NCBI GenBank assembly: GCA_001464695.1
Contig: LNDQ01000112.1
Location: 1 to 64,000 of the forward strand
DNA: 64,000 bases
From: Betaproteobacteria bacterium Ga0077523
Lineage (GTDB): Bacteria; Pseudomonadota; Gammaproteobacteria; Burkholderiales; Ga0077523
Reading direction: 5' to 3'
A program made the translations under genes and the position numbers. Of this stretch, positions 1 to 64,000 are shown piece by piece. The notes beneath the pieces were generated by a model. It was not told the origin of the DNA. It saw only the letters and a program-made list of their open reading frames with translations, and made no database searches. How positions within the stretch are numbered: position 1 is the stretch's first letter; each line of letters opens with the position of its first letter.

Positions 1-134
1 CGCAGCGGATCGGCCACCTGCTGGCGGCGCCACCGGTTGCGCAGCGCAATGGCCACGGCTTTCTTGGCGGCCTGCTGGCCGACGATGTACTTGTCCAGTT
101 CGTGGACGATTTCCTGGGGGGTCATGGCAGACAT
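1..134 (-). CDS. hslU: HslU, ATPase subunit of the HslUV protease (N-terminus only)
   Basis: Only the first 44 or so codons lie in the window; the rest runs off the left edge. The minus strand reads [20 protein letters not shown] and continues with a typical HslU N-terminus ([16 protein letters not shown]). HslU is the AAA+ unfoldase that feeds proteins into HslV in the cytoplasm. The ATG at 134 matches the MS-x-MTP start usual for the family; an internal ATG three codons on (125) is an alternative. It follows hslV by 49 bases on the same strand, the standard hslVU operon order. Confidence 0.93.
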
Positions 135-183
135 GGCATGGGGCGGCGCAGTTCGAGGCAACGCGCGCCGGGCGAATCGAAGG

Positions 184-720
184 TTAGTCGAGCGTCTCGA
201 TCACGTGCGACTGATTGGTGTAGATGCACAGATCGCCGGCGATGGTCAGTGCCTTCTTGACGATGTCGGCCGGGGCGAGCTCCGTATTTTCCAGCAACGC
301 GCGCGCAGCGGCTTGGGCATAGGCGCCGCCGCTGCCGATGGCCACCAGGCCCAGTTCGGGTTCGAGCACGTCGCCGTTGCCGGTGATGATGAGCGAACTC
401 TCGCGATCGGCGACCGCGAGCATCGCTTCCAGCCGGCGCAGGATGCGATCGGTGCGCCAGTCCTTCGCGAGCTCCACCGCTGAGCGCACCAGATGGCCCT
501 GGTGCTTCTCGAGCTTCGCCTCGAAGCGCTCGAACAGCGTGAATGCGTCGGCCGTGCCGCCGGCGAAGCCGGCCAGGATCCGGTCCTGGTACAGGCGGCG
601 CACCTTGCGCGCGCTGGCCTTGACGACGATGTTGCCCAGCGTGACCTGGCCGTCGCCGCCGAGGGCGACCTGGTTGCCGCGCCGGGCGGAAAGAATGGTG
701 GTGCCGTGAAACTCGGCCAT
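184..720 (-). CDS. hslV: HslV, proteolytic subunit of HslUV
   Basis: Threonine peptidase that forms the double-hexameric core of the cytoplasmic HslUV protease. The protein is 178 residues, normal for the family. A short leader (MAEFHG) precedes the nucleophile Thr7 in [10 protein letters not shown], so residues 1-6 would be removed autocatalytically. Other family landmarks are [10 protein letters not shown] (21-30), the conserved [10 protein letters not shown] (51-60) and [14 protein letters not shown] (129-142). It lies just upstream of hslU and 16 bases downstream of the STAS-domain gene on the same strand, so the three may be co-transcribed. Confidence 0.97.
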
Positions 721-736
721 GGAGCCCTGCGGGAAA

Positions 737-1768
737 TTACGCCGAAGGGGAGACGATGGAGGCGTGAGCGCCGAGATTCAAGAGCTCGAGCAGTGCGGCG
801 ACGAGCTGGTTGGGCCGGATGAGGCGGATGACCTTGCCCTCGCGGGTGAGCGAGGCGATGGTGTTGGCGAGCTGCGCGGCGCAGACGAAGTCGATGCGGT
901 CGAGCTGGGACAGCTCGAGATTGACGTACTGGTTCTCGGCGGCAAAGTCCATGAAGGCCAGCATCTGGGAATCGTCGGCGCCGGTCATGACACCGGCCAG
1001 GGAGAACTGCTCCCGCATCGCGTAGCGCGGCTCGGTGCGGCGTTCTCCCGGCAGGATCAACTGCGGCTGCGGCATGATCAGGGGTTCCCAGGCGGGCGCC
1101 GCCACATCGGCGGCCAGCGCGTACTCGAGCGCGGTGCGTTCGAAGCCGGGACGATCCTGGGCGAAGCGCAGCAGCGTCAGCAGCAGTTCCCAATAGGCAC
1201 GGTGAGTCGGTTCCACTTCCACCGCTTGCCGCAGCAACCGACCGAGGAGCCGGTCGCCGCTCAGCACGATGCCGTTGCCTGCTGCGATCAGCTGGTCGAG
1301 CGTCTCGGCGAGCAACCGGCAACCGGCCGCTTCCACGCCGGACAAGCGCGACAGGTCGAGGTGCACGACCGTGTGATGGCTCGCCGCCTCGCGCAGGCGC
1401 GCCAGCGTACCGACGGCACTCGCGTCCAGCATTCCGCCCAGTGCCCAGCAGGCCTTGCCGCCGGTGCGCAGGGGTTCGGGTAGCCGGGCCTCATGCTGTT
1501 GGCGCTCGCGTTCCGACACCGGTTCCTGGCCGAACCGCTGGCGAAAGTTGGCGACGACCGACTCGTAGTCCTTCCAGCGTCCTTCGAGGCGCAGCAGGTC
1601 GAGCAGCATCAGCCACAGCCGCGCCTCTTCGGGGAATTGTTTCAACCCCTGCTCGAGCGCGCGCCGGGCCTCGGCGACGTAACCACCCGCATAGCGCATG
1701 GCCGCGCTTTCCGCAGCCGGGTGCAGCCGCCCCTGGATTTCGGAAACCTCGATACTTGAAACGCTCAT
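737..1768 (-). CDS. STAS-domain protein with TPR-like N-terminus, function unknown
   Basis: A 343-residue soluble protein with no signal peptide or membrane segment. Residues about 15-85 look like a helical TPR-like repeat ([20 protein letters not shown], then [15 protein letters not shown]). Two stretches resemble STAS folds: about 105-205, centred on [20 protein letters not shown], and about 255-340, centred on [24 protein letters not shown] domains usually bind partner proteins or nucleotides in regulatory cascades, but no partner is encoded nearby. It sits 16 bases upstream of hslV on the same strand. Family-level assignment only; the physiological role cannot be read from the sequence. 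Confidence 0.75.
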
Positions 1769-1878
1769 GGGAGCCGAGGCTAAAGCAGAAAGTGCGCCCT
1801 ATGGTGCATCGGCCAGAGGGTAATCCGCTGCCCATGTGCGATCAAGCGATTGTTTTGTAAGACCTCCCGGTCGGGACC

Positions 1879-2703
1879 TCAGGGCCGAGTCGGGTTGCGC
1901 CGCAGCTTGCCGGAAGCCAGTTTGCGCAGGATCCAGGCCGCGGTTGCGACGATCACCATGGTCACTACCAGCACCGGTCCGAACGGTTGGTCCTGGGTGA
2001 GGGCAATCTGGAAGGCGACGACGTAGGCGATCATGCCCACGACCACGGCGATCGACAGCGATTGCCGCCAACTCCGACCCCAGTGGTAAGCGATCATCGT
2101 CGGCACGAACACCAGGGTGAACGCGGCCATCACCCCCACCGAAGCGGTGGCGAAGGCGAGTCCGGCCGCCGCCAGCAGATCGAACGCGAGGTGGTAGCGC
2201 GCCGCCGACAGGCCGCTTGCCCGGAAGAAGTCGGGGAACATGCGCTCCAGCAACAGCTTGCGTGACAGCCAGCGCATCAGCAGTGCCCCCACGACCGCGA
2301 AAGCGGCCATGCTCCACAGGTTCGAGGCATCGGTGAAATAGAGCTGGCCGTCGAACAGCGCGTGTCCCAGGTGATCGGCCAGTGGCGCGTTCGCGAGCAT
2401 GAGCACGCTGGCGCCCCAACCCGCCACCATCAGGATCGCGTAGCCGTTGTTGCCGCTCTGCGCGAGCCAGGCCTTGGCGGTGGCTGCGACGCCCGATAAC
2501 GCGAGCCCGCCAACCAGCACCGGGGCACCGGCGATGGCCGCGGCCAGCGACCCCGCCGCCGCCAACTGCGCGAAGGCGAGCGCGGCCAGCCATTCCTCGC
2601 GCAGGCGCAGATACATCCCCAGCACCGGCAGCACGGCGGCCACCAGCAGCCCCGTCACGAACGGCGTGAAGAACATCGGCTCGAACATCGCGGTCCAGTT
2701 CAT
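1879..2703 (-). CDS. ABC-3 family metal transporter permease (ZnuB-like)
   Basis: Inner-membrane permease of a metal-type ABC importer. The 274-residue protein is almost entirely hydrophobic helices, with eight or so membrane segments (for example FVTGLLVAAVLPVLGMYL near the start and VVGMIAYVVAFQIAL near the end). It lacks the nucleotide-binding motifs carried by its partner. Its ATG overlaps the stop codon of the upstream ATPase gene by the ATGA arrangement (2700-2703). With the ZnuA-like protein at 3502-4410 it completes an importer that most likely carries zinc; manganese cannot be excluded from sequence alone. Confidence 0.88.
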   Translation of the reverse strand: MNWTAMFEPMFFTPFVTGLLVAAVLPVLGMYLRLREEWLAALAFAQLAAAGSLAAAIAGAPVLVGGLALSGVAATAKAWLAQSGNNGYAILMVAGWGASVLMLANAPLADHLGHALFDGQLYFTDASNLWSMAAFAVVGALLMRWLSRKLLLERMFPDFFRASGLSAARYHLAFDLLAAAGLAFATASVGVMAAFTLVFVPTMIAYHWGRSWRQSLSIAVVVGMIAYVVAFQIALTQDQPFGPVLVVTMVIVATAAWILRKLASGKLRRNPTRP

Positions 2704-3272
2704 GATTCGCCGACCGCCACGATGCGAGCCCCGAGCGCTTCCACGAACCTGCGATCGTGGCTCACGAGCAGGATCGCGCGCCGGTGGCGTTCCCGCGCGA
2801 TGACTTGCTCGAGCAAGGCAACGCCGGCGGCATCGACGTTGTTGGTGGGCTCGTCGAGCAGCGCCACGTCCACGGGTGCCGTGAGGCAGGCCCAGACCTG
2901 CAGCAGTTGCAGCTGCCCGCCGGAGAGTTCGGACAGGCGGCGGGTCAGCAAGGGCTGCAGCGAATCCGGCAGCGTTTGCGCGTCACCACCGGTCAGAGCC
3001 AGCAGTTCCCGGCCCGACAGGGGAATGTCGCGCAGCGGCAGCGGATTCTGCTGCTGGTGCGAGACCCGCAACCCCGGACGGCGGCTGATGGTGCCCGCGA
3101 ACACACGGGCGCTGCCGCTGATCGCATTCATCGCGGTGGTCTTGCCGGACCCGTTCGGGCCCCACAACGCCACCACCTCGCCCGCACCGAGCGCGAACGA
3201 CAGCGGACCGACGACGGGCGTGTCGTAGCCCGCCTCGACGCGCTGCAACTCGATGCAGGGGGCAGCACTCAT
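2700..3272 (-). CDS. Metal ABC transporter ATPase (ZnuC-like)
   Basis: Cytoplasmic ATPase that powers the ZnuB-like permease. Counting from MSAAPC, it shows Walker A GPNGSGKT (38-45), signature LSGGQ (116-120), Walker B VALLDEPTNNVD (136-147) and the H-loop VSHD (His172). I chose the ATG at 3272 because homology (IELQRVEAGYDTPVVGPLSF) begins right after it; an in-frame ATG ten codons upstream (3302) would add an unconserved tail. At 190 residues it is shorter than typical ZnuC (about 250), missing the C-terminal extension. The stop overlaps the start of the permease gene by four bases. A tandem 80-bp repeat separates it from the binding-protein gene. Confidence 0.9.
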   Translation of the reverse strand: MSAAPCIELQRVEAGYDTPVVGPLSFALGAGEVVALWGPNGSGKTTAMNAISGSARVFAGTISRRPGLRVSHQQQNPLPLRDIPLSGRELLALTGGDAQTLPDSLQPLLTRRLSELSGGQLQLLQVWACLTAPVDVALLDEPTNNVDAAGVALLEQVIARERHRRAILLVSHDRRFVEALGARIVAVGES

Positions 3273-3313
3273 GGGTCCGGCCCACAGGTGGGCCGCTGCC
3301 ATACGGCAGCAGA

Positions 3314-3503
3314 CGCAAGGCCTGTCGGGGGGAGCGTCATTTCAGCCCTCGCCGGGCCGTCCCAAGAGGGCTGGCCCCCTTGGGGGGAGAGGCCGCAAGG
3401 CCTGTCGGGGGGAGCGTCATTTCAGCCCTCGCCGGGCCGCCCCAAGAGGGCTGGCCCCTTGGGGGGAGAGGCCGCAAGGCCTGTCGGGGGGAACGTCATT
3501 TTC
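3314..3503 (-). repeat. Tandem ~80-bp GC-rich intergenic element, 2.4 copies
   Basis: Units beginning CGCAAGGCCTGTCGGGGGG start at 3314, 3394 and 3473, so the period is 80 then 79 bases; the third copy is truncated after about 30 bases. Read on the minus strand, the direction of the flanking genes, each full unit contains a stem of CAGCCCTC with GAGGGCTG enclosing CGGCCCGGCG, plus a CCCCCC/GGGGGG region and a small GGCC-TTGC-GGCC-type hairpin. It fills the gap between the znuA-like stop and the znuC-like start. Relatives occur at 12536-12690, 41097-41232 and 56532-56688. Confidence 0.9.
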
Positions 3504-4410
3504 ATCCCGACGCCGCTGCGAGCAACCGGCGGATGCAATCGTCATAGAGCGAGAACAAATCCTTTGCGCCCTCCGAACCGCCCACGGTCGCCGGCAGCAT
3601 GATCGCCGGCACCTTGATGCGCTGGGCCAGCCAGTCCGAGGCCGATGGCGATTGATAGGACGCGCGCACGATCAGCCTGGCGGGCTCGATCTTCTGCTGC
3701 TCCGCGAGTTCGCTGAGATGCGCCGACGTCGGTTCGACGCCCGGCTTGGGTTCGAGGGAGCCGACCTGACGCATGCCGAGGAAGTCGAACAGATAAGAGA
3801 AGTTCTTGTGATGCTGGATCACCGTCACGCCCTTGAGCGGTGCCCCGAGTTGCAGCCACCGCTGTGTCGCGGCGCTCCAGCGGCTCGTGAAGTCGGCGAG
3901 CCGCGCCCGGTACTCGCCTTCGCCGGCAGGATCGATCCGCACCAGCCGCCGCGTCAACTCTTCTGCAGCGAGCTGGATCTGCCTCGGACCGAACTGGATA
4001 TGCGGATTGCCGAGCGGATGCACGTCTCCGAGCGCGCGGTCCACCGACCCGGCAATGTCGATCCGCGGCACGAAGTTCGCAACCTCCAGGAAACCCGGCT
4101 TGCCGAGCTGGATGCGATCGTTGCCGGACTGGCTCTGCACCATCGACATCCAGCCGACTTCCAGATCGGCGCCGGTGCAGACCACCAGCGCGGCCGTGCG
4201 AGCCCGCGCGATCAGGCTCGGACGCGCCTGGATGCGGTGGATGTCCTGCAGTGCCGTGGTGGCGACGAACACCGCCGCCCGGTTGCCGGCGATCTCGCCG
4301 GTGAGTGCACCCCATTCGGGGCTGCAGGCGAACACTTCGATGGCGGCATGCGCCGTGCCCGCGATGAGTAACGACAGCGCCGCCAGCAGCAGCTTGATAC
4401 GCGATTTCAT
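3502..4410 (-). CDS. Periplasmic metal-binding protein (ZnuA-like)
   Basis: Substrate-binding protein of the zinc-type ABC importer at 1879-3272. A signal peptide is clear (MKSRIKLLLAALSLLIAGTAHA, cleavage after AHA). Candidate metal ligands by family alignment are His58 (DIHRIQ), His137 (GNPHIQF) and His200/201 (QHHKNFSYL), with an acidic residue near the C-terminus. The long His/Asp-rich loop of enterobacterial ZnuA is absent. Length (302 aa) is normal. It lies 34 bases downstream of the porin-like gene and upstream of the ATPase gene, all on one strand, so it is probably made from one transcript with them. Confidence 0.87.
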   Translation of the reverse strand: MKSRIKLLLAALSLLIAGTAHAAIEVFACSPEWGALTGEIAGNRAAVFVATTALQDIHRIQARPSLIARARTAALVVCTGADLEVGWMSMVQSQSGNDRIQLGKPGFLEVANFVPRIDIAGSVDRALGDVHPLGNPHIQFGPRQIQLAAEELTRRLVRIDPAGEGEYRARLADFTSRWSAATQRWLQLGAPLKGVTVIQHHKNFSYLFDFLGMRQVGSLEPKPGVEPTSAHLSELAEQQKIEPARLIVRASYQSPSASDWLAQRIKVPAIMLPATVGGSEGAKDLFSLYDDCIRRLLAAASG

Positions 4411-4444
4411 GGCATCGATTCCTCGTGGCCTGCCGGTACGCCGT

Positions 4445-5881
4445 TCAGAACCGGTGCGCGCCGTGCGCGCCCAGGCTGAAGATGTACTGCAGGAAGAGCT
4501 GGTTGTCCGTGATGGTTTCGCCGCTCGCGAGATCCTGGCGCGACCGGTCGCGGTTGTACTGCAGGCGGATGCGGCTGTACTCGCTCGGATTCCAGTCGAG
4601 CATCACGCTGTAGCGCGTCGGATCGAAGTCGGGTGGCGTCAGGTTGGCCGCGTTGGTATTGAGCCCGACGTTGCCGTGGCTCAACCGGTCGTAGCGTCCC
4701 CCGACACGCCAATAGGGCATGAACTGGTAGATCGCCTGGGCGTACCAACCCGACTGCTTCGCGTTCATCGCGTCAGTCGCGGCGACCCCGGTCGTGTCGA
4801 ACGTGAAATCGCCGTCGTACCGACGCTGGAACCATTCGGTCACGAACTTGAAGTTGCGGTACTTGGGATTGCCGTCCGGCGACCACTTGTAGACGAAGTT
4901 GAGGCCGTCGATGCGTTGGCGCCCCTGGAACAGGTTGCTGGTGCCGGTGATGTCGTCGTAGTCGAGAAAGGCCGACCCGTCGGTGGCGGTGCGTTGCCGC
5001 AGGTGCGAGGCGCCGACCTGGTAGGCGCTCGACACCCCGATGTCACCCCCGACGTTCGCGAAAAAGACCTGCGATTCCGCACCGTTCCGGTTGCGTTCGA
5101 CTTCACCCGCGCCGGGAAACTCACGCCCCTTGCCCAGTTCGACGCCGAACTGCACGAGCACCGGCAAGGGGGCGACCCAGCGCAGCTGCGCACCGTCGTC
5201 GCCGTAGTTGCGTCCCAGAAAGGCGTTCTGCACGAGCGATGGGTCCGCGAAATCCCAGGCGTGCGGATGCACCTGGTTGAAGTACCCGACACCCGAGAAG
5301 AAACGCCCGCCCTTGGCGGTGAAGCCTTGGCCGAGTGCCAGCGTCTCGAAGAAGGCTTCCTCCACTTCGACCGTGTTCTCGGGCGTCAGGGCGGCCAGCA
5401 GCGCACCGCGGAAGTAGGGGTCGATGTTGGCCGACAGGAACAGCTCCGATTCGCCGAGCGAACCGCCGCGACCCGGGATGACTTCGCCGCCCGAGGGCGC
5501 GAATCCGGTGATCCGGGTCGAGGGGTCATCGCCGAAGCGCCCCCACGTGCCGTTGAGGATGAGCGAGATCGCGGGATTGAAGGCGCTCTTCGACGATTGT
5601 TGCGTCATCCCACCGGGGGCGGTGGGTGCTTCGCCGCGCGCAGCAGCGCTTTGCGCTTCGGTGGCGGAAGTTTCCGCACGGGCCGCGGCCTCCTGAGCGG
5701 TCCTGGCGGCGGCCTCCGCGTCCTTCAACTTATCTTCGAGCGCCTTGATGCGGCTCTCGTAGCTGTTGCGTAGCTCCTGGATGTCCTTGCGGATCTGATC
5801 CAGTTCCGCCGTCTGCGCGGCGGCGGGGCCGGTGGCGGCCCAGGCCGCAGCCAGGGCGGCGGCCATGAATGGGTGGCGCAT
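4445..5881 (-). CDS. Porin-like outer-membrane protein of the metal-uptake cluster
   Basis: A 478-residue exported protein: an N-terminal signal (FMAAALAAAWAATGPAAAQ), a coiled coil at about 22-75 (DQIRKDIQELRNSYESRIKA and an Ala-rich continuation), then about 380 residues of alternating aromatic beta-strand sequence ending in Phe (...GAHGAHRF), as expected of a beta-barrel. The coiled coil plus barrel layout resembles porins of the O/P or carbohydrate-selective type. Its position directly ahead of the metal-binding protein gene suggests it lets metal or a metal complex cross the outer membrane; that role is inference. The ATG at residue 6 is an alternative start. Confidence 0.78.
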   Translation of the reverse strand: MRHPFMAAALAAAWAATGPAAAQTAELDQIRKDIQELRNSYESRIKALEDKLKDAEAAARTAQEAAARAETSATEAQSAAARGEAPTAPGGMTQQSSKSAFNPAISLILNGTWGRFGDDPSTRITGFAPSGGEVIPGRGGSLGESELFLSANIDPYFRGALLAALTPENTVEVEEAFFETLALGQGFTAKGGRFFSGVGYFNQVHPHAWDFADPSLVQNAFLGRNYGDDGAQLRWVAPLPVLVQFGVELGKGREFPGAGEVERNRNGAESQVFFANVGGDIGVSSAYQVGASHLRQRTATDGSAFLDYDDITGTSNLFQGRQRIDGLNFVYKWSPDGNPKYRNFKFVTEWFQRRYDGDFTFDTTGVAATDAMNAKQSGWYAQAIYQFMPYWRVGGRYDRLSHGNVGLNTNAANLTPPDFDPTRYSVMLDWNPSEYSRIRLQYNRDRSRQDLASGETITDNQLFLQYIFSLGAHGAHRF

Positions 5882-5950
5882 CGTTGCATCTCCTGCGAAA
5901 ACGAAATGGCGCGCACCGAGCCGGAGCTCAGCGCGCAGCGGTTCGGTTCT

Positions 5951-6271
5951 TCAGGCGTGCAACGGCGGGGCGCGGGACGAGAAAGCCCGGGTCGGGGCCG
6001 GGTGCCAGTCGTCCCGCGACTCGAACCGAGGGGCGACGTAGTCCGCCGAGGGCGGGGTGTGAACAAGGAATGAACCGGGCCCACCCTGGACCTGGGCAAA
6101 GGCGACGCACTCGTCGCAGCCTTGCATCGGCACACCTTTGCCGTGCTGGTGCGTCGGCGCATTGCCGGCCCCGTGCGCCACCGCGTGCGCGACCCCGACC
6201 TGCTGCGCGAACAGCAGCGCGGCGGCGAGGACGATGCGCGACAGCATCAGGCGCAGGGTGGAAGAGTCCAA
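5951..6271 (-). CDS. Small secreted His/Cys-containing protein, function unknown
   Basis: A 106-residue protein with a signal peptide (LMLSRIVLAAALLFAQQVGVAHA). The mature part has several His residues (AVAHGAGNAPTHQHGKG) and a CDEC motif (GCDECVAF), compatible with metal binding; small proteins of this sort are common beside metal-uptake genes and resemble the DUF2946 group. The first codon is TTG at 6271, preceded by AGGAACCCC; an ATG at 6247 is the alternative. It is 70 bases upstream of the porin-like gene on the same strand and is probably the first gene of the metal operon. Not confidently assigned to a family. Confidence 0.6.
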   Translation of the reverse strand: MDSSTLRLMLSRIVLAAALLFAQQVGVAHAVAHGAGNAPTHQHGKGVPMQGCDECVAFAQVQGGPGSFLVHTPPSADYVAPRFESRDDWHPAPTRAFSSRAPPLHA

Positions 6272-6348
6272 GGGGTTCCTAATCCTTCGATGCGCTGCAA
6301 CGCGGCTGCGCGGTCAATTCGGGAGGCGGCGAGCAGGATAAACCGCAA

Positions 6349-6361
6349 CCTTGTTGCAAGG
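6349..6361. promoter_or_regulatory. Perfect 13-base dyad CCTTGttgCAAGG upstream of the metal operon
   Basis: An inverted repeat of 5 bp around TTG, flanked by a further GCAA...TTGC-like context, lies 78 bases upstream of the first gene of the metal-uptake cluster. It could be an operator for a metal-responsive repressor, or a weak 3' structure of the neighbouring phosphatase gene. It does not match the classic Zur box (GTTATA-type), so the assignment is tentative. Confidence 0.25.
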
Positions 6362-6380
6362 CAACGTCCGGGCCGCAGGG

Positions 6381-7010
6381 TCAGACGTCGTCGATCGCGT
6401 CGCGCACGCCCAGGTGGGCGATGTCGCCCCAGTGCAGGAGCGTCCACATCCCTTGCGTGATCTCGAAGGTGTTCAGGCTCGCGTTGAGCAGGGTGAAGGT
6501 GCGCGGCGCCGCCAACGGCAGGCCGGTGGTGTGGCGAAACAGCACGTCGAGCACGCCGCCATGGGTGACCACGAGCAACGTGGCATGGGGGTGCAGCGCC
6601 GCGAGTTCGCTGACGCACGCCACGCAACGCGCCGAGAACTGGCGCAGGGTCTCGCCGCCGTGAAGATCGTGGTCGGGATCGCGCTCCTTGAAGCGCCGCC
6701 AGTCCGCCGGATGTCGCAATGCGGCCTCGGTGCCGGTCAGGTTCTGGAAGATGCCCAGATGGCGTTCGCGCAATCGGGCATCGGTGCGGATCGCGTGGCC
6801 CGTGTGTGCGGTGATGCCGCGAGCGGTGGCGAGAGTACGGCCGAGATCGCTCGCGATCACGGCGTCGATGCGTTCATCGGCCAGGCGACGACCGAGCGCA
6901 TCGGCTTGCGCGACACCGCTCGGATCGAGGTCGCTGTCGAGATGGCCCTGCATGCGCCCCTCGGCGTTCCAGCGGGTCTCGCCGTGGCGGACTGCGAGCA
7001 GCGTGGTCAA
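6381..7010 (-). CDS. Histidine phosphatase family protein (GpmB/CobC-like)
   Basis: Branch-1 histidine phosphatase of 209 residues, cytoplasmic. The catalytic signature RHGETRWN is at 8-15 with the phospho-accepting His9; the second His is in VVTHGG (His150), Arg58 is in the SDLGRTLATA stretch, and the acid is probably Glu82 (RERHLG). Substrate cannot be told: relatives act on phosphoglycerate-like sugars, alpha-ribazole phosphate or proteins. The start is TTG (7008-7010). It begins four bases after the rlmI stop, suggesting co-transcription. Confidence 0.88.
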   Translation of the reverse strand: MTTLLAVRHGETRWNAEGRMQGHLDSDLDPSGVAQADALGRRLADERIDAVIASDLGRTLATARGITAHTGHAIRTDARLRERHLGIFQNLTGTEAALRHPADWRRFKERDPDHDLHGGETLRQFSARCVACVSELAALHPHATLLVVTHGGVLDVLFRHTTGLPLAAPRTFTLLNASLNTFEITQGMWTLLHWGDIAHLGVRDAIDDV

Positions 7011-7014
7011 GTCG

Positions 7015-8199
7015 CTAGGCCTGGCATATCAATCCCTTCAGGTACTCGCCTTCGGGAAAGTTGAGTACGACGGGATGATCGATGCTCGCTCCCAGGTGCT
7101 GAAGGACGCGCACATCGACGCCGGCATCGGTCGCCGCGCCCGCGACGATCTTCTGGAAGAGTTCGCGCGGTACGCCGCCCGAGCACGAGAACGTGAACAG
7201 CATCCCCCCGGGTCGCAGCAGTTTCAACGCCCACAGGTTGATGTCCTTGTACGCACGCGCCGCCTTTTCCGCGTGGGCCGCGGTCGGTGCGAACTTCGGC
7301 GGGTCGAGCACGATCAGGTCGAACTTGCGGGCCTGGTCGCGAAACTTCCGCAGCAAGGCGAAGACGTCACCTTCGAGCAGTTCCGAGCGTTCCTCCTGGA
7401 ACCCGTTCTGCCGCACGTGCCGGCGTGCCGCCGCGATCGCATCGCCCGAACTGTCGATCGACGTCACCTTCGCAGCGCCGCCGGCCAGGGCACTGACGGT
7501 GAATCCGCCGGTGTAGCAGAAGCAGTCAAGGACTTCGCGCCCGTGGGACAGTGCGCGCAAGCGGGCGCGGTTGTCCCGTTGATCGAGATAGAAGCCGGTC
7601 TTGTGGCCATGACGCGGATCGACTTCGAACTTGAGCCCGTGTTCCTCGATGCCGATGGCCTTGGGCGGTTCTGAGCCCGCGAGCGCCGCGACCCGGGGTG
7701 CCAGGCCCTCCAGCGCCAGTACGTCGGCGTCGGAGCGCTCGAACACGTGCGGCAATCCGGTCACTTCCGTCACCACGCTCGCGATATCGTCGCGCCAGCG
7801 CCACGCCCCGGCGCTGGTGAGTTGCACGACGATCCAGTCGGCGAACCGGTCGATGACGACACCGGGCAGACCGTCGGCTTCGCCATGCACCAGTCGCGCC
7901 GCTGGCGTCGCTCCAGCGGCCAGCAACTCCTCGCGATGCGCCACGGCCCGGCGCACGCGGTTCGCGAAGAACTCGCGATCGATGCGCACCCCTTCGCGCC
8001 AGTCCCAGACGCGGGCGGAGATCTGCGACTCGGGGCTGTAGGCTCCCCAGCCGAGAAACCCGCCCTGCGCCGAGCGGATCTCGACGGTCTCGCCCGAGGC
8101 AGGATGACCCTCCACGCGCTCGATGGCCCCGGAGAATACCCAGGGATGGTGCCGCTGCAGCGACTTCTCGCGGCCGGCCTTCAGGACGATCTTGCTCAT
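7015..8199 (-). CDS. rlmI: 23S rRNA m5C methyltransferase of the RlmI family
   Basis: SAM-dependent RNA cytosine-5 methyltransferase expected to modify 23S rRNA (C1962 in E. coli). The 394-residue protein has an N-terminal PUA-type region (VLKAGREKSLQRHHPWVFSG), a SAM-binding core (VLDCFCYTGGFTVSAL, 223-238), the motif LDPPKFAP (298-305) and the catalytic-Cys motif FSCSGG (Cys339). Length fits RlmI (396 in E. coli). Three bases separate it from the end of xerC. RlmK or another member of the same family remains possible for the precise target. Confidence 0.88.
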   Translation of the reverse strand: MSKIVLKAGREKSLQRHHPWVFSGAIERVEGHPASGETVEIRSAQGGFLGWGAYSPESQISARVWDWREGVRIDREFFANRVRRAVAHREELLAAGATPAARLVHGEADGLPGVVIDRFADWIVVQLTSAGAWRWRDDIASVVTEVTGLPHVFERSDADVLALEGLAPRVAALAGSEPPKAIGIEEHGLKFEVDPRHGHKTGFYLDQRDNRARLRALSHGREVLDCFCYTGGFTVSALAGGAAKVTSIDSSGDAIAAARRHVRQNGFQEERSELLEGDVFALLRKFRDQARKFDLIVLDPPKFAPTAAHAEKAARAYKDINLWALKLLRPGGMLFTFSCSGGVPRELFQKIVAGAATDAGVDVRVLQHLGASIDHPVVLNFPEGEYLKGLICQA

Positions 8200-8202
8200 G
8201 GT

Positions 8203-9129
8203 TCAGCCCTTGCGCTTTGCACGCGGATGCGCGTTGTCGTACACCTTGGCGAGGTGCTGATAGTCGAGATGCGTGTAGACCTGCGTCGTGGAAATGCTGG
8301 CGTGACCCAGCAGCTCCTGGACGGCGCGCAGGTCCCCGCTGGATTGCAGTACGTGCGAGGCGAAGGAATGGCGCAGGACGTGCGGGTGCACGTTGCGGGT
8401 CAGCCCGCGCGCCACGGCCAGGGCCTTGAGCGCAGTCTGCACCGAGCGCGGCCCGATGCGGCGGCCCGCCTGGTTCACGAACAATGCGGTTTCGCCGGGT
8501 CGGGCGAGGATGGCTCGGGCCGGTAGCCAGGCTTCGATAGCCTGCGCTGCCTGCGTGCCGACCGGCACCACGCGCGTCTTCGAGCCCTTGCCGGTCACGC
8601 GGACCGTGCGTTCACGCAGGTCCACGTCCGGAGGATCGAGGCTCACCGCTTCCGCAAGCCGCAGTCCGGACGAGTAGATGAGTTCGAACAGCGCCTTGTC
8701 GCGCAGCGCGAGATCGCCGTCGTCCTTGCCGTCGAGCAGTTGCGCGGCTTCGTCAGGCGTGAGACTGGCCGGCAGCCGCTTGGGCGCTTTCGGTGCCTTG
8801 AGGCCCGTGACCGGGTTGGCGGTGAAGCCGTGGTCGCGGGCGAGATAGCCGAAGAAACTGCGCCAGGCGGAAAGCTTGCGTGCAATGCTGCGGCCCCCCA
8901 ATCCACCCGCATGCAGACGCGCAACACAGCGGCGGATGTCGTGCACGCCGAGCGTCTCGAGCGGTGCCATGCCGATGAGGCGCAACAGGTCGCGCACGTC
9001 GCGGGCATAGTTCTCCACGGTATGCGCGGCCAGCCGCTTTTCGTGGGCGAGATGGGACAGATAGCCGTCGAAGCGCGCGTCGGAGGCCGGTACTGGTGGG
9101 GTTTCGGGTTGCGCTGGGGAACGCGTCAT
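8203..9129 (-). CDS. xerC: Site-specific tyrosine recombinase XerC
   Basis: Chromosome-dimer resolvase acting with XerD at dif. The 308-residue protein has the SAM-like core-binding domain (about 18-105) and catalytic residues Arg157 (SSGLRLAEA), Lys181 (TGKGSK), His250 and Arg253 (HPHVLRHSF), His276 (LLGHASIS) and nucleophile Tyr285 (TQVYTHLD). The ATG at 9129 overlaps the stop of the DUF484 gene (ATGA); the reading frame stays open upstream, but homology begins here. The dapF-DUF484-xerC order is a conserved proteobacterial arrangement and supports XerC rather than a phage integrase. Confidence 0.95.
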   Translation of the reverse strand: MTRSPAQPETPPVPASDARFDGYLSHLAHEKRLAAHTVENYARDVRDLLRLIGMAPLETLGVHDIRRCVARLHAGGLGGRSIARKLSAWRSFFGYLARDHGFTANPVTGLKAPKAPKRLPASLTPDEAAQLLDGKDDGDLALRDKALFELIYSSGLRLAEAVSLDPPDVDLRERTVRVTGKGSKTRVVPVGTQAAQAIEAWLPARAILARPGETALFVNQAGRRIGPRSVQTALKALAVARGLTRNVHPHVLRHSFASHVLQSSGDLRAVQELLGHASISTTQVYTHLDYQHLAKVYDNAHPRAKRKG

Positions 9130-9779
9130 GCCTTGAGGAACTTCGCCAGGGCGACGCTCACGAGCTCGCCCAGGCGCTTGAGATACAGCGTCCCCATCTC
9201 GGGATAGAAGCGTTGCACGTCTTCGGATCCGAGTGCCAGCAGACCGAACGCCTGCTCCGTGCGCAGCGGCACGTAGGCGAACGACCGCAGGGCGGCACCT
9301 TCGTCGCCGAACCACGCGGTGGTCTCGAACATGGGGTGCGGCGAGCAGTACGGATTGGTGAGGCTTTCGGTGAACACGCGCACTTCCTGGCTGATGGACC
9401 CGAACTCCGGGCGCTCCCAACCGCCCTCTGCCCACAGCCGCATGGCGACGTGCGGCACCGCGAAATCCTCGCGCAGGTTGTAGTAGAGCGACGCGAGCAG
9501 CGTGTCGAGGTCGCGCGCCATCATCATCGCGAGCGTGATGCGGTGCAGGCGGTCGATGATGGAGTCGTTCTCCTGGCCGAACTGCACCAGTTCGCGCAGT
9601 TTGTCTTCCAGCGCGCGGTTCTTCTCGCGCAAGGTGACGATCTGGCGCTCGGAGATGGGGATCGCGCGGCCGCCGTGCGGGTGCGGTACGAAGATCTCGG
9701 CCAGCATCTCGGCGTATTGCTCGAAGAACCCCGGGTTCGCCTTCAGGTACTGGGCCACGTCTTCTGCTTCGGGTCGCAT
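9126..9779 (-). CDS. DUF484 family protein (GAF-like)
   Basis: A 217-residue protein of the DUF484 family, a GAF-like fold of unknown function nearly always encoded between dapF and xerC. The N-terminus (AEDVAQYLKANPGFFEQYAE) is the hallmark, followed by a coiled-coil segment at about 48-75 (RQIVTLREKNRALEDKLREL) and the GAF-like domain from about 80 to the end. It starts 30 bases downstream of dapF and overlaps xerC by four bases, so the genes are translationally coupled. Confidence 0.93.
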   Translation of the reverse strand: MRPEAEDVAQYLKANPGFFEQYAEMLAEIFVPHPHGGRAIPISERQIVTLREKNRALEDKLRELVQFGQENDSIIDRLHRITLAMMMARDLDTLLASLYYNLREDFAVPHVAMRLWAEGGWERPEFGSISQEVRVFTESLTNPYCSPHPMFETTAWFGDEGAALRSFAYVPLRTEQAFGLLALGSEDVQRFYPEMGTLYLKRLGELVSVALAKFLKA

Positions 9780-9809
9780 CGCTTCGCTCTCGTAGTCAAG
9801 GAAAAAGTT

Positions 9810-10685
9810 TCAGGCCAGTGCGCGGCTTGCCTGCGCCGCCGGCACCGGGTCTTGATGCAAATCGATCTCGCCTGCGAACACGGCGACCGCCGTACCCGTC
9901 ATGAAGACGGCGTGGCCGGCGCCGTCCCAGCGGATGCGAAGTTCGCCCCCGCGCGTGTGCACTTTGACCGGGCTCACGAGCAGACCGCGCTCGATGCCCG
10001 ATACCACGGCGGCGCAGGCGCCCGTGCCGCACGCCAGGGTTTCGCCCGAGCCGCGCTCGAAGACGCGCAGGCGGACGGTGTGTCGATCCACCACCTGCAT
10101 GTAGCCGGCGTTCACGCGCTCCGGAAACCGCGCATGGCGCTCGATCAGCGGTCCCTCGGTCGTCACGGGAGCCGTGTCCACATCAGGCACGATCTGCACC
10201 GCATGCGGATTGCCCATGGAGAGAGCGGCGATCTCGCGGATCGCGCCGTCGACGTCCAGCGGGTAGGTGAGCGCCCGAGCCGGGGCAACGAACGGGATGC
10301 GCGCGGGTTCGAACTCGGGCGCTCCCATGTTCACCGTGACGGTGCCGTCGGCCTCGAGCTTGGGCTGAATGATGCCGGACACCGTTTCGACGCGGATCGT
10401 AAGCTTGGTGGTGAGCCCATTGTCGTGCACGAAACGCGCGAAGCAACGGGCGCCGTTCCCGCACTGCTGCACTTCGCCCCCGTCGGCGTTGTAGATGCGG
10501 TAGTAGAAATCGGTGTCGGCGTGCCGGGCGCGTTCCACGATCAGCACCTGGTCGCAGCCTACGCCGAAGCGACGATCGCACAGGCGCTGCACCTGGCCGC
10601 GCGTCAGTTCGATCGGGGTCCGGGTGGCGTCGATGACGACGAAATCGTTGCCGGCACCTTGCATCTTGGTGAAGGCGAGCTTCAT
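9810..10685 (-). CDS. dapF: Diaminopimelate epimerase
   Basis: Converts LL- to meso-diaminopimelate for lysine and peptidoglycan synthesis. Counting from MKLAF, the two catalytic cysteines are Cys75 ([11 protein letters not shown]) and Cys219 ([12 protein letters not shown]), and the N-terminal [15 protein letters not shown] is diagnostic. I chose the ATG at 10685 because it overlaps the upstream stop as ATGA, the pattern used elsewhere in this cluster; an ATG two codons earlier (10691) is possible. At 291 residues it is slightly longer than E. coli DapF (274), with an Ala-rich tail. Confidence 0.96.
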
Positions 10686-11218
10686 CGGCATTGCTCCCGC
10701 GGCAGCGCCGGGAGTTCCTTGATCATCACGTAATCGTCCATCACGAAGCCGTTGCCGATGTCGAACACCGCCGACTCCGCCACCTCGAACCCGTTCTTGC
10801 GGTAGGCACCGATGGCGGAGACGTTGTTCTTGTTGACCTGAAGTTTGAGACGTGCAAACCCCATCTCCCGTGCGGCCTGCTCGATGTGCCGCAGCAGCGT
10901 GCTGCCCAGACCCCGGCCGCGCAACTGGTGGCGGGCATAGAGTTTGTCGACCTTGAGCGTACCCGGAGGATCGCTGCGCTCGTATTGAGCGAAAGCGGCG
11001 AGTTCACCGTCGAGGAGCAGCTTGTCCCACCAGACGTCGGGATCGGCCAGTTGGGCACGGATCACGTCGTCGCTGTAGCGCTGAGCCAGCATGTATTGTA
11101 TCTGCGCGGTGGTGATGATGTCCGGATAGTGCTTGAACCAGGTATCGCGAGCGAGCGCGACCAGGGCCGGGATGTCCGCGGCAGTCAGTCGCTCGATGCG
11201 GATGCCGCTCGAAGTCAT
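10682..11218 (-). CDS. GNAT family N-acetyltransferase
   Basis: A 178-residue acetyl-CoA-dependent transferase. The acetyl-CoA pyrophosphate-binding motif is [10 protein letters not shown], preceded by the beta-strand [12 protein letters not shown], and followed by the typical [18 protein letters not shown] of the GNAT C-terminal half. Substrate unknown. The ATG at 11218 overlaps the stop of the CoA-binding gene (ATGA) and the gene's own stop overlaps dapF, so it is embedded in one translationally coupled operon. Confidence 0.9.
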
Positions 11219-11661
11219 GCGCGATTCCGCCGGCGGCCGCAGGCGCCGTTGAAGTCGGTCCAGATGCAGCGGTCCATGACCGTCCAGATTCCGTGGGCCA
11301 CGGCGCGCGCCGCGGCGGCTTCGTTCACGATGCCCTGCTGGATCCACAAGCGCTTCACGCCCAGTCGGATGCAATCGTCGACGATGGGATCGATGCGATC
11401 AGGGGCGCGGAATACGTTGACCAGGTCGAAGGGCGGCGGCACGTCGTCAAGCGATGCATAAGCCTTCTCGCCCAGCACCGCGGCGGCATGGGGGTGCACC
11501 GGAACGATGCGAAACCCGGCGTGCTGCATCGCGGCCGTGACACGGTGACTTGGCCGGTGCGGGTGCGGCGACAGGCCGACGACGACGATGGACTGCACTT
11601 GCGCCAGCACGTCGCAGATCTCGGCGGCCTGCGGATTCGCGAAACCGGTCTCGCGCTTCAC
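11215..11661 (-). CDS. CoA-binding domain protein (YccU-like)
   Basis: A 148-residue Rossmann-fold protein of the stand-alone CoA-binding family. Key stretches are VQSIVVVGLSPHPHRPSHRV (nucleotide-binding loop), FRIVPVHPHAAAVLGEKAY and RLWIQQGIVNEAAAARA. Members are thought to bind CoA or a related ligand, but have no settled activity. It starts 10 bases after the end of the acyltransferase gene at 11672 and overlaps the GNAT gene downstream. Confidence 0.88.
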   Translation of the reverse strand: MKRETGFANPQAAEICDVLAQVQSIVVVGLSPHPHRPSHRVTAAMQHAGFRIVPVHPHAAAVLGEKAYASLDDVPPPFDLVNVFRAPDRIDPIVDDCIRLGVKRLWIQQGIVNEAAAARAVAHGIWTVMDRCIWTDFNGACGRRRNRA

Positions 11662-11671
11662 GACATGTCCA

Positions 11672-12535
11672 TCAGTAGAAACCTTCCTCGCCTTCCGGCC
11701 GCGTCTTGAACCGCTTGTGCAGCCAATAGTACTGCTCCGGCATCTCGAGTACGCGAGCTTCGATGAAGGCGTTCATGCGCCGCGTATCGGCTTCGGGATC
11801 GGCGCCCGGATAGTCGTCCCAGGCCGGGTACATGGTCAGGATGTAGCCTTCACCACCCGGAAGTTGTCGCACGACGACCGGGATCACTGCAGCGCCGGTG
11901 AGGCGCGACAGGCGTGAAAGCGCCGTCACGGTGGCGGCCGGCACGCCGAAGAAGGGCACGAAGACTGCATCGCGGGCGCCGAGATCGAGGTCGGGCGAGA
12001 GTTGCAGGCCGAGACCGTCCTTGAAGCCGCGCAGGATCGCCTTCACACCTTCCTGCCGCGCCACCATGCGCGTACCCGGGAACCGGCTGCGGACCTGCAC
12101 CAGGAATTCGTCGAACACCCGGTTCTTCTGGTGGCTGTAGACCGCCATGCCGCGGTAATCCATGGACATGCGCAGGCCTTCCAACTCGATCCCGACAAAG
12201 TGCGGCACCAGGAAGATCACGCGCCGTTCGCCGATAGCTCGTACGTGTTCCTCGCCTTCGATGCGTACCATGCGTCGCAGCCGTGCTTCCGAGCCCCACC
12301 AGGCGATGGTGGCCTCGAGCATGCTGCGGGCGACGGCGCGGAAGTGGGCCTTCAGCACCGCCTGGCAGCGCGCTTCGTCCCATTCCGGAAAGCACAGCCG
12401 CAGATTGGTGCGCGCCACGCGCCTGCGTTCGGTGCCGAGCAGTCGGAGTGCGTCCCCCGCAAATGACCCGATGCGGGCGAGTACCGCCAGCGGCAGAAAA
12501 TGCAGCAGCCACAGGAATGCGATCACCAGGCGCAT
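11672..12535 (-). CDS. Lipid A biosynthesis acyltransferase, LpxL-like (first copy)
   Basis: Inner-membrane acyltransferase that adds a secondary acyl chain to a Kdo2-lipid A precursor. Counting from MRLVIAF, the N-terminal hydrophobic anchor is about 3-30, and the HX4E catalytic motif is His112-Glu117 (PHFVGIE). Other LpxL traits are the MDYRGMAVYSHQKNRVFDEF segment and the C-terminal PEQYYWLHKRFKTRP. Length is 287 residues. The ATG at 12535 sits at the end of the intergenic repeat; the frame is open for 19 more codons through the repeat, but these look non-coding. The second copy lies upstream on the same strand, as is usual beside metK in betaproteobacteria. Confidence 0.92.
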   Translation of the reverse strand: MRLVIAFLWLLHFLPLAVLARIGSFAGDALRLLGTERRRVARTNLRLCFPEWDEARCQAVLKAHFRAVARSMLEATIAWWGSEARLRRMVRIEGEEHVRAIGERRVIFLVPHFVGIELEGLRMSMDYRGMAVYSHQKNRVFDEFLVQVRSRFPGTRMVARQEGVKAILRGFKDGLGLQLSPDLDLGARDAVFVPFFGVPAATVTALSRLSRLTGAAVIPVVVRQLPGGEGYILTMYPAWDDYPGADPEADTRRMNAFIEARVLEMPEQYYWLHKRFKTRPEGEEGFY

Positions 12536-12690
12536 CGCTTCAGCCCTCGCCGGGCCGCCATCGGCCAGAGTCCGATGGCCTTCGGCAGGCACGAACAGTC
12601 CGCAGGGACTGTTCGTGTCCGGCCTCAGCCCACAAGAGGGCTGGCCCCCTTGGGGGGAAGGGCCGCAGGCCCATCGGGGGGAAAGTCATC
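12536..12690 (-). repeat. Intergenic ~78-bp element carrying an extra hairpin insert
   Basis: Same family as 3314-3503, in the sense orientation of the flanking acyltransferase genes. Here the CAGCCCTC/GAGGGCTG stem is split by about 60 extra bases that contain a near-perfect 12-bp hairpin, CACGAACAGTCC (12590-12601) with GGACTGTTCGTG (12606-12617), plus a smaller CCATCGG...CCGATGG pairing. The element occupies almost the whole gap between the two lpxL-like genes. Confidence 0.85.
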
Positions 12691-13560
12691 TCAGGCGGCG
12701 GTGGCCGCCGCAGGCGGTTCGACGCCTGCCGGGACCTTGTAGCGGTTGTAGCTCCAGAGGTATTGCTCGGGGCAGCGCCGCACGATGTCCTCGATGGCCG
12801 CGTTCAAGCGGCGTGCGCCGACCGGTCCGGTGAGGTCTTCCTCCAGCACGTCGAGATCGAGGGCGTAGCCGCGGCCCTCGGGCAACCGCCGGGCGAAGGC
12901 AAGGATCGCGATGCACCCGGTGGCCTTCTGCAGCTTGCCGACCAGAGTCATGGTGTAGGCCGGGCGGCCGAAGAACTCCGCCCACACGCCTTCGCCGAAG
13001 CCGGGCACGTGATCCGGCAGCAGTCCGACGGCTTCGCCGTTGCGCAGCGCCTTGAGCAGCTGCCGAACACCACCCATGGAGGTCGGTGCGAGGCGACCGT
13101 AGCCGCGCGTGCGGCCGATGCGCATGAGCGGCTCGAGCCAGCGCAGTTTCGGCGGGCGGTACAAGACGGTGATCGGCATGCGCATGGCCGCATACAGCGC
13201 CGAGACCTCGAAACAACCCAGGTGCGGCGTGAGGAACAGGATGCCGCGGCCGACGGCACGCGCAGCCTCGACCGATTCCCAGCCATGGGTCTCGACGACG
13301 AGCTGCGCCGCCTCGTCCGCGGGCCGAAACCAGATGGCCGGCAACTCGAGCAGGCCCTTCCCGGTTTCACGCACGGCAGCACGGCAGATGCGCTCGAACA
13401 CCCGCGGATCATCCGCAAGACCGCTCGTCGCGATGTTGTCGGTCAGGCGCGCCGCATAACGCGGCGCGAGCCGGTACGTGAGCCAGCCGGCTGCAGCGCC
13501 CAGGCGGTGCAACCAGCTAAGCGGCAGGCGGGCGAGCAGCCTCAGGACGGCTTCGAGCAT
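12691..13560 (-). CDS. Lipid A biosynthesis acyltransferase, LpxL/LpxM-like (second copy)
   Basis: A 289-residue paralogue of the gene at 11672-12535, presumably adding the other secondary acyl chain. The catalytic HX4E motif is His113-Glu118 (PHLGCFE), with the N-terminal membrane-associated region [20 protein letters not shown] and the C-terminal [15 protein letters not shown]. The two copies differ enough to be old duplicates. It is the first gene of the minus-strand run and is divergent from metK, 85 bases away. Which of the two plays the LpxL and which the LpxM role cannot be decided. Confidence 0.92.
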
Positions 13561-13645
13561 CGCCTGGTTCGGTTTCGGCGCAAAGGGGGAATCTGCTATC
13601 CTGCCGGGCCTTTTTTATCAACACATCCATGTAGGCCGCACAAGC

Positions 13646-14803
13646 ATGAGCGAGTTTTTCTTCACGTCGGAGTCGGTCTCCGAAGGGCATCCGGACAAGG
13701 TCGCGGACCAGATCTCGGATGCGGTGCTGGACGCGATCTTAGCCCAGGACCCGAAGTCGCGGGTAGCGGCCGAGACGCTCGTGAACACGGGCCTGGTGGT
13801 CATGGCGGGCGAAATCACCACCAACGCGGTGGTCGACTTCCAGCAGGTGGCGCGCGACACCATCAAGCGCATCGGCTACGACAACACCGAGTATGGCATC
13901 GACTACAAGGGTTGCGCGGTGCTGGTGGCCTACGACAAGCAGAGCCCGGACATCGCCCAGGGGGTGGACGAGGGCAAGGGCCTCGATCTCGACCAGGGCG
14001 CCGGTGACCAGGGCCTGATGTTCGGCTACGCGTGCGACGAGACGCCCCAGCTCATGCCGATGCCCATCTACCTGGCGCATCGCCTGGTGGAGCGTCAGTC
14101 GGAACTGCGGCGCGACGGCCGCCTGCCGTGGCTGCGCCCGGACGCGAAATCCCAGGTCACGATCAAGTATGTCGACGGCAAGCCGCATGCGATCGACACG
14201 GTGGTGCTGTCGACGCAGCACGCGCCGGAGATGCAGCACAAGCAGATCGAGGAAGCGGTGATCGAGCAGATCGTGAAGCCGGTGCTGCCGAAGGAGCTGA
14301 TCAAGGGTCAGATCAAGTACCTGATCAATCCGACCGGGCGCTTCGTGGTCGGAGGGCCTCAGGGTGATTGCGGGTTGACCGGCCGCAAGATCATCGTCGA
14401 CACCTATGGTGGTGCTGCCCCTCATGGCGGCGGTGCCTTTTCGGGCAAGGATCCGTCGAAGGTGGACCGGTCGGCCGCCTACGCCGCGCGCTATGTGGCG
14501 AAGAACATCGTGGCCGCCGGCCTCGCGTCCAAGTGTCTCGTGCAGATCTCCTACGCGATCGGCGTCGCGAAACCCACCAGCATCATGGTCACGACCTCAG
14601 GCACGGGCAAGGTGAGCGACGAGAAGCTCGCCGAGTTGGTACAGCAGCACTTCGACCTGCGCCCGAAGGGCATCGTGCAGATGCTGAACCTGCTGCGGCC
14701 GATCTATCAGAAGACCGCGGCCTACGGGCACTTCGGCCGCGACGAGCCCGAGTTTTCGTGGGAAGGGCTCGACAAGGTGCCGCTGCTGAAGGCGCACCGA
14801 TAG
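13646..14803 (+). CDS. metK: S-adenosylmethionine synthetase
   Basis: Makes SAM from methionine and ATP, in the cytoplasm. The 385-residue protein is full length, with the N-terminal ATP-binding [16 protein letters not shown] (14-29), [15 protein letters not shown] (about 117-131) and the P-loop-like [16 protein letters not shown] near 258-273. I chose ATG 13646 ([18 protein letters not shown]); the open frame upstream is not conserved. The 5' region holds a possible -10 (TATCCT) but no recognisable SAM riboswitch. A strong terminator follows at 14930. It supplies SAM to the cycle whose later enzymes, ahcY and metF, lie at 21326-23619. Confidence 0.97.
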
Positions 14804-14893
14804 CGGGGCGAGCTACCCGGCGAGGGGCCCCACCTCCAAGGTGGGGATCGACGGTCAAGCGAGTCCCCGCTGGAAGCCGACGCGACAGTCGCG
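14802..14893 (+). ncRNA. Candidate structured RNA in the metK 3' region
   Basis: Immediately after the metK stop, AGCGGGG (14802-14808) can pair with CCCCGCT (14865-14871), enclosing a 7-bp hairpin CCCCACC-TCCAA-GGTGGGG (14828-14846); CGCGA-CAG-TCGCG (14881-14893) follows. The nested long-range pairing and the downstream terminator at 14930-14952 suggest a folded 3' UTR or a small RNA. No known Rfam family is recognised by eye. Confidence 0.35.
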
Positions 14894-14929
14894 AAATACG
14901 GTACGACGGTTCGGAGGCTGAGAAGCGAG

Positions 14930-14952
14930 AACCCCCGCACCGGGCGGGGGTT
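14930..14952 (+). terminator. Terminator between convergent metK and rhlE
   Basis: AACCCCCGC-ACCGG-GCGGGGGTT forms a 9-bp GC-rich stem with A and T runs at its ends, in the gap between two convergent genes, so it can serve both strands. The T-run is short. Confidence 0.75.
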
Positions 14953-14965
14953 CGTCGAAGACTGC

Positions 14966-16297
14966 TTAAGGGCGACGGGCGCGCTGCGGTGTGCCCGTTG
15001 TTCTTTCCGACCGGGTGTCGCGGTCGCGGCCCGAGTGCGGCCGGGCGCTGAACGAGCGTCCGCCGTTGCCGCGGCGGCCGGCGCCGGCGCCGGGCTTGGC
15101 GTGCGTCGCCGGTTCCGGCAGTCGCGGTTCCAGCCCTTCGATCGTGGATACCGGTATGCGCTGTGTCGTGAAACGCTCGATGCCGCGAATCTTGTGCAGA
15201 TCGGCGTGCTCGGCCAGCGTGACGGCGAGGCCGGTGCGTCCGGCGCGACCGGTGCGGCCGATGCGGTGCACGTAGTCTTCCGAGTTCATCGGCATGCCGT
15301 AGTTGATGACATGGCTGATGGTCGGGACGTCGATGCCGCGCGATGCCACGTCGGTGGCGACCAGCACGCGCAGGCGCCGGTGGCGCAATCCGGTGAGCGT
15401 GCGATTGCGCTGCGATTGCGGCATGCCGCCGTGCAGAGCCGCCACGGCGTGGCCGCTCGCCTCGAGCACCGCAGCGATGCGCTCGGCATCGCGCTGGGTC
15501 GAAGTGAACACGATCGCCTGGTCGAGAGTGGTATCGCGCAGCAGATGGTCGAGCAGGCGTTCCTTGTGGGCGCGGTTGTCGGCCCAGTGCAGGCGCTGCG
15601 TGATGCCTTCGTGCTTGTCGCGATGGGACGCGAGTTCGATGCGCTGGGGCGTCTTCAGCAGCTGGCCGGCCAGTCGCGCCACGTCGCCGTCGAGCGTGGC
15701 GGAGAAAAGGAGCGTTTGCCGCGTGTCGGGCGTGGCCGCGACGATCGAACGAATGTCGTCGATGAAGCCCATGTCCAGCATGCGGTCGGCTTCGTCGAGC
15801 ACGAGCACTTCGACGCGAGCCAGATCCAGGCGGCCGCTCTTCTGCAGGTCGAGCAGGCGGCCCGGCGTGGCGATCAGGACATCGAGGGTGCCGCGAATCG
15901 CGCGCAGCTGTGCGCCATAAGGCACGCCACCAACGACGGATGCCGTACGCAGCCACTTCAAGGTGCGGCCGTAGAGTTCGCAGGCCTTCGTGACCTGGAG
16001 CGACAGCTCGCGCGTGGGCGTCAATACGAGGATGCGCGGCCCGCCGCCCGGTACGGCCCGCTTCTCGGAACTGATCAGGCGTTGCAGGGCGGGCAACACG
16101 AAGGCCGCAGTCTTGCCGCTGCCGGTGGCCGCGGAGACCATCAGGTCGCCGCCAGCCATGGCCGCAGGAATTGCCGCAGCCTGGACGGAAGTGGGGTGGG
16201 TGTAACCGGCGGCTTCGACCGCCTTCAACAGCAGTTCGGGCAGTCCGAGGGAGGCAAAGGTCGGCGCCTCAGGCGCGACCGGAAGATCGTGACTCAA
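14966..16297 (-). CDS. rhlE: DEAD-box RNA helicase, RhlE type
   Basis: ATP-dependent RNA helicase involved in ribosome assembly or RNA turnover. Counting from the chosen start, the Q-motif region is FASLGLPELLLKAVEAAGY, Walker A ATGSGKT (57-63), PTREL (94-98), DEAD (168-171), SAT (199-201), and the C-terminal HRIGRTGRAG. A basic, Gly/Arg-rich tail follows (about 400-443), as in RhlE. I chose a TTG start at 16297 because GGAG lies six bases upstream and family homology begins just after; no good ATG exists there, and the open frame further upstream is not conserved. Length is 443 residues. Confidence 0.9.
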   Translation of the reverse strand: MSHDLPVAPEAPTFASLGLPELLLKAVEAAGYTHPTSVQAAAIPAAMAGGDLMVSAATGSGKTAAFVLPALQRLISSEKRAVPGGGPRILVLTPTRELSLQVTKACELYGRTLKWLRTASVVGGVPYGAQLRAIRGTLDVLIATPGRLLDLQKSGRLDLARVEVLVLDEADRMLDMGFIDDIRSIVAATPDTRQTLLFSATLDGDVARLAGQLLKTPQRIELASHRDKHEGITQRLHWADNRAHKERLLDHLLRDTTLDQAIVFTSTQRDAERIAAVLEASGHAVAALHGGMPQSQRNRTLTGLRHRRLRVLVATDVASRGIDVPTISHVINYGMPMNSEDYVHRIGRTGRAGRTGLAVTLAEHADLHKIRGIERFTTQRIPVSTIEGLEPRLPEPATHAKPGAGAGRRGNGGRSFSARPHSGRDRDTRSERTTGTPQRARRP

Positions 16298-16433
16298 ATA
16301 GTTCTCCAGCTTTTCGGGGGCGTAGCCACGCAAGTGGTACGCCTGGGAGCCGCACCCTGGTGCGACGGCATCGCCGCCAACCAGGGACCTCCACGAATGC
16401 CGGAGACTTGAGTCAGAGCCGATGAAAAGTGCG

Positions 16434-16451
16434 CTTTCCGGTGTCGGAAAG
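16434..16451 (-). terminator. Candidate terminator downstream of the Fic gene
   Basis: CTTTCCG-GTGT-CGGAAAG gives a 7-bp stem; read on the minus strand it is followed after three bases by ACTTTTC. It lies 73 bases beyond the stop of the Fic-domain gene and ahead of rhlE. The T-run is weak, so the call is tentative. The rest of the 16298-16524 gap shows nothing else I can name. Confidence 0.35.
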
Positions 16452-16524
16452 AGATCGGCAGGTGGTCGATCCCATACGCAGGGGGCGCAGGATACGTGGT
16501 TTTGTGCGACGCGGCAATCGATCC

Positions 16525-17112
16525 TCAAGACTTTACGAATGCGAGAAGCGCCGAGTAGTCGCCTCCATCCGCCGCTCGGAGCGAGGCAATGTATCTCGTT
16601 CGCGCGTTGCCTGGCGCGACCAAATCGCTGCTTCCCCAAGTGAAAGGCATCCCGCCGTATCGGGTGAGCAGCACGTCGGCAATCAGGCGAGAGTGTCGGC
16701 CGTTGCCATTGGCAAATGGATGGATGCTGACGAGTCGATGGTGAAATCGGGCCGCCACTTCGTCGAGAGGATAGGTTCCGTTGTCGAGCCAGTAGCGGGT
16801 GTCGTCGAGCAGTACATGCAGCTCCACACCGATCCGGAGCCAATTTACCCCGATGTTCTTGTCCGAGCGACGGAAGTCCCCAGCCCATTTCCAGGTCCGG
16901 TCGAACATCCGGCGATGCAAGTTGCGGACGAACGCTTCGGTGAGGACATCTGTCGGCCGAGCCCTGAGTGCCCAGCGTGACGCGTTGAGGATGTTGTCTT
17001 GCTCCCACTCGTTGAGCTCCTGCTGGGTTCGGATGTGCTTGGGAATCAGCCCAGACGCCTCGTCGGGATCGAGCGGAGTTGCGCCCGGAGCGTGCGCGTC
17101 GCCTAGTCCCAT
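16525..17112 (-). CDS. Mobile mystery protein B (Fic-domain protein)
   Basis: A 195-residue Fic-family protein matching the mobile mystery protein B family, always encoded with protein A. Fic proteins transfer AMP or related groups to target proteins. The full active motif HPFANGNGRHSR is at 131-142, so the enzyme looks competent. The N-terminal GATPLDPDEASGLIPKHI and ELNEWEQDNIL, and the RRSDKNIGVNW stretch, are family hallmarks. The ATG at 17112 overlaps the stop of the HTH gene by 10 bases, so the two are translationally coupled. No classic inhibitory helix motif (S/T-x-x-x-E-G/N) is obvious; protein A may restrain it, by analogy with other Fic modules. Confidence 0.9.
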   Translation of the reverse strand: MGLGDAHAPGATPLDPDEASGLIPKHIRTQQELNEWEQDNILNASRWALRARPTDVLTEAFVRNLHRRMFDRTWKWAGDFRRSDKNIGVNWLRIGVELHVLLDDTRYWLDNGTYPLDEVAARFHHRLVSIHPFANGNGRHSRLIADVLLTRYGGMPFTWGSSDLVAPGNARTRYIASLRAADGGDYSALLAFVKS

Positions 17113-17552
17113 AGGCGCGACCAGCGTCCGCGCAACAACTCTGCCTTTACCTGTTCGATCTGTGATCGGGTGTAGGAGGCTCCCGTTTCCTGGGCTTCGA
17201 GTGTCATGGTGTGGGCGATGGGCATGACGTCGCGACGCGCGACTGCTTCGGCTTGGCTGTCCACGCGCTCTCGAAGTGATGTTCTGGGCACCAGCACGTA
17301 TCGCAATTCGCAGTCGAGCGCCTGCGCGAATCGACGCAGTTGCATCAGGGTGATCCGGTCGCTCGATTCGTTGCGCTCCGCCTGAAGGACCAGGGTGTGA
17401 GGGACTCCCATACGGGTCGCGAGCTGGCGAATGGTCATTCCGAGAGCTTCGCGCACCGCTTTCAGCCACCCGCCAGGCGGAGGCGGCGGAATGTTAGAGC
17501 CAGCGTCGCTCAAGGCGCGGTCTACTTGGTCGAGGCGAAGGATGGTGGACAT
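17103..17552 (-). CDS. Mobile mystery protein A (HTH regulator)
   Basis: A 149-residue DNA-binding protein of the mobile mystery protein A family. The Cro/CI-type helix-turn-helix spans about 31-66 (KAVREALGMTIRQLATRMGV then LVLQAERNESSDRITLMQLR). I chose the ATG at 17552, 11 codons into a longer frame, because RLDQVDRAL matches the usual family start; the longer form begins at 17585 inside the operator region. Three operator-like sites (17551-17640) lie directly upstream, so autoregulation is likely. It is the first gene of the A/B pair and follows the restriction-modification gene on the same strand. Confidence 0.88.
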   Translation of the reverse strand: MSTILRLDQVDRALSDAGSNIPPPPPGGWLKAVREALGMTIRQLATRMGVPHTLVLQAERNESSDRITLMQLRRFAQALDCELRYVLVPRTSLRERVDSQAEAVARRDVMPIAHTMTLEAQETGASYTRSQIEQVKAELLRGRWSRLWD

Positions 17553-17640
17553 GTTTACTTTAAAGTTAACAGATCTGGCCGGCATGGTAACTTAAACGTG
17601 CACAATTCGTCCAGATATGGTTACTTTAAAGTAAACAGAT
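17551..17640 (-). promoter_or_regulatory. Three operator-like palindromes at exact 33-bp spacing
   Basis: Site 1 GTTTACTTTAAAGTTAAC (17553-17570) and site 3 GGTTACTTTAAAGTAAAC (17619-17636) are near-perfect palindromes sharing the core ACTTTAAAGT, centred at 17561.5 and 17627.5. Midway, ACTTAAACGT (17590-17599, centre 17594.5) matches the core at 8 of 10 positions. The centres are therefore 33 bp apart, about three helical turns, so bound proteins would line up on one face. The sequence is AT-rich against a GC-rich background and abuts the start of the HTH gene. Confidence 0.75.
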
Positions 17641-17652
17641 CCAGCTTCCGTG

Positions 17653-20600
17653 TCAGGCAGTTGCCCAGACTGCATCGGCAACCCGTCGTGCCCGACCGAG
17701 TGCAACGAGCGTTTCTGCCAGTTCGGGAATACGCCGTTTCCAAGGGCCGCGGCCGGAGAAGTGGGCGGCAATGGCATCCGCAGTCATCGGGATACGGGCA
17801 CCGGCAAGCGCATCGGCGACGGCCTTCACCTGCTCCGGCACCGCGCTCGGCCACGGCTGCTTGGACTTCGGTACCGCGACTGCGATCGGTTCCTCCCCGG
17901 TTTCCATCTCGACCTGCGTAGGTGCCCTGGCACCCGCCGGATTCTGGAACTCGGGCCGCAGCCAGCGCACCAGGCCGCGCTTCTCCTCGGCCGCACGCTC
18001 GGCGTTGAGCGCGACCAGTCGTTCGAGCAGAGCGTCATCGAGCGCACGCTTGCACTCGTCCCGTGTCGTGGGCAATCCGTTCTTGCCCGCGGCCGTGTTG
18101 CCGTTCACCACCTGCACCAGGGGCGCGAGATCGGACCAGCCGTACGCATCGAGCACCGCCAGGTCGAGATCGTCGTGCAGCGTCTTCAGCACCGATACGA
18201 GGCCGTCTTCGTGGATGACCTTCTCTTTCGCGGTGAGCGGCTCGCTGGATCTCAGTTTCTCGAGCACGTTGTACATGCCGGTCAGCGTGAGGTCGGCGTG
18301 CGCCGCTTGCTGGCGTTTGCGGTGGACGTCGAGTTGTTCGGCGAGGGTGCGGACGCGGGACTGTTGGGCGTCCGTCGCGGCGGGGAAGGGGAAGGTCTCG
18401 AAGCAGCGGGTCTTGTTGTAGCGAGGACGGTCTTCGAGAGTACCGCCAGCCGCAAGTGCCCACGTCACGTGGATCTGGCTGGACAGCGTGCCGAGAATCA
18501 GTCCATCCGCCATGGCAATACAGATGACCATGTGATCGCAAAGTACGTCGGCGGGAACAAACTGGAATGCCCGGTGTTTCGCGGTCTCAGTGGTACCGAT
18601 GTATCGCGGCAATTCTTCAATCGCTTTTCTGACGAGCGGTCGCTCCCAGCCGAAGCGCCACCACAGCTCCCGAATGGAGTCCCTGCGATTCTGGTCTCGC
18701 TCGGGTTTGACTCGATCGACGATCCGCTGAAATGCCGCGGGGTTCCTGCTGCGTGCTTCCGTTTCAGAGAGTCCCGAAAAATCGACCAAGTACCGCACCC
18801 TCGGACGATCCAGAAGATCGCGCCCACCGAGGTAAGAACGAATTACCTCAGGCCCCGTGAGCCGAAGGTCGGCGGCAGCCTCTGGATCAAGGATGAAACC
18901 GGCGCCGTGAAGTGCCACTCCCATTCCGCTAATTCCGCTGTTCGCAACGAGCCCAACGCTCGCCGCAATGTTTGCGCCAATTCGAAGATCGGCATGCAAG
19001 CTGCCCACTCTCTTTGCCAACTCAACGCTGACTTCTCCGCTGTCACCCGTCGACTCAGCACGGACCTCGTAGCGCACGCCTTCGTGCGACCCTCGTTCGG
19101 CGACAGTCATAGAAATGCGCACGGCTGCGCCGTCTGCAGCGTCGACCCAGGGATGGTCAGGAACCGCAAAGACAAGCGATAGTGGAGTCTTGCCCGTCAA
19201 ATGAGATTCGATGACGCGTCGGTTGAATGACTGCGACAGACTGTTGGTGGTGATCAGTCCGAATCGTCGAAGAGCGGTCGCGCCGACGAGCGTAGCCGCG
19301 TGGTCCCACCAGTACATGACGTAATCTGCAGATTCCGGAATTTGTTTTAGCGTCCCTCGAAGCGCGTCGACATACCCGTCACCAAGCAAGGATCTCATCC
19401 GCTTTGTCCCGATGAACGGCGGATTCCCCACCACGAAGTCCGCCTTGGGCCACTCCGCCTTGCGCGGATTGACGTACCGCTCCATAGGTTTCTGCGCCCG
19501 CTCGTCAGGCACATTTTCCCCTGTGACGGGATGCTTCTTCATCGTCTTGCCGTCCCACCGCGTCACCGGCAGGCCGCGCTCGTCCATCACGAACTCGACT
19601 TTGTCGTAGGCGAGCACTGCGTCGCGGCATTCGATGTTGTGAAAATCCTTCAGCACTGGCTGGGGCGGCATCACTTGCCCTCGGGTGCGGAAGTGCCACT
19701 GTAGATATCCGATCCAAAGCACCATCTCCGCGATGGCGGCAGCACGCGGATTGATCTCGATGCCGAGCAGTTGATGCGGGTCGACGGTGACGCCGGCCAG
19801 CTCCATGCGGCCTTGGGTGTCGCCCAGTTCGTCGAGCTGGTTCAGCACTTCACCTTCGAGGCGCTTGAGGTGTTCTAGCGTGACGTAGAGGAAATTGCCC
19901 GAGCCGCATGCGGGGTCGAGCACGCGCACGGTGCAGAGCCGGTGATGGAACTCGCGCAACTGCTTACGCGCATCGTCAAGCTTGCCTTCGCGTGCGAGTA
20001 CGAGTGCGGCGCCTTGCGCGAGTTGCCAATCGTCGCGCAGCGGCTCCACCACCGTGGGCAGTACGAGCCGCTCGACATAGGCGCGGGGCGTGTAGTGCGC
20101 GCCGAGGGCATGCCGTTCTTCCGGGTCGAGGGCGCGTTCGAGCAGCGTGCCGAAGATCGCGGGCTCGACGTGCTGCCAGTCGGCGCGCGCGGCTTCGAGC
20201 AGCAGGTCGATCTGGTCGCGGTCGAGCGACAGAACGACCGGGTCCTTGAACAGCTTGCCGTTGAAGCGCAGCACGTCGGTCCGGATCGCGGTGGAGAAGT
20301 CACCGCGGTCCATGGCGGTCCAGAGCTCCCGCACAAGCGGCACGAACTGTTGCGGCGAATCCTTCAGGCCTTCGAGAAGATTCGTGAATGCCCTCTTCGG
20401 GAGCAGCCCGACATCCTCCGCAAACATGGAGAACAGACAGCGGCTGAGGAACTGGGCAACGCTCTCGGGTGCATGGCAGGTCCCTTCGAGTACCTGTGCC
20501 ACCCGAGCCAGACGAGCGGCAACGTCGCGCGTGACTTTGGCCGACACCCGGGATGGGTCGAGTGCCAGCGGGTCGATCCAGACGGTTCGCAACCGATTCC

Positions 20601-21105
20601 GCAACGCCTCATCGCGCAGATCTGTCAGGTGGATTCGATGTGACCTTGGATCGGGGAAAGGCGTGTAGGTCGCGCCGGATCGGGTGAACTCGGCGTACAA
20701 CTCTATGACGTTGCCGACGTCCACCACCAGAAGGAACGGAGGGCGCCCTTCAGTGGCGGGGAGCGCGCGGGCGTACTGCTCGGCCTGCCCGCGGGCGCGC
20801 ATCAGGGCGTCGTCGAAGCCGGAGCCTTCGGCCTTGCGAATCTTCTTGGCTTCGAGCACGAAATTTCCGCGCCGGTAGCAGTCTATGAAGCCGCTCGACT
20901 CGGTGCCGTCTCCGTGCCGGAAAGTTACCCGGCGTTCAAAGACGTACGCGTTGTCCCGGGTATCTTCCCTGGCCGGATCGGGCGTCGGCACGTCCAGAAG
21001 GAGGCAAAGCTCCTGGACGAACAACTGGTAGTTGGCCCGCTCCGAGCCGCCGGCGGCCTGCCAGCGGGCGATGAATGCGTCGATCTTGTCGGTCGGGGCA
21101 GGCAC
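17653..21105 (-). CDS. Single-chain restriction-modification enzyme (MmeI-like, type IIL/IIG)
   Basis: A protein of about 1150 residues combining nuclease and adenine methyltransferase activity. From the GTG at 21105: an N-terminal PD-(D/E)xK-type nuclease with Asp75, Glu85 and Lys87 (GFIDCYRRGNFVLEAKKI); helical connector; SAM motif I VLDPACGSGNFLY (395-407); catalytic motif GNPPF (560-564), the N6-adenine type; a target-recognition region of about 600-950; and a C-terminal helical/winged-helix-like tail. No separate S or R subunit and no BREX or DISARM partner genes are nearby, so it probably acts alone. The start is uncertain: the frame is open to 21273, where it would run through the SAH riboswitch on the other strand. 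Confidence 0.82.
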   Translation of the reverse strand: MPAPTDKIDAFIARWQAAGGSERANYQLFVQELCLLLDVPTPDPAREDTRDNAYVFERRVTFRHGDGTESSGFIDCYRRGNFVLEAKKIRKAEGSGFDDALMRARGQAEQYARALPATEGRPPFLLVVDVGNVIELYAEFTRSGATYTPFPDPRSHRIHLTDLRDEALRNRLRTVWIDPLALDPSRVSAKVTRDVAARLARVAQVLEGTCHAPESVAQFLSRCLFSMFAEDVGLLPKRAFTNLLEGLKDSPQQFVPLVRELWTAMDRGDFSTAIRTDVLRFNGKLFKDPVVLSLDRDQIDLLLEAARADWQHVEPAIFGTLLERALDPEERHALGAHYTPRAYVERLVLPTVVEPLRDDWQLAQGAALVLAREGKLDDARKQLREFHHRLCTVRVLDPACGSGNFLYVTLEHLKRLEGEVLNQLDELGDTQGRMELAGVTVDPHQLLGIEINPRAAAIAEMVLWIGYLQWHFRTRGQVMPPQPVLKDFHNIECRDAVLAYDKVEFVMDERGLPVTRWDGKTMKKHPVTGENVPDERAQKPMERYVNPRKAEWPKADFVVGNPPFIGTKRMRSLLGDGYVDALRGTLKQIPESADYVMYWWDHAATLVGATALRRFGLITTNSLSQSFNRRVIESHLTGKTPLSLVFAVPDHPWVDAADGAAVRISMTVAERGSHEGVRYEVRAESTGDSGEVSVELAKRVGSLHADLRIGANIAASVGLVANSGISGMGVALHGAGFILDPEAAADLRLTGPEVIRSYLGGRDLLDRPRVRYLVDFSGLSETEARSRNPAAFQRIVDRVKPERDQNRRDSIRELWWRFGWERPLVRKAIEELPRYIGTTETAKHRAFQFVPADVLCDHMVICIAMADGLILGTLSSQIHVTWALAAGGTLEDRPRYNKTRCFETFPFPAATDAQQSRVRTLAEQLDVHRKRQQAAHADLTLTGMYNVLEKLRSSEPLTAKEKVIHEDGLVSVLKTLHDDLDLAVLDAYGWSDLAPLVQVVNGNTAAGKNGLPTTRDECKRALDDALLERLVALNAERAAEEKRGLVRWLRPEFQNPAGARAPTQVEMETGEEPIAVAVPKSKQPWPSAVPEQVKAVADALAGARIPMTADAIAAHFSGRGPWKRRIPELAETLVALGRARRVADAVWATA

Positions 21106-21156
21106 GGTGGGGTTCGAGAGAGAACTGGGGGAGTGTATCGGATCAGCCACTTGGGT

Positions 21157-21162
21157 TAATAT
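21157..21162 (+). promoter_or_regulatory. Possible -10 box of the ahcY promoter
   Basis: TAATAT lies about 10 bases upstream of the 5' edge of the SAH riboswitch, where transcription should begin. No convincing -35 hexamer is visible 16-18 bases upstream. Confidence 0.4.
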
Positions 21163-21169
21163 CCGCGCC

Positions 21170-21228
21170 GTCCTGAGGAGCGCTGCAACGGGGTCCCCCG
21201 CCAGGCTCAGGTTTCGGAACCGCGCTCG
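21170..21228 (+). promoter_or_regulatory. SAH riboswitch upstream of ahcY
   Basis: The segment has the conserved S-adenosylhomocysteine riboswitch core: CCTGAGGAGCGCTGCAACGG, then CCGCCAGGCTCAGG, then AACCGCGCTCG. P1 pairs CCTGAG (21172-21177) with CTCAGG (21206-21211). The pseudoknot pairs GAGCGC (21178-21183) with GCGCTC (21222-21227). An internal GGGG/CCCC helix lies between. This class turns on SAH-recycling genes when SAH accumulates, and is found mainly in beta- and some gammaproteobacteria. It ends about 98 bases before the ahcY GTG start. Confidence 0.92.
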
Positions 21229-21325
21229 TTGACTCGTGACCACGCTCACGGGTGGCGAGACGGGCAGCACCACTTCCCCCCTTCACGTCGCCCAGCGGCC
21301 TGGTCCTTCAACCAGGAGAGACGCC

Positions 21326-22667
<1,342 letters not shown>

Positions 22668-22693
22668 ACCATCCGGAACGGGTGGTCGGCGGC

Positions 22694-22736
22694 GCCGATT
22701 CGAGCGACAACCCTGACGGGTTGACGCTCAATCGGC
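22694..22736 (+). other. Long hairpin between ahcY and metF
   Basis: GCCGATTcGAGCGaCAACCC (22694-22713) pairs with GGGTTGaCGCTCAATCGGC (22718-22736): about 18 bp with one bulged C, one A-A mismatch and a TGAC loop. There is no T-run after it, so it is unlikely to be a simple terminator; an RNA-processing or stability element, or a small inverted-repeat element, is possible. Confidence 0.6.
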
Positions 22737-22788
22737 ACGGTGACGAAGGCGCAGTCGAGATGTGAGGCGGTAGTCCGGAGGAGGACGA

Positions 22789-23619
22789 GTGGTCGCGCGT
22801 ACTTTGTCGTTCGAGTTGTTTCCGCCGCAGACGCCGGAGGGGCTGGAGAAGCTGCGGGTCACACGCAGTCAGCTCGCGCAGTTGAAGCCGGCATTCTTCT
22901 CTGTGACCTATGGCGCCGGCGGCTCGACGCGCGACCGTACGTTCGGGGTCGTCGCCGAGTTGCAGGCCGAAGGGCAGAAGGTCGCGCCGCATCTGTCGTG
23001 CGTGGCGGCGACCAAGGCTTCCACTGCCGAACTGCTCGATCGCTATCGGGCGTCCGGGATCGACCGCATCGTGGCCCTGCGCGGCGATCTGCCCTCGGGC
23101 ATGGTGGAGATCGGCGAGTTCCGCTATGCCTCCGATCTAGTGGCGTTCATCCGCGAGGAGTACGGCGATGCGTTCCACGTCGAAGTGGCTGCTTACCCGG
23201 AATACCATCCGCAGTCGCGCTCGGCCGAAGACGACCTGCGCAACTTCGAGCGCAAGGTGAAGGCCGGTGCCGATTCGGCCATCACCCAGTATTTCTTCAA
23301 CGCCGACGCCTACTACTATTTCCGCGACCAGTGCGAAGCGCTCGGGATCGACGTCCCGATCGTGCCCGGCATCATGCCCATCAGCCGCTTCACACAGCTC
23401 GCGCGCTTCTCGGATGCCTGTGGCGCCGAGATTCCGCGCTGGATCCGCCGCAAGCTCGAAGGCTTCGGCGACGATGCCGCGTCGATCCGCGCCTTCGGCC
23501 TCGATGTGGTGACGCGCCTGTGCGACGACCTGTTGCGCAACGGCGCGCCGGGTCTGCACTTCTATACGCTGAATCAGGCCGGGGCAGTCACCACGATCTG
23601 GCAACGGTTGGGGTTGTGA
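22789..23619 (+). CDS. metF: 5,10-methylenetetrahydrofolate reductase
   Basis: FAD enzyme that makes 5-methyl-THF for methionine synthesis. The 276-residue protein has the family start SFELFPPQTPEG (catalytic Glu in FEXFPP), SVTYGAGGSTRD, LRGDLP, and the C-terminal GLHFYTLNQA. The start is GTG, preceded by a strong GGAGGAGG. It follows ahcY by 120 bases, the standard betaproteobacterial order, and should be part of the riboswitch-controlled transcript. Confidence 0.96.
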   Translation: MVARTLSFELFPPQTPEGLEKLRVTRSQLAQLKPAFFSVTYGAGGSTRDRTFGVVAELQAEGQKVAPHLSCVAATKASTAELLDRYRASGIDRIVALRGDLPSGMVEIGEFRYASDLVAFIREEYGDAFHVEVAAYPEYHPQSRSAEDDLRNFERKVKAGADSAITQYFFNADAYYYFRDQCEALGIDVPIVPGIMPISRFTQLARFSDACGAEIPRWIRRKLEGFGDDAASIRAFGLDVVTRLCDDLLRNGAPGLHFYTLNQAGAVTTIWQRLGL

Positions 23620-23658
23620 CCGCACCCGTTTCGCATAAACGGAAGTAGACTCCGGCGC

Positions 23659-25491
23659 GTGCCTTCGACTCGCACCCGCTTCCTGGCCGCGTTGCTGGCG
23701 GTCTTCGTCGGCCTCGTTCTGATCGAGGCGCACTGGCTCCATTTCACCGAGGCCCTGTCCAACCGCGTCACGGATTTCTTTCTGCGCAGCCAGGCGCAGC
23801 AGCTGAAGGGTGATCCCGACATCGTCGTGATCGCGATCGACGAGCAGAGCCTCACCGGCATGGCGGAGCTCGCCGGCCGCTGGCCCTGGCCGCGATCGGT
23901 GCACGGCGAGATGGTCACGTTCATCGCCAGGCAGAAGCCGAAGGCGATCGTCTTCGACATCCTGTTCGGCGAGCCCGACGTCTACCGCCCGGAATCGGAT
24001 CAGGACTTCAACCGCGCGCTGCAAGGCCTCGACAACGTGTACTTCCCGACGGCGCGGCACGATACAGTCGGCGATCCCTACGGGGTACCGATCGCCGATC
24101 TCGCGCCGGCGCTGGGCGCGATCCGCGGTCCGCGGTCGGAGAAGAACGCCACGATCGACATACTGCAGCCCTTCGCGCTGGCGACGGAGCACTGGCGTCT
24201 GGGCCTGATCAATTTCCGGCAGGACCGCGATGGCGTTGGACGGCGCTACATTGTGTTCGACTCCGCCTATGGTTGGCGCATCCCTTCCCTGCCGGCGCGT
24301 GTCGCAGCGGATCTCGGTTGGCCGCTACCCGATCGCGCCGACATCCAGCTCGGCTGGCGCGGCGGCATCCGGGCCCATCCCCAGGTGCCGTTCGTCGATC
24401 TGTACGTGGAGCTGAACAGCGAGAAGAAGCGCCGACCGCCCGACGAATTTCGCGACAAGGTCGTCGTCATCGGTACCACGGCCACCGGTCTGGGCGACAT
24501 TCGCGTGACGCCCGTGGACAACCGGCATCCAGGCGTGGAGATTCTCGCCACTGCGCTCGACAACCTGAAGAACCGCACGTGGCTGCGGACCGCCCCGCCC
24601 TGGGTGACGCCGGTGCTCGGCCTGGCGCTCATCGTTTTGCTGGGTGCGGTCTTCTGGGCCCGGCTCAACACGGTTCGCATCGGGCTCGCTCTCGCGGGGG
24701 CCTCGGCCGTCCTGCTGGGCGCGAGCTACTTCTTCATCGGCGCGCTGACGTCGGTGCCGGTGATGACGCCGTTGCTGTTTGCCTGGGCGTTCTTCCTGGT
24801 GAGCGCGCTGCACGATTACCGCGACGAGCGCCGCTCGCGCGAATCGGCGATCCGCGAGTTCGGCCGCTTCGTGAACCCGCACGTGGTGAAGGAGATCATC
24901 GCGCAGGGCGGTCTGTCGCGCGCCGGCGAAAGCCGCGAGGTGACGATCCTGTTCTCCGACATCCGTGGCTTCACCACGCTGTCGGAATCGCGCACGCCCC
25001 AGGAGGTGGTGTCGCTGCTCAACCGCTATTTCTCGAAGCAGGTGGACGTCATCTTCCGGCACGGCGGCACGCTCGACAAATTCATCGGCGATGCCATCAT
25101 GGCCTGCTGGGGTGCGCCGATCGACGATCCGGACCACGCGCAGCATGCGGTGGCGGCCGCACTCGAGATGGCCGACACGCTGCAGGCATTCAAGCGCGAG
25201 CTGGGCGAGGCCGATGCCGACTTCGACGTGGGCATCGGCATCCATTCGGGCCCGGCGGTGGTGGGTCTGATCGGATCGGACGCGCGGCGCGAGTACACTG
25301 CCATCGGCGATACGGTGAATCTGGCGAGCCGCATCGAAGGGCTGACGAAGGGTGTCGCGCGCATCCTGGTGTCCGAGGAAACCATGCGCCGCTGCGGGAA
25401 CGCTTTTGGCTTCGCCGATCGCGGATCGTTTCCGGTAAAGGGTCGCGCGCAGGGCGTGCGGCTCTTCGAACCTTCTAGGAAGACGTCATGA
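23659..25491 (+). CDS. CHASE2-domain adenylate/guanylate cyclase
   Basis: Membrane sensor with a class III nucleotide cyclase output. An N-terminal membrane anchor (FLAALLAVFVGLVLIEAHWL) is followed by an extracytoplasmic CHASE2 domain (about 35-305; FPTARHD, DKVVVIGTTATGLGD, HPGVEILATALDNL), three membrane helices (about 310-390) and the cyclase domain (about 420-605). Metal-binding aspartates are seen in LFSDIRGFTTLSE and FIGDAIMACWG, and the substrate region is YTAIGDTVNLASRIE. Length (610 aa) is usual for the class. The GTG start is at 23659; the stop overlaps the next gene's ATG by four bases, linking it to the SH3 protein and M48 protease. Confidence 0.92.
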   Translation: MPSTRTRFLAALLAVFVGLVLIEAHWLHFTEALSNRVTDFFLRSQAQQLKGDPDIVVIAIDEQSLTGMAELAGRWPWPRSVHGEMVTFIARQKPKAIVFDILFGEPDVYRPESDQDFNRALQGLDNVYFPTARHDTVGDPYGVPIADLAPALGAIRGPRSEKNATIDILQPFALATEHWRLGLINFRQDRDGVGRRYIVFDSAYGWRIPSLPARVAADLGWPLPDRADIQLGWRGGIRAHPQVPFVDLYVELNSEKKRRPPDEFRDKVVVIGTTATGLGDIRVTPVDNRHPGVEILATALDNLKNRTWLRTAPPWVTPVLGLALIVLLGAVFWARLNTVRIGLALAGASAVLLGASYFFIGALTSVPVMTPLLFAWAFFLVSALHDYRDERRSRESAIREFGRFVNPHVVKEIIAQGGLSRAGESREVTILFSDIRGFTTLSESRTPQEVVSLLNRYFSKQVDVIFRHGGTLDKFIGDAIMACWGAPIDDPDHAQHAVAAALEMADTLQAFKRELGEADADFDVGIGIHSGPAVVGLIGSDARREYTAIGDTVNLASRIEGLTKGVARILVSEETMRRCGNAFGFADRGSFPVKGRAQGVRLFEPSRKTS

Positions 25492-26009
25492 CCCGAACAA
25501 GGACGTGGGTTGCGGCCTGCATGCTGCTGGGATGCTCGGCGGCGTGGGCGCAGGAGACCGGCTACACGCTGCGCGAAACCGAGGTGAAGGCAAAGCCTTT
25601 TCTCGATGCGCAGAGCGTCGGCAAACTGCCGGAAAAGGCGCAGGTCACGATTCTCGGCCGCCAGGGCGGCTGGTCGCAGATTCGCGCCGACAAGGTCGAA
25701 GGCTGGATTCGCCTCCTCAGCATGCGACTGGGTAGTGCCGATCCGGCGAAGAAGCCCACGGCAGTGGCGACAACCATCGGCTTCGGTCGCCGCGGTGCCG
25801 GCGCAGGACCGACGGTGACCACGGGCGTGCGCGGCTTCTCCGAAGAGGACCTGAAGGAAGCGAAGCCGAACCCGGAAGAGGTGAAGAAGATGGAAACCTT
25901 CACCATCCCGCCGGCCGGTGCGGCGCAGTTCGCCGCGGCCGGCGGATTGACTGCGCAGACCGTCTCCTACGTCGATGCCGACGGCAAACCCATGAAGGTG
26001 AAGAAATGA
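25488..26009 (+). CDS. Exported SH3-domain protein
   Basis: A 173-residue protein with a signal peptide (TWVAACMLLGCSAAWAQ) and one bacterial SH3 domain at about 24-80 (YTLRETEVKAKPFLDAQSVG to WSQIRADKVEGWIRLLSM). The rest is a low-complexity tail. It may bind peptidoglycan or another envelope partner. It is coupled to the cyclase gene upstream (4-base overlap) and to the M48 protease gene downstream (ATGA overlap at 26006-26009), a trio that recurs in betaproteobacteria. Confidence 0.82.
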   Translation: MTRTRTWVAACMLLGCSAAWAQETGYTLRETEVKAKPFLDAQSVGKLPEKAQVTILGRQGGWSQIRADKVEGWIRLLSMRLGSADPAKKPTAVATTIGFGRRGAGAGPTVTTGVRGFSEEDLKEAKPNPEEVKKMETFTIPPAGAAQFAAAGGLTAQTVSYVDADGKPMKVKK

Positions 26010-26884
26010 ACGCGCGCCTGCTGCTCTGCGTCGTGGTTCTCGCCGGTATGGTGGGCATCGTCGCCGGGTGTGCCGGGCCGCAGGGCCAGGCCTTCATGGA
26101 CAACATCGGCGGTGTCGAAGGCCTGATGAAGAACATCAAGCAGGCGACCGGCACCATCCCGGAACCGGAAGAGATCGAAATGGGCGAAGGCATCACCGAG
26201 ACCCTGCTCGGCGCGCGACCCATGGTCAACGATCCCGATGTCCAGCGCTACGTGAACTTCGTGGGTGCCTGGGTCGCTGCGCAGTCGGAGCGGCCGAACC
26301 TGCCATGGCATTTTGCCGTCAACGACAGCGATCACGTCAACGCCTTCGCTGCGCCCGGCGGCTACATTATCGTGACCAAGGGCATGATGAACCTGCTGCA
26401 GAACGAGTCGGAACTCGCGGGCGTGCTCGGCCACGAGATCGGTCACGTGGTGCGCAAGCATCACCTGAATGCGATCCGCAAGGGCGCATACATGAACCTG
26501 CTGGGCGCCGGCGCGGCGGGTGCGACCGCCGGGTCGCGCGGCGGTGAACTCGTCAACGCCCTGGTCGGGCCGACAAAGGAGCTCTATTCACGCGGCCTCG
26601 ACAAGGACGACGAGTACGACGCCGATCGTATCGGGGTCGTGCTCGCGACGCGCGCCGGTTATGACCCTTGGGGTCTGGCGGCGGCGCTGCAGACGCTCGC
26701 GAAGATCAAGGCCGACGACAAGTACATGGCGTTGCTGTTCAAGACGCATCCGAACCCATCGGACCGCCTCGACAAGTTGGGGACGGCGATGGGAACCACG
26801 TTCGACCGGTTCACCGACCGGCCGCAGAACGTCGATCGATTCCAGCGCGCGGTGGCGAAGATCCGGACCGTCGCCGCGAACTGA
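26006..26884 (+). CDS. M48-family metalloprotease lipoprotein
   Basis: A 292-residue zinc protease, probably a periplasm-facing lipoprotein: lipobox IVAGC with Cys22. The catalytic HEIGH motif gives zinc ligands His143 and His147 and base Glu144; the third ligand is likely the Glu in DEYDADRIG (about 203). It resembles LoiP/YcaL-type envelope quality-control proteases rather than HtpX, as it lacks membrane helices. It ends the operon begun by the cyclase gene, and a pair of hairpins follows. Confidence 0.9.
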   Translation: MNARLLLCVVVLAGMVGIVAGCAGPQGQAFMDNIGGVEGLMKNIKQATGTIPEPEEIEMGEGITETLLGARPMVNDPDVQRYVNFVGAWVAAQSERPNLPWHFAVNDSDHVNAFAAPGGYIIVTKGMMNLLQNESELAGVLGHEIGHVVRKHHLNAIRKGAYMNLLGAGAAGATAGSRGGELVNALVGPTKELYSRGLDKDDEYDADRIGVVLATRAGYDPWGLAAALQTLAKIKADDKYMALLFKTHPNPSDRLDKLGTAMGTTFDRFTDRPQNVDRFQRAVAKIRTVAAN

Positions 26885-26913
26885 GGTACGCACCAGCGAC
26901 GCCCCTTCCCCAA

Positions 26914-26940
26914 CCCTCCCCCGACGAAGTCGGGGGAGGG
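26914..26940 (+). repeat. GC-rich hairpin of the CCCTCCCCC/GGGGGAGGG type
   Basis: CCCTCCCCCGAC-GAA-GTCGGGGGAGGG is a perfect 12-bp stem with a 3-base loop, just past the M48 protease stop. Similar hairpins recur at 51568-51594, 51637-51662 and (CCCTCTCCC variant) 59148-59279, always at gene ends, so this is a dispersed palindrome family. Confidence 0.85.
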
Positions 26941-26981
26941 GCGGGGGATGGGGCAGGCTCCTTTCCGGTCTCCACCAAAAC

Positions 26982-27008
26982 AAAACGCCCGCTCGCAGCG
27001 GGCGTTTT
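26982..27008. terminator. Bidirectional terminator
   Basis: AAAACGCCCGCT-CGC-AGCGGGCGTTTT forms a 12-bp stem with A-run and T-run ends, between the convergent M48 protease and cupin genes. A textbook two-way intrinsic terminator. Confidence 0.93.
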
Positions 27009-27027
27009 CATCAATGGCGCGGCACCG

Positions 27028-27495
27028 TCATTCACGCCGGTGCGTGCGCGGATCGTCTTCCTCGTGTACGTACTCGATCTTGGTCGGGCCGGTGCCCTTC
27101 TCTTCCAGGATGACCGCGGTACGCGCCCAACCGTAATAGGCCTTGCCGGTGGGCTTCTGGATCACGGTGCCGGCCTTGTACTCGTTCATCTCTTTCCAGT
27201 TATAGCTCTCGCCCTCGGCGCTCCAGAAGATGCCCTTGAGGATGGTGAGCTCGCGATCGTCGGGGTAGCGCTGCGGGGCGATCTTCATGCCGGAGGGCAT
27301 GCGCAGGCGGATCACGAACGGGCCGGGTTCGTTCGGGTTGCCGGACACTACTGCCACTTCGATCGGACGGGCAAAGCCCGGGACGAAGGACCACTTCAGG
27401 TCCTGGTCGTTGACGGTTTCCGCGGCCAGGGCAGGTCCGGTCGCGGCAATTCCCAGCGCAAATGCGCCGAGCAGACGGGAGAACGTGCGGATCAT
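27028..27495 (-). CDS. Exported cupin-domain protein
   Basis: A 155-residue protein with a signal peptide (LLGAFALGIAATGPALA) and a single cupin-like beta-barrel (GPFVIRLRMPSGMKIAPQRY, ELTILKGIFW, YKAGTVIQKPTGKAYYGWAR). The usual HxH metal signature is not obvious, so metal binding is doubtful. It stands alone between a terminator and a gap of 180 bases in which I see nothing else. No function can be assigned. Confidence 0.75.
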   Translation of the reverse strand: MIRTFSRLLGAFALGIAATGPALAAETVNDQDLKWSFVPGFARPIEVAVVSGNPNEPGPFVIRLRMPSGMKIAPQRYPDDRELTILKGIFWSAEGESYNWKEMNEYKAGTVIQKPTGKAYYGWARTAVILEEKGTGPTKIEYVHEEDDPRTHRRE

Positions 27496-27675
27496 GGGTG
27501 AATCTTCCTCGAAATCGTTGTTGCCGGGATGCGGCTGGCGAATGTGAGCGTGACGGTGCAGTCGACTTCGGATTCTGCGCCTCTTCGGGCAGGAAAATCG
27601 CCCGATTGGTTCCCGGGTTCTTCCGAAGCAACCGCTAGCATAGGTCGCTTCGGGGGAGCGAATAAAGGGGGACCG

Positions 27676-29196
27676 CTAAGCCGCGCGCTTCTTCTGCTGG
27701 GCAGCCTGCGCATGCATCAGCGCGTAGGCGCCGTGGGCCGCGGCTTCCGCCTCGCCGACGTGCACGTCGTGACCCATGTCCTGCAGCACGGAACCCAGGG
27801 CCGACAGGCACAGCATCACATTGTCCGGTCGGCACGAGTAACCCATGGTGCCGAAGCGCCAGATCTTGCCGGCGAGCGGCCCGAGCCCGGCACCGATCTC
27901 GAGGCTGAACTCGGCGAGCAGGCGCTTGCGGACTTCCGCTTCGTTCACGCCCTCGGGCACGCGCGCGGCGTTCATCTGCGGCACGCGATACTGTTCTTGG
28001 ACCAGGTACTTCAACCCCATCGCTTCCAGGCCGGCCTTGAGCGCCGTGTGATGACGGCGGTGCCGCGCCCAGCAATCCTCCAGGCCTTCCTCGCGGATCA
28101 GCAGCAAGGCTTCGTGCAGAGCGAACAGCGAATTGGTCGGCGCCGTATGGTGATAGGTGCGCGTGGTGGCGCCCCAGTAGCCGAGCAGCAGGTTCATGTC
28201 CATGAACCAGCTGTGAATCTTGTCCTTGCGCGCCTTCACACGATCGACCACCTGCTCCGAGAACGACACGGGCGAGAGCCCCGGCGTGCAGGAGAGGCAC
28301 TTCTGGCTGCCTGAGTAGATGGCGTCGATGCCCCATTCGTCCACCAGCACCGGGACGCCGGCCAGCGACGTCACGGCATCGACGATGGTCAGCGCGCCAT
28401 GACGATGGGCCACTTCGACGATCGACTTGGCATCGGACAGGCATCCCGTGGAAGTCTCGGCATGGACGAAAGCGACGATCTTGGCGTCGGGGTTCGCCTT
28501 GAGCGCGTCTTCGACGCGCTGAGGATCCACCGGCGTTCCCCACTCGTGCTCGAGCGTGACCGGGACGCCGCCGCAGCGCACGACGTTCTCCAGCATGCGG
28601 CCGCCGAACACGCCGTTGATGCACACAATCACCTTGTCACCGGGTGCGACCATGTTGACGAAGCAGTACTCCATGCCGACCGAGCCGGGGCCGGAGACCG
28701 GGAAGGTCAGCGGATTCTTGGTCTGGTAGACGTAGCGCAGCAGCCCCTTCAGTTCTTCCATCATCTCGACAAAGACCGGGTCGAGGTAGCCGATGGCCGG
28801 CTGACTCATGGTGGTGAGCACGCGCGGATGGATCTCGGTGGGGCCCGGACCCATCAGGGTGCGCTGGGGCGGATGGAACGACTGGATGCGCTTCGACGGC
28901 AGATACGGGTTCATGGTGTCGCTCCCTGGAATGACGGATCCGAAGAGGTTCTCGTCCTCGCCGCGCGACTTCACCCGGATCGGGCGGCGATGGTTGGCCT
29001 CGTTCAACACTTCGAGGGCCGCAATCTGGCCCTCCGTGACCGCTTCGACCTCCATGGCCCAGCGCGCCGGCACGTAGCCGGACTTCACCCAGTTGCTGAC
29101 CACCGCCCGGTCGAGTTTGAGGCGACGGGCGACTTCGGCCTGGGTGCCGAAATGTTCGACGAGACGTTCGGCGCAGTTCATGGGCAGGGAGTGCAA
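27676..29196 (-). CDS. HTH-alanine/serine-glyoxylate aminotransferase fusion
   Basis: The open frame encodes 506 residues. Residues 7-60 form a Cro/YdaS-like HTH (CAERLVEHFGTQAEVARRLK, then DRAVVSNWVKSGYVPARWAM). From Met95 (MNPYLPSKRIQSF) a complete class V PLP aminotransferase follows, with PLP-binding Lys299 in SGSQKCL and the active-site loop TLMGPGPTEIHPRV. Such enzymes interconvert glyoxylate/glycine with alanine or serine/pyruvate. An AGGGAG ribosome site lies seven bases before the internal ATG (28914), so the enzyme may also be made alone. The linker (RPIRVKSRGEDENLFGSVIP) could be a former intergenic stretch. Confidence 0.85.
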   Translation of the reverse strand: MHSLPMNCAERLVEHFGTQAEVARRLKLDRAVVSNWVKSGYVPARWAMEVEAVTEGQIAALEVLNEANHRRPIRVKSRGEDENLFGSVIPGSDTMNPYLPSKRIQSFHPPQRTLMGPGPTEIHPRVLTTMSQPAIGYLDPVFVEMMEELKGLLRYVYQTKNPLTFPVSGPGSVGMEYCFVNMVAPGDKVIVCINGVFGGRMLENVVRCGGVPVTLEHEWGTPVDPQRVEDALKANPDAKIVAFVHAETSTGCLSDAKSIVEVAHRHGALTIVDAVTSLAGVPVLVDEWGIDAIYSGSQKCLSCTPGLSPVSFSEQVVDRVKARKDKIHSWFMDMNLLLGYWGATTRTYHHTAPTNSLFALHEALLLIREEGLEDCWARHRRHHTALKAGLEAMGLKYLVQEQYRVPQMNAARVPEGVNEAEVRKRLLAEFSLEIGAGLGPLAGKIWRFGTMGYSCRPDNVMLCLSALGSVLQDMGHDVHVGEAEAAAHGAYALMHAQAAQQKKRAA

Positions 29197-29268
29197 AGCG
29201 AGCCGCGAGATTGCCGTATCAAAATGAATTTGACAAGCAATGCTGATCAGCTTGCCCTCAACGCCGGA

Positions 29269-29694
29269 CTACACGCGCGCTTTCGACCTCGTGAGGTTGA
29301 AGGCAACGACGCCGCCCGCCATCGCCGCGATAAAGATCCAGACTCGCGCATCGCCGAAGCCAGCGCTCACCACGGCAGGCCCGGGGCAGAATCCCGACAA
29401 GCCCCAGCCGAAGCCGAACAACAGGCTGCCGGCGATCAGTTCCCAGGTGATGCCGCGGCTGGCGGGCGCCTCGAAGTGCGCGTCAAGTAACGGCTTCGCA
29501 GCCTTTCGTTGGCTCAACCAGTAGGCGAACCCGAACACTGCGAGGGCGCCGCCCATGACGAACGCCAGGCTGGGATCCCAGAACCCGGTCACGTCCAGAA
29601 AGCCGACTACCTTCGCCGGATTGGTCATCTGCGCCACGATCAGGCCAACGGCGAACAGCACCCCGCAGGCGAATGCGAACAGGACCTTGTTCAT
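29269..29694 (-). CDS. YeeE/YedE family sulfur transport protein, C-terminal-half type
   Basis: A 141-residue membrane protein with four helices, corresponding to the second half of a YeeE/YedE transporter. The motif GWGLSGFCPGPAVVSAGFG carries the conserved Cys. Full-length relatives carry thiosulfate or other sulfur compounds across the inner membrane; here the two halves are separate genes. The ATG at 29694 overlaps the stop of the first half (29691) by four bases. Confidence 0.87.
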   Translation of the reverse strand: MNKVLFAFACGVLFAVGLIVAQMTNPAKVVGFLDVTGFWDPSLAFVMGGALAVFGFAYWLSQRKAAKPLLDAHFEAPASRGITWELIAGSLLFGFGWGLSGFCPGPAVVSAGFGDARVWIFIAAMAGGVVAFNLTRSKARV

Positions 29695-30122
29695 AACAAA
29701 CCGCCTTGCCGCAACGCGAATACGGCGATCGCGCCGGTTGCCATGAAGCACAGCGTCGCCACGATCGAGCGCGGCGACAGCCGACCTATGCCGCACACAC
29801 CGTGGCCGCTGGTGCAGCCGTTCCCGAGTTGGGTGCCGTAACCGACCAGCAGGCCGGCGAGCACCATCTGCCATTCGCCGCCATTCAACTCGAAAGCGAT
29901 GTGTTCGTCGAAGGCCAGCTTGGCGACGACGCCCACCGCGAAGAGCCCGGCGACGAACGCGAGCCGCCAACCCCAATGGCCCCGCTCGAAGGTGAGCAGA
30001 CGGCCGAAGATGTTGGAGACGCCCGCGATGCGCCCCAGCCCCCACCAGGTCAGCGCGGCAGCCGTACCGATGAGCGCTCCACCGACCAGTGCGGACCAAG
30101 GGGTGAAGTTGGCGATCGTCAC
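29691..30122 (-). CDS. YeeE/YedE family sulfur transport protein, N-terminal-half type
   Basis: A 143-residue membrane protein, the first half of the split YeeE/YedE transporter. The family signature is [21 protein letters not shown], which includes two Cys likely to contact the sulfur substrate. The GTG start (30122) overlaps the ttcA stop (GTGA), a strong sign of co-translation with the tRNA thiolation gene. The open frame extends upstream through ttcA but is non-coding there. Confidence 0.87.
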
Positions 30123-31009
30123 GGAGTACGTACGATGCGCAGCGGTGTCGTCAGCGGCTCGGTGGGTTCCGGATCGAACGCGCGATCGCCATCCGCGTTG
30201 GCTTCGCCGGTGGGCACCAGATTCGCGAAGTCGTACAGCTTCGAATCCGCGAGATGCGATGGCACCACGTTCTGGAGTGCCCGGAACATGTTGTCGAGGC
30301 GGCCGGGGTGCTGTTTCTCCCAGGTCTGCAGCATCGTCTTCACCTGCTTGCGCTGCAGCGTCTCCTGCGACCCGCACAGGTCGCACGGAATGATCGGGAA
30401 CTGCCGCACCTCGGCCCACTCCGCCAGGTCGCTTTCCTTGCAGTAGGCCAGCGGCCGGATGACGACGTGCCTGCCGTCGTCCGACACCAGTTTCGGCGGC
30501 ATGCCCTTCAGCTTCGAGCCGAAGAACATGTTGAGCAGCAAGGTCTCGAGGATGTCGTCGCGGTGATGTCCGAGCGCGATGCGGGTCGCACCGAGTTCGG
30601 CGGCGACCCGGTAGAGCACGCCCCGCCGCAGCCGCGAGCACAGCGAGCACATGGTCTTGCCTTCGGGTATCAGCCGTTTCACCGTGCTGTAGGTGTCCTG
30701 CACCGCGATGCGATACGGAATGCCGAGGCTTTCGAGGTATTCGGGCAGCACGTGCTCTGGATAGCCCGGATGGCGTTGATCGAGATTGACCGCCACGATC
30801 TCGAACGGCACCGGGGCGTGGTCGCGCAGGTTGAGCAGGATGTCGAGCAGGCTGTAGCTGTCCTTGCCTCCGGACAGACACACCATCACCTTGTCACCGG
30901 CGCGAATCATGTCGTAGTCGGCGACGGCCTCGCCCACCAGGCGGCGTAGCCGCTTGGCCAGCTTGTTGTTCTCGAAGGCCTGACGCCTGCTGTCGGCCGT
31001 CGTGGTCAC
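30119..31009 (-). CDS. ttcA: tRNA 2-thiocytidine biosynthesis protein TtcA
   Basis: Adds sulfur to cytidine-32 of certain tRNAs, using ATP and an iron-sulfur cluster. The 296-residue protein has the PP-loop SGGKDS (46-51), the cluster cysteines Cys121 and Cys124 ([11 protein letters not shown]) and the third, Cys209 or Cys212 (PCDLCGSQ). GTG 31009 overlaps the stop of the pteridine reductase gene (GTGA), and homology starts right there ([20 protein letters not shown]). The pteridine reductase-ttcA order is common in betaproteobacteria; the sulfur transporter halves directly downstream suggest a supply role. Confidence 0.95.
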
Positions 31010-31746
31010 AGGTATATGCTCCGTCCGCCGTCCACGGCGATGATCTGACCGGTAATGTAGGGCGCATCCTGCACCAGGAAGCGCACCGTGCGTGCAACAT
31101 CGTCCGGTTCGCCGGTCCGCTTGAGCAAGGTGGTGTTGACGATGCGCTGGCGGGCGAGCGCGTCGGACCAGGCTTCGTCCTCGGGCCACAGGATCGGACC
31201 GGGGGCCACGCCATTCACCCGGACCTCGGGCCCCAGTTCCCGGGCGAGCGAGCGCGTGAGCGCGGCGAGGCCACCCTTGGCTGTCGAATAGACCGTGTAG
31301 TTCTTCATGGGGCGTTCGGCGTGGATGTCGGCGATATTCACGATGCAACCCTCGGTCTTGCGCAGGTGCGGCGCGGCCGCTTGCGACAGGAACAACGGCA
31401 GCTTGAGATTGGTACCCACGAGGTCGTCCCAGTCCTCCTCCGTGATTTCGCCGACCGGCGTGGAATGGAAGCTCGATGCGTTGTTGATGAGTACGTCGAG
31501 GCGGCCGAAGCGTTGCACGGTGTCGTATACCACCGCCGGCAGGTTGGCCAGATTGAGCAGATCGGCCTGCACCAGCGCCACCGAATCGGTTCGCGTCTGG
31601 TTCAATTCCGCCTGCAGGGCGCGCGCCTCGGCCGCGGAGCTGCGGTAGTGCACCATGAGATTCGCCCCTTCGGCGTGCAACAGCCGGCAGATGGCCGCAC
31701 CCACGCGCCGGGCACCGCCCGTGATCAGCACGACCTTGTTTTGCAT
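31006..31746 (-). CDS. Pteridine reductase (SDR family)
   Basis: A 246-residue NADPH-dependent short-chain dehydrogenase of the pteridine reductase group, thought to reduce dihydro- and other pterins. The cofactor loop is ITGGARRVG, with the Arg replacing the usual Ser/Arg pattern as in PTR1-like enzymes; the active site is YSTAK, with NNAS upstream and VAPGPI downstream. Divergent from midA across 64 bases, and coupled to ttcA below. Confidence 0.88.
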
Positions 31747-31810
31747 CGGACCGCGACGCCGTAGTTAAATCGGGGACTCCCGGATTCTACTCGACCGACC
31801 CGAAACCCCG

Positions 31811-32971
31811 ATGTTGGCCGTCTCTCCCGACCTCGCGCCCGGCCCCGACGCCGCGGCGCACAGCACCTTGCTCGCCGAACGCATCGGCCAGGCCATCGAC
31901 GCGGCCGGCGGCTGGATCGGCTTCGACCGCTACATGGATCTGGCCCTGTATGAACCGGGCCTGGGCTACTACAACGGCGGTTCGACCAAGTTCGGTGGCG
32001 CCGGCGATTTCGTGACCGCGCCGGAGATCTCGCCGCTGTTCGGCCGCACGCTCGCCCGGCAGGTCGCCCAGATCCTTGGCGTGACCCGCGGTGAAGTACT
32101 CGAGCTCGGTGCCGGCACGGGTCGTCTCGCGGTGGATCTGCTGCGCGAACTCGAACGGTTGGATGCCCTGCCGCCGCGCTATCTGATCCTTGACGTCAGC
32201 GGCGAGCTGCGCGCGCGGCAACGACAGACTATCGGCGACAAGCTTCCCCACCTGCTCGACCGCGTCGTGTGGCTGGACCAGTTGCCGGCGGCGATCGAAG
32301 GTGCGGTCGTCGCGAACGAAGTGCTGGATGCCGTGCCCGTGAACCTCGTCTCGTGGCGCGACGATGGCATCTTCGAACGAGGGGTCGAGCGCATTGGCCG
32401 AGGTTTCGGCTGGGCCGATCGTCCACTCGAGCCCGGTCCCCTCGATGAAGTCGCCCGTGCCCTGCCGATCGATCCGCCCTTCGTGACCGAGATCGGGGTC
32501 CGCGGCAGCGCGCTCGTCGCTTCACTCGCAGAACGTCTGCGGCACGGCGTGCTGCTGATCGTCGACTACGGTTTCGGCAGCAGCGAGTTCCATCACCCGC
32601 AACGCTCGCGCGGGACGCTGATGTGCCACTACCGCCATCACGCCCATGACGATCCGTTCTTCCTGCCGGGCCTGCAGGACATCACGGCGCACGTGGACTT
32701 CACCGCAGTCGCGGAAGCCGGTGTGATGGGTGGCCTGGCGGTACTCGGGTATACGACGCAATCGCGCTTCCTCATCAACAGCGGCATCACCGAGCTCTTG
32801 TCCGCGGAGAATCCCGAAGATGCCGGCCGCTACCTGCCGCAGTCGTCGCAGGCCCTGCGGCTGCTGAGCCCGGCGGAAATGGGCGAGCTGTTCAAGGTGC
32901 TGGCGCTGGGACGGCGGGTGGAGGAACCACTGCTCGGGTTTCCCACAGGCGACTTGTCCCGGTTGCTGTAG
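31811..32971 (+). CDS. MidA-family SAM-dependent methyltransferase (NDUFAF7-like)
   Basis: A 386-residue class I methyltransferase of the MidA/NDUFAF7 family. In mitochondria the homologue methylates an arginine of a complex I subunit; the bacterial target is unproven. SAM motif I is EVLELGAGTGRLAVDLL, and the N-terminal YMDLALYEPGLGYYNGG with FGGAGDFVTAPEISPLFG is highly diagnostic. The pairing with a divergent pteridine reductase gene is a widespread betaproteobacterial context. Confidence 0.93.
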   Translation: MLAVSPDLAPGPDAAAHSTLLAERIGQAIDAAGGWIGFDRYMDLALYEPGLGYYNGGSTKFGGAGDFVTAPEISPLFGRTLARQVAQILGVTRGEVLELGAGTGRLAVDLLRELERLDALPPRYLILDVSGELRARQRQTIGDKLPHLLDRVVWLDQLPAAIEGAVVANEVLDAVPVNLVSWRDDGIFERGVERIGRGFGWADRPLEPGPLDEVARALPIDPPFVTEIGVRGSALVASLAERLRHGVLLIVDYGFGSSEFHHPQRSRGTLMCHYRHHAHDDPFFLPGLQDITAHVDFTAVAEAGVMGGLAVLGYTTQSRFLINSGITELLSAENPEDAGRYLPQSSQALRLLSPAEMGELFKVLALGRRVEEPLLGFPTGDLSRLL

Positions 32972-32988
32972 GTCCGAACCGAAGAGCG

Positions 32989-33111
32989 TGAAACACGAAG
33001 GACGCAAAGGACACGAAGGAACACGAAGAAGGCAAGGACAACGACAAGGAATTGTTCTGGATTAGCCTTTGTTCGCGGATCTTCGTGTCCTTCGAGCCCT
33101 TCGTGTTGCAA
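32989..33111. repeat. Long imperfect hairpin of the ACGAAGGA repeat family
   Basis: The left arm (GTGAAACACGAAGGACGC, then AAAGGACACGAAGGA) pairs imperfectly with the right arm (CTTCGTGTCCTTCGAGCC, then CTTCGTGTTGC, 33081-33111) across about 55 bases. A closely similar element is at 42758-42854. It fills the gap between midA and the dehalogenase gene, ending 20 bases before the latter's ATG. Confidence 0.8.
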
Positions 33112-33131
33112 GAAGTTGATCTGAATTTCCC

Positions 33132-34022
33132 ATGACTGACTACCTCCGCACGCCAGACGACCGATTCGCCAACCTCCCGGGTTTCGCCTTCGAACCACAC
33201 TACCTCGAGTTCGACGGCCTGCGCATGCACTACGTCGACGTCGGCCCCGCGGATGCCAAGGACGTATTTCTCTGCCTGCACGGCGAACCTACGTGGAGCT
33301 ACCTCTACCGCCGGATGATTCCGGCGATCACGGCGGCAGGGCACCGGGTCGTCGCCCCCGACCTGTTCGGTTTCGGTCGCTCCGACAAGCCGGTCGACGA
33401 CGCCTGGTATACGTTCGACACGCACCGCGAATCGCTGCTGCGGTTCATCGAGAGCCTGGACCTCCGCGGTATCACGCTCGTATGCCAGGACTGGGGCGGC
33501 TTGCTCGGCCTCACGCTGCCCATGGACCTGCCCGATCGTTTCTCGGGACTGCTCGTGATGAACACGACCCTCGGCACCGGCGACGTACCCCTGACCGAGG
33601 GTTTCAAGGCATGGCGCCAGTGGGTTGCGAACAACCCCGATCTCGACTGCGGCAAGTTGCTCGCACGGGCCTGCCCTCACCTGACGCCGGCGGAGGCTGC
33701 CGCGTATTCAGCGCCCTACCCCGATCGCAGCTACAAGGCTGGTGCGCGCCGCTTTCCGCAACTGGTACCGGACCGTCCGGACGCACCCGGGGCCGAACTC
33801 TCGCGCCGCGCGCGCGACTGGTGGCGCCGTGAGTTTCGCGGCCGCAGTTTCATGGCGATCGGCATGACCGATCCGGTGCTCGGCCCCGTCGTCATGGAAG
33901 CGTTGCGGGCCGACATCCGCGGTTGCCCGCCGCCCATGCAGGTGGCCGATGGCGGGCACTTTCTGCAGGAATGGGGTGCGCCGGTTGCCGCAGCGGCTTT
34001 GCGCCACTTCGCCGCAGGTTGA
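33132..34022 (+). CDS. Haloalkane dehalogenase-type alpha/beta hydrolase
   Basis: A 296-residue hydrolase with haloalkane dehalogenase landmarks: HGEPTWSYLYR (50-60), nucleophile Asp120 in CQDWGG with neighbouring halide-contacting Trp121, a second acid near Asp247 (GMTDPVLGP), and His276 in ADGGHFLQEWG. The enzyme would cleave carbon-halogen bonds to give alcohols. Asp rather than Ser as nucleophile sets it apart from esterases. The real substrate is unknown; members of this clade often have low activity on model haloalkanes. Confidence 0.9.
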   Translation: MTDYLRTPDDRFANLPGFAFEPHYLEFDGLRMHYVDVGPADAKDVFLCLHGEPTWSYLYRRMIPAITAAGHRVVAPDLFGFGRSDKPVDDAWYTFDTHRESLLRFIESLDLRGITLVCQDWGGLLGLTLPMDLPDRFSGLLVMNTTLGTGDVPLTEGFKAWRQWVANNPDLDCGKLLARACPHLTPAEAAAYSAPYPDRSYKAGARRFPQLVPDRPDAPGAELSRRARDWWRREFRGRSFMAIGMTDPVLGPVVMEALRADIRGCPPPMQVADGGHFLQEWGAPVAAAALRHFAAG

Positions 34023-34030
34023 CCAGCCCG

Positions 34031-35152
34031 TCAGGCAGTCCCCCACACCTCACGCGCGGTCTCCGTGACCAATCTCAGCTTGGTCGCCTGGGATTCGCGA
34101 GCGATCTCGTTGCCGTGCACCGTGCTCGAGAATCCGCACTGGGGCGAGAGGCATAGCTGATCCAGCGGGACGAATCCGGCGGCCTCGTCGATGCGACGCT
34201 TCAGCTCGTCCTTCGATTCCAGCGTGCCCACCTTGGTCGACACCAGGCCGAGGACCACGATCTTGCCCTTCGGTACGAACCGCAGCGGTGCGAAGGTCCC
34301 GGAGCGCGCATCGTCGTATTCGAGAAAATAGCCGTCCACTGCGAGATCGTTGAACAGCACTTCAGCCACGGGCTCGTAGCCGCCTTCGGCGACCCAGGCG
34401 CTCTGGAAATTGCCCCGGCACAGATGGACGCAGACGGTCATGCCGGAAGGCCGGTCGGCGATCGCGGCGTTGATCAAGCGTGCGTAGCGCCGCGGCAACT
34501 CGTCCGGATCGTCGCCGCGCTGGCGCGCGCCTTCGCGCATCTTCGCATCGCAGAGATAGGCCAGGTTGGTGTCGTCGAGCTGCACGTAGTTGCACCCCGC
34601 CGCACCGAGTTGCCGCAGTTCTTCGCGGTAACACGCCGCCACGTCGTCGTAGAACGCTTCGAGATCCGGATAGGCCTCCTTGCTGATGGCCCCGCGGCCG
34701 CCGCGAAAGTGCAGCATGGTGGGCGATGGGATCGTGACCTTCGGCGTGCGCTGGGTGGCCGATCGCAGGAAGCGGAAATCCTCGACCTGGATCGCCTGCA
34801 CGTGGCGCAGCTTCTGCGTGACGTGCATCACGGGCGGGGCGAAATTCACCTCGGTGCCGAGGGCATTGCGGAAACTGGTGGCGATGCCGCCGCGCGTTTC
34901 CACGCCTTCCAGCTGTTCGAGGAAGTCGACGTGGAAATAGGTGCGGCGGAATTCGCCGTCGGTGATGCCGTTCAGTCCCAGGTCCTCCTGGAAGCGGACA
35001 ATGTCGCGGATGGCGACATCTTCGGCCTCACGCAGTTGCGCCTTCGGCAACGATCCGGCGCGGAACTTCGCGCGCGCCTCGAGCAAGGTCGCGGGTCGCA
35101 GGAAGCTGCCGACGTGATCGGCCCGGAACGGCGGTATCTTGCGCTGCGTCAT
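34031..35152 (-). CDS. MetE-like (cobalamin-independent) methionine synthase-family protein
   Basis: A 373-residue protein resembling only the C-terminal catalytic half of MetE. The zinc ligands are visible as HLC (TVCVHLCRGNF) and the distal Cys in SPQCGFSS; QLDDTNLAYLCD is another family stretch. Stand-alone proteins of this length are annotated as methyltransferases acting on homocysteine or other thiols, and the methyl donor is unproven. The ATG at 35152 is preceded by GAGGG; the open frame upstream is not conserved. It is divergent from the amino-acid transporter operon. Confidence 0.85.
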   Translation of the reverse strand: MTQRKIPPFRADHVGSFLRPATLLEARAKFRAGSLPKAQLREAEDVAIRDIVRFQEDLGLNGITDGEFRRTYFHVDFLEQLEGVETRGGIATSFRNALGTEVNFAPPVMHVTQKLRHVQAIQVEDFRFLRSATQRTPKVTIPSPTMLHFRGGRGAISKEAYPDLEAFYDDVAACYREELRQLGAAGCNYVQLDDTNLAYLCDAKMREGARQRGDDPDELPRRYARLINAAIADRPSGMTVCVHLCRGNFQSAWVAEGGYEPVAEVLFNDLAVDGYFLEYDDARSGTFAPLRFVPKGKIVVLGLVSTKVGTLESKDELKRRIDEAAGFVPLDQLCLSPQCGFSSTVHGNEIARESQATKLRLVTETAREVWGTA

Positions 35153-35283
35153 GATGATCCCTCGAGGGTGGCACCGCATTCTCGCCCAACTTCGCGGTGC
35201 GCATCGGCGTGCGTGCAATAATCGACCGACATCGAGAGTGACCGGCGGCCACGGGAACGCCGGCGTCGAGGAGGAGAGCGTTC

Positions 35284-36413
35284 ATGTCGGGAAGACTGTG
35301 GGGCGCGCTGAGGACGTGGTCAAGGTCGGCATGATCGCCGAGATGAGCGGCCCGTTCGCGGAGACCGGACGCCAGATGGTGAACGGCGCCAAGGCCTATC
35401 AGAAGGTCTACGGCGACAGCGCCGGCGGTCGCAAGGTCGAGCTCATCGTCAGGGATTCCACCGGCCCCGCGCCGGAGGTGGCCAAGCGCCTCGCGCAGGA
35501 ACTTCTCGTCAACGACAAGGTGGATTTCCTTGCCGGCTTCGGCCTGACGCCAAACGCGCTGGCCGTCGCTCCGCTCGCCACGGAAATGAAGAAGCCCATG
35601 ATCGTGATGAATGCAGCCACTTCGGTGATCACGTTGAAGTCGCCGTACATCGCACGCGTCTCGTTCACGCTGGCGCAGGTCGCCGCCCCGCTCGGCACGT
35701 GGGCCGCGAAGAACGGCATCCGCAAGGTCTACACGCTGGTTGCGGACTACGGCCCGGGGATCGATGCCGAGACCGCGTTCAAGAAGGCGTTCATCGCCGG
35801 CGGCGGCGAGATCGTCGGCGAAGTGCGCACACCGCTGCGCAACGTCGAGTTCGCGCCGTATCTGCAACGCATCAAGGACGCGCGGCCTGAAGCGGTGTTC
35901 ATCTTCCTGCCGGTGGGCGAACAACCCGTGGCGTTCATGAAAGGCTTCTCGGAACGCGAGCTCGACAAGGCCGGCATCCGGTTGATCGCGACCGGCGACG
36001 TCACCGAAGACGGGCAGCTCGAAGCGATGGGCGAGACGCCGCTGGGCGTCGTGACCACCCATCACTATTCCGCCGCCCACGACAGCGCGCAGAACCGGAC
36101 CTTTCTCAAGGCCTTCGCGGAAGTCGCCGGGTCGGACTTCAAGCCGAATTTCATGGCGGTCGGTGCGTGGGACGGCATGGCCGCCATCTACGAGGCAATC
36201 CGCCGCAACGGCAACGGGCCGATCGACGGCGACCGCGCCCTGGCGACGCTGAAGGGTCTCAAGCTCGACAGCCCGCGCGGACCCATCATGATCGATCCGG
36301 AAACGCGAGACGTCGTGCAGACAGTGTACGTGCGCCGCGTGCAGAAGCGTGGCGGCCGCGTGTTCAATGTCGAGTTCGAGCAGTTCCCCAGCGTGAAGGA
36401 TCCCGGCAAGTAA
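35284..36413 (+). CDS. Branched-chain amino-acid ABC transporter binding protein, N-terminus disrupted
   Basis: Periplasmic binding protein of the HAAT family. The mature region is intact from AEDVVKVGMIAEMSGPFAET to the end, with FLAGFGLTPNALAVAPLA and MNAATSVITLKSPYIARVS. But the only start with a strong ribosome site (GAGGAGGAGAGCG before ATG 35284) reads MSGRLWGALRTWSRSA and stops, in a different frame from the mature protein. No signal peptide is present in the long frame. A small deletion in the signal-peptide region, perhaps between CGCGCTG repeats, would explain this. If it is real, the protein would not be exported. It heads the livHMGF-type operon. Confidence 0.75.
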
Positions 36414-36446
36414 CGTGGTGCTCCGGACCGCGCACCCGTCTTCGTG

Positions 36447-37307
36447 ATGGCGAGTCTGCTGGGGGTGCTGTTCGACGGGCTCGCCTACGGCATGCTGCTG
36501 TTCCTGGTGAGCGTCGGCCTCTCGGTGACGCTCGGGCTGATGAACTTCGTCAACCTGGCCCACGGCGCCTTCGCGATGCTGGGCGGCTATGTGTGCGTCG
36601 TTCTGATGCAGCGCTGGGGCGTGCCGTTCCTGATGGCGCTGCCGGCCGCCTTCGTGGCCTCGGCAGCGGCGGGGTTGATCCTGGAGCGCGTGCTCTATCG
36701 TCGCTTCTATCGCCGTAGTCATCTGGACCAGGTCCTCGTCACCATCGGTCTCGTGTTCATGGCGATCGCCGTTGCGACGTGGATGTTCGGCCCGCAGCAG
36801 CAGCCACTCCGGTTGCCGGGCGCACTCTCCGGTCAATGGACCTTGCTCGGCGTGGACCTCAACGTCTATCGCTGCTTCCTGCTGGTGGTGGGGGCCTTGC
36901 TCGCCTGGACGTTGACCCTCGTCCTGGAGCGAACGCGCTTCGGTGCCGCAGTGCGCGCAGCCGTGGACGACGCGCGCGTTGCGGAGGCGCTCGGCGTCCG
37001 TGTGACGCTCGTGTTCCAGTTGACGTTCGCCGTCGGCTGCGGCCTTGCCGGCCTGGGCGGTGCGCTCGGCGTGGAAGTGCTCGGACTCGACCCGACGTTT
37101 CCGTTGAAGTACATCGTGTACTTCCTGCTCGTCGTCGCCGTCGGCGGTACCGGCAGCTTGAAGGGACCTTTGTTCGCCGCGCTGTTGCTCGGCGTCGCCG
37201 ATGTCGCCGGCAAGTACTATCTGCCGCAGGTGGGGGCGTTCATCCTGTACGCGATCATGGTGTTGTTGCTGATCGTGCGACCCCAGGGATTGGTGGCGCG
37301 GGCGTGA
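36447..37307 (+). CDS. livH: Branched-chain amino-acid ABC permease (LivH-like)
   Basis: Inner-membrane permease with about eight helices. Family stretches include GLMNFVNLAHGAFAMLGGY (about 30-48) and VAVGGTGSLKGPLFAALLLG near 230. The ATG at 36447 follows an in-frame GTG at 36444; either could be used, and no clear ribosome site is visible. Length is 286 residues. The stop overlaps the GTG start of the second permease by four bases. Confidence 0.92.
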   Translation: MASLLGVLFDGLAYGMLLFLVSVGLSVTLGLMNFVNLAHGAFAMLGGYVCVVLMQRWGVPFLMALPAAFVASAAAGLILERVLYRRFYRRSHLDQVLVTIGLVFMAIAVATWMFGPQQQPLRLPGALSGQWTLLGVDLNVYRCFLLVVGALLAWTLTLVLERTRFGAAVRAAVDDARVAEALGVRVTLVFQLTFAVGCGLAGLGGALGVEVLGLDPTFPLKYIVYFLLVVAVGGTGSLKGPLFAALLLGVADVAGKYYLPQVGAFILYAIMVLLLIVRPQGLVARA

Positions 37308-38251
37308 GGCTGCGGACCGGCTGGCTCGAAGTCCTCTTCTGGTCGGTACTCGCCGCTGGATACGTTCTCTGGCCGAGTCAGTTGCCGTTCGCGAGCCAGG
37401 TGTTGATCGCAGGGCTGTTCGCGCTCTCCTACGATCTCATCCTCGGCTATGCCGGCATCCTCTCGCTTGGTCATGCGGCCTACTTCGGAGTCGGCGCTTA
37501 CGCAGCGGGCCTGCTCGCTGCGCACGGATGGGGTGAACCGATCTCCGGACTGGTCGCGGCCGGTCTCGTTGCCGGTCTCGCCGGACTTGTCACGAGCCCG
37601 CTCGTGGTGCGGGGCACCGACCTGACGCGCCTGATGATCACGACCGGCCTGGGTCTGCTGCTGTTCGAGCTTGCCAACCGGCTCGGTGCGATCACCGGTG
37701 GCGTGGATGGGCTCCAGGGCGTGGAGATGCAACCGTTGCTGGGCGCGTGGCGTTTCGACATCTACGGCCGCACGGCGTACGGCTACGTGCTGGCAGTGGT
37801 GTTCGTCCTGTTCCTGGCGGCGCGGCGGCTGGTGCGTTCACCCTTCGGTCTGAGCCTGCGCGGCATCCGTGGCAATCCCGGGCGCATGCGCGCCATCGGG
37901 TGTCGCGTCGATCTCCATCTTGCCGCGGTGTACGCGTTCGCCGCCGCGTACGCCGGTGTCGCCGGGGCGCTGCTCTCGCAGACCACGCAGTTCGTCGGGC
38001 TCGACGTCCTGTCGTTCAGCCGCTCCGCGGAACTGCTGGTTATGCTGATCGTCGGTGGCGCCGGCCTGCTGTACGGGGGGTTCGTCGGCGCGGCGGTGTT
38101 CATGATCGCGCATCACTATCTGTCTTCGCTGGATCCGGTCTACTGGCAGTTCTGGCTCGGCGCGGGTCTGGTGATCATCGTGCTGCTGGGGCGCGACGGC
38201 ATTCTGGGTTTCTTCCATCGCCGGCGTTCGTCCGCGGCGTCGGCACCGTGA
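37304..38251 (+). CDS. livM: Branched-chain amino-acid ABC permease (LivM-like)
   Basis: The second permease, 315 residues from GTG 37304, which overlaps the livH stop (GTGA). The family signature is ILSLGHAAYFGVGAYAAGLL (about 45-64), and the C-terminal half has LVMLIVGGAGLLYGGFVGAA. Eight to ten membrane helices. The open frame extends upstream inside livH but is not coding there. Confidence 0.92.
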   Translation: MRLRTGWLEVLFWSVLAAGYVLWPSQLPFASQVLIAGLFALSYDLILGYAGILSLGHAAYFGVGAYAAGLLAAHGWGEPISGLVAAGLVAGLAGLVTSPLVVRGTDLTRLMITTGLGLLLFELANRLGAITGGVDGLQGVEMQPLLGAWRFDIYGRTAYGYVLAVVFVLFLAARRLVRSPFGLSLRGIRGNPGRMRAIGCRVDLHLAAVYAFAAAYAGVAGALLSQTTQFVGLDVLSFSRSAELLVMLIVGGAGLLYGGFVGAAVFMIAHHYLSSLDPVYWQFWLGAGLVIIVLLGRDGILGFFHRRRSSAASAP

Positions 38252-38994
38252 CTTCAGTCCTGCGCACCGAAGGCTTGAGCAAGCGCTTCGGCGACTTCCA
38301 GGTGCTCGACCGCGTCACGCTGCAACTGCCGCAGGGCGCCCGGCACGCCGTCATCGGACCGAACGGCGCCGGCAAGACCACGCTCATCAATCTGCTGACC
38401 GGAACGGTGCGACCCACCGCGGGCGAAGTCTATGTGGAGAGCGAGCGCGTGACGTCGCTGCGGCCGGAGCAGAGGGTGCGGCGTGGTCTCGTGCGGACCT
38501 TTCAGGTCAACAACCTTTTTTCCGACCTCACCGTTCTGGAATCGGTATTGCTCGCCGCCTGCGAGCGTACCGGCGCGGCGCTGGACGCATGGCGAGCCCT
38601 GACTACGCGAACCGCGGAGATCGATGCGGCGCGCGCAACGCTGCGATTGTTGAAGCTCGAGGGCGCCGCGCAAGTGCGCACCCGCGACCTTGCGTACGGC
38701 GAACAACGCTTGCTCGAGATCGCGCTGGCGCTCGCGTGCAAGCCTCGCATCCTGTTACTCGACGAACCCGCGGCCGGCGTCCCGCGGCGCGAAAGCGTCG
38801 CGCTGTTCGAAGCGATCGCGGGCTTGCCCGGCGATCTCACGGTGCTGTTCATCGAACACGATATGGATCTGGTCTTCCGCTTCGCGCAACGCATCACCGT
38901 GCTGGTGGCCGGCGCCATCCTGACCGAAGGCACGCCGCGGGAGATCGCCGGCGATGCGCGGGTGAAGCAGGTTTATCTGGGGCGCGCCGCGTGA
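38248..38994 (+). CDS. livG: Branched-chain amino-acid ABC ATPase (LivG-like)
   Basis: ATPase of 248 residues starting at GTG 38248, overlapping the livM stop by four bases. Walker A is GPNGAGKT, Walker B is RILLLDEPAAGVP, and the switch His is in FIEHDMDLVF. The signature motif is unusual: LAYGEQRLLEIALAL instead of LSYGxQR, as often seen in LivG. The D-loop reads AAGVPRRE rather than AGLNxxE. Confidence 0.92.
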   Translation: MTSVLRTEGLSKRFGDFQVLDRVTLQLPQGARHAVIGPNGAGKTTLINLLTGTVRPTAGEVYVESERVTSLRPEQRVRRGLVRTFQVNNLFSDLTVLESVLLAACERTGAALDAWRALTTRTAEIDAARATLRLLKLEGAAQVRTRDLAYGEQRLLEIALALACKPRILLLDEPAAGVPRRESVALFEAIAGLPGDLTVLFIEHDMDLVFRFAQRITVLVAGAILTEGTPREIAGDARVKQVYLGRAA

Positions 38995-39725
38995 GCGACG
39001 TCGTCCTCGAAGTGGAGCAGTTGACCGCCGGTTATGGCGACGCGATCGTGCTGGAGGAAGTAGCGCTCGCCATTCCCCGCGCCGGATTGGCTCTGCTGGG
39101 TCGGAACGGTGCCGGCAAATCGACCCTGATTGCGTCGATACTGGGCCTCACCCGGCTTCGCACCGGGAGCGTGCGCTTTGGCGGCAACGACATCACCCGC
39201 TGGTCACCGCTGCGGCGGGCCCACGCCGGCATCGCGTGGGTGCCCCAGGAGCGTGGCATTTTTCCCTCGCTGTCGGTGACGGAGAACCTCACCGTGGTCA
39301 GCCGTTCCGGCCCATGGACCGTGGATCGCGTCCACGCCCTGTTCCCTCGGCTCGCCGAACGCCGCCAGCATCGCGGCGGACAACTGTCGGGCGGCGAGCA
39401 GCAGATGCTCGCCATCGGTCGCGCGCTGATGCTGAACCCGAAGGTGCTGCTGCTCGACGAACCCTTCGAGGGGCTGGCGCCGATCGTCATCGACGAACTG
39501 GAGGATGCCATTCGCCGCCTGCGAGCCGAGGACGTCGCCATCCTGCTGGTGGAACAGCACGTCGAGAAGGCGCTCGCGCTGACGGCGCGCGCGGCGGTGC
39601 TGGACCGCGGTCGCCTCGCCTGGCTGGGCGATGGTGCGCAACTGGCAAGCGATCCCGATCGTCTCGCCGGGCTGATGGGTTTCAACGCAGCGCAAGACGA
39701 TATGATGCCGGTCGACCCGAACTGA
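38991..39725 (+). CDS. livF: Branched-chain amino-acid ABC ATPase (LivF-like)
   Basis: The second ATPase, 244 residues from GTG 38991, overlapping the livG stop (GTGA). Walker A is GRNGAGKS, the signature is LSGGEQQMLAIGRAL, Walker B is VLLLDEPFEGLAP, and the switch His is in EQHVEKAL. The N-terminal VLEVEQLTAGYGDAIVLEEV is LivF-like. It ends the operon; a 27-base gap leads to mpl, so read-through is possible. Confidence 0.93.
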   Translation: MSDVVLEVEQLTAGYGDAIVLEEVALAIPRAGLALLGRNGAGKSTLIASILGLTRLRTGSVRFGGNDITRWSPLRRAHAGIAWVPQERGIFPSLSVTENLTVVSRSGPWTVDRVHALFPRLAERRQHRGGQLSGGEQQMLAIGRALMLNPKVLLLDEPFEGLAPIVIDELEDAIRRLRAEDVAILLVEQHVEKALALTARAAVLDRGRLAWLGDGAQLASDPDRLAGLMGFNAAQDDMMPVDPN

Positions 39726-39752
39726 CGGCGCCTTCCACGCGCGCTTCATCCG

Positions 39753-41096
<1,344 letters not shown>

Positions 41097-41232
41097 GATG
41101 ATGATCCCCCCGATGGGCCTTCGGCCTCTGGCCGATGGCGGCCCGGCGCGGGCAAGGTGACAACCCCCCCGATGGGCCTTCGGCCCTTTCCCCCCAGGGG
41201 GCCAGCCCGCTTGGGGCGGCCCGGCGCGGGCT
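41097..41232 (+). repeat. Intergenic ~78-bp element, one partial and one full copy
   Basis: Same family as 3314-3503, here in plus orientation. A degenerate copy (CCCCCCGATGGGCC...CGGCCCGGCGCGGGC, about 41105-41153) precedes a full copy from about 41158, which has CAGCCCGC pairing with GCGGGCTG around CTTGGGGCGGCCCGGC. The final GGGCTG runs straight into the GTG start of the PhzF gene. It fills the whole gap between mpl and that gene. Confidence 0.88.
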
Positions 41233-42078
41233 GTGGCTGAGTACGCCTACCGGCTGGTCAACGTGTTCGCGCACGACCGTGCACTGTCGGGCAATCCGCT
41301 GTGCGTGTTCGAGGACGGCCGCGGGCTTACCGATGCCGACATGCTGGCCCTCGCCATCCAGTTCAACCTGTCCGAAGCGACGTTCATCCTGCCGTCGGCG
41401 CGAGCGCCAGCACGGGTGCGCATCTTCACACCGGCCGGCGAGTTGCCGTTCGCGGGCCATCCGACCCTCGGCACGGCTGCAGTCGTACGTGAACTCCAGC
41501 AGACCGGCGATCGCCTGATGCTGGAGATGGAGGCCGGCATCATCCCGGTGGAAGCGGCAGGCGACCAGTTCACTCTGCAGGCCAATGCCCCCCGATGGCG
41601 TACTCCCGAGGCGTCGCGAGAGGATCTCGCGCGCATGCTGGGCCTGGGTCCGGACGACATCGGCGAGTCGCCGCTGCGGATAAGCACCGGCATGGAACAG
41701 ATGCTGGTTCCGCTCGGGTCGGAAGACGCCGTGCGTCGCGCTGCGCCCGTGCCGGAGCTCGCGAAGCGCTGGGCCAACGACCGCGGCATGGTGAAGATCT
41801 ACGTCTGGTTCGAACGGGGCAACGCCACGGTGGCAGCCCGCTTCTTCTTCGAGAAGCAGGCCGGCGTGATCATGGAAGATCCCGGTACCGGTTCGGCATG
41901 CGCGAATCTCGGTGGCTGGATGATCGCCACCCGCCGCCCATTGCCGCTGCGACTCACGGTCCACCAGGGTGATCATCTCGGTCGCGCCTGCCGGCTCGGC
42001 CTCGGCGTCGATGCGGACGAGCAGATCCGGGTGAGCGGCCGCGTACTGGAGATCGGCCGCGGGTCAGTGCGGCTCTGA
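41233..42078 (+). CDS. PhzF-family isomerase/epimerase-like protein
   Basis: A 281-residue protein with the diaminopimelate-epimerase-like fold of the PhzF family. Typical stretches are YRLVNVFAHDRALSGNPLCV, the putative catalytic Glu in FNLSEATFILP, FTPAGELPFAGHPTLGTA and EDPGTGSACANLGGW. Substrates are known for few members (PhzF itself isomerises a phenazine precursor) and there are no phenazine genes here. GTG start at 41233, formed at the very end of the intergenic repeat. Confidence 0.9.
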   Translation: MAEYAYRLVNVFAHDRALSGNPLCVFEDGRGLTDADMLALAIQFNLSEATFILPSARAPARVRIFTPAGELPFAGHPTLGTAAVVRELQQTGDRLMLEMEAGIIPVEAAGDQFTLQANAPRWRTPEASREDLARMLGLGPDDIGESPLRISTGMEQMLVPLGSEDAVRRAAPVPELAKRWANDRGMVKIYVWFERGNATVAARFFFEKQAGVIMEDPGTGSACANLGGWMIATRRPLPLRLTVHQGDHLGRACRLGLGVDADEQIRVSGRVLEIGRGSVRL

Positions 42079-42151
42079 CGTCGGTGGTTTCCAGTCCCGG
42101 TTCCGCCCGTAGTACGCTCGCTGCGCGGCTTTCCTTTTCGACAGGTGCCCC

Positions 42152-42733
42152 ATGATCCCGTTGATCCTAGGTCTCGTCCTGTTCCTCGGCATGCATTCGG
42201 TCCGCATCTTCGCGGACGACTGGCGTACCCGCCAGCGGGCAAAGCTCGGGGATGGCGCGTGGAAAGGTCTCTACTCGGTGGTGTCCGTGGTCGGCTTCGT
42301 GCTGATCATCTGGGGCTACGGCCTGGCACGCGCCGAACCGATCCCGATCTGGGCGCCGCCGGTCTGGACGCGGCACGTCGCTTCGCTGCTTACGCTGATC
42401 GCGTTCGTGCTGCTGGCTGCGGCCTACGTGCCGCGCAACGCGATCAAGGCGAAAGTGCAGCACCCGATGGTGGCGGGCGTGAAAATCTGGGCGTTCGCGC
42501 ACCTGCTCGCCAACGGGACGCTGGCGGACATCCTGCTGTTCGGTACCTTCATTTTGTGGGCGGTACTGGCCTTCAGGTCGATGCGTCAGCGGGATCGTGC
42601 CGCCGGCAAGACCTATCCCGCCGGGCAGGGAACGGCGACGCTGATCACTGTGGTCGTCGGCGCGGTGGGCTGGGCTGCGTTCGCGTTCTGGTTGCACGCG
42701 TGGTGGATCGGGGTGGCCCCGTTCGGCGGTTGA
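42152..42733 (+). CDS. NnrU-family integral membrane protein
   Basis: A 193-residue inner-membrane protein with about five helices, starting MIPLILGLVLFLGMHSVRIF. GLYSVVSVVGFVLIIWGYGL and HPMVAGVKIWAFAHLLANGT match the NnrU family, named for a gene linked to nitrite/nitric oxide reduction, though most members have no denitrification context. None of those genes is in the window, so the role is unknown. Confidence 0.9.
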   Translation: MIPLILGLVLFLGMHSVRIFADDWRTRQRAKLGDGAWKGLYSVVSVVGFVLIIWGYGLARAEPIPIWAPPVWTRHVASLLTLIAFVLLAAAYVPRNAIKAKVQHPMVAGVKIWAFAHLLANGTLADILLFGTFILWAVLAFRSMRQRDRAAGKTYPAGQGTATLITVVVGAVGWAAFAFWLHAWWIGVAPFGG

Positions 42734-42757
42734 GCGGAGGGCAAGTCAACCTCTTTC

Positions 42758-42854
42758 AACACGAAGGACGCGAAGGACACTAAGGAACACGAAGGAAGTC
42801 CTGGGTCTGCCCTTGGTTTTTCCTGCGTGCCCTTCGCGTCCTTCGTGTTTCACG
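42758..42854. repeat. Long imperfect hairpin of the ACGAAGGA repeat family
   Basis: CAACACGAAGGACGCGAAGG and the following ACACTAAGGAACACGAAGG pair imperfectly with the right arm ending CCCTTCGCGTCCTTCGTG (about 42830-42847). It is close in sequence to 32989-33111 and lies between the convergent NnrU and acetamidase genes, the right arm ending next to the latter's stop. Confidence 0.8.
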
Positions 42855-42856
42855 CT

Positions 42857-44185
42857 TTACGCCTTGCTTTTCGCGGGCACCCACAGCTTCTTCGGCAGCA
42901 GGCAGTGGATGCTCCGCGCACCTGGTTCGAGCCGGCCGATGCGCGCGTCCATTGCAAGGCTCGCCAGCGCATAGGCATCGAGTGCGCTCAGCTTCTTGCG
43001 CTCCTGCAGCCCCACGATCATCTGCATCGCCGCGTCGTTCATCGCAGTCTGCGCGCTGCGATCGGTCGTGTGGGTGACGAAGTTGCTGCGCGTCTCCTGC
43101 GTCGGCCGATCAGGCATGGGCTTGCCCGGCCGTTTGGGCAACATGCAGTAGACGCCCTTCAACTGGTTCACCACTTCCGAAACACGGCAATCGCCGTGGG
43201 CGCTCATGAACTTGCGCGCCGCCGCCGCGCTCAGCCCGCGCCGGTCCGTGAGGAACTTCAACGTCTCTTCCTCGAGGATATCGAGCGCCTTGTCGAGGTC
43301 GCGGTCGTAGCCGACCGTGATCCAGTGGGTCGGGGTCTCGATGCGCGGCCACGCGATGGTGTTGCCCTTCACCACCTCGATGGTCATGTTGAGTTCGTTG
43401 AAGGCGGTCTCGATGGCGGTCAGGTTGATCTCGCCGTTGCCCTGCGCCGCATGGGAATCGCCCGACCACAGCAGTGCGCCGTCGACGAACACCGGCAGGA
43501 ACAGCGTCGTGCCCTCCACCAGTTCGCGCACGTCCATGTTGCCGCCGAAGGGTCCGGGCGGCACGGTGCTGAACTTGCCGCTCTCGGCGCGTGCGACGCC
43601 GACGATGCCCGGAAAGGGTCGCACCGGCAGCTCGATACCGGGCAGGAACTCGGTGACGCCACGGTGCATGTCGAAGAAGAAGTACTTCACCTGCGGCTGG
43701 CGGAAGACGTCGGGGAACTGCCCCAGCTTGAGGTCACCCGGCAGATTCCAGTTCGCACCGTAGGCGCGCGGGACGATGCGGTTCAAGCGAATCTTCAGCA
43801 CGTCGCCGGGCATCGCGCCTTCGACGAACACCGGCCCCGTGATGGTGTGGGGACCGCGACCCGGGTGCGCCACGCGCAGCCGCGTGATCTCGTCCACCGG
43901 CACGCCGGGCAGCACCTGGTTCATGGAGGCCATCATGGTTTCCATGACCAGGGTGTCGCCCGACCGGATGCGTGCCCGCGGCGCTTCGCTGTTGTCGAAC
44001 CAGCCCCATTGCACGGTTTCACTGGTGGCGGGCAGCAGGTAGACCCCCCCCTGGTATTGCCCGATGTGGCCGGCGGCGAGCGCCGCGATCTCCGGGCGTT
44101 CGTTGGTTTCAGCGTGGGCACTGGGCATCATGGGCAGGGCCGCGGCGGCGGCGGCACCGGCGAGGAAGTCGCGGCGGTTGGGCAT
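42857..44185 (-). CDS. Exported acetamidase/formamidase family protein
   Basis: A 442-residue amidase-family protein with a twin-arginine signal (PNRRDFLAGAAAAAALPMMP), so it is probably exported folded. Family stretches are YLLPATSETVQWGWFDNSEA, HTITGPVFVEGAMPGDVLKI, WSGDSHAAQGNGEIN and the metal-site region PPGPFGGNMDVREL. Relatives hydrolyse formamide or acetamide to the acid and ammonia; Tat-exported members are less well studied and the C-terminal extension (about 330-442) is longer than in FmdA. No neighbouring uptake genes help to name a substrate. Confidence 0.87.
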   Translation of the reverse strand: MPNRRDFLAGAAAAAALPMMPSAHAETNERPEIAALAAGHIGQYQGGVYLLPATSETVQWGWFDNSEAPRARIRSGDTLVMETMMASMNQVLPGVPVDEITRLRVAHPGRGPHTITGPVFVEGAMPGDVLKIRLNRIVPRAYGANWNLPGDLKLGQFPDVFRQPQVKYFFFDMHRGVTEFLPGIELPVRPFPGIVGVARAESGKFSTVPPGPFGGNMDVRELVEGTTLFLPVFVDGALLWSGDSHAAQGNGEINLTAIETAFNELNMTIEVVKGNTIAWPRIETPTHWITVGYDRDLDKALDILEEETLKFLTDRRGLSAAAARKFMSAHGDCRVSEVVNQLKGVYCMLPKRPGKPMPDRPTQETRSNFVTHTTDRSAQTAMNDAAMQMIVGLQERKKLSALDAYALASLAMDARIGRLEPGARSIHCLLPKKLWVPAKSKA

Positions 44186-44280
44186 GGGAGGGTCTCGATC
44201 ATGGCGGCGGGAAGGATGATAGGGTAAGCAAACCTGCGCCCATGCATTGCTCGAATGAAATGACCCCTACGGAACAGAAG

Positions 44281-44371
44281 CTCTCAACGCGGCGGACACG
44301 GCGGACGCGGAGGAGAACCGGACCCGTCGTCTTTCGGTTTTGCCTTTCCGCCGTGTCTGTCGCGTGGAGAG
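44281..44371. repeat. Imperfect 25-bp inverted repeat, GGCGGACACGGCGGA type
   Basis: CTCTCAACGCGGCGGACACG (44281-44300, continuing GCGGA) pairs with the arm at 44347-44371 (TTCCGCCGTGTCTGTCGCGT, then GGAGA): about 21 of 25 positions match, with a 41-base loop. It resembles the ACGAAGGA hairpins in layout but has its own sequence. It lies in the divergent gap between the acetamidase and YqiA-like genes. Confidence 0.7.
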
Positions 44372-44398
44372 CATTGGGGTTATCAGAGCCGTCCTGAC

Positions 44399-44986
44399 AT
44401 GTATCTCTACATCCACGGCTTCAACAGTGCTCCGGCGTCGATCAAGGCGCAGCAGCTGCACGCGCGGCTGGCAGCACTGGGTCGCGGTGACGAGTTCGCT
44501 TGCCCCGCACTGTCCCATTGGCCACGGGAGGCCATGCACCAACTCGAAGCACTGGTCCGGGGCCATGATCCAGAGTCGGTCACCCTTGTGGGTAGTTCGC
44601 TCGGCGGCTTCTACGGCACCTGGCTCGCCGAGAGTCACGGTTGCCGTGCCGTGCTGGTCAATCCTGCCATCGATCCGCACGTGGGCCTCGAGGCCTACCT
44701 CGGTCCGCAGCGCAACCTGTACACCGGAGCGGCCTACGAGCTGACGCGCGAACATCTGACCCAGATGGGGGCTTACCACGTCGCTGGGCCGACCCGTCTG
44801 GAGCGCTACTACCTCGTGGTCACCACCGGCGACGAGGTGCTCGACTACCGTGTTGCCGTGGCGAAATACGCCGGCGCCCGACAGCTCGTCGTGCAAGGCT
44901 CGGACCACGGATTTGCCGAGTTCGAGCACCATCTCGACGCCGTACTCGCCTTCGGCGACCAGCATGTGGTGACCCGGCAGCTATAA
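44399..44986 (+). CDS. YqiA/YcfP-family alpha/beta hydrolase (esterase)
   Basis: A 195-residue cytoplasmic esterase. The oxyanion/leader stretch is YLYIHGFNSAPASIKAQQL, the nucleophile Ser is in LVGSSLGGFYGTWLAE, and the acid/His pair lies in TTGDEVLDYR and GSDHGFAEFE. Small carboxylesterases of this group act on palmitoyl-CoA or similar esters in vitro. A TATAAT hexamer at 44982-44987, overlapping its last codons, may drive the next gene. Confidence 0.88.
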   Translation: MYLYIHGFNSAPASIKAQQLHARLAALGRGDEFACPALSHWPREAMHQLEALVRGHDPESVTLVGSSLGGFYGTWLAESHGCRAVLVNPAIDPHVGLEAYLGPQRNLYTGAAYELTREHLTQMGAYHVAGPTRLERYYLVVTTGDEVLDYRVAVAKYAGARQLVVQGSDHGFAEFEHHLDAVLAFGDQHVVTRQL

Positions 44987-45017
44987 TCGCGCCCCTTTTG
45001 CCCCGAAGTTCTTCATC

Positions 45018-46865
45018 GTGAACGTGTTCTACGAAGAGGACGGCGCCTTCAAGGTGGGAGCCGTGCTCGCCGACAACAACACCTCGCTGCAGGTCGAGGC
45101 TGCGCACGGCAAGCGCAGCAAGATCAAGGCGAATGCCGTGGTGCTGCGGTTCGAGCAGCCGGGCCTGACGCCGTTTCTCGACAGTGCGCAGAAGGTGGCG
45201 GACGAGCTCGACGCGAACTTCCTGTGGGAAGTGGCGCCGCAGGACGAGTTCGAGTTCGCCGTTCTCGCCAAGGACTACTTCGGGCACGAGCCCTCCCCAC
45301 CGGAATCGGCAGGCCTGCTGATCCGCCTGCATGGCTCGCCCATGCATTTCTACAAGAAGGGCAAGGGCCGCTACCGGGCAGCACCGGCCGACGCGCTCAA
45401 GGCCGCCCTCGCGAGCGTGGAGCGCAAACGGCAGCAGGCGGCCGCGCAGGCGGAGTACGTCGCTCAGCTCACGCGCTTCGAGTTGCCGGAAGGGTTTCGC
45501 GCCAAGCTCGATGAACTCCTGTACGAACCGGACAAGGGTTCGATCGAGTTCAAGGCGCTCGAGGCGGCCTGCGCCGCGACCGGACTCGCCGTCCCGCACC
45601 TGCTCGAGCGCTGCGGCGCCATCCCCTCGACCCACGACTATCACCTGCGACGCTTCCTGCGTGAGCATTTCCCGCAAGGGACGGGGTTCGATGCCGTCGA
45701 GCTTGCCGACGATTTCGCTGGGTTGCCGCTGGCCGAGGTCCAGGCCTTCAGCATCGACGACGCGACCACCACCGAGATCGACGACGCGCTGTCCGTGACG
45801 CCGCTGGCCGGCGGCGGCTGGAAGATCGGCATCCATATCGCGGCACCGGCGCTCGGCATCGATGTCGGCGGCGCCCTGGATCAGGTCGCGGCACGCCGCC
45901 TGTCGACCGTCTACATGCCGGGCCGCAAGATCACGATGCTGCCCGATGCGGTCATCGATCGGTTCACTCTGGCCCAGGGCCGCGTGCGGCCGGTGTTGTC
46001 GCTGTACGCGCTCATCGACGCCGATCTCAAGCCGGCAGGGTTCGACACCCGGATCGAGCGCGTCACGATTGCAGCGAACCTGCGGCACGACTCGCTGGAG
46101 GACCGGTTCAACGAAACCACCCTGGCGGCGGGCACCATGGATTTTCCCTGGGGCACCGAGCTCGAGCTGCTGTGGCGCTACGCCGGCGTGCTCGAGGCAG
46201 CGCGTGGCAAGGCCGACAACGGGCCGGACCGGCAGGACTACAACTTCTACGTCGACGACGACCGGGTCCGCATCGTCGAACGCAAGCGCGGTTCGCCCGT
46301 GGATAAGCTCGTAGCGGAGATGATGATCCTCGCCAACGCGGAATGGGGTCGGCAGCTCTCCCAGGCGGACGTGCCCGGCATCTATCGGGTGCAGGGTGGC
46401 GGGAAGGTGCGCATGTCCACCGTGCCGGCACCACACGAGGGTCTGGGTGTTGCGCAATACGCCTGGTCCAGCTCGCCGTTGCGGCGCTACGTCGATCTGG
46501 TGAACCAGCGCCAGGTCATCGCCCTGACCCGCGGCGAGGCCCCGCCGTACCGCAAGGGCGGCGACGAACTGGTGATCGCCATGCGCGACTTCGAACTCGC
46601 CTACGACGCCTACGCCGAGTTTCAGCGCGGCATGGAGCGCTACTGGTGCCTGCGCTGGATCCTGCAGGAAGCGGCGCAGCGCACCCGGGCGAGCGTCGTG
46701 CGCGATAGCCTGGTGCGCATCGACCGCATCCCGCTCTACTTGCGAACGCCCTCGTTGCCCGACCTGACCGCTGGCACGCCGGTGGAGGTGGAGCTGTCCG
46801 CCATCGACCTACTCACCCTGGAATGCGACTGCCGCTTCGTCGGCAAGGTGGCGGAATCCCCCTAA
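45018..46865 (+). CDS. RNase II/R-family exoribonuclease
   Basis: A 615-residue 3'-5' exoribonuclease-type protein with an RNB catalytic domain at about 235-510. The metal-binding aspartates are in FSIDDATTTEIDDALSV, and the RNB C-terminal YAWSSSPLRRYVDLVNQRQV is intact. The N-terminal 230 residues do not match the cold-shock domains of RNase R closely. The GTG start is at 45018. The order RNB gene-tonB-aroE-mtgA is typical of betaproteobacteria. Confidence 0.9.
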   Translation: MNVFYEEDGAFKVGAVLADNNTSLQVEAAHGKRSKIKANAVVLRFEQPGLTPFLDSAQKVADELDANFLWEVAPQDEFEFAVLAKDYFGHEPSPPESAGLLIRLHGSPMHFYKKGKGRYRAAPADALKAALASVERKRQQAAAQAEYVAQLTRFELPEGFRAKLDELLYEPDKGSIEFKALEAACAATGLAVPHLLERCGAIPSTHDYHLRRFLREHFPQGTGFDAVELADDFAGLPLAEVQAFSIDDATTTEIDDALSVTPLAGGGWKIGIHIAAPALGIDVGGALDQVAARRLSTVYMPGRKITMLPDAVIDRFTLAQGRVRPVLSLYALIDADLKPAGFDTRIERVTIAANLRHDSLEDRFNETTLAAGTMDFPWGTELELLWRYAGVLEAARGKADNGPDRQDYNFYVDDDRVRIVERKRGSPVDKLVAEMMILANAEWGRQLSQADVPGIYRVQGGGKVRMSTVPAPHEGLGVAQYAWSSSPLRRYVDLVNQRQVIALTRGEAPPYRKGGDELVIAMRDFELAYDAYAEFQRGMERYWCLRWILQEAAQRTRASVVRDSLVRIDRIPLYLRTPSLPDLTAGTPVEVELSAIDLLTLECDCRFVGKVAESP

Positions 46866-46891
46866 AGCCTCGCGGTCCTCGCATACAATCG

Positions 46892-47827
46892 ATGCGTGCG
46901 TCTTCCTCCCGCCCGACGGTGTCTGCGCAAGCCTTCTCTTCGGCGCCACTGAATCTCGACGATCTCGCGCCGCTCAACGCCGGCAACCAGATCCTGCCGG
47001 TGGCGATCGCGCTCTCGCTCGTGGCGCACGCGACCCTGCTGCTGATCAAGTTCGTGCCGCCCGACGGCCGTTGGCTGGAACACCTGACCGCGCCCATGGA
47101 AGTGGTGTTGGTCAACAGCAAGTCGGCGCAGAAGCCGCGCAAGGCCGATGCGCTGGCCCAGGCCGATCTCGACGGTGGCGGCAACACCGAAGAAGACCGG
47201 CGCGCCAAGACCAACCTGCCGGCGATCGCCGCCAGCACCACCAGCGAGATGTCGGTAGCGGCGCGCCGCATCGAGCAGCTCGAGGCAGACGTGCAGCGGA
47301 TGATGGCGCAGCTGAAGTCCGACTACCGGACCGAGGTGCCGGTGGAAAATCCGAAGCGGCCGCAGGACCGCGCCGAAGGTCGCGACCCGGTGGAAGTGGA
47401 CCAGCGCCGGCTCGAGATCCAGAAGCTGGAAGCACAGATCGCGCGGCAGATGGACCAGTACCAGAAGCTGCCGAAGCGCAAGTTCATCGGCGCGCGCACC
47501 GAAGGTGTCGTGTATGCACAATACGTCGACGAGTGGCGCCAGAAGATCGAGCGCATCGGCACCCGCAACTTTCCCGACGAAGCGAAGCGTCAGGGCATCT
47601 TCGGCTCGCTGCTGCTCACGGTATCGATCCGTGCCGACGGCACTGTCGAAAAGGTCGAGATCGAACGTTCCTCCGGCCATGCCGTGCTCGATCGCGCCGC
47701 GCGCCGGGTGATCGAACTTGCCTCGCCGTTCGCGCCGTTTCCGCCAGCCATCCGCAAGGAATACGACATTCTCTCGGTGACCCGCAGCTGGTCGTTTACT
47801 CGCGCGGAGGCGCTGGTGAGCGAATGA
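46892..47827 (+). CDS. TonB-family energy transducer
   Basis: A 311-residue protein with one N-terminal membrane anchor (NQILPVAIALSLVAHATLLL), a charged, coiled-coil-rich periplasmic middle (about 90-210, with SVAARRIEQLEADVQRMMAQ) and a TonB C-terminal domain (FPDEAKRQGIFGSLLLTVSI to ASPFAPFPPAI). It would couple inner-membrane energy to outer-membrane transport. The middle is long and lacks the Pro-rich spacer of classic TonB. ExbB/ExbD are not in the window. ATG 46892 follows the RNB gene by 27 bases. Confidence 0.85.
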   Translation: MRASSSRPTVSAQAFSSAPLNLDDLAPLNAGNQILPVAIALSLVAHATLLLIKFVPPDGRWLEHLTAPMEVVLVNSKSAQKPRKADALAQADLDGGGNTEEDRRAKTNLPAIAASTTSEMSVAARRIEQLEADVQRMMAQLKSDYRTEVPVENPKRPQDRAEGRDPVEVDQRRLEIQKLEAQIARQMDQYQKLPKRKFIGARTEGVVYAQYVDEWRQKIERIGTRNFPDEAKRQGIFGSLLLTVSIRADGTVEKVEIERSSGHAVLDRAARRVIELASPFAPFPPAIRKEYDILSVTRSWSFTRAEALVSE

Positions 47828-47843
47828 ACGCGACGCCGTCATC

Positions 47844-48659
47844 ATGACCGACCGCTACGCCGTCATCGGCAACCCCATCGCGCACAGCAAGTCACCGGTG
47901 ATCCACGCCGAGTTCGCGCGTGAGACCGGCCAGGACATCTCCTACGAACGCATCCTGGCGCCGGTGGACGGCTTCCGCGCTGCCGTCGATCGCTTTCGTG
48001 CCGAGGGCGGCAGCGGTCTCAGCGTGACGCTGCCGTTCAAGCTCGAAGCCTGTGCCTACGCGACCCAGTTGTCCGACCGTGCCGAAGCTGCGGGCGCGGT
48101 CAATCAGTTGAAGTTCGAAGGGGCCGACTCGTTCGGCGACAACACCGACGGCGCGGGTCTCGTGCGCGACCTCGAGTCCAACCTCCGCGTCCATCTGACC
48201 GGCAAGCGCCTGCTGCTGGTGGGAGCCGGCGGCGCAGCGCAGGGTGCGATCGTGCCGTTGCTCGGGCGGCAACCGGCCGAACTGGTCGTGGCAAACCGGA
48301 CCGTGGCCAAGGCCGAGGCGCTCGCTGCGCGGTTCGCAGCCCGCGGGCCGATCCGCGCGGTGAGCTTCGAGAAGCTCGATGCGCGGTTCGATGTGGTCCT
48401 CAATGCCACTGCGGCCAGCATCGGTGGCGAATGCCCGCCACTGCCCGCGTCCGTGTATGAGGACTGCGCGCTCGCTTACGAAATGATGTATGGGCGCGGT
48501 CAGACGCTGTTCATGGAACAGGCGCTGGCTGCCGGGGCCGCACGCGTTTCCGATGGCCTCGGCATGCTGGTGGAGCAGGCGGCGGAAGCCTTCGAACTCT
48601 GGCGGGGCGTGCGGCCCGCAACCGCACCGGTGCTCGCCCTGCTGCGCAGCCAGTTGTGA
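47844..48659 (+). CDS. aroE: Shikimate dehydrogenase
   Basis: NADPH enzyme of the shikimate pathway (3-dehydroshikimate to shikimate). The 271-residue protein has the substrate site GNPIAHSKSP (9-18), catalytic Lys66 in VTLPFK, Asp102 in GDNTDGAG and the cofactor loop LVGAGGAAQGAIVPLL. It starts 17 bases after the tonB-like gene and is followed closely by mtgA. Confidence 0.96.
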   Translation: MTDRYAVIGNPIAHSKSPVIHAEFARETGQDISYERILAPVDGFRAAVDRFRAEGGSGLSVTLPFKLEACAYATQLSDRAEAAGAVNQLKFEGADSFGDNTDGAGLVRDLESNLRVHLTGKRLLLVGAGGAAQGAIVPLLGRQPAELVVANRTVAKAEALAARFAARGPIRAVSFEKLDARFDVVLNATAASIGGECPPLPASVYEDCALAYEMMYGRGQTLFMEQALAAGAARVSDGLGMLVEQAAEAFELWRGVRPATAPVLALLRSQL

Positions 48660-48678
48660 CGCGAGGCGGCGCGCCGTC

Positions 48679-49377
48679 ATGCTGAAAGCCATCGGGAAAG
48701 GCGTGTGGCACGCCTGCCTGATCCTGGCCGCCATCATCGTGCTCTATCAGCTCTGGATGTTCGCCTGCATCCTGTGGTGGGTGAAGTTCAATCCGTCGTC
48801 GTCGAGCTTCATGGACGACCGCCTGGAGGTCATGCAGTCGAAGAACCCTGAAGCGGCGCTCAAGCACAAGTGGGTGCCCTACGAGAAGATCTCGCCGCAT
48901 CTCAAGCGCGCCATCGTGGCGTCGGAGGACGCGAAGTTCGTCGACCATGAAGGGTTCGACTGGGAAGCTCTGCAGAAGGCTTACGAGAAGAACCTCAGGA
49001 AGGGCCGCGTCGTGGCCGGCGGTTCCACCATCAGCCAGCAGCTCGCCAAGAATCTGTTCCTGTCGTCCAAACGCACGCCGTGGCGCAAGCTGCAGGAAGC
49101 CGTGATCACGGTGATGCTGGAGATCGTCATGAGCAAGCGGCGCATCTTCGAGATCTATCTCAACGTCATCGAATGGGGCAACGGCGTGTTCGGCGCGGAG
49201 GCCGCAGCGCGGCACTATTTCGGCGTGAGTGCCGGCCAACTCGGGCCGGCGCAGGCCGCGCGGCTCGCGGCGATGGTCCCGAACCCGCGCTTCTACGACA
49301 GCCACCGATCCACGCGCTGGCTCGAGCGCAAGACCTCGATCATCCTGGTGCGCATGCCGGCATCGGAAATTCCCTGA
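48679..49377 (+). CDS. mtgA: Monofunctional peptidoglycan glycosyltransferase
   Basis: Polymerises lipid II into glycan strands. The 232-residue protein has a single N-terminal membrane helix (ACLILAAIIVLYQLWMFACI) and the GT51 domain: catalytic Glu83 in ASEDAKFVDHEGFDW, then GGSTISQQLAKNLFLS and KRRIFEIYLNVIEWG. No transpeptidase domain follows. ATG 48679 is 20 bases after aroE. Confidence 0.95.
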   Translation: MLKAIGKGVWHACLILAAIIVLYQLWMFACILWWVKFNPSSSSFMDDRLEVMQSKNPEAALKHKWVPYEKISPHLKRAIVASEDAKFVDHEGFDWEALQKAYEKNLRKGRVVAGGSTISQQLAKNLFLSSKRTPWRKLQEAVITVMLEIVMSKRRIFEIYLNVIEWGNGVFGAEAAARHYFGVSAGQLGPAQAARLAAMVPNPRFYDSHRSTRWLERKTSIILVRMPASEIP

Positions 49378-49398
49378 GAACGCCGCAAGGCCGGCCCG

Positions 49399-49404
49399 TA
49401 TAAT
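49399..49404 (+). promoter_or_regulatory. Perfect -10 hexamer upstream of lgt
   Basis: TATAAT lies 30 bases before the lgt ATG. No good -35 is visible at 16-18 bases (GAGAAC or TGAGAA), so activity is uncertain. Confidence 0.45.
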
Positions 49405-49433
49405 CCGGCGCGCTTCCTGCATCACTTCCCGGC

Positions 49434-50228
49434 ATGATCCACCCGCAGTTCGATCCCATCGCGTTCAAGCTCGGCCCCGTGGCCGTGCGCTGGTACGGGC
49501 TCATGTATCTGGGGGGCTTCGTCATCGGGCTCCTGCTCGGGCGCAGCCGTGTGCGCAGCCAGCCGCAATCGGGCTGGACCTACAAGGACATCGACGATCT
49601 GCTGTTCTACGCGGTCATCGGTGTCGTGCTGGGCGGACGCCTGGGCTACGTGCTGTTCTACAAATTCGCCGACTACGTCGACAATCCGCTGCACGTGTTC
49701 TACGTGTGGGAAGGAGGCATGTCGTTCCACGGCGGATTCCTGGGCGTCATCATCGCGATGGCGTTCTTCGCCTGGCGGCACCACAAGCCCTGGCTCGCGG
49801 TCACCGATTTCATCGCACCCCTCTGTCCGGCAGGCCTGGGACTCGGCCGGATCGGCAACTTCATCAACGGAGAGTTGTGGGGGCGACCGACCGACCTGCC
49901 CTGGGCCGTCGTGTTTCCGAATGCCGACAGTCTGCCGCGCCACCCGTCGCAACTGTACGAGTTCGCGCTGGAGGGCATCGTGCTGTTCGCAGTGCTGTGG
50001 ATCTTCTCGCGCCGGCAACGGCCGCTCGGGGCTGTTTCCGGCGTGTTCCTGATGGGTTACGGATTGCTGCGGTTCCTGGTGGAGTTCACGCGCGAACCGG
50101 ACGGATTCCTGGGACTGCTGGCCTGGGGCCTCAGCATGGGCCAGTGGTTGTCGCTGCCGATGGTCATCGCCGGCGTGGTGATGTTCGCGTGGGCTTATCG
50201 GCGACGGTCGGCAGGCGTGAGGCCCTGA
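49434..50228 (+). CDS. lgt: Prolipoprotein diacylglyceryl transferase
   Basis: Inner-membrane enzyme that transfers diacylglycerol to the lipobox cysteine. The 264-residue protein has seven or so helices and the Lgt signature [16 protein letters not shown] (136-151) with essential Arg139, plus His99 in MSFHGG. The [20 protein letters not shown] start is typical. Stop at 50228, followed by the tRNA-Ala promoter. Confidence 0.96.
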
Positions 50229-50245
50229 GCGCTGCCGAGCGAGGA

Positions 50246-50275
50246 TTTACCCTGCCCCGGGACTCGCGCTAGAAT
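50246..50275 (+). promoter_or_regulatory. Sigma-70 promoter of the tRNA-Ala gene
   Basis: TTTACC (50246-50251) and TAGAAT (50270-50275) are separated by 18 bases; they match the -35 and -10 consensus at four and five of six positions. Transcription would start near 50282, about 24 bases before the tRNA. Confidence 0.65.
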
Positions 50276-50305
50276 CCCGCCCTCGCCGTCAACGTCGGCG
50301 GCCGT

Positions 50306-50381
<76 letters not shown>

Positions 50382-50454
50382 GATTCGAAGATGCCGGTGC
50401 TCGCCCGGTCCCATCGCGCCGGCTCTGGATCGACATTCGTGATTGCCTCCCCCC

Positions 50455-51558
50455 ATGTCTGAAGACGATTATCTCGAGCCCGAGGACGAGGAGGACGGCT
50501 GTCGCCAGATGCTGCAGGTGACCGGCGACCCGGCGGACGTGGCGACGTTCCGCAAGGAGCTGGAAGAAACCGAGCGCTGGGGCACCGAGCTCGACCATTT
50601 CCTCAAGTTCGGCGATTTCGACGCCGTCCCCGAGCATCTGTTCGACGATTCGGCGCGCACCATGGGGCGCCTGTGCGCATTCCTGCGCGAGCGTTGGGGG
50701 GATTACGCCGATTCGAGCCATCCGGTGCTGGTGGTGAGCGAAACCGACGGTGCCGTGACCTACGAGTTCTACACCAGTCGCACGCCGCTGCTGGGCCTCA
50801 CGCGCATGCTGTCGGAGGAGTATCCGAAGCTGCGCTTCGCGCTCGAGTATTTCTACCCCGACGGTGCCGGCTACGACGGCAAGGTGGTGTACGAGAAGGG
50901 CGAGATGGCCGACGGGCTCGAGGAAACCTACGAGTACATGTCGCACTCCGATTTCGAAGAGTTCGCCGGCTTCGAAGTGCGCTCGGGCTCGCTGGCCGTG
51001 GTGTGCCAGTCGCGCGGCGGTGGCCGCAGCGTGATTCCGGAGATCAAGGCCGGGAAGTGGGATCTGTCCTTCGCGGTCGAGACGGCACTCAAGTGGGGCC
51101 AGGCGGCGGTGAGCTTCTTCGTGTTCCACCACGAGGCTTACACCTGCGACATCGAGACCTACAAGGGCATGGATTCCTTCGTCACCACCGTGGGCTTCGA
51201 GCGCACCGTGCTGGGCGAACCGGCCCGGCCCGTGGCGGTCGGACTGCTCGACGAATCGCTCGGCCAGCATCCGCCGGAGTTTGCCGCTGCGATCGCCGGG
51301 ACCGAACACCAGGCGCGCCGCATCGTGCTCGCGAACGGCGGCTTCCTGATGGAACTCGCGCGCTGCGATCGCCTCGCCGACCCGTACTGGCACATCGATC
51401 AGCTCAAGCTGCGTTGCTATCGCGATGCTTCGCGCAAGGTCGTGGCGATCGTGTTCGACAGCGCTCTGGATGCCGTGAGCAAAGGGTCGCAACCGTCGCC
51501 ACCGCGCATGAAGGGCGGGAAGGTGTACATGTTCCCGGAGTCGAAGACGCGGCATTGA
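50455..51558 (+). CDS. Conserved hypothetical protein with a YubB/ferredoxin-like N-terminal fold
   Basis: A 367-residue soluble, acidic protein with no signal or membrane segment. The stretch WGDYADSSHPVLVVSETDGA and LRFALEYFYPDGAGYDGKVV resembles DUF1281/YubB-type ferredoxin-like domains. The second half has no family I recognise (EIKAGKWDLSFAVETALKWG; KLRCYRDASRKVVAIVFDSA). ATG 50455; an in-frame TTG at 50443 is less likely. It lies alone between the tRNA and a double hairpin. Function unknown. Confidence 0.7.
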   Translation: MSEDDYLEPEDEEDGCRQMLQVTGDPADVATFRKELEETERWGTELDHFLKFGDFDAVPEHLFDDSARTMGRLCAFLRERWGDYADSSHPVLVVSETDGAVTYEFYTSRTPLLGLTRMLSEEYPKLRFALEYFYPDGAGYDGKVVYEKGEMADGLEETYEYMSHSDFEEFAGFEVRSGSLAVVCQSRGGGRSVIPEIKAGKWDLSFAVETALKWGQAAVSFFVFHHEAYTCDIETYKGMDSFVTTVGFERTVLGEPARPVAVGLLDESLGQHPPEFAAAIAGTEHQARRIVLANGGFLMELARCDRLADPYWHIDQLKLRCYRDASRKVVAIVFDSALDAVSKGSQPSPPRMKGGKVYMFPESKTRH

Positions 51559-51567
51559 CGATTTGCT

Positions 51568-51594
51568 CCCTCCCCCATCTCTGATGGGGGAGGG
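51568..51594 (+). terminator. GC-rich hairpin past the hypothetical gene
   Basis: CCCTCCCCCATC-TCT-GATGGGGGAGGG, a perfect 12-bp stem, begins nine bases after the stop at 51558. It belongs to the palindrome family of 26914-26940. It may act as a terminator although no T-run follows. Confidence 0.6.
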
Positions 51595-51636
51595 TCGGGG
51601 AGGGGGCGTGCGACGATCGTGTCTGCCCCCTCCCAG

Positions 51637-51662
51637 CCTCCCCCCGCATTCACGGGGGGAGG
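51637..51662 (-). terminator. GC-rich hairpin past the TPR gene
   Basis: CCTCCCCCCG-CATTCA-CGGGGGGAGG, a 10-bp stem, lies 27 bases beyond the stop of the minus-strand TPR gene. With the hairpin at 51568 it separates two convergent genes. Confidence 0.55.
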
Positions 51663-51689
51663 AGTGCCATCTTGTGGCGCGGCCGCGAC

Positions 51690-52010
51690 TCAATCCTTCG
51701 GCCGCGATTTCTCCAGTCGCTTCAGGAACACCTTCATCTCTTTCGCGGCCTGCAGGTCGCCGTTGGCTTCCGAGACGTTCAAGCCTTGCCGCCACGCCTC
51801 TTCCGCAGCGGTGAACTGCCCCGCCACTTCGTAGGCCTTGCCGAGCAGCTTCCACCCGGCGGAATACTTCGGATCGAGCTCCACCGACTTCAGCAGATGT
51901 GCCACGGCAGACGCGGTGTCGCCGCGCTTCAGATACTCGCCGGCGATGCTGAAACGCAGCAGCGCGCCATCCTTGCCGCGTGCGAGCAGACGTTCCAGGT
52001 TTTCCAGCAT
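51690..52010 (-). CDS. Small TPR-repeat protein
   Basis: A 106-residue helical protein of two to three TPRs (LLRFSIAGEYLKRGDTASAV, then YSAGWKLLGKAYEVAGQFTA), with a basic tail. TPRs mediate protein contacts. Its ATG overlaps the kup stop by one base (TGATG), so it is translationally coupled to the potassium transporter gene. It could be an accessory of Kup or unrelated; there is no direct evidence. Confidence 0.82.
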   Translation of the reverse strand: MLENLERLLARGKDGALLRFSIAGEYLKRGDTASAVAHLLKSVELDPKYSAGWKLLGKAYEVAGQFTAAEEAWRQGLNVSEANGDLQAAKEMKVFLKRLEKSRPKD

Positions 52011-53929
52011 CAGATCTCGATCTGCGTGCCCAGCTCGACCACGCGATTCGTCGGGATGCGGAAGAATTCGGTGGCGCTCGCCGCGTTGCGCGACATGGTC
52101 GCGAACAATTTCTCGCGCCAGATCGCCATGCCCGGCGCCTTGGTCGGCACGATCGTCTGCCGCGACAGGAAGAACGACGTCTCCATCAGGCTGAACTCGA
52201 GGCCGCAGGGGTTCGGCAACTGCAGCGCAGCGGGAATATCGGGCTCATCCTTGAAGCCGTAGCGGACATTCATCCGGTAGAACCCTTCACCCAGTTGCTC
52301 GATCTCGATGCGGTTCTCGTCCGGCACGTACGGTACGTCTTCGGTCAGCACGGTGAGCAGCACCACCTTCTCGTGCAGCACCTTGTTGTGGCTCAGGTTG
52401 TGCAGCATCGCGTGCGGCACGCCTTCGCGTCCTGCGGTCAGGAAAATGGCCGTCCCGGGCACCCGCTGCGGCGGATGGATCGCGATGGAGGCGAGGAACG
52501 GTTCGATCGGTATGGCGCCCGGGCGCAGGCGCTCGAACAGGATCTCGCGTCCGCGGCGCCATGTGGAGATCACCGTGAACACGCCGGCCGCGATCGCCAG
52601 CGGAAACCAGCCGCCTTGCAGGATCTTGACCGAGTTCGCCGCGAAGTAGGCGAGATCCACCAGGAGCAGCACGCCGCAGATGAGCCACGCGGCCGTGAGT
52701 CCCCATTTCCAGATGCGCGTGATCACGAAGAACAGCAGGATGCTGTCGATCGCCATGGTTCCGGTGACCGCGATGCCGTAGGCGGAGGCCAGCGCGCTCG
52801 ACGAACGGAAGCCGAGCACCAGCACGAGTACGGCGAACAGCAACGCCCAGTTGATCCAGGGCATGTAGACCTGGCCGATCGCCTTGTCCGAGGTGTGGCG
52901 GATCGCGAGGCGCGGGCAGTAGCCGAGTTGGATCGCCTGGCGCGTCAGGGAATAGGCCCCGGAGATGACCGCCTGCGACGCGATCACCGTGGCGAGCGTT
53001 GCGAGTGCCACCATCGGATAGAGCGCCCACGACGGCACCATGTGGAAGAACGGATGCTCCACCGCGGCAGGGTCGGACAACAACAGGGCGCCCTGCCCGA
53101 AATAGTTGAGGATCAGCGCCGGAAACACCAGCCCGAGCCAGGCGACGCGGATCGGGTTCTTGCCGAAGTGACCCATGTCGGCGTACAGCGCTTCCGCGCC
53201 GGTCACTGCCAGCACCACGGCGCCGAGGGCCAGAAACCCGTGCAACCGGTTGTTGATGAAGAATTCCACCGCCCACACCGGATTGAGCCCGTTCAGCACG
53301 TGCGGGTTGTGCACGATCTGGGACACACCCAGGATCGCGAGCACCACGAACCAGCAGGCCGTGATCGGGCCGAACAGCGCACCGACGATGCCGGTGCCTT
53401 TGAACTGCACGACGAAGAGCCCGATGATCACCGCGACCGTGATCGGCACGATGTAAGGATCGAACACCGTGGTCGCCACGGTCAGGCCCTCCACGGCCGA
53501 CAGCACCGAGATGGCCGGCGTGATCATGCTGTCGCCGTAGAACAGCGCGGCGCCGAACATGCCGAGCGCCATCAGCCACCAGCGGCCACGCGAATTGCGT
53601 TCGGTGGTGCCGACCACGAGTGCGACCAGCGCCATGATGCCGCCCTCGCCGCGGTTGTCGGCGCGCATGATGAACGTGATGTACTTCAGCGTCACGAACA
53701 GCATGAGCGACCAGAACACCAGCGACAGGATGCCCAGCACGTTGTCGTGCGTGAGCGCGAGGCCGTGGCCGGGCCCGAACGCTTCCTTCATCGTGTACAG
53801 CGGGCTGGTCCCGATGTCGCCGAAGACCACCCCCACAGCGCCCAGCGCCAGCCCGAAGAGGCCGCTGCGCGGCGTGTGATTCGGTACGGCGTCCGGCGCG
53901 GGAGGCGTCGGGCTTGCGGATTCCTGCAT
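52010..53929 (-). CDS. kup: Low-affinity potassium transporter Kup
   Basis: Inner-membrane K+/H+ symporter of the KUP/HAK family. The 639-residue protein has the diagnostic start GLALGAVGVVFGDIGTSPLY, about 12 membrane helices to residue 440 or so, and a cytoplasmic C-terminal domain. I chose the ATG at 53929 (MQESASPTP) because GGGAG lies upstream; the frame is open 15 codons further. Length is normal for the family (E. coli 622). Confidence 0.95.
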   Translation of the reverse strand: MQESASPTPPAPDAVPNHTPRSGLFGLALGAVGVVFGDIGTSPLYTMKEAFGPGHGLALTHDNVLGILSLVFWSLMLFVTLKYITFIMRADNRGEGGIMALVALVVGTTERNSRGRWWLMALGMFGAALFYGDSMITPAISVLSAVEGLTVATTVFDPYIVPITVAVIIGLFVVQFKGTGIVGALFGPITACWFVVLAILGVSQIVHNPHVLNGLNPVWAVEFFINNRLHGFLALGAVVLAVTGAEALYADMGHFGKNPIRVAWLGLVFPALILNYFGQGALLLSDPAAVEHPFFHMVPSWALYPMVALATLATVIASQAVISGAYSLTRQAIQLGYCPRLAIRHTSDKAIGQVYMPWINWALLFAVLVLVLGFRSSSALASAYGIAVTGTMAIDSILLFFVITRIWKWGLTAAWLICGVLLLVDLAYFAANSVKILQGGWFPLAIAAGVFTVISTWRRGREILFERLRPGAIPIEPFLASIAIHPPQRVPGTAIFLTAGREGVPHAMLHNLSHNKVLHEKVVLLTVLTEDVPYVPDENRIEIEQLGEGFYRMNVRYGFKDEPDIPAALQLPNPCGLEFSLMETSFFLSRQTIVPTKAPGMAIWREKLFATMSRNAASATEFFRIPTNRVVELGTQIEI

Positions 53930-54066
53930 GAACACTCCCACGTTGCCAGCGGCGCGGATGGTAGCACTTGTCATTGTGCGCCGCAGCGAGAGCCCCCGTC
54001 ACGTTTGAGGCCGTGCCGCCGGTCGCATACCATCTGCCCCGGAGTTGAGCCCCACGAGGACCCGTC

Positions 54067-54447
54067 ATGCGCCAGCCCGTACATTCCAGCGCCGCGCCCG
54101 CCGCCATCGGCACCTATTCGCAAGCCATCAAGGCCGGCGGCACCATTTATCTGTCCGGTCAGACCCCTCTCGATCCGGCCACCATGCAGTTGGTGGACGG
54201 CATCGAGAACCAGATCCACCGCGTCTTCCAGAATTTGCAGGCGGTCGCTGCCGCGGCCGGGGCGCAACTGCACGATGCCGTGCGCGTGACGGTCTACCTC
54301 ACCGACCTCGCCAACTTCGCCAAGTTGAACGAGATCATGCCGCAATATTTCCGCGAACCGTTTCCGTCGCGCACCACGGTGCAGGTGTCGGCGCTGCCGC
54401 GCGGTGCGGCGGTGGAGGTGGACGCGATCCTGGTGCCGCCGCAATAG
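54067..54447 (+). CDS. RidA-family enamine/imine deaminase
   Basis: A 126-residue RidA protein that hydrolyses reactive 2-aminoacrylate and related imines. AAPAAIGTYSQAIKAGGTIY and GQTPLDPATMQLVDG are typical, and the catalytic Arg is in PSRTTVQVSALPRGAAVEVD. The ATG has a GAGGA ribosome site. It ends nine bases before recG on the same strand and is divergent from kup. Confidence 0.94.
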   Translation: MRQPVHSSAAPAAIGTYSQAIKAGGTIYLSGQTPLDPATMQLVDGIENQIHRVFQNLQAVAAAAGAQLHDAVRVTVYLTDLANFAKLNEIMPQYFREPFPSRTTVQVSALPRGAAVEVDAILVPPQ

Positions 54448-54455
54448 GCAACGCC

Positions 54456-56531
54456 ATGCCGCGCGATCGCCCGGGAGCGCCAGCGGCGCCGCCCGAGGCT
54501 TTGCCGGGTGTGCCGCGCGCAGTGGCCGAACGCCTGACCAAGCTGGGCATTCGCCGCCCGTTCGATCTGGTGCTGCACCTGCCGCTGCGCTACGAGGACG
54601 AGACGCGGGTCCAGCCCATTGCCGAAGCAGCGCACGGCGCCCTGGTGCAGGTCGAAGGCGTGGTGGTCGACTGCGACGTCAAGTTCCGGCCGCGGCGACA
54701 ACTGGTGGCGCGAGTCCGCGACGACGGGGGCGAGCTGACGGTGCGGTTGCTGCATTTCTACCCGAGCCAGCAGAAGCAGCTGGCGGCCGACACCCGGGTG
54801 CGCCTGGTGGGCGAGATCCGGCATGGGTTCTTCGGCGCGGAAATGGTTCACCCGCGGATCAAGGTCGTGACTGCGCGCACGCCGCTGCCCGACAAGCTGA
54901 CGCCGGTTTATCCGACGACCGCAGGACTGTCACAGTTCGCGCTGACGCGGGCCGTCGCCGGCGCACTGGCCACGTGCGAACTCGACGATACGCTGCCCGA
55001 GCCCGTGGCGCAGCGATTGCGCTTGCCGGCGTTCGGAAATTCAATCCGCCTGCTGCACGATCCCCCGGTGGACGTCGCACTCGACGCGCTCGAACAGAAA
55101 ACCCATCCCGCGTGGCTGCGCATCAAGTTCGACGAACTGCTCGCGCAGCAGCTGTCGATGCGGCTGCACCGGCGCGAACGCGACGCCGCCCGTGCGCCGG
55201 CACTCGCCAGCGATGGCGTACTCGCCGGCCGCCTGCTCGACATGCTGCCGTTCGCATTGACGGGAGCCCAGCGGCGCGTGCTGGGAGAGATCCGTGCCGA
55301 CCTCGCACGACCCCATCCGATGCAGCGCCTGCTGCAAGGTGACGTTGGCAGCGGCAAGACGATCGTCGCGGCACTGGCTGCACTGGCTGCGGTCGAACGT
55401 GGGTTCCAGGTCGCCGTGATGGCGCCGACCGAGATTCTCGCCGAGCAGCACTACGCCAAGTTCTCGCAATGGCTGACCCCGCTCGGCATCGAAGTCGCCT
55501 GGCTCGCCGGGAGTCTCGGTGCGAAGGCGCGCAAGGCGGGGCTCGCTGCGGTCGAGTCCGGACAGGCAGCGGTGGCCGTGGGGACACACGCACTGTTCCA
55601 GGAGCACGTGGTGTTTCGCCATCTGGCCTTGGCGATCGTCGACGAGCAGCATCGCTTCGGAGTCCATCAGCGCCTGGCGCTGCGGATGAAGGGCGCCGCC
55701 GGCGACGAACTCCCGCATCAGCTCATGATGAGTGCCACACCGATCCCGCGCACTCTCGCGATGAGCTTCTACGCAGACCTCGACGTGTCCACCATCGACG
55801 AGTTGCCGCCGGGTCGCACGCCGGTGGTCACCAAGCTGGTGTCCGAAGCGCGGCGCGAGGAAGTGATCCACCGCGTGCGCGACGCCTGCATGAGCGGCAG
55901 CCAGGCGTACTGGGTCTGCCCGCTAATCGAGGAGAGCGAGCAGCTGCAGTTGCAGACGGCGCTCGAAACCCATGAGCTGCTCACGGCAACCTTTCCCGAG
56001 TTGCGTGTCGGGCTGGTGCACGGACGCTTGAAGTCCGACCAGAAAGCGCAGGTGATGGCTGCCTTCAAGGCGGGCGAAGTTCAGCTGCTCGTGGCCACCA
56101 CCGTCATCGAGGTCGGTGTCGACGTACCCAATGCCACGTTGATGGTGATCGAGCACGCCGAGCGCATGGGCCTGTCGCAACTGCACCAGCTGCGCGGCCG
56201 CGTGGGTCGCGGCAGCGGGGAATCGGCCTGTATCCTGCTCTACCTGCAGCCGTTGTCGGAGACCGCGCGCGAGCGGCTGAAGATCGTCTACGAGAACACC
56301 GACGGGTTCGAGATCGCCCGCGAGGATCTGCGCGTGCGCGGCCCCGGCGAACTGCTCGGTGCGCGCCAGAGCGGCGTGCCGATGTTGCGCTTTGCCGATC
56401 TCACCCGCGATGCGGCGTTGTTGGAGCGGGCGCGGGATGCGGCCGCCGAGTTGCTCGCGCGCTGGCCGGAGCATGCGCGCCGGCATGTCGAGCGTTGGCT
56501 CGGTAGCCGCGAAACCCTGCTGCGGGTGTGA
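54456..56531 (+). CDS. recG: ATP-dependent DNA helicase RecG
   Basis: Branch-migrating helicase that remodels stalled replication forks. The 691-residue protein has an N-terminal wedge/OB domain (about 20-230, with FDLVLHLPLRYEDETRVQPI), Walker A GDVGSGKT (about 295), the DEQH box in VDEQHRFGVHQRL and the C-terminal QLRGRVGRGS. ATG 54456 is nine bases after ridA; the open frame upstream in that gene is not coding. Confidence 0.96.
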   Translation: MPRDRPGAPAAPPEALPGVPRAVAERLTKLGIRRPFDLVLHLPLRYEDETRVQPIAEAAHGALVQVEGVVVDCDVKFRPRRQLVARVRDDGGELTVRLLHFYPSQQKQLAADTRVRLVGEIRHGFFGAEMVHPRIKVVTARTPLPDKLTPVYPTTAGLSQFALTRAVAGALATCELDDTLPEPVAQRLRLPAFGNSIRLLHDPPVDVALDALEQKTHPAWLRIKFDELLAQQLSMRLHRRERDAARAPALASDGVLAGRLLDMLPFALTGAQRRVLGEIRADLARPHPMQRLLQGDVGSGKTIVAALAALAAVERGFQVAVMAPTEILAEQHYAKFSQWLTPLGIEVAWLAGSLGAKARKAGLAAVESGQAAVAVGTHALFQEHVVFRHLALAIVDEQHRFGVHQRLALRMKGAAGDELPHQLMMSATPIPRTLAMSFYADLDVSTIDELPPGRTPVVTKLVSEARREEVIHRVRDACMSGSQAYWVCPLIEESEQLQLQTALETHELLTATFPELRVGLVHGRLKSDQKAQVMAAFKAGEVQLLVATTVIEVGVDVPNATLMVIEHAERMGLSQLHQLRGRVGRGSGESACILLYLQPLSETARERLKIVYENTDGFEIAREDLRVRGPGELLGARQSGVPMLRFADLTRDAALLERARDAAAELLARWPEHARRHVERWLGSRETLLRV

Positions 56532-56688
56532 AGGTGACGCCCCCCCCGATAGGCCTGCGGCCTTTCCCCCCGAGGGGGCCAGCCCGCTTGGGGCGGCCCG
56601 GCGCGGGTGAGGTGACGTCCCCCCCGATAGGCCTGCGGCCTTTCCCCCCGAAGGGGCCAGCCCGCTTGGGGCGGCCCGGCACGGGCTG
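56532..56688 (+). repeat. Intergenic ~78-bp element, two tandem copies
   Basis: Units beginning AGGTGACG start at 56532 and 56610 (period 78), in the plus orientation of the flanking recG and ubiA genes. Each contains GGCC-TGC-GGCC, a CCCCC/GGGGG stem and CAGCCCGC pairing with the GCGGG or ACGGGCTG arm. The first copy starts directly after the recG stop and the second ends just before ubiA. Related to 3314, 12536 and 41097. Confidence 0.92.
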
Positions 56689-56696
56689 ACCCTTCG

Positions 56697-57587
56697 ATGC
56701 GATCCGACGCGAACACACGAGCAAGCAACAGAGTCGTCGAACGCCTGGTCCTCTATGCGCGGCTGGTGCGACTGGATCGCCCCATCGGCATCCTGCTCCT
56801 GCTCTGGCCGACGTTGTGGGCGCTGTGGATCGCGGGCGCCGGGCGGCCCGATTGGACGGTCGTTGCCATCTTCGTCGCAGGCACGGCGCTGATGCGCTCG
56901 GCCGGCTGCGCGATCAATGACTGGGCCGACCGCGACTTCGACCCGCACGTGAAGCGTACGCAGGACCGGCCCCTGGCGGCGCGGCGGATCTCCGGGACGG
57001 AAGCACTGCTGGTGGCCGCCGCCTTGTCGCTGATCGCGTTCCTGTTGATCCTGCCGCTCGACCGTCTCGTGATCCAGTTGTCCTTCGTCGCGCTGTTCCT
57101 GGCCGCGAGCTACCCGTTCACCAAGCGGTTCTTCGCGCTACCCCAGGCGTACCTCGGCATCGCTTTCGGCTTCGGTATTCCCATGGCTTTCGCGGCGCTG
57201 CAAGCCAGCGTGCCGGCGTTCGGCTGGTGGATGCTGCTCGCCAACGTGCTGTGGACGCTGGCCTACGACACCGAGTACGCCATGGTGGACCGGGACGACG
57301 ACGTGAAACTCGGCATCCGCACCGCGGCGTTGTTGTTCGGGCGCTTTGACGTGGTGGCCGTGATGCTGTTCCACGCCGGTTTCCTGGGGATCATGGCATG
57401 GCTGGGATGGGCCGCGGGCTTGGGGTCTCTGTACTTCGCAGGGCTCGCGGCGGCGACGGTGCTGTGCGCATGGCAATTCCGTATGATCCGGGGTCGCACG
57501 CGCGAGGGGTGCTTCCGCGCCTTCCTCCACAACAACTGGGTCGGTGCGGCGGTGTTCGCCGGGATCGCGGCGGACATGTCTTTCTGA
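56697..57587 (+). CDS. ubiA: 4-hydroxybenzoate polyprenyltransferase
   Basis: Inner-membrane prenyltransferase of ubiquinone synthesis. The 296-residue protein has the two Asp-rich motifs [10 protein letters not shown] (73-82) and [12 protein letters not shown] (about 191-202), the first binding the prenyl diphosphate through Mg2+, and about eight helices. It begins just after the tandem repeat; ubiD, the next pathway enzyme, lies at 59388. Confidence 0.95.
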
Positions 57588-57596
57588 AGGAACGAG

Positions 57597-58385
57597 ATGA
57601 ACCTGGAGTTGACGGGCAAGGTGGCGGTGGTGACCGGCGGCAGCCGCGGGATCGGGTTTGCGTGCGCGGCGGCGTTGCTCGCGGAAGGCGCGCAAGTGGC
57701 GCTGGTATCGCGCAGCGAGGAGCACTTGAAGCTCGCCGCCGCACAACTGCATTCGGCCGGCGACTATCCTCCGGTGATCGTGCAAGCCGATCTCACGCGC
57801 GCCGACGAGGCGCAACGTGCGGCGCGCGAACTCGAACGCCGCATGGGCGAGATCGACATCCTGGTGAACTCCGCGGGTGCGGCGAAGCGCTACGCGCCCG
57901 ACGACCTCGATGCCGCCGCCTGGCACGCGGCGATGGACGCCAAGTACTTCACCTACATTCACATGATGGACGCGCTGCTGCCGGGCATGGCCGCGCGCGG
58001 CCGCGGCGCGGTGGTCAACGTGATCGGCATGGGTGGCAAGGTCGCCTCCCCCATCCACCTGCCGGGCGGCGCCGCCAATTCGGCGCTGATGCTCGCCACG
58101 GTGGGCCTGGCGAGCGTTTATGGACCGAAGGGCGTGCGCATCAACGCGATCAATCCCGGGGCCGTGCTGGGCGAGCGCCTCGATGCGGCGTTGGCATTGG
58201 AGACTTCGCGTTCTGGCAGATCGCGTGACGAGCTGCTCGAGACGGGTCAGAAGCGGGTTCCGCTCGGCCGCTACGCCGATCCGTCGGACATCGCACAAGT
58301 GGCGCTGTTCCTCGCCTCGGGGCGCGCGGCCTACGTGACCGGCGCGGTGATTCCGATGGACGGCGGGCTCAGCGCCGTGCTGTGA
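57597..58385 (+). CDS. SDR-family protein with altered active site
   Basis: A 262-residue Rossmann protein with an intact cofactor loop (VVTGGSRGIGFA) and NSAGAAKRYAP region. The catalytic YxxxK is missing: where YSASK is expected the sequence is GGAANSA in HLPGGAANSALMLATVGLA, so Tyr and Lys are replaced by Gly and Asn. It may bind cofactor without classic dehydrogenase chemistry, or use another residue. Between ubiA and the DUF922 gene; the stop overlaps the next start (TGATG). Confidence 0.85.
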   Translation: MNLELTGKVAVVTGGSRGIGFACAAALLAEGAQVALVSRSEEHLKLAAAQLHSAGDYPPVIVQADLTRADEAQRAARELERRMGEIDILVNSAGAAKRYAPDDLDAAAWHAAMDAKYFTYIHMMDALLPGMAARGRGAVVNVIGMGGKVASPIHLPGGAANSALMLATVGLASVYGPKGVRINAINPGAVLGERLDAALALETSRSGRSRDELLETGQKRVPLGRYADPSDIAQVALFLASGRAAYVTGAVIPMDGGLSAVL

Positions 58386-59386
58386 TGCGCGCCGGCAGTG
58401 CGCTGGTCGCTCTTGCGCTGGGCGGCGCAGCCATCGCGGGGGTCTACAAATGGGTCGACGAGCAAGGCAAGGTGCACTACGGCGACGCGCCCCCGAAGGC
58501 CGCCACGGCAACCCGTGTGCAAGCCGGCACGGGTGCGGGCGACGTGGAACTGCGCTGGTACGACGTCACCGGCACCGACGCGCGGGCCCTGTGGCAGTCG
58601 ATCACGGTGGCGGGCCCCAAGGGCGATGACGGCCGGGTCTTTGCCGGGCGCACCGACTGGAACCTGGGCTATCGCTACCAGACGCGGGTTCTCGACGGCC
58701 TGTGTCGCGTGACCACGGTCACGACGAAGCTGGCGGTGTCGATGGTCCTGCCGCGCTGGCGCGACGAAGCCCGCGCACCGGCCGACTTGCGTGCCGGCTG
58801 GCAACGGTACCTGCGAGCGCTGCGTGACCACGAGAACGGTCACCGCGACAATGGCGTCGCCGCCCGTACCGAAGTGGAGGCGCGGGTGAGCGGACTTGCG
58901 CCGCGCCGGGATTGCGCCGGCATCGATGCCGAAGCCAGGGTGATCGCCAACGAGGTGGTCGCGCGCTACGTGGAGCAGGATCGCGAGTACGACCGCCGCA
59001 CCCAGCACGGTCTTACGCAAGGTGCGCGTGATGTGCGTCGATCCGTGGCGCTTTCCCTCACTTGCAGTGCGCGCGCCGGCCTGCATGCCGGCGCCGTTCG
59101 TCAGGCTCGCCGCATGCGGCTCGAAATCCCCGCCTCACCCCTCGGTCCCTCTCCCGGAGGGAGAGGTCGGCTGCGCCGACCTCTGCGAGGTGTCTATGGT
59201 TCCCTCACCCTCGGTCCCTCTCCCAGAGGGAGAGGGAAGCACACCGGAGCGCCAGGCCCCTCTCCCGCCGGGAGAGGGGTGGGGGTGAGGGAAGCGGTTG
59301 CCAGTAACGCGCCGCACCCCAAACCACTCCCACCGCACTTGCGTTTCATCCCACGCGGACCGCGCACCGCGCGGTGGAGAAACTGA
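58385..59386 (+). CDS. Exported DUF4124-DUF922 putative Zn-protease, C-terminus extended through repeats
   Basis: The N-terminus has a signal-like segment ([15 protein letters not shown]) and a DUF4124-type start ([18 protein letters not shown]). A DUF922 domain at about 50-220 contains HENGH (HExxH-like, with Asn at the usual variable position), which would bind zinc. The last 100 or so residues (from about 59090) translate a string of palindromic intergenic repeats and have low-complexity PSPGGRG-like composition, so the original stop has apparently been lost; the frame ends two bases before the ubiD ATG. ATG 58385; GTG 58382 is possible. Confidence 0.72.
59148..59279 (+). repeat. Cluster of CCCTCTCCC/GGGAGAGGG palindromes
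   Basis: At least four hairpins lie in tandem: CCTCTCCC-GGA-GGGAGAGG (59148-59166), GAGGTCGGC-TGC-GCCGACCTC (59163-59183, overlapping), CCCTCTCCC-AGA-GGGAGAGGG (59216-59236) and CCCCTCTCCC-GCC-GGGAGAGGGG (59257-59279). TCGGTCCCTCTCCC is repeated at 59142 and 59211. They are all inside the 3' end of the DUF922 frame. Confidence 0.85.
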
Positions 59387-59387
59387 A

Positions 59388-60851
59388 ATGCGCTACCACG
59401 ACCTGCGGGATTTCATCGCACAGCTCGAGCGGCAAGGCGAGTTGAAGCGTATCGCCACCAACGTCTCGCCCCGGCTCGAAATGACCGAGGTCTGCGACCG
59501 CGTGCTGCGCGCCCAAGGTCCGGCATTGCTGTTCGAGAAGCCCACCGGTTTCGACATCCCGGTGCTCGCGAACCTGTTCGGGACGCCCCGGCGCGTGGCC
59601 ATGGGCATGGGCGAGGACTCGGTCGAAGCGCTGCGCGAAGTGGGCAAGCTGCTCGCATACCTCAAGGAGCCCGAGCCCCCGAAGGGCTTGAAGGACATGT
59701 GGGACAAGCTGCCGGTGCTGAAGCAGGTGCTCCACATGGCGCCCAAGGTCCTGTCGAACGCGCCGTGCCAGGAGATCGTGTGGGAAGGTGCCAACGTGGA
59801 TCTCGCGCGCCTGCCGGTGCAGACGTGCTGGCCTGGCGACATCGGCCCGCTCATCACGTGGGGACTCACGGTAACCAAGGGTCCGAGCAAGGCGCGTCAG
59901 AATCTCGGCATCTATCGCCAGCAGGTGATCGGTCCGAACAAACTCATCATGCGGTGGCTTGCGCATCGCGGCGGCGCGCTGGATTTTCGCGATCATGCGC
60001 ACGCAGCTCCCGGGACACTGTTCCCGGTGGCCGTGGCGCTCGGGGCCGATCCAGCCACCATCCTGGGTGCGGTGACGCCGGTGCCGGATACGCTATCCGA
60101 GTACCAGTTCGCCGGACTGTTGCGCGGTGCCAAGACCGAACTCGTCAAATGCGTGGGCAACGACCTGCAAGTCCCGGCGAGCGCCGAGATCGTGCTCGAA
60201 GGCGTGATCCACCCCGACGAGACGGCACTCGAAGGGCCGTTCGGCGATCACACCGGGTACTACAACGAGCAGGAACGCTTTCCCGTGTTCACCGTCGAGC
60301 GGATCACCATGCGCCGCAATCCGATCTATCACTCGACCTACACCGGCAAGCCGCCAGACGAACCGGCAGTCCTCGGCGTCGCGCTGAACGAGGTCTTCGT
60401 GCCGCTGCTCACGAAGCAGTTTCCCGAGATCGTGGATTTCTACCTGCCGCCGGAGGGCTGCTCCTACCGCCTCGCGGTCGTATCGATGCGCAAGCAGTAT
60501 CCCGGTCATGCGAAGCGCGTCATGTTCGGCGTCTGGTCGTTCCTGCGCCAGTTCATGTACACCAAGATCATCCTGGTCACCGACGACGACGTGAACGTGC
60601 GCGACTGGAAAGAAGTAATCTGGGCGCTCACCACGCGCGTCGATCCGATGCGCGACACCCTGCTCGTGGACAACACGCCGATCGACTACCTCGACTTCGC
60701 GAGCCCGGTGTCGGGGCTCGGATCGAAGATGGGTATCGATGCCACCAACAAGTGGCCTGGCGAGACCCGGCGCGAGTGGGGCAAACCGATCGCGATGGAC
60801 CCGGCGGTGAAGCGCCGGGTGGACGATCTGTGGAGCGAGCTGGGTCTGTAA
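59388..60851 (+). CDS. ubiD: 4-hydroxy-3-polyprenylbenzoate decarboxylase
   Basis: Prenylated-FMN-dependent decarboxylase of ubiquinone synthesis. The 487-residue protein has the typical start [20 protein letters not shown], the prFMN-site region [20 protein letters not shown] and the acid/Arg region [23 protein letters not shown] 59388 is chosen on homology; the open frame starts earlier (59298) inside the repeat region. Its stop abuts the convergent next gene without a gap. Confidence 0.96.
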
Positions 60852-63122
60852 CTACTGCGGCTGGTCGAAGCGGGCGAGGAAGCCGAAGATCTCCTTCCAG
60901 GTCTCGCCGACGTTGTTGTAGAGAATCCCGTGGCGCCGCGACTGGACCATCACGATGCGCTTGTCGTCGGTGCCCAAGGACCGGTGCAGCAGCAGCGCGC
61001 TGTCGGGTTCCACGATCGGATCGGTGTCGCCCTGGATGATCAGGACCGGGCTTTGCACTTCGTGCAGTCGCTTCTTCACGTTGTCGGTGAGCCGGCCGAG
61101 TTCGTAGAGCGCGCGAATCGGCATGTGCACGTAGTTGATGTGCGGATGCTCGGACGGATTCGGGCGAAACGCGAGCACACCTTCCTCGCGCACCACGCTG
61201 ACCAAACGATTGGTCCCGTGCACGAACGGCACGAAGACCATGTTGCGGTTCTTGAATCGCAGCGGCGTGCACAGCGTCGCGATGCCGGCGAGTTTGGCGG
61301 GCTGCTCGGTGGCGAGTTGCAGGCACAGCGACCCGCCGGTGGAGAACCCCACCAGGCAGATCCGGTCGACCAGCGGCGCCAGCGCCTCAAAGCCCCGTCG
61401 CACCGATGCGAGCCACTCGTGCCAAGTGCGCGAGCGCAGATCCCACGGCGAAGTGCCGTGCCCCTTGAGGCGTACGCCCAGGGTCGGGTAGCCCTGCTGG
61501 CTCAGCGCTTCACCGAATCCGCGGACCTCGGCGGGTGAAGCCAGGAAGCCGTGCACCAGCAGCACACCGACTCTGCGCGGCTGATCGGGACGGAACAGGA
61601 ATGGTTCGGCGTCCTCGCTCTTGGTCTGCAGTTTGTTGACGGCTTCGTGCTTCGGTTTGCGAAAGCGCTTGCGATCCCAGGCGTAGGCGCGGCGGGTATC
61701 GTCGAAGCGCAACTCCGCCAGCCGTTGCTCGGACAGGTCCGCGACCTCGCGGATGGCGGACCGCACGGCGTTCAGTGCCGGCTGGATCGGCGCCACTTCG
61801 TTGGCGTAGACCTCCACCGGATTCTCCAGCCGCACCTGGTCGAAACCGTGATCCTTCAGCAGCTTCGGCAGGAAGCGGTAGTAGCTGTCGGTGCGCTCGA
61901 TCAGGGCGAGCTGCGTGGTGATGGTGAGGAACTGCTCCAGTCCCGCGCAGCGGCCGATCGGCAGGTCCTCGTAGTCTTCCGGGTTGCGCAGGCTGCGGTG
62001 CAGGTGCACGGTGGTGTCGGCCTGCAGCGTCTTCACGGCGAGGTACAGGATGCGGTGAAAGTCCGTTGCCGGGATCTCGCTGCGCCCGGCCTCCAGCAAC
62101 TCGTAGATGATCAGCGCCGCAAGGTGGCTCAAGTGCACCGACACGAGCTGATACATCGCGTGCATGTACGCATCGCGGATCTGCTCGGCCTGCAGGCGCG
62201 TCGCGTTCGCGAACAGGCGCTTGTCGGCGCGTTCGGAGTGGGTCGTGAACGCGTCCTTGAGATGCCCGAGGCGCTCGCCGCTCGCGGCCACCAGTTCGCG
62301 CTCGCGATCGCTCCAGAAGTTCGCCGCCCGTAGCGGATTGCCGAGGCGGATGTCCATGTCCGTCTCGCGCAGCAGGATGTTGCCTTCGATCAGCAACTCC
62401 TCGCGCATGCGCGGGCTGATGCCCCGGTTGAAGAACTCCACGCCGGCCTGCAGCGGATTGCCGCGCACACGCATCGGATAGAACGTGATGTTGGCCGGCA
62501 CGATCAGCGTCGGCCGGCGCGCCCGGCCGATCAGCAACGCGGGGCTGTCGAGACCGATCAGATCGCACCACGCTTCCAGGCGCCGATGATCGCGGCGCTC
62601 GGCCGCGCTCAGCACCGCCTGCTTGAAGACCTCCAGGGCCAGCGCGATCACGGCCGCACCGCTGTGCTGTTTGCGTCGTTGCTGGGCACTGCGCGAGTAC
62701 ACGCTGTACTGGCCGCTGCCGTCCAGCACCTGGCGGTCCTTCACCATGCCGCCTTCCGGAAACACGATGAGCTTGCGCCCGCGCAGGACTTCCGCGGCGA
62801 GCAGGCTCAACAGGTGCGGATGATTGTTCGGCACCGCACCGACACCCTGCAGGTACGAAGCGAAGCGGTCGTTGCCCTTGAACAGATCATGGTCGGCGAT
62901 GGACCGGCATTGCGCACCGCACTGCTCCCAGAACAGGTATTGCGGGATGAAGGTCTCGAAGCGCGCGAAATGGTTGAAGACGAAGATGTCGCCCGCTTCC
63001 ACCTGGCCCTGGTCGTGGTGCAGGCGGATGTTGACCTTGAGCACCCGGCGCAGGAAGCGCATGAACCGTCCCGTCCACTGGTAGGCGGCGGGGTTGAGGG
63101 GGAAGTCGAGGCCGGTGTCCAT
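60852..63122 (-). CDS. Fusion of PlsC-like acyltransferase and alpha/beta hydrolase
   Basis: A 756-residue protein with no signal peptide. Residues about 40-280 are a glycerolipid acyltransferase-like domain: the HX4D-like motif reads NHFARFE (Glu in place of Asp), followed by FPEGGM near 118. The C-terminal part (about 505-756) is an alpha/beta hydrolase: VLLVHGFLASPAEVRGFGEA, nucleophile Ser in GFSTGGSL, acid in GDTDPIVEP, His in SRRHGI. The middle is helical and unassigned. The two chemistries suggest lipid remodelling or wax/phospholipid turnover, which is inference. Convergent with ubiD, their stops adjoining. Confidence 0.85.
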   Translation of the reverse strand: MDTGLDFPLNPAAYQWTGRFMRFLRRVLKVNIRLHHDQGQVEAGDIFVFNHFARFETFIPQYLFWEQCGAQCRSIADHDLFKGNDRFASYLQGVGAVPNNHPHLLSLLAAEVLRGRKLIVFPEGGMVKDRQVLDGSGQYSVYSRSAQQRRKQHSGAAVIALALEVFKQAVLSAAERRDHRRLEAWCDLIGLDSPALLIGRARRPTLIVPANITFYPMRVRGNPLQAGVEFFNRGISPRMREELLIEGNILLRETDMDIRLGNPLRAANFWSDRERELVAASGERLGHLKDAFTTHSERADKRLFANATRLQAEQIRDAYMHAMYQLVSVHLSHLAALIIYELLEAGRSEIPATDFHRILYLAVKTLQADTTVHLHRSLRNPEDYEDLPIGRCAGLEQFLTITTQLALIERTDSYYRFLPKLLKDHGFDQVRLENPVEVYANEVAPIQPALNAVRSAIREVADLSEQRLAELRFDDTRRAYAWDRKRFRKPKHEAVNKLQTKSEDAEPFLFRPDQPRRVGVLLVHGFLASPAEVRGFGEALSQQGYPTLGVRLKGHGTSPWDLRSRTWHEWLASVRRGFEALAPLVDRICLVGFSTGGSLCLQLATEQPAKLAGIATLCTPLRFKNRNMVFVPFVHGTNRLVSVVREEGVLAFRPNPSEHPHINYVHMPIRALYELGRLTDNVKKRLHEVQSPVLIIQGDTDPIVEPDSALLLHRSLGTDDKRIVMVQSRRHGILYNNVGETWKEIFGFLARFDQPQ

Positions 63123-63260
63123 GGTCGAGCGGGCATGCCGCGCGCCGGCGCAGCTCCCTTCAGGTGACCGCGCGCGGTGGTGCGAGGTTCCTTACGGCCG
63201 ACGCAAGCGTTGTGCCGTGGCTGGCACCTGCGGCCCGTCCGACCGCTCGAGCGCGCCGTG

Positions 63261-64000
63261 CTACTGCAGGCGGGCGCGGGCTTCCCGGGCCAGCGCCGCG
63301 GCGTTGTCGCTGTTCAGGCTTTTCAGGAACGCCTCGAGCTGCCGCTTTTGCGCCTCGGACAGCCGCAGCGGGCGCACCAGCGGGTCCTTGCCCGGGTCGG
63401 CGCTGCCGCCGCGGTCATACCACTCGACCACGTCGCGCAGGGTCGGCAACGAGCCGTCGTGCATGTACGGGGCCGTGAGCGCGACGTTGCGCAGGCTCGG
63501 AGTACGGAACGCGTAGCGGTCCTCGGCACGGCCGCTGACCTCGAAGCGCCCCAGATCGGGTTCGGCCTTCTTCGAACCGATCTCACCGCGGGCGCGAGCC
63601 CACTCGATGCCGGTATTGCGGAACCGGTTGTCGCTGAAAGTGGCGCTGGCGGCGTCGACCGTATGGCAGGCGTTGCAGCCGCTCCAGTTGAACACGGTGA
63701 ACCCAGCCTGTTCCTCCGTCGTGAGCGCGGCCTCTTCCTTGCCATAGAACCAGCGGTCGAAACGCGAGCCTCCCGCCACGAGCGTTCGTTCATAGGCGGC
63801 GATCGCCGCGGCGATGGTCTTGCGTGAGACCCCTTCGTCGCCGAACGCGCGGCGAAACATGTCGGCGTACTCGCGTCGATACCGCAGGCGGCCGACCACG
63901 CTTTCCGCGGAGGGGTTCCACATCTCGGACTGGCTCAGCAGCGGGAACCAGACCTGCTCCTCGAGGGTGCCGGCGCGGCCGTCGTGGAAGAAGGACGAAG
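63261..64000 (-). CDS. Di-haem cytochrome c peroxidase/MauG-family protein (5' end outside the window)
   Basis: The C-terminal portion of a CcpA/MauG-type protein; the N-terminus and first haem lie beyond the right edge. The frame is open across the edge (SSFFHDGRAGTLEEQVWFPL precedes MWNPSAES). The second haem motif is CNACH in FNWSGCNACHTV, followed by FRNTGIEWARARG and PSLRNVALTAPYMHDGS, with the distal Met/Tyr region typical of the family. The reduced-peroxide or tryptophan-oxidising roles cannot be separated here. No terminator is evident before the fusion gene; the 138 bases between hold nothing I can name. Confidence 0.88.
   Translation of the reverse strand, partial: SSFFHDGRAGTLEEQVWFPLLSQSEMWNPSAESVVGRLRYRREYADMFRRAFGDEGVSRKTIAAAIAAYERTLVAGGSRFDRWFYGKEEAALTTEEQAGFTVFNWSGCNACHTVDAASATFSDNRFRNTGIEWARARGEIGSKKAEPDLGRFEVSGRAEDRYAFRTPSLRNVALTAPYMHDGSLPTLRDVVEWYDRGGSADPGKDPLVRPLRLSEAQKRQLEAFLKSLNSDNAAALAREARARLQ

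What the first reader, a model, noticed from the sequence alone, without database searches (positions are those of the whole stretch)
17551..17640. Three operator-like sites at exact 33-bp steps controlling a mobile mystery A/B pair
ACTTTAAAGT-centred palindromes at 17561.5 and 17627.5, plus a degenerate copy (8/10 core match) at 17594.5, divide the region into three 33-bp units each starting with ATG-[G/T]. Exact phasing at about three helical turns suggests cooperative binding of an HTH protein on one DNA face, and the first gene downstream encodes just such a protein. I know of no described operator for this family.
Basis: partly seen in the sequence, partly recalled or inferred. Interest (0 to 1): 0.7.

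Follow-up and report, generated by a model that had tools for sequence, protein, structure and literature searches.

The report
Evenly spaced switch sites for Fic pair
Three near-mirror-image DNA sites set exactly 33 bases apart sit in front of a regulator gene and its Fic-enzyme partner, and the same spacing recurs in front of many related gene pairs while the site letters change with the regulator's DNA-reading helix, so they are very probably its own control sites.

Summary
Palindromes centred at 17561.5 and 17627.5, and a degraded copy at 17594.5, fill the 100-bp gap before mobile mystery A (mmA, minus strand), an XRE/HipB-like gene overlapping mmB (Fic). The strong sites occur nowhere else in the 4.7-Mb assembly (87% complete). 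In 109 distinct homologous loci, self-similarity upstream of mmA peaks sharply at lags 33 (z 26.9) and 66 (z 11.7). It holds in later-fetched loci (84) and after thinning to 50% protein identity (30). Upstream regions of other genes and of HipB-like genes lack it. With free spacing, 135 of 218 steps are exactly 33. Site letters differ between loci and track MmA residues 50-55, its recognition helix (partial r 0.62; permutation maximum 0.22): SQPR goes with ATAA, VQSR with ATCA, TRAR with GTCAA. So MmA very probably binds these sites and represses its own operon. Binding, cooperativity and what sets 33 bp are inferred. 24 of 109 loci show no clear array by the fit used. Nearest known design: hipBA (E. 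coli steps 28/39/28). I found no operator described for this family in the papers searched.

The parts
17553..17570 (-). Operator O3 (minus-strand GTTAACTTTAAAGTAAAC), ends at the mmA ATG; centre 17561.5
17586..17603 (-). Operator O2, degenerate (minus-strand GTGCACGTTTAAGTTACC); centre 17594.5
17619..17636 (-). Operator O1 (minus-strand GTTTACTTTAAAGTAACC); centre 17627.5
17103..17552 (-). mmA, mobile mystery protein A: 149-aa XRE/Cro HTH protein, proposed binder of O1-O3; recognition helix near residues 51-58 (PHTLVLQA)
   Evidence: TIGR02612 E 1.3e-41, HTH_3, helix 52-63 in the model, covariation
16525..17112 (-). mmB, mobile mystery protein B: 195-aa Fic protein overlapping the end of mmA by 10 bp; motif HPFANGNGRHSR
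   Evidence: TIGR02613 E 2.9e-81, Fic PF02661
17553..17652 (-). 100-bp gap between the end of the type IIG gene and the mmA start that holds all three operators
17653..21273 (-). Neighbour, not part of the module: MmeI-like type IIG restriction-modification gene
   Evidence: PF20473/PF20464 and PADLOC REase_MTase_IIG; no further site within 3 mismatches in the window

Best explanation
The three sites are operators O1-O3 of the mmAB operon. A dimer of MmA (XRE/HipB-like HTH) sits on each ~18-bp palindrome. The fixed 33-bp step (about three turns) places neighbouring dimers so that they can touch each other or be bridged by the Fic partner MmB. Bound together they cover the promoter and, at O3, the start of mmA, and repress the operon in the way type II antitoxins autoregulate. 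Shown by comparison: the sites, their spacing and position, their conservation, and that their letters track MmA's recognition helix. Inferred: dimeric binding, repression, cooperativity, and any role of MmB.
For: Lag 33 (mean identity 0.419 against 0.299 in 100 sets of shuffles, z 26.9) and lag 66 (z 11.7) stand out among lags 8-79 in 109 loci; the next, lags 12 and 11, reach z 6.0 and 5.7. Best lag (20-60) is exactly 33 in 56 of 109, 32 in 13, 34 in 5. Later-fetched loci: 46 of 84 best at 33. Thinned below 50% identity: 14 of 30 best at 33, z 9.0 against other lags. Free fit: both steps 32-34 in 71 of 109 against 4 of 109 with one shuffle each. Averaged over 109 loci, palindromy is highest at centres -45, -44, -78, -77, -76 and -12, that is, at 33-bp intervals. 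85 of 109 loci have z>3, and in 62 of those 85 the last site is centred at -12 to -10 from the ATG. Sites are alike within a locus (0.67), linkers are not (0.36) (85 loci). Operator differences correlate best with MmA residues 50-55 (raw 0.76, partial 0.62; largest of 200 label permutations, scanned every third window, 0.217), top columns T53 and H52 (85 loci). Arms with the motif: SQPR ATAA 221 of 258 and ATCA 3; VQSR ATCA 36 of 54 and ATAA 1; TRAR GTCAA 20 of 30 and GTAAA 4. No other site in the assembly. The MmA model is most like HipB and HigA2. mmB directly downstream in 99 of 109.
Against: 24 of 109 loci do not reach z>3. Some have sites outside the fitted range (L005, L007, L013, read); others (L028, L038, L088, L115, L117, L118, L124) score z below 0.5. 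The closest same-order homologue (L211) has two sites 33 bp apart but its array scores below its shuffles. Of six plasmid records Devosia failed and two passes are marginal, and their last sites lie at -4 to -17, not -12 to -10. O2 of the window is degenerate. 33 bp is not a whole number of turns. No sigma-70-type promoter was found at the window locus. The covariation test permutes labels and only partly removes relatedness. No binding or expression experiment was found for this locus.
Confidence: 0.82

Rival explanations
1. Same operators, but MmA dimers bind each site independently; the 33-bp step only reflects where promoter elements and the ribosome site lie.
For: The O3 consensus of the 41 SQPR loci has GG (at least 80%) beside the half-site, and in 41 of all 109 loci the last AGG starts at -11 or -10, so O3 often holds the ribosome site. 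In a 13-locus group the right arm of O1 reads TTGAC (at least 80%), like a -35 box, and the O2 left arm is TATA-like (at least 55%).
Against: The usual -35 to -10 distance does not give 33 bp, and promoter placement is mixed between and within groups. Uniform 32/32 (7) and 34/34 (3) arrays exist among the 85. A fourth site one step further up occurs in 9 of 85 loci, where no promoter element is needed.
Confidence: 0.13
2. The repeats are a recent 33-bp tandem duplication without function, or iteron-like elements of a mobile element.
For: In the window O1 and O3 share a few flanking bases (GATCTGTT).
Against: The step is conserved while letters change in step with the recognition helix; linkers are not conserved; the array is tied to the mmA start codon.
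Confidence: 0.02
3. The HTH gene is a controller protein of the neighbouring type IIG restriction-modification gene, and the sites control that gene.
For: The restriction gene lies next door on the same strand; restriction controller proteins are among the fold matches.
Against: The restriction gene starts 3.6 kb upstream of the sites, and no further site within 3 mismatches lies in the window. Among the other 108 loci none shows a homologue of this enzyme in the DNA held (up to 1.5 or 4 kb on each side, less at contig ends; tblastn E 1e-6).
Confidence: 0.02

Closest known systems
HipB / hipBA operators of E. coli
   Same: XRE-type antitoxin, several 18-bp palindromes in the promoter region (consensus TATCCN8GGATA, four sites, cooperative binding: passage of PMC3920265), antitoxin gene first, similar HTH fold
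   Different: E. coli centres step 28, 39, 28; 26 HipB-like loci show no lag 33 but lags near 50 and 27; partner is the kinase HipA, not Fic; the MmA model has helices before and after the HTH
Xre-Fic pairs listed among type II toxin-antitoxin combinations (Makarova 2009, PMC2701414)
   Same: Fic/Doc gene next to an xre gene, 22 occurrences tabulated (passage)
   Different: No operator or spacing in the passages seen; I did not establish whether those pairs are mmAB
YefM-YoeB operator
   Same: Paired palindromes with fixed spacing; changing the spacing breaks cooperative binding (passages)
   Different: 12-bp step, two palindromes, different antitoxin fold (recalled)
P. putida Xre-RES (PMC12204516)
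   Same: Xre-toxin complex represses its own promoter through a palindromic repeat, with a suggested secondary site (abstract)
   Different: RES toxin; no 33-bp array in the abstract, the only part I saw
PDB 9sf2 'Transcriptional regulator'
   Same: Best sequence match of MmA among solved structures, residues 27-136, E 1.9e-4
   Different: No paper found for it (0 occurrences of the code); function unknown to me

Membership tests
Mobile mystery protein A (TIGR02612) | Score above the curated cut-off over the full length | tested here: met
   141.9 bits against 122.6, residues 6-149
Mobile mystery protein B (TIGR02613) | Score above the curated cut-off over the full length | tested here: met
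   271.8 bits against 124.4
Type II toxin-antitoxin module (Xre-Fic) | Two-gene operon, DNA-binding gene first, coupled to the partner gene | tested here: met
   10-bp overlap; mmB directly downstream in 99 of 109 loci; co-transcription itself not shown
Type II toxin-antitoxin module (Xre-Fic) | Autoregulation through operators in its own promoter | tested here: inconclusive
   Operators and helix covariation strongly indicate it; no binding or expression data
Type II toxin-antitoxin module (Xre-Fic) | MmB toxic, MmA neutralises it | not testable with these tools
   Needs expression in a laboratory strain
HipB-type operator array | Several ~18-bp palindromes for an XRE protein in front of its gene | tested here: met
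HipB-type operator array | HipBA spacing and HipA partner | tested here: not met
   33/33 against 28/39/28; partner is Fic
Canonical Fic AMP-transferase | Motif HxFx[D/E]GNGRxxR (recalled) | tested here: not met
   N in place of D/E in 91 of the 92 loci where the motif search matched, of 100 with mmB (8 gave no motif match); window HPFANGNGRHSR
Restriction-modification controller (C protein) | Operators at the restriction gene, linkage to restriction genes | tested here: not met
   (only homologues of this one enzyme were sought)

The most novel reading that the evidence does not exclude
The 33-bp step is a protein-encoded ruler. MmA dimers, probably bridged by MmB, assemble into a regular higher-order array on promoter DNA, so that the Fic protein is held on its own operon and released together with derepression; and residues 51-54 of MmA form a simple readable code for the half-site, giving a large set of mutually orthogonal repressors of one architecture.
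Probability: 0.35. Interest if true: 0.75.

Novelty: new variant of a known kind. Interest (0 to 1): 0.58.

Why it matters
Mobile mystery A/B pairs occur on chromosomes and plasmids, and I found no functional study of them in the papers I could search. A regulatory spacing kept to the base pair among MmA proteins under 50% identical, with letters that follow the recognition helix, turns an unnamed 'mystery' pair into a specific, testable repressor-operator system. It makes two matters testable: how this kind of Fic pair is controlled, and how an XRE repressor family sets inter-operator spacing. It also gives a natural helix-to-site table that could guide orthogonal repressors.

Tried and rejected
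Rejected: restriction controller protein; neutral tandem repeat (linkers not conserved); regulator of many genes (no other strong site in the assembly). Led nowhere: the sigma-70 and terminator scan at the window locus found nothing; promoter placement in homologues is mixed, the commonest arrangement (-35 starting 17-18 bp before the O2 centre) covering 11 of 41 SQPR loci; the HigA control (30 loci) is weak because the region before higA is probably the toxin gene (recalled gene order); a first HigA attempt selected only 6 loci; the HipB-like set (26 of 30 loci used) was not thinned for relatedness; orphan mmA loci cannot show whether MmB sets the spacing, because several look like recent losses (L072 simply ends there); no phage record matched MmA at E 1e-5; L211 in the same order gave a weak array only. 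Relatives: 0 of 11 other same-genus genomes carry a match. Rows dropped: of L003-L140 (138 loci) 126 gave an MmA-like frame, 9 gave none and 3 no start; 17 of the 126 were dropped as near-duplicates upstream, truncated, short of upstream DNA, or start not aligned, leaving 109. Covariation used the 85 loci with z>3, so loci without clear operators are not in it. The six plasmid records were my choice, for variety of organism, from 60 rows shown of 238.

Full report
WHAT IS THERE. The 100 bp between the end of a type IIG restriction-modification gene (17653-21273, minus) and the start of mmA (17103-17552, minus) hold three sites whose centres are exactly 33 bp apart: 17561.5, 17594.5 and 17627.5. 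Read towards mmA they are O1 GTTTACTTTAAAGTAACC, O2 GTGCACGTTTAAGTTACC and O3 GTTAACTTTAAAGTAAAC; O3 ends at the ATG. mmA is a 149-aa XRE/Cro protein (TIGR02612 E 1.3e-41, HTH_3). mmB, overlapping it by 10 bp, is a 195-aa Fic protein (TIGR02613 E 2.9e-81). The strong sites occur nowhere else in the 4.7-Mb assembly, even with three mismatches (the assembly is 87% complete).

HOMOLOGUES. Family searches found mmA over the cut-off in 26 of 369 genomes of the class and 17 of 398 of the phylum, own genome included in both. A scan of named genome contigs gave 498 relatives, of which the best 80 were kept. From these loci 126 frames were read and 109 distinct loci kept. In the last 120 bp before the ATG, self-identity is 0.419 at lag 33 against 0.299 for shuffled sequence (z 26.9) and 0.370 at lag 66 (z 11.7); the next highest lags, 12 and 11, reach z 6.0 and 5.7. 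The best single lag between 20 and 60 is exactly 33 in 56 of 109 loci, 32 in 13 and 34 in 5. The first 25 loci showed the pattern (11 of 25 best at 33); the 84 fetched afterwards confirm it (46 of 84 best at 33; z 9.2 against other lags). Keeping only proteins under 50% identical leaves 30 loci, 14 with best lag 33 (z 9.0 against other lags).

CONTROLS. Random segments of the same loci (327) and regions upstream of other ORFs (221) have lag-33 z of 1.6 and 1.1 against other lags. Thirty HigA loci show nothing special at 33 (a weak control). Twenty-six HipB-like loci show z -0.5 at 33 and prefer 50, 49 and 27, whereas 200 random mmA subsets of equal size gave z of 5.3 or more. E. coli hipBA operators step 28, 39, 28. 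Of six annotated plasmid records, taken with the deposited starts, five gave sites above all 30 shuffles with steps of 32 or 33, including the actinobacterium Euzebya pacifica; two of the five are marginal (z 3.2 and 2.4), Devosia failed, and their last sites lie at -4 to -17 (records).

ANATOMY. Averaged over all 109 loci, palindromy is highest at centres -45, -44, -78, -77, -76 and -12. Fitting three palindromic 18-mers with steps 32-34, 85 of 109 loci have z>3, 59 of those with 33 and 33; the last site is centred at -12, -11 or -10 in 62 of 85. With steps free between 24 and 42, 135 of 218 are exactly 33, and 71 of 109 loci have both steps at 32-34 against 4 of 109 when each locus is shuffled once. 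Consecutive sites are 0.67 identical, the two linkers only 0.36; 9 of 85 loci have a fourth site one step further upstream. The general form is a 6-bp half-site, six bases rich in A and T, and the mirrored half-site. O3 often carries the ribosome-binding AGG: the last AGG starts at -11 or -10 in 41 of 109 loci.

WHO BINDS. Operator letters differ between loci, and the difference is best explained by MmA residues 50-55 (raw r 0.76; partial 0.62 after removing whole-protein distance; largest of 200 label permutations, scanned every third window, 0.217), with T53 and H52 the top single columns (85 loci). This test only partly removes relatedness. In the predicted structure (44 sequences, pLDDT 86, pTM 0.60) helix 52-63 is the recognition helix. 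The rule is simple: helix SQPR (43 loci) goes with ATAA (221 of 258 arms; ATCA in 3), VQSR (9 loci) with ATCA (36 of 54; ATAA in 1), TRAR (5 loci) with GTCAA (20 of 30; GTAAA in 4) (table). I take this as strong indirect evidence that MmA reads the sites.

MECHANISM. Most likely MmA dimers occupy all three sites and repress mmAB. The HTH resembles HipB and HigA2 at fold level only: the best Foldseek E-value is 0.04 and none is below 0.001. By sequence the best solved match is PDB 9sf2 (E 1.9e-4), for which I found no paper. Cooperativity is inferred from the fixed spacing; a 33-bp step is 3.14 turns at 10.5 bp per turn, so neighbours lie on roughly, not exactly, the same face. Whether the contact is MmA-MmA or through MmB is open. 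In Mesorhizobium loti the gene annotated mobile mystery protein b (mll2066) is among the 50 most heat-induced genes (M-value 4.02; passage of PMC3989490), which fits stress derepression but does not show it.

WHAT IS KNOWN. 'Mobile mystery' occurs in four papers of the library, of which I saw only the passages with the term and a few others; none of those passages mentions operators. A search for the family accessions and names added two papers: in PMC8649781 TIGR02613 appears in a table of defence systems as Fic/Doc cargo of Tn7-like transposons (passage); PMC3936711 was seen only in the listing. Three searches on Fic-XRE or Fic operators listed no paper whose title or abstract start concerns mmAB operators; of those papers I saw passages of PMC2701414 and PMC4803016 only. 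A search combining 33 bp, operators, helical turns, repressor and antitoxin returned none. The library holds open-licence papers only.

LIMITS. 24 of 109 loci miss z>3, and the window's nearest same-order homologue has only a weak array below its shuffles. No promoter was recognised in the window. Many named loci are metagenome bins whose names may be wrong. Nothing here is a binding experiment.

Noticed in passing
window 16525-17112; mmB of the homologous loci: The Fic motif of mmB reads HxFxNGNGRxxR: N replaces the usual D/E (recalled) in 91 of 92 loci where the motif search matched, of 100 with mmB. MmB may not be an ordinary AMP-transferase.
   Followed up: partly
window 17653-21273: MmeI-like type IIG restriction-modification gene directly upstream of the mmAB operators on the same strand; a local pairing, not found in the DNA held for the other 108 loci.
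   Followed up: partly
L174-L203: Upstream regions of HipB-like genes show their own preferred repeat lags, about 49-50 and 27 bp (26 loci, not thinned for relatedness), so operator spacing may be a family signature of XRE antitoxins.
   Followed up: no
L013, L027, L056, L110: mmA followed by what look like remnants of mmB (my reading); operators score z>3 in three of the four (L027, L056, L110).
   Followed up: partly
L013 downstream of mmA: A different, longer Fic protein (motif HPFNDGNGR) starts 187 bp after mmA, where mmB appears decayed.
   Followed up: no
window 13478-23619: The mmAB and restriction genes, with a DEAD-box helicase-like gene, sit between genes that read like metK on one side and ahcY and metF on the other (my reading of translations, no search run); 0 of 11 other same-genus genomes have mmA, so the module looks like an insertion.
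   Followed up: no
window 16525-17112: MmB matches the PADLOC models PDC-S04 (best E 9.8e-23), which I recall as phage-defence candidates.
   Followed up: no
L003, L017, L035: 34/34-bp arrays occur in these three loci, whose MmA N-termini look alike (LKQLD or IRQLD), hinting that spacing is set by the protein.
   Followed up: no
Mesorhizobium loti mll2066 (paper, not fetched): The gene annotated mobile mystery protein b is among the 50 most heat-induced genes, M-value 4.02 (passage of PMC3989490).
   Followed up: no
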